Part shown: piece by piece, positions 1 to 23,532 of the stretch | Numbering within the stretch: position 1 is the stretch's first letter | How the letters are laid out: each line of letters starts with the position of its first letter | Source of the DNA: a virus | DNA length: 23,532 bases | Reading direction: 5' to 3' (one strand) | IMG/VR virus record: IMGVR_UViG_3300023184_000528 | Span: 1 to 23,532 of that record | Translations under genes and position numbers: made by a program | Notes under the pieces: generated by a model | Databases searched by the model: none | What the model was told of the DNA's origin: nothing | What the model saw: only the letters and a program-made list of their open reading frames with translations

Positions 1-2
1 CT

Positions 3-467
3 GCTATAGGTGGCGGTGGCGGAGGTTCTCTTGGTGGTGGTGTAGAAAATGGAAATTTTGGCGGTTCGGGTGGCGGCGGTGGAAATGGATCAGCAGGTGG
101 CACTGGAACACCAGGACAAGGAAATAATGGTGGTTCTGGTGGTCCATCATTATCGGGTGGCGGTGGCGGTGGTGCTGGTAGTGTCGGTAGCAATGGTTCT
201 GGTGGTACAGGAGGTGCTGGCGGTAATGGAACACCATCATCGTTATCAGGAACACCAGTAACGTATGCTGGCGGTGGTGGGGGCACAACTGATGCAACTA
301 CTCCTGGCGGCGCAGGGGGGTCGGGTGGTGGTGGCGGTGGTTCAGGACGTCCTGGTGGTTCATATCCTGCCGCTTCAGGGAATACTAATAGTGGCGGCGG
401 TGGTGGGGGTGCTAGAGATTTTATTGGTTCTTCTGGTGGTTCAGGTATTGTTATTTTGACATGGTAA
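3..467 (+). CDS. Glycine-rich adhesin / tail-fibre protein, C-terminal part (5' end outside window)
   Basis: The reading frame is open from the window edge to TAA at 465-467 and gives about 154 residues dominated by Gly, with Ser, Asn, Thr and Ala. Runs of five or six glycines alternate with short loops such as GTPGQGNNGG and TYAGGGGG. It ends in GSGIVILTW, almost the same ending as the glycine-rich proteins at 12869 and 14694 (GSGIVILRW, GSGIVILKWV). It is therefore a third gene of that family, and its N-terminal part with the expected VDYLVVAGGGGG strand lies upstream of the window. Phage glycine-rich domains of this type, for example the T-even gp38 adhesins, form polyglycine II bundles whose loops bind host receptors. 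That role is inferred here from composition and from its place in a fibre cluster. No start codon is visible, so it is partial. Confidence 0.85.
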   Translation, partial: AIGGGGGGSLGGGVENGNFGGSGGGGGNGSAGGTGTPGQGNNGGSGGPSLSGGGGGGAGSVGSNGSGGTGGAGGNGTPSSLSGTPVTYAGGGGGTTDATTPGGAGGSGGGGGGSGRPGGSYPAASGNTNSGGGGGGARDFIGSSGGSGIVILTW

Positions 468-476
468 TATAAGCAA

Positions 477-491
477 CTAAATAACTAAATA
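477..491 (+). promoter_or_regulatory. Tandem late-promoter-like motifs (CTAAATA twice)
   Basis: CTAAATA occurs at 477-483 and again at 485-491 in the gap after the glycine-rich gene, 32 bases before the ATG at 524. It resembles the T4 late -10 element TATAAATA. The same ACTAAATA core precedes three other transcription-unit starts in this window. Promoter function is inferred from the motif and its placement. Confidence 0.5.
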
Positions 492-523
492 GATTAAATT
501 GTTTTAACTTAGGAGAGTATTAA

Positions 524-901
524 ATGGCACATTTTGCACAACTTGATGAAAATAACGTTGTTACTCAAGTCATCGTTGTAAGTAACAATGAACTACTTGA
601 CGCAAATGGTCAAGAACGTGAAGAACTTGGCGTAGCATTCTGTCAAAGATTATTTGGCGGTAACTGGAAACAAACATCATACAATCATGGTATGCGTGTA
701 CGGTATGCTGGTATAGGCTATTCGTACAATGCTGATCTTGATGCGTTTGTTCCACCAAAACCATATGCTTCGTGGACACTGAACAGTGAAACCGCATCGT
801 GGGACGCACCCAAAGCATTACCATCAGATCATGGTACAGGCGATCCAATTAAGCATTACTATTGGAACGAAGAAGCCCAAGATTGGAAATTACCAGCGTA
901 A
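524..901 (+). CDS. Conserved hypothetical phage protein, 125 aa
   Basis: The product begins MAHFAQLDENNVVTQVIVV and is 125 residues long. I recognise it as a recurrent small protein of aquatic phages, usually annotated hypothetical, and I cannot name its function. The middle contains LFGGNWKQTSYN and RYAGIGYSYN. The C-terminal third is rich in Trp and Pro, with the spaced pattern W-x-L-N-x-x-T-x-x-W-x-x-P and then YWNEEAQDWKLPA. This loosely recalls fibre-assembly or chaperone tails, but that is only a resemblance. There is no signal peptide or membrane segment. The start is supported by AGGAG at 511-515, eight bases before ATG. It seems to form its own transcription unit, with two late-promoter-like motifs upstream and a strong terminator just downstream. 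Confidence 0.85.
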   Translation: MAHFAQLDENNVVTQVIVVSNNELLDANGQEREELGVAFCQRLFGGNWKQTSYNHGMRVRYAGIGYSYNADLDAFVPPKPYASWTLNSETASWDAPKALPSDHGTGDPIKHYYWNEEAQDWKLPA

Positions 902-918
902 TTTATTTTCATTCAAAG

Positions 919-943
919 AAACCCTGCTTCGGCAGGGTTTTTT
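919..943 (+). terminator. Rho-independent terminator
   Basis: AAACCCTGC (919-927), loop TTCG (928-931), GCAGGGTTT (932-940), then more T. This is a perfect 9-bp stem with a stable UUCG tetraloop and a T tract, 18 bases after the stop codon of the 125-aa gene. It is the only textbook intrinsic terminator I see in the window. Confidence 0.9.
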
Positions 944-962
944 ATTAGCGGTATAAGATTGA

Positions 963-969
963 CTAAATA
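963..969 (+). promoter_or_regulatory. Late-promoter-like CTAAATA
   Basis: GACTAAATAC lies between the terminator and the next gene, 67 bases before the proposed ATT start at 1037. A weaker variant, GTAAATA, is at 1002-1008. It would restart transcription for the fibre genes after the terminator. Inferred from the motif and its position. Confidence 0.45.
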
Positions 970-1023
970 CAGTATGTCCGTCACGATGCGCTAACATCTA
1001 CGTAAATAAAAGATAACATATCC

Positions 1024-1029
1024 AAGGAG
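1024..1029 (+). promoter_or_regulatory. Ribosome binding site that decides a non-AUG start
   Basis: AAGGAG is the best Shine-Dalgarno sequence near this gene. It lies seven bases before ATT at 1037 and 160 bases before the first in-frame ATG (1190), so it supports the ATT start. Confidence 0.7.
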
Positions 1030-1036
1030 AATTAAA

Positions 1037-1372
1037 ATTTCAGCTTATGTAGAACTTACAATAGAACAAGGTGCGAATTTAATTTCAACTGTTTCTGTCA
1101 ATGACAATCAAGGTGATGCAGTAAATTTAGCAACCTACTCTGCATCTTCTCAACTACGCAAGTCTTATTATTCATCATCAGCAAACACCATGTCGGCAAT
1201 CATTACTGGTAATGCCAATGGTCAGATTACTCTCACAATGACAGCAGCAAACACCGCTAACCTTACTCCAGGTCGTTATGTCTATGATTTAACTATTCGT
1301 AATTCCGTAGACAATTCTGTAACCCGTGTAGTAGAAGGTACGGCAGTTGTATTACCATCCGTTACGAGGTAA
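1037..1372 (+). CDS. Small virion structural protein, probable ATT start, 111 aa
   Basis: The frame is open from a stop at 1007-1009 to TAA at 1370-1372. The only in-frame ATG (1190) would give 60 residues, but coding continues upstream as SAYVELTIEQGANLISTVSV, an Ig-like or beta-strand N-terminus. Similar starts (M-S-x-Y-x-E-L-T-x-E-Q-G) are familiar to me from phage structural proteins. No ATG, GTG or TTG is in frame between 1007 and 1190, whereas ATT at 1037 has AAGGAG seven bases upstream. The C-terminal half reads GRYVYDLTIRN and RVVEGTAVVLPSVTR, typical of a small beta-sandwich fibre or baseplate domain. The next gene starts three bases after the stop in the same frame, with its GAGG site (1366-1369) inside this gene's end. 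Function is otherwise unknown. Confidence 0.75.
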   Translation: MSAYVELTIEQGANLISTVSVNDNQGDAVNLATYSASSQLRKSYYSSSANTMSAIITGNANGQITLTMTAANTANLTPGRYVYDLTIRNSVDNSVTRVVEGTAVVLPSVTR

Positions 1373-1375
1373 GAA

Positions 1376-1606
1376 ATGGCAATAGATATCGGTAGGGTTG
1401 TAATTAATCAACCCAACAGAACAACAATAACATCACCGAATTATCGTCCTAAACCTAATGTGGCATTTGCTGAGATCAATGATGTCTCGACAGAAGGTTT
1501 AGAAGATGGTTTCACAATCATCTTTAGTGCTGCAAATAATCGATATGAAACTAAAAGCGCAGCAAATCTAACTGCATCTATCTCCATATTTGGTGGATAT
1601 TTCTAA
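1376..1606 (+). CDS. Small hypothetical structural protein, 76 aa
   Basis: The 76-residue product begins MAIDIGRVVINQPNRTTI and ends SISIFGGYF. It is predicted to be soluble, with short beta segments around FAEINDVS, DGFTIIFSA and NRYETKSA. I do not recognise a named family. GAGG at 1366-1369, six bases before ATG, supports the start. The gene lies between the small beta protein and the giant fibre and is probably co-transcribed with both. The aromatic/hydrophobic-GG ending recurs in several proteins of this cluster, which weakly suggests a shared assembly or capping role. It may be a baseplate or fibre accessory protein, but this is inference. Confidence 0.7.
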   Translation: MAIDIGRVVINQPNRTTITSPNYRPKPNVAFAEINDVSTEGLEDGFTIIFSAANNRYETKSAANLTASISIFGGYF

Positions 1607-1614
1607 GAATATAA

Positions 1615-4600
1615 ATGGCTAATTCTCTTATCCAAATAAAGCAGTCGTTTACAAACACTGTTCCAGTATCGTTAAATGTTGGTGAACTTGCCTATTCGTA
1701 TGTAAGTAATAGTTTATTCATTGGTTCGCCAGGGAATTCTGGTTATATTAACATTGGTGGTTTCAGTTCTTTACTCAGGTATGATGAAGCATTTCATGCA
1801 GCCAACTCTGGATTCATACAAGCAAACGCATCGTTTCTTCATGCTAATGCTGCATTCATCAAAGCGAACTCTGGTTACAATTCACAGAACTCAAGTGGTA
1901 ACTATGCTAATGCTGCATTCATTCGTGCAAACAATTCTCTTAATGCCAATCTTGGTGGTCAAGTTACTGGTGTTACGACATTCAATTCTAACACATTTGC
2001 ATCATCAAACACAACAGGTGATTTAGTTGTCGTTGGTGGTGCCGCAATCAAAGGTAATGTATACACAGGTTCGATTTACATTACAGGTAATGCTTTAAGT
2101 GGAACAACTAATGGTATTGTATTTCCTGATGGAACAATACAGAACACTGCACCAGGTCCAATTGCTTTATCTGCTAACTTAGCATTCGGTAATGCTAACG
2201 GAGCATTTGCCAAATCAAATGCTGCTTATGATGCTGCTAATGCTGCATTCATTCGTGCTAATAATGCTGTTAATGCGAACTTAGGTGGCACGATCACCGC
2301 AACAACTGCGGCAGTATCAAACACTTCGGGTGCTTTGATTGTTGCGGGTGGTGTTGGTATCAAAGGTAATGTTTACACTGGTTCAATTGTTTTGACAGGT
2401 AATGGTGTTGGTGGTTTAACAAACACAATTACATTCCCTGACGGTACAGTTCAGAATAGTTCACCAGTTGCAATTGGTAACTATGCCAACTCTGCTTTTG
2501 CAAATGCCAATGGTGCTTTTGCTGCTGCTAATGCTGCTTTTGCAAATGCCAATGGTGCTTTTGCTAAATCAAATGCTGCTTTTGCTTTTGCGAATGGCGC
2601 ATTCGTTGCTGCCAACTTAGCATTCAATCAAGCAAATTCTGGATTCATCCAAGCAAACTCTGCATATGCTCAAGCAAATGCTGCTTATACTTCACAGAAT
2701 GCTTCTGGTCAATATGCGAATGCTGCATTCACAAGAGCAAACAATTCTCTTAGTGCAAACGTTGGTGGTATAGTTACAGGTGACGTTACCATTACAGGTA
2801 ATTTGTTAGTAACTGGTAATACAACTTATGTAAACAGTTCACAAACTTTAATTGCTGATAACATTTTAACTCTGAATGCAGCAATTAATCAAGCATCTGC
2901 ACCAATACTCAATGCTGGTATCGAAATTGATCGTGGTTCTGCTGCAAACGTTTATGTGTTGTGGAATGAGTCGGCAACAAAGTGGACAGTTACAAACGAT
3001 GGTACTGGTTACTATGGTATTGGTTCTGATGCTGCTGAATCATATGCCAACTCTGCGTTTATCAAATCGAATGCTGCGTTTGGTCATGCTAATGCTGCGT
3101 ACATAAGTCAAAATGCAACTGGTCAATATGCTAACTCTGCGTTTGCACAGGCAAATGCTGCATATCAAAGTCAGAATGCCACAGGTCAATATGCCAACTC
3201 CGCATTTGTACATGCCAACTCAGCATTCACTTATGGTAATGCAACTGCCACATATGCTAACTCTGCATTCATTCGTGCCAACAATTCACTAAACGCAAAC
3301 GTTGGTGGTCAAGTTACTGGCGATGTAACATTCGTAGGTAACGTAACATCCAACACAATAACAACAACGGGTTCAAATGGTAGCATCTCAGGTGCTAATG
3401 CCATCTTTACCAACTATATTTTTGCTGCGAATGGTAATGTAGACTTATACATCTACAGTTCGAATGCTTATGCGAATGCCAATGGAGGTTTTGCCAAAGC
3501 AAATGCTGCTTTTGCGAATGCTAATGGTGCTTTTGCTGCTGCGAACTTATCTTACAATCACGCAAACTCCGGTTATCAAAGTCAAAATGCAACTGGACAA
3601 TATGCCAATGCTGCATTTACGGTTGCCAATGGTGCATTTATTCATGCTAATGCCGCTTATCAAAGTCAAAATGCAACTGGACAATATGCCAATGCTGCAT
3701 TTACGGTTGCCAATGGTGCATTTATTCATGCTAATGCCGCTTATCAGAGTCAGAATGCAACTGGTAATGTAGCAAACGCTGGATTTACCGTTGCTAATGG
3801 TGCGTTCTTCCATGCTAATGCGGCTTACCAAAGTCAGAATGCAACTGGACAATATGCCAATGCTGCATTCATACAATCAAACTCTGCTTACCAAAGTCAG
3901 AATGCAACTGGTAATGTAGCAAACGCCGGATTCACTGTTGCTAATGGTGCTTTTTTTCATGCCAATGCTTCTTATATAAGTCAGAATGCCACTGGTCAAT
4001 ATGCTAACTCCGCATTTAATCAGGCTAATTCGGCTTACCAAAGTCAGAATACAACTGGTCAATATGCCAACTCCGCATATGCTCAAGCAAACTCCGCATA
4101 TCAATCGCAAAATGCCACAGGACAATATGCTAATGCTGCGTTCATTCGTGCTAACAATTCATTAGATGCAAACAATGGTGGTGTAGTTACAGGTAATGTA
4201 ACAATCACACAGAACCTTATTGTTTTGCGTGATACCACTGTTTCGGGAAATCTTTTTGTTCTAGGTAATACATTCTCAATCAATGCGGGTTCATTGGTTT
4301 CTAATGATACATTATTCATTTTAGGAACAGGTAACTACACTGCTGATGTTTTAGATATTGGTTTTGCTTCACATTATAATGATGGTGTAAATGCTCATAC
4401 GGGTTTAATTCGTGATTCTGGCACAAAAGAATGGCAACTATTTAAAGGTTACACGCCTGAAATTCTTGCAAACAATAACATTGATATCAATCATCCTTCA
4501 TTTCAGATTGATACACTGAATGCAAATCTTCATGCAACATATGTACTAACCAAAAACATTGACTTACTTCCGTATGCCAATTCGATATATGATAAGACGA

Positions 4601-7014
4601 ATGCATCATTTAATTCTGCCAATTCAGGATTTAATCAAGCAAACTCTGCATATCAGTCACAGAATGCCACAGGTCAGTATGCAAATTCTGCGTTTATACA
4701 AGCAAATGCCGCATATCAAAGTCAAAATGCAACAGGTGAATATGCTAATGCTGCATTCAATCATGCGAATGCTTCTTTTGCCGCTGCTAATAATGTATTC
4801 CCGCAGATTCAACCAGCATACAATACAGCAAACGCCGCATTCATACAAGCAAATACTGGTTACGATTTAGCAAACTCAATTGCTAATAACAGTACCGTTG
4901 CTGGTACATCTAATGTTGCGAACTATGTAAATCTACAGCCGAAATCTGGTAGTGGTTTGCATTATCTTGTATTGGCAAATGCAATTTCAGGTAATATTGC
5001 TGTTGGTGGTAATACTCAATTATATTACAGTCCATCATCCGATACTTTATATACACAGAAAGCAGTGTTTGGTCAATCTGTACAAACGTCATCGTTACTT
5101 GCCGCAGCAGGAAGTATTTTACTATTCAATACGACTGCTACCACAATTCGTATGGGTGGTGCAGCAACAACTATTAATATTGGTAACGCTGGTGGTATTA
5201 CAAACGTATTTGGCACACTTGCTGTTAATGGTGTAAGTGTAATTGGTTTTACACAAGGCGCATACAACACAGGCAACTCAGCATTCATTCAATCTAATGC
5301 TGCGTTCAATCATGCCAATGCATCTTTTGAAGCAGCCAATAATGTATTCCCACAGATACAACCAGCATTTAATACTGCCAATGCTGCATTCTTACAAGCA
5401 AACACGCCAAGTTATGTTGCCAACTCTGCGGCATCTTATGCTAACTCCGCATTTGGAACTGCCAACTCTGCTTCAGTGTATGCCAACTCTGCATTCACTG
5501 CTGCTAATGTTGCTGATGGTAAAGCGGTAGCATCCGGTAACTATGCGAATGGCGCATTCTTACAAGCGAATGTAGGAATAACACACGCACAGTCTGCATT
5601 TATTCAAGCAAACTCTGCATACGAATCACAGAATGCAACTGGTCAATATGCCAACTCTGCATTTATACAAGCAAACTCTGCTTTCTTTCATGCTAATGCT
5701 GCGTTCCTTGCTGCCAATAATGCAACGGACACTTATGTTCGTAATCATGCTAATGCTGCATTCATTCGTGCTAACAATTCACTAAACGCAAATGTTGGTG
5801 GTTCGATTACTGGTGATGTTACTATCACAGGTAATCTGATTGTATCTGGTAATACTGTTTATGCCAATGCACAGACCGTTCTGATTGCCGATAACATTAT
5901 CACACTGAATGCTGCTATAGATCAGACATCAGCACCAACAATGAATGCTGGCGTTGAAGTTGATCGTGGTAATCAACCAAACGTTTCTATTATTTGGAAT
6001 GAGACTACACAAAAGTGGACATTCACTAACGATGGTTCTACTTATTCTGACTTAGGTTCGGGTTCTGGTTCAGCAGGTGTTTATGCCAACGGTGCATTCA
6101 TACAAGCAAACTCTGCTTTCTTCCATGCTAATGCTGCTTACAATCAAGCAAACTCTGGTGGTAGTGTTGCAATTACTTTTGGACCAAACCCTCCAGTATC
6201 AGGTAATGCTAACGGTCATATTTGGATAGATTCTGCTGATGGTTCAGAGTACATATACTTTAAAGATTCTGATGGATTCCAGTGGGTTGAATTTGGACCA
6301 GGCAGTGCTAATATTGTATCAAATACTTTCATTACTGCAAATGTAACCGCACCATTTAGTCAAGCAAATGCTGCATTCAACCAAGCAAACTCAGCATTTA
6401 TCCAAGCAAATGCATCGTTTAATACTGGTAACTCTGCATTTATTACGGCAAATGCTGCATTTATACAAGCGAATACACCAGACTATGTTGCAAATTCTGC
6501 GGCATCATATGCTAATGCTGCATTCTTACAAGCGAATACTGCTAATACAATTTTAATTGATTCGGCACGATTGGCACCTAATCTGAAATTAAGCATCATT
6601 CAGGTACTTGAAACTGCAAATATCTATTCAACTCCAATTAGTGGTAATGTGAACATAGATATTGGTGTAAATACTTCTTATTTCTTCTCATCAAATACCA
6701 CAGCAAATGTTACTTTTAATTTAAGAGGAACTTCTAGTGCTTCATTTGATAGCACAGTTGGTATTGGACAGACTGCATCAGTAGCGATTGCACTTAAACA
6801 AGGTGCAACAAAGTATAAAGCAAATGTGTATATTGATGGTGTGTTACAAACACCATACTGGTTAGGTAACTCTTCACCAGGTTATGCTACATCACAACAA
6901 CAGTCAATTGATGTCTATACATACACAGTATTTAAAACGGCAGCGGCAACATACAGCATACTGGCAGCAAATAGCAACTTTGGATTGGCTCAAGGCCAAC
7001 CAGGTCAAGGATAA
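1615..7014 (+). CDS. Giant heptad-repeat tail-fibre protein, 1,799 aa
   Basis: Long stretches follow a seven-residue repeat, roughly [AQ]-N-[AS]-[AGT]-[FYG]-x-x (ANAAFIQ, ANSAYQS, QNATGQY). Phe/Tyr and Ala fall at alternating 3/4 spacing, as in a trimeric coiled coil. Beta modules interrupt the heptads: residues about 116-182 and 223-284 (SGALIVAGG, then FPDGTVQN); 383-470 and 1395-1484 (LIADNI-x-TLNAA, AG-x-E-x-DRG); about 854-982 (LDIGFASHYNDG, GLIRDSGTKEWQLF); about 1100-1210; and about 1517-1570 (GHIWIDSADG, FQWVEFG). Six copies of a F-x-RANN linker mark heptad-to-beta transitions. The last 140 residues resemble the 216-aa protein at 11896. These modules are common in T4-like fibres, so a long host-binding fibre is likely. 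ATG at 1615 has only a weak ribosome site. The gene ends TAA TAA TAG directly before the next ATG. Confidence 0.9.
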   Translation: MANSLIQIKQSFTNTVPVSLNVGELAYSYVSNSLFIGSPGNSGYINIGGFSSLLRYDEAFHAANSGFIQANASFLHANAAFIKANSGYNSQNSSGNYANAAFIRANNSLNANLGGQVTGVTTFNSNTFASSNTTGDLVVVGGAAIKGNVYTGSIYITGNALSGTTNGIVFPDGTIQNTAPGPIALSANLAFGNANGAFAKSNAAYDAANAAFIRANNAVNANLGGTITATTAAVSNTSGALIVAGGVGIKGNVYTGSIVLTGNGVGGLTNTITFPDGTVQNSSPVAIGNYANSAFANANGAFAAANAAFANANGAFAKSNAAFAFANGAFVAANLAFNQANSGFIQANSAYAQANAAYTSQNASGQYANAAFTRANNSLSANVGGIVTGDVTITGNLLVTGNTTYVNSSQTLIADNILTLNAAINQASAPILNAGIEIDRGSAANVYVLWNESATKWTVTNDGTGYYGIGSDAAESYANSAFIKSNAAFGHANAAYISQNATGQYANSAFAQANAAYQSQNATGQYANSAFVHANSAFTYGNATATYANSAFIRANNSLNANVGGQVTGDVTFVGNVTSNTITTTGSNGSISGANAIFTNYIFAANGNVDLYIYSSNAYANANGGFAKANAAFANANGAFAAANLSYNHANSGYQSQNATGQYANAAFTVANGAFIHANAAYQSQNATGQYANAAFTVANGAFIHANAAYQSQNATGNVANAGFTVANGAFFHANAAYQSQNATGQYANAAFIQSNSAYQSQNATGNVANAGFTVANGAFFHANASYISQNATGQYANSAFNQANSAYQSQNTTGQYANSAYAQANSAYQSQNATGQYANAAFIRANNSLDANNGGVVTGNVTITQNLIVLRDTTVSGNLFVLGNTFSINAGSLVSNDTLFILGTGNYTADVLDIGFASHYNDGVNAHTGLIRDSGTKEWQLFKGYTPEILANNNIDINHPSFQIDTLNANLHATYVLTKNIDLLPYANSIYDKTNASFNSANSGFNQANSAYQSQNATGQYANSAFIQANAAYQSQNATGEYANAAFNHANASFAAANNVFPQIQPAYNTANAAFIQANTGYDLANSIANNSTVAGTSNVANYVNLQPKSGSGLHYLVLANAISGNIAVGGNTQLYYSPSSDTLYTQKAVFGQSVQTSSLLAAAGSILLFNTTATTIRMGGAATTINIGNAGGITNVFGTLAVNGVSVIGFTQGAYNTGNSAFIQSNAAFNHANASFEAANNVFPQIQPAFNTANAAFLQANTPSYVANSAASYANSAFGTANSASVYANSAFTAANVADGKAVASGNYANGAFLQANVGITHAQSAFIQANSAYESQNATGQYANSAFIQANSAFFHANAAFLAANNATDTYVRNHANAAFIRANNSLNANVGGSITGDVTITGNLIVSGNTVYANAQTVLIADNIITLNAAIDQTSAPTMNAGVEVDRGNQPNVSIIWNETTQKWTFTNDGSTYSDLGSGSGSAGVYANGAFIQANSAFFHANAAYNQANSGGSVAITFGPNPPVSGNANGHIWIDSADGSEYIYFKDSDGFQWVEFGPGSANIVSNTFITANVTAPFSQANAAFNQANSAFIQANASFNTGNSAFITANAAFIQANTPDYVANSAASYANAAFLQANTANTILIDSARLAPNLKLSIIQVLETANIYSTPISGNVNIDIGVNTSYFFSSNTTANVTFNLRGTSSASFDSTVGIGQTASVAIALKQGATKYKANVYIDGVLQTPYWLGNSSPGYATSQQQSIDVYTYTVFKTAAATYSILAANSNFGLAQGQPGQG
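3577..3744 (+). repeat. Perfect 84-bp tandem duplication inside the fibre gene
   Basis: 3577-3660 and 3661-3744 are identical over all 84 bases and encode four heptads (28 residues, QSQNATGQY to NAAY) twice. Related but diverged 84-base units follow at 3745-3828 and 3889-3972. The identity at synonymous positions points to a recent slippage or recombination event. Confidence 0.95.
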
Positions 7015-7020
7015 TAATAG

Positions 7021-8361
7021 ATGGCTATAGGCATAAATTTTCCAAGTAATCCAACAGCAAATCAATCTTATTCTTTTGGGAGTAAGACTTGGATTTTTAA
7101 TGGCTACGGATGGAAATTACAAACATTATTTTCTGCTAATTCAGAATTATCGTCATTTTCTACATTAGCAGATGGTGCAACATCAACATATAGTTTAGGT
7201 TTCACACCTATATCTAATGCTGCCATATTTGTTTCTGTTGGAGGTATAGTTCAGAATGAATCTGACTATGTTATTAATGCTTCTAACAATACCATTTCGT
7301 TTACCGAACCTCCACCCACATCTGAGAATGTTCGTGTTGTAGGTTATAGAACCATGACTCCATATTATTTGGATGTTGCTAATTCTATCGGTGCAATTGT
7401 TCAAGCATATAATGGTGTTGGTGATGGCGGAACACAGACATTTAATCTTGGTTTCAATCCATATGGTGCCAATTCCGTATTTGTAACAGTCGGTGGTATC
7501 GTACAACCAGACAATGCGTATACGGTAAGTAATGTTGCAAACACAATTACATTTGGTACTGCACCACAGAACAATGAAAACATTCGTGTTGTTGGTTATA
7601 GTCGTGTAAATCCATTCATCACATACTATGCTAATCAGAATGTTTCGGTATCGGTATATGAAACAACTGCGAATGGTAACACGACAACATTCCCACTAGG
7701 ATTTAATCCACAAGCAAAAGAGTTTCTGACCGTAACGATTGATGGTATCGTACAACCACTTTCCGTTTATTCGGTAAACACAACTGCTAACACAATTACA
7801 TTTGATGCTCCACCTGCCAACAATGAATTAGTTCGTGTAGCAACATTCTACACTGCGGTTAATACGATTGCTATTCAATTAGCAGCAACAAACACCACAG
7901 TATCTACGTTTGAAACAACAGCAAATGGTTTAGTTAGTACCTTTGCTCTCGGCTTCACACCAGTAAGTAATCAGGCATTAATTGTAGCGATTGATGGTGT
8001 ACTTCAAGCACCAAGTTCCTATTTAATCAATGCATCAGCAAACACAATCACGTTTGATGTTGCACCAGTAAATAATGAATACATTTCAGTTACCACAATC
8101 GGTGCAACAAATGTTTATGTGGTAAATGATGGAACAATTACTCTTGCAAAATTAGCACCAAATGTTACAGATCGCCTCACACAGATTAATGATACAGCAA
8201 ACGCAGCATTCAATACAGGTAACTCAGGTTTCATTCAAGCGAATGCAGGATTTGGTGTGGCAAACTCTGCGGCAATTTATGCCAACGGTGCTTTTGTGAC
8301 AGCAAACGCAGCAGCAACAACAGGAAAAGCAATTGCTATGTCAATTGTATTCGGAGGTTAA
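7021..8361 (+). CDS. Tail-fibre protein with four tandem beta repeats, 446 aa
   Basis: The N-terminus INFPSNPTANQSYSFGSKTW followed by NGYGWKL matches a widespread phage-fibre leader (INFPxxPxxGQxYxFGxxxWxYNGxxW). Four tandem repeats of about 65-75 residues follow, at about 48-110, 128-199, 211-285 and 295-366. Each has x-LGF-x-P, V-x-V-x-G-[IV]-[VL]-Q, NTI-x-F and PP-x-[NS]-E cores (for example FVSVGGIVQ, FVTVGGIVQ, VTIDGIVQ). The C-terminus carries a TITLAKLAP segment, a short run of the ANAAF heptads seen in the giant fibre, and the ending AMSIVFGG. It is probably a trimeric fibre or baseplate-wedge fibre. AAGGA at 7007-7011 supports the start. It is in frame with the giant fibre and separated from it by three consecutive stop codons, so the two may once have been one gene. 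Confidence 0.85.
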   Translation: MAIGINFPSNPTANQSYSFGSKTWIFNGYGWKLQTLFSANSELSSFSTLADGATSTYSLGFTPISNAAIFVSVGGIVQNESDYVINASNNTISFTEPPPTSENVRVVGYRTMTPYYLDVANSIGAIVQAYNGVGDGGTQTFNLGFNPYGANSVFVTVGGIVQPDNAYTVSNVANTITFGTAPQNNENIRVVGYSRVNPFITYYANQNVSVSVYETTANGNTTTFPLGFNPQAKEFLTVTIDGIVQPLSVYSVNTTANTITFDAPPANNELVRVATFYTAVNTIAIQLAATNTTVSTFETTANGLVSTFALGFTPVSNQALIVAIDGVLQAPSSYLINASANTITFDVAPVNNEYISVTTIGATNVYVVNDGTITLAKLAPNVTDRLTQINDTANAAFNTGNSGFIQANAGFGVANSAAIYANGAFVTANAAATTGKAIAMSIVFGG

Positions 8362-8364
8362 CGA

Positions 8365-8805
8365 ATGACACAAGTCATTACTGGTAATCGAGTTGCCAAT
8401 AACTCCATCACCTACGACAATTTATCAGCAAACGTCAAGTCATTACTTGTACCTGTCGTATATGATTTAGATGATATGACCTACATGACAGATGGATTTA
8501 CTACATCGTTTCCGTTGCAGTACAACACATCTACGATTACTGTACCAAGTCCTTGGAATTTAATGGTAACTGTTTCGGGCATCATGCAGAGAGCATTTGC
8601 CAACACAGATGGATACGAAGTTAATTGGCAGAGTTACGTCAAACCTGCTTCCAAAGGTTACACATTAGACAGTAGCGGCAACCTAGACTTTGCCGATGCA
8701 CCACCCGCTGGAGCAGACTTGAATATCCGAGTTGTTCCAGGAATACCGAATGCTAATACGAAGGTATATCCCTTCAAACCCACCGATATTATGATGGGTT
8801 ACTAA
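8365..8805 (+). CDS. Virion structural / fibre-associated protein, 146 aa
   Basis: It starts MTQVITGNRVANNSITYDNL, one unit of the I-T-G-N-x-[IV]-A-x-N-[AS]-I pattern that builds the decapeptide proteins at 12546, 13798 and 14029. The rest is a beta domain: DDMTYMTDGFTTSFPL, WNLMVTVSGIMQRAF, then GNLDFADAPPAGADLNIRVV. It is a variant of the repeat found four times in the preceding protein (function value, G-I-x-Q, F-x-x-APPAG). GGAGG at 8353-8357 lies inside the last codons of the upstream gene, eight bases before ATG, so the two are probably translated in tandem. The end reads PTDIMMGY. It is likely a short fibre or adaptor. The exact position in the virion is unknown. Confidence 0.8.
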   Translation: MTQVITGNRVANNSITYDNLSANVKSLLVPVVYDLDDMTYMTDGFTTSFPLQYNTSTITVPSPWNLMVTVSGIMQRAFANTDGYEVNWQSYVKPASKGYTLDSSGNLDFADAPPAGADLNIRVVPGIPNANTKVYPFKPTDIMMGY

Positions 8806-8808
8806 ATA
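8802..8808 (+). promoter_or_regulatory. Late-promoter-like CTAAATA overlapping a stop codon
   Basis: ACTAAATAG covers the TAA of the preceding gene (8803-8805) and lies 36 bases before ATG 8845, which has its own ribosome site (GGAG 8835-8838). It has the same core as the motifs at 477-491 and 23179-23185. Confidence 0.55.
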
Positions 8809-8844
8809 GTAAGTTAATAAAAATACCACTCATTTGGAGTTAAA

Positions 8845-11800
8845 ATGGCCAGAAAAGCAATATTAGATACCTATTATACATTTAATCCGTCAACAAGAAC
8901 GATTGTGATTCCACGTGCAATTTTACGTGAGCGTTTTATGTTGATTACGAATGTTACCACTAATCAGGTACTCTTCAACTTCTCAGACCCGAATCTGAAA
9001 ATAACATCTCACGCAATTGCCACAGACTATACTTCCAGTGTGACAACTACAACTATTGTACTCAACTACAATACCGCAGCAATGTCATCCACTGACAAGT
9101 TGCAAGTTGTGATTGACGAGTATGAGGAGACATTCAAACCGTCTGAGGTGTTGACTGATCCAGTAAACAAACTCCGTACATCAACTGGTCAAGCACTGAT
9201 TGATACCGACTTTGAATATGGTCAACAAGCAACCAAATGGGAAACGTTGACGATGATTAACAATCGTCCTTTTGCCTATTATAACTCATCGGTACCTTTG
9301 ACTCTGACTGATGTTCGTGCCAACGTTGGTTCACGCCAAATTCAAGTCAATACATTCCCATCTGTTCCACCCGCACAAGGTACTCCTGTTTACATGCAAG
9401 ATACTTCATGGGTGGGTGCTGAAGGGGTATTCATTATTGACCAAGTAGATTCCGGTTCAAATACATTTACCTATACCGCTGAATATCCATATGTTAATGC
9501 ATCAGGTTCAATCATTAACTCTGGTGTAACAATTGGTTTCCAAGGTTCTATATTTGCAAATGCCGCAATTACTTTGACATCAATTACTTCAGCACAATCA
9601 TTAGTCACTGTGGTCACAAATCAACCGCATGGACTATCATTAGGTAATGAGATTGCTCTGACAGGTACTTCAGCATCAACGAATGCACCTAATGGTTCAT
9701 TCTTTGTTTCATCTATTCCTTCGTTGAATACATTCTCATTCTATACTCTGTCTGGTTCAAATACAATTCCTACTGGTTCAATTACTGGCGGTGCATTGTA
9801 TGTTCGTCCACAAGGTCAAGCACTTCATCGTGCTTATGATGGTGGTATTCAATTTGGTACTAACTCACAAAGTCCTAATCAACAAATCATTCGTCAGACA
9901 CGCCGTTATTTCCGTTATCAATCGGGTAAAGGCATTCAGATGTCTACTGGTACAATCTTTAAACCAGTAATTAATATTGATCAGATTACAGCATCAGGTA
10001 CATTGATTACAGTTACAACTAAAAACTCACATGGTATTATTAATCCTAATGTGTCGTTCACTATTGCTGGTTGTAATGAAACTGCATACAATGGCTCATT
10101 TGCGGTAGCACAAGTTCTTGATGCATATCGTTTTCAATACTATGCTAATACAACTCCTACACAATCAACAGCAAGTGGACAGTATACATTGTCTATCAAC
10201 TCTTGGTTCGGTGGTTCAAGTCGTATTGGTATGTTTGATTTCCAAAACGGATTATTTTGGGAGTTTGATGGACAAACATTATCGGCAGTAAAACGTTCTT
10301 CAACATATCAACTGTCTGGTCAGATTCAAGTTGCTTCTAACAGTTCTTATGTGACAGGCCAAACATTCAATGGTGTATCAACACTGTTCAGTAAGCAATT
10401 GGTGCCTGGCGATTACATTGTTATCAAAGGTCAGCAGTATCGTGTAGACACCATTCAGTCTGATAATGCTATGACAATTTCGCCACAGTTCCGTCATGGT
10501 ACTGGCACAAGTATCATCAATACAATCGTAAACAAAACGATTGATACAAAGATTCCACAATCTTCATTCAACATTGACCGTTTAGATGGCACTGGTCCTT
10601 CTGGATACAATGTTGATTTAACTAAGATGCAGATGTGGTATATCGATTACTCATGGTATGGTGCTGGTTTTGTTCGTTGGGGTATCCGTGGCACAGATGG
10701 CAATGTTATCTACGCACACAAGATGCTAAACAACAATGCTAACTACGAAGCATACATGCGTTCTGGTAATTTACCAGCACGTTATGAAACAGGTACCTAT
10801 GCTCCTTATACCTATCTGACTGCGACACTTGACTTTGCAAATACCGTGGCATATGTCAATAGCACTGCGGCATTCTCAAACACGGGTACATTGTGGGTAC
10901 GTAATGCTGCTAACACAGAGTTTATCACATACACTGGTAAAACTGCAAACACATTTACTGGTCTTGTTCGTGGACGTCCTGGTGCTAACTCAGTTATCTT
11001 CAACACAACTGCGAACAGCATCACAATGACAGGTGCTGATACTACAGGTATTCAAGTCAATCAGTATGTGTTTGGTAATAACATTCCTAACGGTGCGTAT
11101 GTTACAAACATTGTTCCAAATACTTCGGTAAATATCAGTCTTGCTGCGACTGCTACAGGTACAGCATTGGCAATCTTTGCTCCAATGGGTAATACAGCAC
11201 AGACATTTACTTACTCGACAACTGCACCAACACAAGTTCAGTTACATTCAGTACAGTTTGCTCCAGCATTAAGTCATTGGGGTACTTCGGTAATTATGGA
11301 TGGTCGTTATGATGACGATAAATCATTCGTGTTTACGCAAGGTATGACAACTTCATTGAATGTTACTTCTACGTTTGCTCCTGCTGGTGCTCAACCTGGT
11401 ATGGCACTTCAAAGTTTCCGTGTATCACCTTCAGTTGGTGCTGGTGTTGCTGGTGCTTCTATCGGTGCCCGTGAACTTGTCAATCGTATGCAGATGGTTC
11501 TGCGTCAGTTAGACATTCTTTCTGGCGGTGTATTCCTCATTAGCATTGTTCTAAATGGTATTGTATCTAATACAACTCCACAATGGGCATCTGTTGGTGG
11601 TTCAAGTCTTGCACAGTACATTAACCATACAGCCAATACTTCCGTAACTGGCGGTGAAGTTATCTTCTCAACATTTACGAATGCATCTGGTGGTGCTGCG
11701 ACATTTACAACAACATCACTTGACTTGCCACTGGTTCGTGACTTGGGTAACTCAATACTTGGCGGTGGTTCTCCAGTGCCAAATACTGGTGTGTATCCAG

Positions 11801-11895
11801 ATGGACCAGATATTGTTACAATTGTTGCCCGAAACTTGGGCGGTACTCCAACGCAAATCTTTAGTCGCCTCTCATGGACAGAAGCCCAGGCATAA
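8845..11895 (+). CDS. Large virion structural protein (tail / baseplate), 1,016 aa
   Basis: The N-terminal region resembles a large structural protein I know from T4-like phages of aquatic bacteria. Landmarks are FNPSTRTIVIPRAILRERFM, VLFNFSDP, EVLTDPVNKLRTS and ALIDTDFEYGQQATKWETL followed by NNRPF (residues 20-150). Beyond it are beta modules. Two are HG-type repeats (QPHGLSLGNEIALTG at about 253-303; NSHGIINPNVSFTIAG at about 387-436). Another, at about 493-555, has NGVSTLFSKQLVPGDYIVIKG and is related to the insert in gp13. The part from about 570 onward contains MQMWYIDYSWYGAGFVRWGI and YDDDKSFVF, also conserved in that family. It is annotated variably as structural protein or tail fibre, and its virion location is not settled by sequence. 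GGAG at 8835-8838 supports the start. Confidence 0.85.
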   Translation: MARKAILDTYYTFNPSTRTIVIPRAILRERFMLITNVTTNQVLFNFSDPNLKITSHAIATDYTSSVTTTTIVLNYNTAAMSSTDKLQVVIDEYEETFKPSEVLTDPVNKLRTSTGQALIDTDFEYGQQATKWETLTMINNRPFAYYNSSVPLTLTDVRANVGSRQIQVNTFPSVPPAQGTPVYMQDTSWVGAEGVFIIDQVDSGSNTFTYTAEYPYVNASGSIINSGVTIGFQGSIFANAAITLTSITSAQSLVTVVTNQPHGLSLGNEIALTGTSASTNAPNGSFFVSSIPSLNTFSFYTLSGSNTIPTGSITGGALYVRPQGQALHRAYDGGIQFGTNSQSPNQQIIRQTRRYFRYQSGKGIQMSTGTIFKPVINIDQITASGTLITVTTKNSHGIINPNVSFTIAGCNETAYNGSFAVAQVLDAYRFQYYANTTPTQSTASGQYTLSINSWFGGSSRIGMFDFQNGLFWEFDGQTLSAVKRSSTYQLSGQIQVASNSSYVTGQTFNGVSTLFSKQLVPGDYIVIKGQQYRVDTIQSDNAMTISPQFRHGTGTSIINTIVNKTIDTKIPQSSFNIDRLDGTGPSGYNVDLTKMQMWYIDYSWYGAGFVRWGIRGTDGNVIYAHKMLNNNANYEAYMRSGNLPARYETGTYAPYTYLTATLDFANTVAYVNSTAAFSNTGTLWVRNAANTEFITYTGKTANTFTGLVRGRPGANSVIFNTTANSITMTGADTTGIQVNQYVFGNNIPNGAYVTNIVPNTSVNISLAATATGTALAIFAPMGNTAQTFTYSTTAPTQVQLHSVQFAPALSHWGTSVIMDGRYDDDKSFVFTQGMTTSLNVTSTFAPAGAQPGMALQSFRVSPSVGAGVAGASIGARELVNRMQMVLRQLDILSGGVFLISIVLNGIVSNTTPQWASVGGSSLAQYINHTANTSVTGGEVIFSTFTNASGGAATFTTTSLDLPLVRDLGNSILGGGSPVPNTGVYPDGPDIVTIVARNLGGTPTQIFSRLSWTEAQA

Positions 11896-12546
11896 ATGCA
11901 AACAGTTGCTACTTTACCTGTACTGCAAACCGTCAGTGATGTTACACCACATTACCTCGGTTTGCAGCCGACAATTAGTGGAAAAACGACAGCCGAATAT
12001 GTAAATAGTGGTTTGTCGTTTAATCCTGCGTCCAATACATTAACGCTTGGTGTCAATTTAAATCTATTACCAGGAGCAATCAATACGGCTGCTCTTGGTG
12101 ATTCATCGGTAACTGCGGCAAAGATTGGTTTAGTTACACGTTTGATTGAAGGTGCTCAATTGATTACGGCAGCACCAACAACCACATTGAATGTAAATGT
12201 ATTAGATGCTACGGTGTATTACATCACAGCAAATGCGGTAGCAAATATGACGTTCAATCTAATTGGTAATACAACAACACCATTAGATAATCTAGTACAA
12301 GCAGGTCAAGCAATCACAACCGTGTTTATTATAACACAAGGTTTAGTTCAATACTCAGCAAACATAGCAATTGATGGTGTGTTCCGTGCAGCAAGTACAC
12401 GATGGATGGGTAACACACGACCAGGTTATGTTCTATCAGCAGGACCATCTGCTAATAATCTTGATGTGTATTCGTTTACTACTATCAAAACAACAGGTAA
12501 TACATATACCATATTGGGTTCTAATACAGTATTTGGAGCAACATAA
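11896..12546 (+). CDS. Fibre-associated beta-domain protein, 216 aa
   Basis: The ATG follows the TAA of the 1,016-aa gene with no gap and in the same frame, so the two are separated only by one stop codon. The first 75 residues include LPVLQTVSDVTPHYLGLQP, a short strand-rich segment (LSFNPASNTLTLG) and one SSVTAAKIG unit like those in the decapeptide proteins. Residues about 78-216 form a domain shared with the end of the giant fibre. Matching landmarks are AN-x-TFNL-x-G, Q-G-x-x-x-Y-x-A-N, IDGV, GN-x-x-PGY, DVY-x-x-T and TY-x-IL-x-x-N. The shared domain suggests a fibre tip or capping module that occurs both fused and free-standing. The stop overlaps the next ATG by one base (TAATG), which indicates translational coupling. 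Confidence 0.8.
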   Translation: MQTVATLPVLQTVSDVTPHYLGLQPTISGKTTAEYVNSGLSFNPASNTLTLGVNLNLLPGAINTAALGDSSVTAAKIGLVTRLIEGAQLITAAPTTTLNVNVLDATVYYITANAVANMTFNLIGNTTTPLDNLVQAGQAITTVFIITQGLVQYSANIAIDGVFRAASTRWMGNTRPGYVLSAGPSANNLDVYSFTTIKTTGNTYTILGSNTVFGAT

Positions 12547-12869
12547 TGCCAGAACAAAAAGTTGAATCGGGTAGGATAGCAACTGGTGCTGTAACTGGCG
12601 ATAAGATTGCTTCTGGCGCAGTTCGTGGTAACAACATCGTCGCTGGTACTATCACTGGCAATTTAATCGGTACCGGTGCTATAAGTGGCAATCAGATTAC
12701 AACTGGTGCAATTACTGGCGATAAGTTGGTAGATAATGTTATTCGTGGTAATAACATTGTTGCAGGAACAATCAGCGGTAATCTTATTGCTGATGGAACA
12801 ATTACAACTATAAAACTGCAAGACCCTGCTGGTGGATTTGAAGATTTATTTTTAATGGGCGGTTTGTAA
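12546..12869 (+). CDS. Decapeptide-repeat structural mini-protein, 107 aa (paralog 1)
   Basis: Residues about 8-95 are made of ten-residue units: GAVTGDKIAS, GAVRGNNIVA, GTITGNLIGT, GAISGNQITT, GAITGDKLVD, NVIRGNNIVA, GTISGNLIAD, GTITTIKL. Regular spacing of Ile/Leu/Val and Gly suggests a beta-solenoid or stacked-strand rod. Short runs of similar units (AITTDKIADNAIT) are common in phage fibres; a gene consisting of little else is less usual. The C-terminal tail FEDLFLMGGL is shared in pattern with the proteins at 13798 and 14029. It overlaps the upstream gene by one base, and its own stop overlaps the next ATG by one base (TAATG), so it is translationally coupled to the glycine-rich adhesin at 12869. 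It may be a connector or chaperone for that adhesin, which is inference. Confidence 0.8.
   Translation: MPEQKVESGRIATGAVTGDKIASGAVRGNNIVAGTITGNLIGTGAISGNQITTGAITGDKLVDNVIRGNNIVAGTISGNLIADGTITTIKLQDPAGGFEDLFLMGGL
12741..12766 (+). repeat. 26-bp exact repeat, copy 1 (decapeptide unit)
   Basis: These 26 bases encode IRGNNIVAG and are identical to 14167-14192 in the third paralog. Flanking sequence on both sides is also highly similar, for example GATAAGTTGGTAGATA near both copies. This indicates recent duplication or gene conversion. Confidence 0.85.
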
Positions 12870-13777
12870 TGAGTTTAAAAAGATACACAATATCAAGTGT
12901 TCGAAATCGTCTGTATACAGTGCCAAGCATTGCCCTTGGATTACCCGCTCAAAGTCAACCTCCTCCTTTTATAGAACTTCTTGTTGTTGCTGGCGGTGGC
13001 GGAGGTGGTCAAGGTGGTGGCCCTGCTGCAAATGAAACTGGCGGTGGTGGTGCTGGTGGTTTAATTTATATTAGCCAATATGCTAGAGCACCAGTTTATA
13101 CTATTTCAATAGGTGGCGGTGGTTCACAAACTGGAAGCGGAACAAATACAACAGTAACAAGTGGTATTGAAACATTGACTGCAATCGGCGGTGCCGGTGG
13201 CACAGTTAATAGTCAAAATGGCGGTGTTGGTGGTTCTGGTTCTGGTGGTACACATAATGGAACAGCAGGTGGTGCAGGAAATCAAACTACTAATCCAAGT
13301 ATTTCAGCAAATAGTCGTACATATGGTTTTGGTACCAGTGGTGGTAATGGTGCCGCTAGTGCTGGTGGTGGTGGCGGTGGTGCAGGACAGGCAGGTGGAA
13401 ATGCTCCATCTCCCGGCGGTTATGGTGGTAATGGTAAACAGTATACACAATTTGCACCTTTTGGAGCAAACACAAGTTATTTTGCCGGCGGTGGTGTAGG
13501 AACATATGGTAATGGTGCTGCTGGTGGTCTTGGAGGTGGCGGTGGTGCAGGTGTTCCATGGTCCACCTCAACTTTAAATGCCACTATAAACACTGGCGGC
13601 GGTGGTGGTGGTTCACCTAGTAATCCAACTGGAGCAGGTGGTTCTGGTATTGTTATTCTTCGTTGGCCTGAAATTTATTTTGCAGCAAATGGTACTACAG
13701 GTAGTCCTATAACAAGTAATGTTGGAGGATATAGAATGTATGCCTTTACTGGTACGGGTAGTATAAACATATATTGA
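12869..13777 (+). CDS. Glycine-rich adhesin, one module, 302 aa
   Basis: The N-terminal leader KRYTISSVRNRLYTVPSIA resembles the start of the 109-aa protein at 14365 (NYTILGQ, RLYAVPAS) and may be an attachment segment. From residue about 32 it reads FIELLVVAGGGGGGQGG and continues as a glycine-rich domain of about 230 residues (GGGGAGGLIYIS, YFAGGGVGTYGNG). It ends in the family signature GSGIVILRW, followed by a unique 35-residue tail including YRMYAFTGTGSINIY. In phages such domains form polyglycine-II bundles presenting receptor-binding loops. A host-recognition role is inferred. It starts within the TAATG overlap with the upstream decapeptide gene. A 20-base gap with a late-promoter-like motif follows. 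Confidence 0.85.
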   Translation: MSLKRYTISSVRNRLYTVPSIALGLPAQSQPPPFIELLVVAGGGGGGQGGGPAANETGGGGAGGLIYISQYARAPVYTISIGGGGSQTGSGTNTTVTSGIETLTAIGGAGGTVNSQNGGVGGSGSGGTHNGTAGGAGNQTTNPSISANSRTYGFGTSGGNGAASAGGGGGGAGQAGGNAPSPGGYGGNGKQYTQFAPFGANTSYFAGGGVGTYGNGAAGGLGGGGGAGVPWSTSTLNATINTGGGGGGSPSNPTGAGGSGIVILRWPEIYFAANGTTGSPITSNVGGYRMYAFTGTGSINIY

Positions 13778-13783
13778 TTAACC

Positions 13784-13790
13784 ATAAATA
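13784..13790 (+). promoter_or_regulatory. Late-promoter-like ATAAATA, 7 bases before ATG
   Basis: CATAAATA ends at 13790, then GACAATC, then ATG at 13798. No Shine-Dalgarno sequence fits in the 20-base intergenic gap. In T4 late promoters transcription starts roughly this far downstream of TATAAATA, so the mRNA would begin at or next to the start codon. The same arrangement precedes gp13. Confidence 0.55.
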
Positions 13791-13797
13791 GACAATC

Positions 13798-14028
13798 ATG
13801 ACCATAAGAGTAGGTAATAATCGTTTAGCAAACTCTGCAATCACAGGAAATAAGATTGCAGATAATGCCATTCGTGCAAACAATATTGTTGCAGGACAAA
13901 TTAGTGGCAACTTGATTCCTAATTATGCTATTACAGGAAATCAAATTGCAAACGGTGCTATTACCTCAGTTCAGATTGGTTCACCACCTGATATTTTTGA
14001 CGATGTTCTTCTTTTCGGCGGTATGTAA
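13798..14028 (+). CDS. Decapeptide-repeat mini-protein, 76 aa (paralog 2)
   Basis: It is built from the same ten-residue units as the 107-aa protein (SAITGNKIAD, NAIRANNIVA, GQISGNLIPN, YAITGNQIAN, GAITSVQIGS). It ends in IFDDVLLFGGM, the counterpart of FEDLFLMGGL. It is shorter than its paralogs by about three units. The ATG lies seven bases after ATAAATA without a visible ribosome site, so initiation may be leaderless. Its stop codon is followed directly, in the same frame, by the ATG of paralog 3. The two could be a split or duplicated rod protein. A fibre-associated role is inferred from context and from the repeat type. Confidence 0.75.
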   Translation: MTIRVGNNRLANSAITGNKIADNAIRANNIVAGQISGNLIPNYAITGNQIANGAITSVQIGSPPDIFDDVLLFGGM

Positions 14029-14355
14029 ATGACACAAAGAGTCCGTACAAGTTTGCTAGTAGATGGCGCAGTCACCAGTAATAAGATTGGTGTTGATGCG
14101 ATTACTGTTACAGGTAATCTAATTGCGCCAAACGCAGTATCAGGAAATAATATTACAGTCAATGCTATTCGTGGTAATAACATTGTTGCAGGTACAATCA
14201 CAGGTAATCTAATAGCATCAAATGCGATTACAGGAGATAAGTTGGTAGATAGTTCTGTCAACTCAAATAATATTGTTGCAGGTTCAATTACAAATGCAAA
14301 GTTAGCAGAACCAAATGCTTTTGAAGATTACTTTTTATTAGGTTTAGGATCATAG
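14029..14355 (+). CDS. Decapeptide-repeat mini-protein, 108 aa (paralog 3)
   Basis: It contains about nine ten-residue units (GAVTSNKIGV, DAITVTGNLI, NAVSGNNITV, NAIRGNNIVA, GTITGNLIAS, NAITGDKLVD, SSVNSNNIVA, GSITNAKLAE) and ends AFEDYFLLGLGS. The middle is nearly identical to paralog 1 at protein and DNA level, including a 26-base exact match. It abuts the upstream paralog with no gap and in the same frame. The likely structure is a beta-solenoid-like rod. Like paralog 1, which precedes the adhesin at 12869, it lies upstream of a glycine-rich adhesin (14694), with the 109-aa beta protein between. Connector, capping or chaperone roles are all possible, and I cannot choose between them. Confidence 0.78.
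   Translation: MTQRVRTSLLVDGAVTSNKIGVDAITVTGNLIAPNAVSGNNITVNAIRGNNIVAGTITGNLIASNAITGDKLVDSSVNSNNIVAGSITNAKLAEPNAFEDYFLLGLGS
14167..14192 (+). repeat. 26-bp exact repeat, copy 2 (decapeptide unit)
   Basis: Identical to 12741-12766. It encodes IRGNNIVAG in paralog 3. Confidence 0.85.
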
Positions 14356-14364
14356 GAAAATAAA

Positions 14365-14694
14365 ATGCCAAGAAATTATACAATCTTAGGACAACAAAAT
14401 CCAGCAGCAAATGTATTGACAAGATTATATGCAGTTCCTGCAAGTAACTCTGCGGTTATTTCGTCAATCAACATTGCTAATCTGGATGCAAACGTTGCTG
14501 CGTTTAGTATCGCAGCAAATGTATCTGGTGTTGCAACCGCTAATGCTAACTATCTTGCCTGGCGTGTAGCAATACCAGGTAACGATTCTATTGCATTAAG
14601 TTTGGGTGTGACATTGAATGCATCATCACAGTTGTCGGTTAATGCTAACAGTTCAACACTTTCATTTAGTGCATTTGGTACGGAAATTTACTAA
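14365..14694 (+). CDS. Small beta-sandwich virion protein, 109 aa
   Basis: The layout is Y-T-I-L-G-Q, then R-L-Y-A-V-P-A-S-N-S-A-V-I-S-S, NIANLDANVAAFSIAA, YLAWRVAIPGNDSIALSLG, and LSFSAFGTEIY. I recognise this as a small phage structural domain found in many aquatic phage genomes (pattern T-x-LYTVP, then P-x-x-DSIALTLGITL). A TAGGAAAA segment overlapping the upstream stop gives a plausible ribosome site for ATG 14365. Its stop overlaps the ATG of the three-module adhesin by one base (TAATG), so translation is coupled. Its leader is similar to the first residues of the 302-aa adhesin, so it may supply in trans a part that is fused there. Specific function is unknown. Confidence 0.8.
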   Translation: MPRNYTILGQQNPAANVLTRLYAVPASNSAVISSINIANLDANVAAFSIAANVSGVATANANYLAWRVAIPGNDSIALSLGVTLNASSQLSVNANSSTLSFSAFGTEIY

Positions 14695-17243
14695 TGCCTA
14701 TCCGTAAATTTACCAATGGTAGATTTAGTCTAAAACGATTTACTGCACCAGGAGTTGGTGGTGGTTCTACACCTGCACCTGCTGGTTCAACATCGTATAC
14801 CGCTGTTCAAGTATTCACAACATCACAAACATGGACGCCACCTTCTGGAGTAACTTCAGTTGATTATCTTGTTATTGGTGGAGGCGGTGCTGGTGGTGGT
14901 AAAAATATGGGAGGTGGGGGTGGTGCTGGAGGTTATCGTGAAGGTACTGGTTTATCGGTAACTCCTGCAACATCATACACTATTGCGATTGGTGCTGGTG
15001 GTGCTGGGGTATCTGGAGCCGTAAACGGTTCAAATGGAACAAATTCAGGAGTATTCAACACAAGTACAGGTTCAACACTAATCGGTTGGTCAATTGGTGG
15101 TGGTTATGGTGCAAGAGGAGTTTATGCCGGTTCAGCGCAGAATGGTGCTTCGGGTGGTTCTGGCGGTGGCGGTGGCGGTGATGATACTGGCGGTCCATTT
15201 CCAGGTGGTGCAGGAACACCAGGACAAGGTTTTAGTGGTGGCTCAGGAAGAGGTTCTGGCGGTGGTGCAGGTGGTGGAGGCGGTGCTGGTGCTGTAGGTA
15301 CAAGTGCTACAGGAGCACCAGGTGGAAATGGTGGTATAGGTATAGCATCAACAATATCCGGAACATCGACATACTATGCAGGTGGCGGTGGCGGCGGTGC
15401 TAATGGTCCAGCACCAAATGCTACAGGACTTGGTGCTGCGGTTGGTGGTTTAGGCGGCGGTGGTACTGCGGGTTCAGGTAATCCCGCATCACAAGCAACA
15501 AGTGCAAATAATAATAGTGGTGGTGGTGGCGGTGGTAACGGTGGTTATGAAACAGGTTTGACTTCTGGTAACGGTGGTTCGGGTGTAGTAATTTTTAAAT
15601 TCACAGTCACACCACCAAATGCGATTCTAACATTTGCAAACACAGGTGAATTCATTGTACCTGCTGGTGTAACAACAATTGATTATCTTGTTGTTGCTGG
15701 TGGAGGTGGTGGTGGTGCTACTGGTGGTGGTGGTGGTGGTGCTGGTGGTGTATTAACAGGCACAGGTTTATCTGTCGGACCAGGACAAGGTTATACGATT
15801 GTAGTTGGTGCAGGTGGTTCTGCTGGTGCAGGTGGAGGACAAAATCCAGGTTCAAATGGAGGAAACTCTGTAATTGTCGCATCAAATTCTGCATGGACAT
15901 TAGGTAATACTACAAATTCATATAGTACAACAAGTAATAATTCAGGCATATTAGTTGCTATAGGTGGTGGTGCTGGTGGCACCATTGGTTTTCGTGGACA
16001 ACAAGGTGGTTCAGGCGGCGGAGGCGGTAAAGATATAACAACTGCTGGTGGTCCAGGCACACCAGGACAAGGATATTCTGGTGGCACAGCAGATGCTCCA
16101 ACTTCTGCTGGCGCAGGTGGAGGTGGTGGTGCTGGTGGTGCTGGTTATAGTGCCTTTGGTGCACCAGTTGAAAACGGTGCTAATGGCGGCATAGGAATTT
16201 TTTCATCAATTTCAGGATCAAATACTGGTTATGGTGGAGGCGGAGGAGGCAATTCAAATAGAAGCACACCATCATCCACAAGTGGTTATGGACATTTTAT
16301 TTGTGGTGGTGCAAACGCCACTTCAACAATAGGTAATGCAGCAGCAAATAATACTGGCGGTGGTGGTGGTGGTGGTGCTTATCTTAATCCTGGTGTTTCT
16401 GGTGGTCAGTCTGGAGGAAGAGGTGGTTCTGGTATAGTCATCATCTCAATTCCTGCAACACAAACGAAACGTGCAGTATATACAAGTTCAGGTTTATTCA
16501 CAGTACCTACGGGTGTAACACAAGTAGATTATCTTGTTGTTGCTGGAGGTGGCTCTGGTGGTGGTTATTGTTCGGGTGGTGGTGGTGCTGGCGGATTTAG
16601 AACTGGCACAGGATACACAGTAACTCCTGCACAAACAATTCCAATTATAGTTGGTGCTGGTGGTGCAAGTTCAGGTAGTACATCTGCAAACTTTGGTAAT
16701 CGTGGAAGCAATTCTACATTCGATACAATAACATCTGTAGGTGGAGGTGTTGGTACTACTGGCGGTGGTGAAGGTGGAACAATAGGTTTAAATTCAAATG
16801 GAGGTTCTGGTGGCGGTAAAGGTCCGGGTGATGCTGCTGCTCCAGGATTAGGAATGGTAGGTCAAGGAAATAATGGTGGTGCTGTATCAAACGGTGCAAC
16901 AGGTGGCGGTGGTGGTGCGGGTGCTGCTGGTGGCACTGCTCCTGCTCCTGGTACTGCTGGTGGTGTTGGTGGTGATGGATTGTCATCAATATTTTCAGGT
17001 ACATCCACATTCTATTCTGGTGGTGGTGGATCAAATGGCGGTACTCCTGCTCCTCAAGGTGCTGCTGGTGGTGCGGGTGGTGGTGGAAGAGGATGCCTTG
17101 TCAACTCAGGTACTGGTGGTACGGTAATCAATGCTGAGAATGGAACATTTGCAACTGGTGGAGGTGCTGGTGGTGGTGGAGTCGGTCCACAAAGAACACC
17201 AGCATCGGGTGGTTCAGGAATTGTTATTCTAAAGTGGGTATAA
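14694..17243 (+). CDS. Three-module glycine-rich adhesin, 849 aa
   Basis: After a leader (PIRKFTNGRFSLKRF) come three tandem glycine-rich modules at about residues 38-305, 311-590 and 594-849. Each opens with F-x-x-P-x-GVT-x-[VI]-DYLV-[IV]-[AG]-GGG, has a TGLSV/TGYTV-x-P strand, repeated GGGG turns and a S-G-T/S-x-T-[YF]-Y-x-GGGG motif, and closes with GGSGVVIFKF, GGSGIVIIS or GGSGIVILKW. The 302-aa protein has one such module and the truncated gene at the window start has at least part of one. Loops between glycine blocks differ most, as expected for receptor-contact loops. The role is inferred to be host-surface binding at a fibre tip. The start lies within a TAATG overlap with the 109-aa gene. 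The stop at 17241-17243 is followed by a promoter-like motif before gp13. Confidence 0.88.
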   Translation: MPIRKFTNGRFSLKRFTAPGVGGGSTPAPAGSTSYTAVQVFTTSQTWTPPSGVTSVDYLVIGGGGAGGGKNMGGGGGAGGYREGTGLSVTPATSYTIAIGAGGAGVSGAVNGSNGTNSGVFNTSTGSTLIGWSIGGGYGARGVYAGSAQNGASGGSGGGGGGDDTGGPFPGGAGTPGQGFSGGSGRGSGGGAGGGGGAGAVGTSATGAPGGNGGIGIASTISGTSTYYAGGGGGGANGPAPNATGLGAAVGGLGGGGTAGSGNPASQATSANNNSGGGGGGNGGYETGLTSGNGGSGVVIFKFTVTPPNAILTFANTGEFIVPAGVTTIDYLVVAGGGGGGATGGGGGGAGGVLTGTGLSVGPGQGYTIVVGAGGSAGAGGGQNPGSNGGNSVIVASNSAWTLGNTTNSYSTTSNNSGILVAIGGGAGGTIGFRGQQGGSGGGGGKDITTAGGPGTPGQGYSGGTADAPTSAGAGGGGGAGGAGYSAFGAPVENGANGGIGIFSSISGSNTGYGGGGGGNSNRSTPSSTSGYGHFICGGANATSTIGNAAANNTGGGGGGGAYLNPGVSGGQSGGRGGSGIVIISIPATQTKRAVYTSSGLFTVPTGVTQVDYLVVAGGGSGGGYCSGGGGAGGFRTGTGYTVTPAQTIPIIVGAGGASSGSTSANFGNRGSNSTFDTITSVGGGVGTTGGGEGGTIGLNSNGGSGGGKGPGDAAAPGLGMVGQGNNGGAVSNGATGGGGGAGAAGGTAPAPGTAGGVGGDGLSSIFSGTSTFYSGGGGSNGGTPAPQGAAGGAGGGGRGCLVNSGTGGTVINAENGTFATGGGAGGGGVGPQRTPASGGSGIVILKWV

Positions 17244-17251
17244 AACAACAG

Positions 17252-17258
17252 ATAAATA
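17252..17258 (+). promoter_or_regulatory. Late-promoter-like ATAAATA, 7 bases before gp13 ATG
   Basis: GATAAATA ends at 17258, then ATCAATC, then ATG at 17266. There is no purine-rich ribosome site in the 22-base gap. It shares CAATCATG and the exact 7-base spacing with the motif at 13784-13790, consistent with a leaderless late transcript. Confidence 0.6.
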
Positions 17259-17265
17259 ATCAATC

Positions 17266-18219
17266 ATGGCACATCCAAAAACAAGAACACAATTTAAAGA
17301 ATACTGCCTACGTAAATTAGGTTTTCCTGTCATCGAAATTAATGTTGATGATGATCAGGTAAGTGACCGTATTGACGAGGCACTTTCTTTCTGGAGTGAC
17401 TATCACTATGATGGCACAGAAAAATTGTTTATGAAACATTGTATCACTGCTGAAGATATTAATCGTCAGTGGATATATTGTCCTGATGCTGTGCAATTTG
17501 TTACTGGTGTTATGCCATTCGATTTATCTAACGCATCAATAAACATGTTTGATTTGCGTTATCAGTTACGTCTGCATGATCTCTATGACTTCACATCGGT
17601 ATCGTATGTGTCATACGAAATTACAATGCAACACTTGCGTACATTAAATCTACTGTTCTCTGGTACTCCACAGTTTAGATTTAATCGTCACCAGAATAAA
17701 GTATTCTTAGACATCGATTGGACACGTGATGTTCAACCAGGTAACTACGTTATCATCGAATGCTATCGTGCATTAGAACCAGAAACAATTACATTAACGG
17801 GTACGATGTCGTGTGCTCCAGGTTCTAATACTGTTACAGGTACTGGTACAATATTTGACCAAGAACTTGCGGCATTTGATTTTATTACAATCGGTGGTGA
17901 ACAGAAACAAGTTGGTAATATTGATTCACCAACACGACTGACATTGATTGGTAATCCAGCACAGACTCATACGAATGAGACTGCGGTAATTGAAGGTGTT
18001 ACCGATGTATGGAATGATAGATTTTTAAAGAAGTATGCCACTGCACTAATCAAACGTCAGTGGGGTGCTAATCTTAAAAAGTTTGCTGGTATTCAAATGC
18101 CAGGTGGTGTCACGTTAAACGGTCAACAAATATATGATGAAGCGGTACAAGAAATTGAAAAGATGGAAGAAGAAATGTACATGATGGGTTCGTTGCCATC
18201 TGAAATTCTGACAGGATAA
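17266..18219 (+). CDS. gp13: Neck protein gp13 (head-tail joining), 317 aa
   Basis: It matches T4-like gp13. The N-terminal helical part is KEYCLRKLGFPVIEINVDDD with RIDEALSFWSDYHYDG. The middle has FDLRYQLRLHDLYDFTS and QFRFNRHQNKVFLDIDW. The end has DVWNDRFLKKYATALIKRQWG, MPGGVTLNGQQIYDEA and EKMEEEMYMMGSLPSEI. In T4, gp13 acts with gp14 to complete the head neck before tail attachment. Residues about 172-244, between CYRALEPE and DVWNDRF, look like an inserted beta module (NTVTGTGTIFDQELAAFDFI, then I-x-SPTRLTL). Related phages as I recall them join these flanks directly. The start has no ribosome site but lies seven bases after a late-promoter-like motif. Gene order gp13 to gp18 confirms the identity. 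Confidence 0.92.
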   Translation: MAHPKTRTQFKEYCLRKLGFPVIEINVDDDQVSDRIDEALSFWSDYHYDGTEKLFMKHCITAEDINRQWIYCPDAVQFVTGVMPFDLSNASINMFDLRYQLRLHDLYDFTSVSYVSYEITMQHLRTLNLLFSGTPQFRFNRHQNKVFLDIDWTRDVQPGNYVIIECYRALEPETITLTGTMSCAPGSNTVTGTGTIFDQELAAFDFITIGGEQKQVGNIDSPTRLTLIGNPAQTHTNETAVIEGVTDVWNDRFLKKYATALIKRQWGANLKKFAGIQMPGGVTLNGQQIYDEAVQEIEKMEEEMYMMGSLPSEILTG

Positions 18220-18221
18220 CT

Positions 18222-18806
18222 GTGGCAACTAACACATACAAGATTTATAAGTGTACCAATAATGTAAACGGAAAAGTTTATATAGGATACACACGAAAAT
18301 CTTTAGAAAAAAGAATTACAGAACACAAAAGTAATTCAAAAAAAGGAAGTCAATACTTATTGCACAAAGCAATTCAAAAATATGGAATGAATGCATTTGA
18401 TTGGGAAATTATTTTTGAATCTAAAGATAAAAATTATGTTTTGCAAGAGATGGAATTTTATTTTATAAAAGAATATAATTCTTATTTTGAAACCAACTGT
18501 GGTTATAATATGACTTATGGTGGTCAGGGTGGTATGACCGACAGGACTCATACTGAAGAGACTAAAAATAAATTAAAATTTGCCAGAAATAAAAGACAGA
18601 TTGAACCTATGTTGGGTAAAACACATAGTGATGAGTCTAAAAACAAAATGAGTTTAGCAAGACAAAATAATCCAGATAGATTTATACAGGCAAGTATTGC
18701 TGGAAAAATATCAGCAGAAAAAAGAAAAAATAATGTTGAATATAAATTGAAGCAATCCGAAAAAATGAAAGAAGTGTGGGCTTCAAGAAAGGCATTAGGT
18801 ACCTAA
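18222..18806 (+). CDS. GIY-YIG homing endonuclease with NUMOD3 motifs, 194 aa
   Basis: Residues 6-100 form a GIY-YIG nuclease domain: KIY (7-9), YIG (20-22), Arg31 in LEKRITEH (the position of I-TevI Arg27) and catalytic Glu78 in EMEFYFIKEYN, then NCGYNMTYGG. Two NUMOD3-type DNA-binding motifs follow: HTEETKNKLK (about 109-118) and KTHSDESKNKMS (133-144). The C-terminus is basic. This is a free-standing phage homing endonuclease, expected to cut cognate gp14-region DNA in rival phages. The GTG start (AGGA at 18213-18216) gives M-A-T-N before the domain, the same residues that begin gp14 downstream. It probably took over the original gp14 start site. The gene is richer in A than its neighbours, as expected for an invader. 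Confidence 0.93.
   Translation: MATNTYKIYKCTNNVNGKVYIGYTRKSLEKRITEHKSNSKKGSQYLLHKAIQKYGMNAFDWEIIFESKDKNYVLQEMEFYFIKEYNSYFETNCGYNMTYGGQGGMTDRTHTEETKNKLKFARNKRQIEPMLGKTHSDESKNKMSLARQNNPDRFIQASIAGKISAEKRKNNVEYKLKQSEKMKEVWASRKALGT
18795..18806 (+). other. 12-bp perfect palindrome at endonuclease / gp14 junction
   Basis: TTAGGTACCTAA is its own reverse complement. It contains the endonuclease stop codon and the AGG that would serve as ribosome site for the proposed gp14 start at 18808. Meaning unknown; it could be a boundary relic, a protein-binding site or chance. Confidence 0.6.
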
Positions 18807-18807
18807 A

Positions 18808-19701
18808 ATCGCCACAAACTTTTTTTTCAATAATTTTCCGGCAAATCAAATAACCTCCGAGCAACTGCTCGTTGAGGACTTGGTTATTGAGGCAATGAAA
18901 ATTTACGGCATGGATGTTTATTACATGCCACGCACAACACGCGACCAAGTGGACTATCTATTTGGTGAAGATACCCTTAAAGAATACCGCACTGCTCATC
19001 CAATTGAAATGTATCTGGAAAATGTTTCAGGTATGGATGGTGAGCAAGATTTTATTTCCAAATTTGGTCTTGAGATTCGTGATGAAGTTACGATGTTAGT
19101 CTCACGATTACGATTCCGCTATACAGTAAATGGATACACTCGTCCACGTGAGGGCGACTTAGTATTTGTACCTCTACTCAATAACTTTTTTGAGATTACA
19201 TTTGTCGAACATGAAGATCAACAGACTATGTTCTATACATTAGGTCGTGGTCGTGGTGGTAATGTGTATGTTTATGCTTTGAAGATGAAGCAGTTTGTAT
19301 TCTCTAATGAGATTATTGAAACTGGTGTGAAGTTAATTGACGAACAGATTGTTGACTACTATCCAAAAACAAGATTGTTCCTTGCATCTGGTGGTACAGG
19401 CGGTTATCTAAATGATGAGATTGTATATCAGGGAAGTAGTTTAGCAACCGCAAATGCACAAGCACTTGTTCATGATTATGTTGCTGGTCAATATGTAGAA
19501 GTATATCGTATTCAAGGTGATTTTACTACAGGTTTACTAAAAGGTAACACAAGTACCAGCACAAGCAGAACAATTAATGTTATTTCCGATACTGCTACTA
19601 TGAACAATGCATTTGAAGATATCTTTGACAATGCTCGTATCGAAGCATCATCTGATGGCATCATCGACTTTACTGAACACAATCCGTTTGGAGAACCGTA
19701 A
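18808..19701 (+). CDS. gp14: Neck protein gp14, probable ATC start, 297 aa
   Basis: The core EDLVIEAMKIYGMDVYYMPR, FGEDTLKEYR and KFGLEIRDEVTMLVSRLRF matches T4 gp14 (LVAEAIQMRGVECYYVPRE, FGEDLKNKF, FGMQVQDEVTLSI). gp14 joins the capsid neck to the tail with gp13. In-frame coding starts well before the first possible TTG (18880). The sequence ATNFFFNNFPANQ (18811-18849) is the conserved gp14 N-terminus of aquatic T4-like phages as I recall it. The stop at 18796-18798 and the lack of ATG, GTG or TTG leave ATC at 18808, with AGG at 18797-18799, as the likeliest initiator. Residues about 195-250 (YLNDEIVYQGSSLATANAQA to FTTGLLKGNTS) look like an added beta module. The stop overlaps the gp15 ATG (TAATG). 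Confidence 0.88.
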   Translation: MATNFFFNNFPANQITSEQLLVEDLVIEAMKIYGMDVYYMPRTTRDQVDYLFGEDTLKEYRTAHPIEMYLENVSGMDGEQDFISKFGLEIRDEVTMLVSRLRFRYTVNGYTRPREGDLVFVPLLNNFFEITFVEHEDQQTMFYTLGRGRGGNVYVYALKMKQFVFSNEIIETGVKLIDEQIVDYYPKTRLFLASGGTGGYLNDEIVYQGSSLATANAQALVHDYVAGQYVEVYRIQGDFTTGLLKGNTSTSTSRTINVISDTATMNNAFEDIFDNARIEASSDGIIDFTEHNPFGEP

Positions 19702-20702
19702 TGTTAGGTAATCCACAGTTTTATCATCGTACCATTCGAAAGATGGTTGTCGTATTTGGTACACTCTTTAATGACATAGAGATAGTACGATACACTCAAG
19801 CGGGTGTTCCAAAAGAAAAATGGAAAGTGCCCTTATCTTTTTCACCAAAAGAACGTTTCCTAACAGCAATCACTTCTGATCCAAATCTGATTCGTTCAAT
19901 TAATACAGTTGTTCCACGTATGTCTTTTAACCTTGACAGTTTGGAATACGATGTTAACCGTAAACAAGTTTCAACACTTCGTAATTTTGCACAGAACAAT
20001 GACACTTCAGTAAACACGCAATTTGTTCCTATACCGTATAACTTTCAGTTTTCGTTATCCATCTATGTTCGAAACACAGAAGATGGTACACAGATATTAG
20101 AACAGATTCTACCATTCTTTACACCAGACTTTAATGTTACTGTAGATTTTATTCCTGAGATGGATCAAAAATATAATGTACCTATTATATTAGATTCAGT
20201 GGCATCAACGGTAGAGTATGAGGGTGCATTAAATGAAGGTTCCACACGATTAATTCTTTGGGACTTAACATTTACTGCCAAAGGTTACATATGGCCACCA
20301 GTTAAATCTGGTAAGTATATTAAGACTGCCAATACTAATACGTTCATTGATCTTACTACCAAAGACATACAAAAAGTTTACGTTGACTATGCTAATGGTA
20401 ATGGTGTCTTTGCACAGGGTGAGACTCTCCGTGCTAACAACTCTGATCTATTTGGTATAGTAGACTTCTTTAGCAATACCCCAAGTGGTATATTGGTTGT
20501 AACTGGTGCCAATAAGATTATCAAAGTAGGTGACAAACTCACTGGAGATTATACTGGCGCAGCATACAACGTTGTTGTGACTGATGTTAATTCATTAAAT
20601 GTTGTACAGATAAAAACACAAACTGATCCTGGAACTGCTAAGTTGGGTGATGAATTCGGATTCATAGATACAATTAAGGAGTATCCAAATACTTTATCAT
20701 GA
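19701..20702 (+). CDS. gp15: Tail-completion / sheath-terminator protein gp15, 333 aa
   Basis: The N-terminal two thirds match T4 gp15: MLGNPQFYHRTIRKMVVVFG with TLFNDIEI, VPLSFSPKERFL, VVPRMSFNLDSLEYDVNRK, RNFAQNNDTSVNTQFVPIPY, FQFSLSIYVRN, QILPFFTPDFNVTV and DLTFTAKGYIWPPV. gp15 caps the tail tube and sheath and connects the tail to the neck. Compared with T4 (272 aa), the protein is about 60 residues longer. Residues about 226-290 (ANGNGVFAQGETLRANNS to KVGDKLTGDYTGAAYNV) form an extra G-x-F-x-x-G-E-x-[LV] beta module like the one in gp14. It overlaps gp14 by one base and gp16 by four (ATGA), so gp14, gp15 and gp16 are translationally coupled. Confidence 0.92.
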   Translation: MLGNPQFYHRTIRKMVVVFGTLFNDIEIVRYTQAGVPKEKWKVPLSFSPKERFLTAITSDPNLIRSINTVVPRMSFNLDSLEYDVNRKQVSTLRNFAQNNDTSVNTQFVPIPYNFQFSLSIYVRNTEDGTQILEQILPFFTPDFNVTVDFIPEMDQKYNVPIILDSVASTVEYEGALNEGSTRLILWDLTFTAKGYIWPPVKSGKYIKTANTNTFIDLTTKDIQKVYVDYANGNGVFAQGETLRANNSDLFGIVDFFSNTPSGILVVTGANKIIKVGDKLTGDYTGAAYNVVVTDVNSLNVVQIKTQTDPGTAKLGDEFGFIDTIKEYPNTLS

Positions 20703-21097
20703 AAAAATTAAATGCAAATCTCTCTGATATATTTGATGTAGAACCCATCAGAGAAGAAGAAAAACATATACCCCTGCCCGTTACGGTAGAACCCTCTGAT
20801 CCAATCAATGCTGATGCCGAGTTTGCACGAAACAATATTCGTGAACTGGTAACTCAAGGCAGTCATGCTATGAATGAGTTAATGCTTGTTGCCCGTGATG
20901 GGCAGCATCCAAGAGCATATGAAGTCTTGGCCACTCTGATGAAAAATCTAGGTGACTTAAATAAAGACTTATTAGAAATACAAAAACGTAAAAAAGATTT
21001 GGCACCAAAGTCTGAATCCAACAATTTAAACATAGATAAAGCTGTGTTCGTTGGATCAACTGCTGAACTGGTCAAGATGATTAAATCAAATAAATAG
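20699..21097 (+). CDS. gp16: Small terminase subunit gp16, 132 aa
   Basis: It matches T4-like gp16. After an acidic N-terminal arm it has DAEFARNNIRELVTQGSHAM with NELMLVARDGQHPRAYEVLA, then the coiled-coil LMKNLGDLNKDLLEIQKRKK (about residues 80-100), and the conserved end KAVFVGSTAELVKMIK. The small terminase forms a ring that recognises DNA and regulates the gp17 motor during headful packaging. At 132 residues it is shorter than T4 gp16 (164). Its start lies in an ATGA overlap with the gp15 stop. It is normally followed directly by gp17, but here a Dps-like gene lies between them. Confidence 0.92.
   Translation: MKKLNANLSDIFDVEPIREEEKHIPLPVTVEPSDPINADAEFARNNIRELVTQGSHAMNELMLVARDGQHPRAYEVLATLMKNLGDLNKDLLEIQKRKKDLAPKSESNNLNIDKAVFVGSTAELVKMIKSNK
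21090..21096 (+). promoter_or_regulatory. Possible late-promoter-like ATAAATA before the Dps gene
   Basis: ATAAATA covers the end of gp16 and part of its stop codon, eight bases before ATG 21105. AGGA (21096-21099) is a ribosome site here, so a leaderless reading is not required. A match in A+T-rich coding DNA could be chance. Confidence 0.3.
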
Positions 21098-21104
21098 GAA
21101 CACT

Positions 21105-21539
21105 ATGGAAAAACTTATCTCTCAACTTAAAACAATTCTTGGTACAAACTTTGCTTTGTATCTCAAGTCACATGGATACCATTGGAATATCGAAGGCTCC
21201 AACTTCCCACAGTATCATGAATTTTTAAATGATTTTTATAATTCTGTGTGGGCACAGACCGATGACATCGCAGAAAAACTTCGTGCATTAGGTTCCTATG
21301 CTCCAGGTTCACTTTCTCGTATGCTTGAACTTGCTGACATACCAGAAGCAACTTCTATACCTGATGCGATGGCTATGATGCGTGATTTGGAAACAGACAA
21401 TGAACGTTATATTATTCATCTTCGTGCTGGTATTGCTGCTGCTGATGCTGCTGGCGAACCTGCTGTTGGTAATTTCTTGCAAGACTTGTTGGGTGCACAT
21501 CAGAAAAAAGGTTGGATGTTAAAAAGCATCATAAAATAA
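21105..21539 (+). CDS. Dps / ferritin-like DNA-protection protein, 144 aa
   Basis: The sequence follows the Dps family: LYLKSHGYHWNIEGSNFPQY, HEFLNDFYNSVW, DDIAEKLRALG and the C-terminal FLQDLLGAHQKKGWMLKSII. Aligning HWN with E. coli Dps places His26, His38, Asp53 and Glu57 at the positions of His51, His63, Asp78 and Glu82. The position of Asp67 is Asn42, with Asp43 next to it. Dps proteins form 12-subunit cages that oxidise and store Fe(II) with peroxide and so protect DNA. The protein lacks the Lys-rich N-terminal tail of E. coli Dps, so tail-mediated DNA binding is unlikely. It sits 7 bases after gp16 and 3 bases before gp17 in a late operon. Its role in packaging or late infection is unknown. 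Family identity is secure; activity is not. Confidence 0.9.
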   Translation: MEKLISQLKTILGTNFALYLKSHGYHWNIEGSNFPQYHEFLNDFYNSVWAQTDDIAEKLRALGSYAPGSLSRMLELADIPEATSIPDAMAMMRDLETDNERYIIHLRAGIAAADAAGEPAVGNFLQDLLGAHQKKGWMLKSIIK

Positions 21540-21542
21540 ATT

Positions 21543-23174
21543 ATGGATGACGGATATCTTGGTAATGCTAGGCTCAAAAGAACGGGCACTGAACTATCCT
21601 ATACTGAAGAACAAGTATTAGAAACCGCAAAGTGTGCAGATGATCCTGTATACTTTATTAAAACTTACGTTAAGATTGTCAACGTTGACCGTGGTCTTGT
21701 CCCATTTGACATGTGGGATTTCCAAGAGGACATGGTACGTACCTTTCATGAGAATCGTTTTACGATTGCAAAGATGCCCCGACAGGTTGGTAAAACAACT
21801 ACCACTGTTGGCTATATGCTATGGGCAGCAATCTTTAATGAAGAATATACCATCGGTATTCTTGCCAATAAAGGTCAGTTAGCAAGGGATATTCTAGGTC
21901 GTATTCAAAAAGCTTATGAGTATCTTCCTGCTTGGTTGCAGCAGGGTATCATGACATGGAACAAAGGTTCCCTTGAATTGGAGAACGGTTCTAAAATATT
22001 TGCATATGCAACATCAGCAGGTGGTGTTCGAGGTGGTACTTATAACTTGATATTCTTGGACGAATTTGCTTTCGTTCCACACAACATGGCAGTTGAATTC
22101 TTCACATCAACATACCCTGTTATATCTTCCGGTCAAACATCTAAAGTAATTATTGTTTCAACTCCTAATGGATTAAATCTGTTCTACAAGATGTGGACAG
22201 ATGCGATTGAAAAACGTTCAACATATAAGACAGTTGAAGTCCACTGGTCAATGGTACCAGGTCGTGATGCAAAGTGGAAAGAAGAAACAATACGTAACAC
22301 ATCTGAAGAACAATTCCGTCAGGAGTTTGAGACAGAATTTATTGGTTCATCTGCAACACTTATTTCGGGCACCAAACTGAGGTCATTAGCATTTCATGAT
22401 CCATTATATACCCAAGATGACTTGGCAGTATTCGATGAACCGAAACTGGGTAGGATTTATATTGCCACCGTCGATTGTTCTGAGGGTGTAGAACAAGATT
22501 ATTCAACCATTAATGTTCTTGATGCCACAGAAGCACCGTATAGACAGGTTGCTAGGTACCGAAGTAACAAAATTCCTTTGTTGTTCTTACCAACAGTAAT
22601 CTATTCGGTTGCTAAAAAATACAACGAAGCCTTTGTTCTTATTGAAACCAACAACATTGGTCAGCAGGTCGTGGATATTCTACACTATGACTTGGAATAT
22701 GAGAACATTTATAAGTTAGAACACCATCATATTAAGGGTCAGAGCATTTCTTCTGGCTTCAAACGTGCTGTTTCCTTTGGTGTTCGCACCACAAAATCAG
22801 TAAAAAAGATTGGTTGTGCCAACTTAAAAACACTTATAGAGAATAATAAATTAATAATTAATGATTTCGAAACAATAGCTGAACTGAATACCTTTGTCAG
22901 AATCCGCGACACCTATTCTGCTGAAGAAGGACACAACGATGATATTGTCATGGGATTAGTTATATTTGCTTGGCTAACCGCACAATCATACTTCAAAGAT
23001 TCCACAAATATTGACATCCGTAAGCTAATGCTTGAGGAAAACAACATGTTAATCGATGAATCCATGACCCCGTTTGGATTTGTGGACAATGGATTGCAGG
23101 AAGAAATCTTTGAGGATGGTGAGGATAGGTGGCAATACGCCGAAAAGCGTGGTTTCCCAAGGTCAAGATTATAA
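21543..23174 (+). CDS. gp17: Large terminase subunit gp17 (packaging ATPase-nuclease), 543 aa
   Basis: The N-terminal ATPase has the adenine-binding segment DFQEDMV (59-65), Walker A PRQVGKTT (79-86) and Walker B LIFLDE with Asp173-Glu174, followed by the coupling motif STPNG. The C-terminal RNase-H-like nuclease has Asp311 in TVDCSEGVEQDYS, Glu368 in LIETNN and Asp466-Asp467 in HNDDIVMGL, matching the acidic triad of T4 gp17. It cuts concatemeric DNA and pumps it into the prohead. Its length is close to other T4-like large terminases (T4 is 610). The start ATG follows the Dps stop by three bases and has no convincing Shine-Dalgarno site. The N-terminus DDGYLGNARLKR is of the usual type for marine relatives, so I keep this start. 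Confidence 0.95.
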   Translation: MDDGYLGNARLKRTGTELSYTEEQVLETAKCADDPVYFIKTYVKIVNVDRGLVPFDMWDFQEDMVRTFHENRFTIAKMPRQVGKTTTTVGYMLWAAIFNEEYTIGILANKGQLARDILGRIQKAYEYLPAWLQQGIMTWNKGSLELENGSKIFAYATSAGGVRGGTYNLIFLDEFAFVPHNMAVEFFTSTYPVISSGQTSKVIIVSTPNGLNLFYKMWTDAIEKRSTYKTVEVHWSMVPGRDAKWKEETIRNTSEEQFRQEFETEFIGSSATLISGTKLRSLAFHDPLYTQDDLAVFDEPKLGRIYIATVDCSEGVEQDYSTINVLDATEAPYRQVARYRSNKIPLLFLPTVIYSVAKKYNEAFVLIETNNIGQQVVDILHYDLEYENIYKLEHHHIKGQSISSGFKRAVSFGVRTTKSVKKIGCANLKTLIENNKLIINDFETIAELNTFVRIRDTYSAEEGHNDDIVMGLVIFAWLTAQSYFKDSTNIDIRKLMLEENNMLIDESMTPFGFVDNGLQEEIFEDGEDRWQYAEKRGFPRSRL

Positions 23175-23178
23175 AAAA

Positions 23179-23185
23179 CTAAATA
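23179..23185 (+). promoter_or_regulatory. Late-promoter-like CTAAATA upstream of gp18
   Basis: ACTAAATAG lies just after the gp17 stop and 43 bases before the gp18 ATG, which has a strong AAGGAG at 23216-23221. It has the same extended core as the motifs at 485-491 and 8802-8808. Confidence 0.6.
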
Positions 23186-23228
23186 GACTATAAAGACAAT
23201 TGACCCAAACAATTAAAGGAGAAATCCA

Positions 23229-23532
23229 ATGGCATTTCAATTATCAGCGGGTGTACTTGTATCAGAAGTCGATCTGACTACAGTTATACCTTCCGTTGCT
23301 ACTTCTATTGGCGCAACAGTAGGACCTTTTTCTTGGGGACCATGCAGTGAAGTTACCACAATATCAGACGAAGTTAGTCTAGTAAGTAAATTTGGTAAAC
23401 CAGACAGTACAAATTATGAATATTGGTTCTCGGCAGCAAACTTTCTGGCATACGGAAACAATTTAAAAGTAGTTCGTGGTGTAGATACTACTCCAGCAAC
23501 CCGTTCAAACAATGCAACAGCAAACGGTACAA
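23229..23532 (+). CDS. gp18: Tail sheath protein gp18, N-terminal part (3' end outside window)
   Basis: The frame from ATG 23229 stays open to the window edge and gives 101 residues. LSAGVLVSEVDLTTVIPSVA, SIGATVGPFSWGP, LVSKFGKP, FSAANFLAYGNNLKVVRG are the characteristic N-terminal segment of T4-like sheath proteins (S-P-G-V-x-x-x-E-x-D-L-T, then G-x-x-G-P-F-x-W-G-P and FLAYGN). The sheath polymerises around the tail tube and contracts on infection. AAGGAG at 23216-23221, seven bases before ATG, supports the start, and the gene probably begins its own late transcription unit. Its position after gp17 is as in T4. Only the first 101 residues are present. Confidence 0.95.
   Translation, partial: MAFQLSAGVLVSEVDLTTVIPSVATSIGATVGPFSWGPCSEVTTISDEVSLVSKFGKPDSTNYEYWFSAANFLAYGNNLKVVRGVDTTPATRSNNATANGT

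Follow-up and report, generated by a model that had tools for sequence, protein, structure and literature searches.

A long tail fibre of an uncultured T4-like aquatic phage with putative helical heptad rods and a recurrent RANN junction

The open reading frame at 1615-7014 (+) of a 23.5 kb IMG/VR virus record, the whole of which is here called the window, probably encodes the long tail fibre of an uncultured T4-like aquatic myovirus, within a fibre cluster upstream of gp13-gp17. Its product alternates arrays of Asn/Ala heptads with predicted beta modules, and a recurrent RANN junction is found at array ends. The explanation as a whole, comprising helical heptad rods, the RANN junction as a helix-to-beta connector and a T4-like fibre, is given a probability of about 0.78.

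The fibre gene and its genomic setting

The reading frame is open from its ATG start and specifies 1,799 aa.

1615-7014, + strand: tail-fibre gene P0001, from reading of the open frame, with T4-like neighbours gp13-gp17 downstream

The genes between 17 and 23 kb of the window are those for a T4-type head-tail adaptor (Ad2), head closure protein (Hc2), tail sheath stabiliser (gp15), TerS and TerL, and the large terminase has 54-55% identity to those of cyanomyophages and Pelagibacter phage Mosig. In cyanomyophages and pelagimyophages, a hypervariable cluster of fibre genes associated with host recognition is flanked by vrlC and by gp14, a neck gene (PMC7029224). The fibre genes of the window likewise adjoin neck genes, upstream of Ad2, Hc2, gp15, TerS and TerL, although no gene of the window was identified as vrlC. 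The fibre would be expected to act in host attachment.

The next gene (7021-8361) specifies a 446 aa product with a match to the T7 tail-fibre N-terminal domain (PF03906) and, close to its end (8197-8319), heptads of the same kind; this protein may partner or anchor the long fibre. The domain family at the C-terminus of the long fibre, phrog_5906, also exists in a separate small protein, as it is carried by the 216 aa product of 11896-12546. Three proteins (3-467, 12869-13777 and 14694-17243) match the glycine-rich family phrog_2295, the first of them matching Pfam Gly_rich_2 in addition, and may serve as fibre tips or adhesins rich in glycine. A run of TGG triplets lies at 15698-15750.

Heptad arrays and beta modules

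When the protein is compared with itself at successive offsets, identity is 0.206 at lag 7 and 0.19-0.22 at lags 14, 21 and 28, against approximately 0.09 at most other lags. The corresponding lag-7 value in residue shuffles is 0.097 ± 0.006 (z = 16.8 for the observed value), which bears out the heptad arrays described in the initial annotation. The resulting map of arrays and intervening segments is as follows.

1615-1794, +: N-terminal domain (MANSLIQIKQSFTNTVPVSLNVGELAYSY...), common to homologs L115, L065 and L077 (homolog comparison)
1804-1935, +: heptad array 1, residues 64-107 (periodicity)
1960-2175, +: beta module 1, residues 116-187, with IVFPDGTIQ motif; resembles module 226-291 (sequence)
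2176-2265, +: heptad array 2, residues 188-217 (periodicity)
2290-2487, +: beta module 2, residues 226-291 (sequence)
2488-2745, +: heptad array 3, residues 292-377 (periodicity; predicted helix 286-377)
2770-3030, +: beta module 3, residues 386-472, common to cyanophage fibres with other shafts (model, matches)
3049-3285, +: heptad array 4, residues 479-557 (periodicity)
3310-3480, +: beta module 4, residues 566-622 (sequence; homologs)
3481-4158, +: heptad array 5, residues 623-848, the longest, with 84-bp tandem repeats (periodicity, repeats)
4183-4578, +: beta module 5, residues 857-988 (sequence; homologs)
4579-4875, +: heptad array 6, residues 989-1087, ending without RANN (periodicity)
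4888-5259, +: beta segment without RANN junction, residues 1092-1215 (sequence)
5275-5718, +: heptad array 7, interrupted, residues 1221-1368 (periodicity)
5803-6054, +: beta module 6, residues 1397-1480, of module-3 type (sequence)
6088-6153, +: short heptad array 8, residues 1492-1513 (periodicity)
6154-6366, +: non-heptad segment without RANN junction, residues 1514-1584 (sequence)
6367-6537, +: last heptad array, residues 1585-1641, predicted helix broken at ANTPDYVAN (periodicity and model)
6589-6978, +: C-terminal beta domain, residues 1659-1788, phrog_5906 (profile, model, weak structural match)

The composition of the heptads in these arrays is A(.73)-N(.95)-[AS](.75)-A(.63)-[FY](.73)-x-x. 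The Asn, previously described as invariant, is more exactly near-invariant, at 95% in the window and 89% in homologs. Charged residues (D/E/K/R) make up 2.5% of the 791 array residues and 7.5% of the rest of the protein; just five Arg residues are present in the nine arrays, all of them from RANN junctions, and the sixth RANN Arg lies in a lone heptad after a break.

Among 4,219 distinct heptads, column entropy is lowest at the Asn (0.86 bits), followed by the preceding Ala (1.28) and the second Ala (1.83), and is highest (3.5) at the two residues after Phe/Tyr. This pattern of conservation suggests a register with Phe/Tyr at a, from which it follows that Ala would occupy d and g and Asn e, leaving b, c (the most variable) and f as the variable columns. 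In the N@d stalks of trimeric autotransporters Asn is at the core d position; here the register suggested by the entropies would place it at e. If the approximately 800 heptad residues are all helical, a rise of 0.15 nm per residue would give a rod of roughly 120 nm.

Some features count against a coiled coil: the SQNATGQ heptads would place Gly at position a, where stable coiled coils seldom have it, and Asn, Ser, Gly and Thr are plentiful in the protein. Many phage fibre shafts consist of beta structure, and the same composition could be taken to indicate a shaft of repetitive beta or solenoid type, such as some fibres rich in Asn, Gly and Ser possess. However, the strict period of seven residues, the 3/4 spacing of Phe and Ala and the variability of the putative b, c and f columns argue against such a shaft, as do the structural predictions described below.

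The RANN junction

RANN occurs six times in the fibre, where shuffling gives an expectation of 0.06 RANN and zero full junctions.

1924-1959, +: junction 1, RANNSLNANLGG, R104 (sequence)
2254-2289, +: junction 2, RANNAVNANLGG, R214 (sequence)
2734-2769, +: junction 3, RANNSLSANVGG, R374, predicted helix end N377 (sequence and model)
3274-3309, +: junction 4, RANNSLNANVGG, R554 (sequence)
4147-4182, +: junction 5, RANNSLDANNGG, R845 (sequence)
5767-5802, +: junction 6, RANNSLNANVGG, R1385 (sequence)

All six sites read F-[IT]-RANN followed by xxx-AN-x-GG, with L, L, V, V, N and V in turn as the residue before GG. This is exactly the number of such junctions that had been claimed, at residue numbers within one of those given here. 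A RANN junction precedes six of about nine beta segments, and the arrays ending near residues 1087, 1513 and 1641 lack it.

The distribution of these sequences was also studied in IMG/VR, using a DNA pattern for two heptads plus the Ala-Asn of a third, and another for RANNxxxANxGG. Each matched at least 120 stretches. T4-type markers were present at 67 of 176 heptad loci, many of the 176 being partial. On IMG/VR contigs, 169 distinct versions of the RANN junction were compared; in these, the heptad phase of Asn is kept at 62% over the six heptads upstream and at 6% downstream. The expectation that the junction should lie at a domain border in homologs is thus confirmed as regards the border of the heptads. 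In 151 of the 169, GG continues as GG-x-x-[TSV]-[GAY], even though these positions lie outside the search pattern, and the consensus is ANAAF[IT]RANNSL[ND]AN-x-GGT[IV]TG[DN]V-T-I-T-GN. Within homologous arrays, Arg stands before the last Ala-Asn in 51% of heptads adjacent to a GG junction, a value biased upwards because the junction pattern had served to retrieve about half of the loci; among internal heptads the share is 2.6%, which is free of this bias.

Other arrays reach the same GG border without Arg, for instance through ANxKFSSSGGTISG(D) or ANNALPKAGGTMTG; as read from the sequences, these exits have Leu/Phe four residues before GG, and the RANN form has it five residues before. Because of these alternative exits, the RANN junction appears to be a frequent but not obligatory version of a helix-to-beta border that is broader and takes other forms as well. 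Its earlier description as a 'standard' connector was therefore apt as to the helix-to-beta role (see below) but too strong, given the three beta segments that lack RANN and the non-Arg forms found elsewhere.

The six junctions are similar at the DNA level too, a recent tandem duplication is present in the arrays (84-bp unit, 88% matches), and beta modules recur within and between fibres, all of which would fit the RANN junction being a recently copied sequence, spread by module duplication or gene conversion with no structural requirement behind it. This seems unlikely, as the 169 distinct versions on many contigs keep R-A-N-N, A-N and G-G (the letters used for the search), as well as the heptad border and GG-x-x-[TS]-G, while the downstream modules differ; furthermore, the same GG-x-x-[TS]-G border is reached by other arrays with different letters.

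Predicted structure

An AlphaFold2 monomer model of residues 285-482, based on an alignment of 30 sequences, has a single helix at 286-377, with pLDDT by block mostly 81-92, then 76 and 58 at the end. The helix includes the SQNASGQ heptads and extends as far as N377, the second Asn of RANN. After it come approximately 55 residues without regular structure (pLDDT 51-72); strands are then predicted at 434-460, and a helix restarts at 473, corresponding to the next array. In a second AlphaFold2 model (residues 1576-1799, 16 sequences), the last array is helical up to the Pro-containing heptad, breaks there and is followed by a beta domain, pLDDT being mostly 56-87 across this C-terminal domain.

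The helical nature of the heptad arrays suggested in the initial annotation accordingly holds as a prediction, array 3 being modelled as a confident continuous monomer helix, with the qualification that AlphaFold2 is prone to predict helix for Ala-rich repeats and that a monomer helix is not proof of a coiled coil. The presence of a confident continuous helix in two separate models, and the location of the clear helix break of the modelled array at a Pro-containing heptad, are difficult to reconcile with a beta or solenoid shaft, which is considered very unlikely.

The interpretation of the RANN junction as a helix-to-beta connector is well supported by the model and the sequences together, because the predicted helix ends at RANN, with predicted strands following at 434-460, the Asn phase is lost downstream of the junction in homologs, and Arg marks the last heptad. 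The junction would thus lie between helix and beta segment, as do the known coiled-coil-to-beta connectors.

Neither model has a significant Foldseek match in the PDB. Against BFVD, the first model gave 20 matches at E ≤ 1e-3; the named ones comprise, among others, tail-fibre-like proteins of S-H9-1 and ACG-2014h, and the remainder are mostly uncharacterised phage proteins. T4 gp34 (4UXG) was rejected as a match to the beta part of this model, being too weak (VIA Z 3.3, rmsd 4.9, 97 aligned).

For the C-terminal domain, the top PDB rows in VIA-align are phage proteins, led by residues 78-180 of CBA120 TSP4, with a Z of 6.6 (rmsd 3.0, 88 aligned) that is below 8; T4 gp9 is near the top with Z 4.8. 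Residues 80-178 of TSP4 constitute the trimeric XD1 domain, the closest relative of which is gp9 (PMC8825819). The fold of XD1 and gp9 is a mixed beta-sandwich of about 100 residues. The resemblance of the C-terminal domain to T4 gp9 and TSP4 XD1 is suggestive only: it is a weak likeness of fold alone, at Z values in the range where chance arrangements occur, and the domain is C-terminal here but internal in those proteins.

Comparison with known shafts and connectors

Ala-rich heptad shafts are already known from phage-type fibres. The PCoil of lambdoid prophage fibres (EPclA/EPclB, Stf family) is a homotrimer of Ala heptads, alpha-helical by measurement, with the pattern Ala-x-x-Ala/Ser-x-x-Ser, in which Glu is abundant and large hydrophobic residues are almost lacking (PMC3368898). 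The present arrays share with PCoil their low-complexity, Ala-rich heptads, variable length, occurrence in a fibre-type protein and position linking globular domains, and are likewise helical, in this case by prediction. They differ in having Phe/Tyr and a near-invariant Asn, in their low content of charged residues (2.5%) and in an exit of their own, RANN-GG. When the PCoil pattern was applied to the homologous heptads, Ala at p0 (0.81) and Ala/Ser at p3 (0.77) fitted, but Ser at p6 was found in only 0.06; neither are the often-charged x positions of PCoil matched in arrays of so little charge.

Transitions from coiled coil to beta structure have similarly been catalogued in phage fibres, including KKLNLKGGVM of a prophage hyaluronidase, and beta-layer connectors, in which short beta strands from three chains make up a triangular layer, are known from phage fibres and trimeric autotransporters, such as SKQELDKKLNLKGGVM in 2C3F (PMC4786415). 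The RANN junction resembles the known phage-fibre transitions, with their GG-x-[IVM]-[TS]-G after the helix. As in the beta-layer connectors, the helix would stop, to be followed by a short segment with a hydrophobic residue and then by Gly-Gly and beta structure; the differences are the Arg-Ala-Asn-Asn at the last turn and a distance from Leu to GG that is one residue longer.

These comparisons bear on the oligomeric state of the shaft. As heptads are also found in the neighbouring gene (8197-8319), the arrays could be helical without forming a homotrimeric coiled coil, the helices instead lying along a partner, pairing as dimers or entering a heteromeric bundle with the 7021-8361 protein. 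Such arrangements are considered improbable: the Ala-heptad PCoil is a homotrimer (PMC3368898), the structurally known beta-layer examples, the SLH domain apart, are homotrimers too (PMC4786415), and the C-terminal domain resembles, in a weak match, the trimeric XD1 and gp9. By analogy, the shaft is likely to be a trimer.

The Pfam phage-fibre repeat families PF03335 and PF03406 did not match the whole protein at E ≤ 0.01 or the tested junction and module fragments at E ≤ 10. Whole-protein searches of Pfam, PHROGs and PDB sequences found nothing useful for the fibre, the sole PDB sequence match, ATP synthase subunit c (E 0.17), being discarded; composition-bias filters probably hide the arrays from such searches. 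A profile of the junction had no match among PDB sequences, and literature searches yielded nothing relevant on this heptad or on a phage fibre rich in Asn. The shaft would seem to function like PCoil, and its exit like the known coiled-coil-to-beta connectors. It is best seen as a widespread, seemingly undescribed form of a type of shaft that is already known. Its designation as a new shaft type in the initial annotation is fair for the sequence code, but both Ala-rich heptad shafts (PMC3368898) and coiled-coil-to-beta connectors (PMC4786415) were known previously.

Modularity of the fibres of relatives

The beta module at residues 386-472 ('NLTVTGTTT..NT..L.V.DN.I.LN...........AGIEV.RG......RWNE....W...N.G') is also present in cyanophage and Kyanoviridae fibre proteins, on other shafts: in S-H9-1, Sf-CH1b and ACG-2014h the shaft consists of WNTAYGWGNHATAGYL-type spacers, and in C48C1 of charged Ala-heptads. 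In the stretches read, the Asn/Phe heptad is absent from the fibre genes of S-H9-1, Sf-CH1b, ACG-2014h, C48C1 and Mosig, as is the RANN junction from those of the first four, and a motif scan of the fetched stretches of CRP-207, CRP-738, LR745206 and MW202481 found no such shaft. This absence from isolates rests on the reading of genes and the motif scan, since low-complexity arrays are masked by the filter of tblastn. When two arrays were compared with a phage collection by distant blastn, no match was obtained.

Matches to the heptad DNA pattern in GTDB genomes were dismissed as relatives, being unrelated low-complexity repeats in two MAGs. One of these, a Planctomycetaceae MAG (L211-L213), contains long repeats coding for heptapeptides of the FAGANAA/FAPANAA type, both strands being open in L213, that are unrelated to the fibre.

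The closest comparison is provided by L115, the nearest relative, in which the genes neighbouring the fibre are 88-96% identical to those of the window, while the homologous fibre is divided between two consecutive genes of 1,186 and 991 aa (3564-10111 of L115, minus strand). Residues 1 to approximately 840 of the window fibre match the first of these (identity 0.68-1.00 in 60-aa blocks), and from approximately 900 to 1799 most blocks are closer to the second (0.57-1.00), the exception being residues 1021-1260, which match neither clearly. The correspondence changes from one gene to the other within array 5 (623-848), the longest, or immediately beyond it. In L203, by contrast, the homolog is a single gene that aligns over its full length. 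Length differences in PCoil shafts come in multiples of seven. In the present fibres, indels in multiples of seven account for 97 of 170 (57%) inside arrays and 19 of 217 (9%) outside, a difference inflated by the preference of the aligner for in-phase gaps. As the arrays are near-repeats, recombination within them could lengthen or shorten fibres and exchange their modules.

Conclusions

In the structure proposed, the A-N-x-A-[FY]-x-x stretches would form continuous alpha-helical rods, most likely as parallel trimeric coiled coils, each segment of which bears a beta module. F-[IT]-RANN-S-L-[ND]-A-N-x-GG-T-[IV]-T-G would act as the connector, the helix stopping at RANN and the chain turning into beta structure, and the fibre may end in a trimer-type beta domain like T4 gp9 or TSP4 XD1.

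Host choice is set by phage fibres. In aquatic phages the fibre shafts mostly lack annotation, and the Pfam and PHROGs profiles tried did not describe this one. A short code for shaft and exit would allow fibre proteins to be found in environmental data and divided into modules. The odds appear even that this distinct coiled-coil code and its Arg-marked exit represent an interchangeable shaft used by a large group of uncultured T4-like aquatic phages, with the arrays serving as seams for recombination. A nearly chargeless coiled coil with a ladder of Asn beside its core would, if true, also be a useful test of the rules of coiled-coil design.
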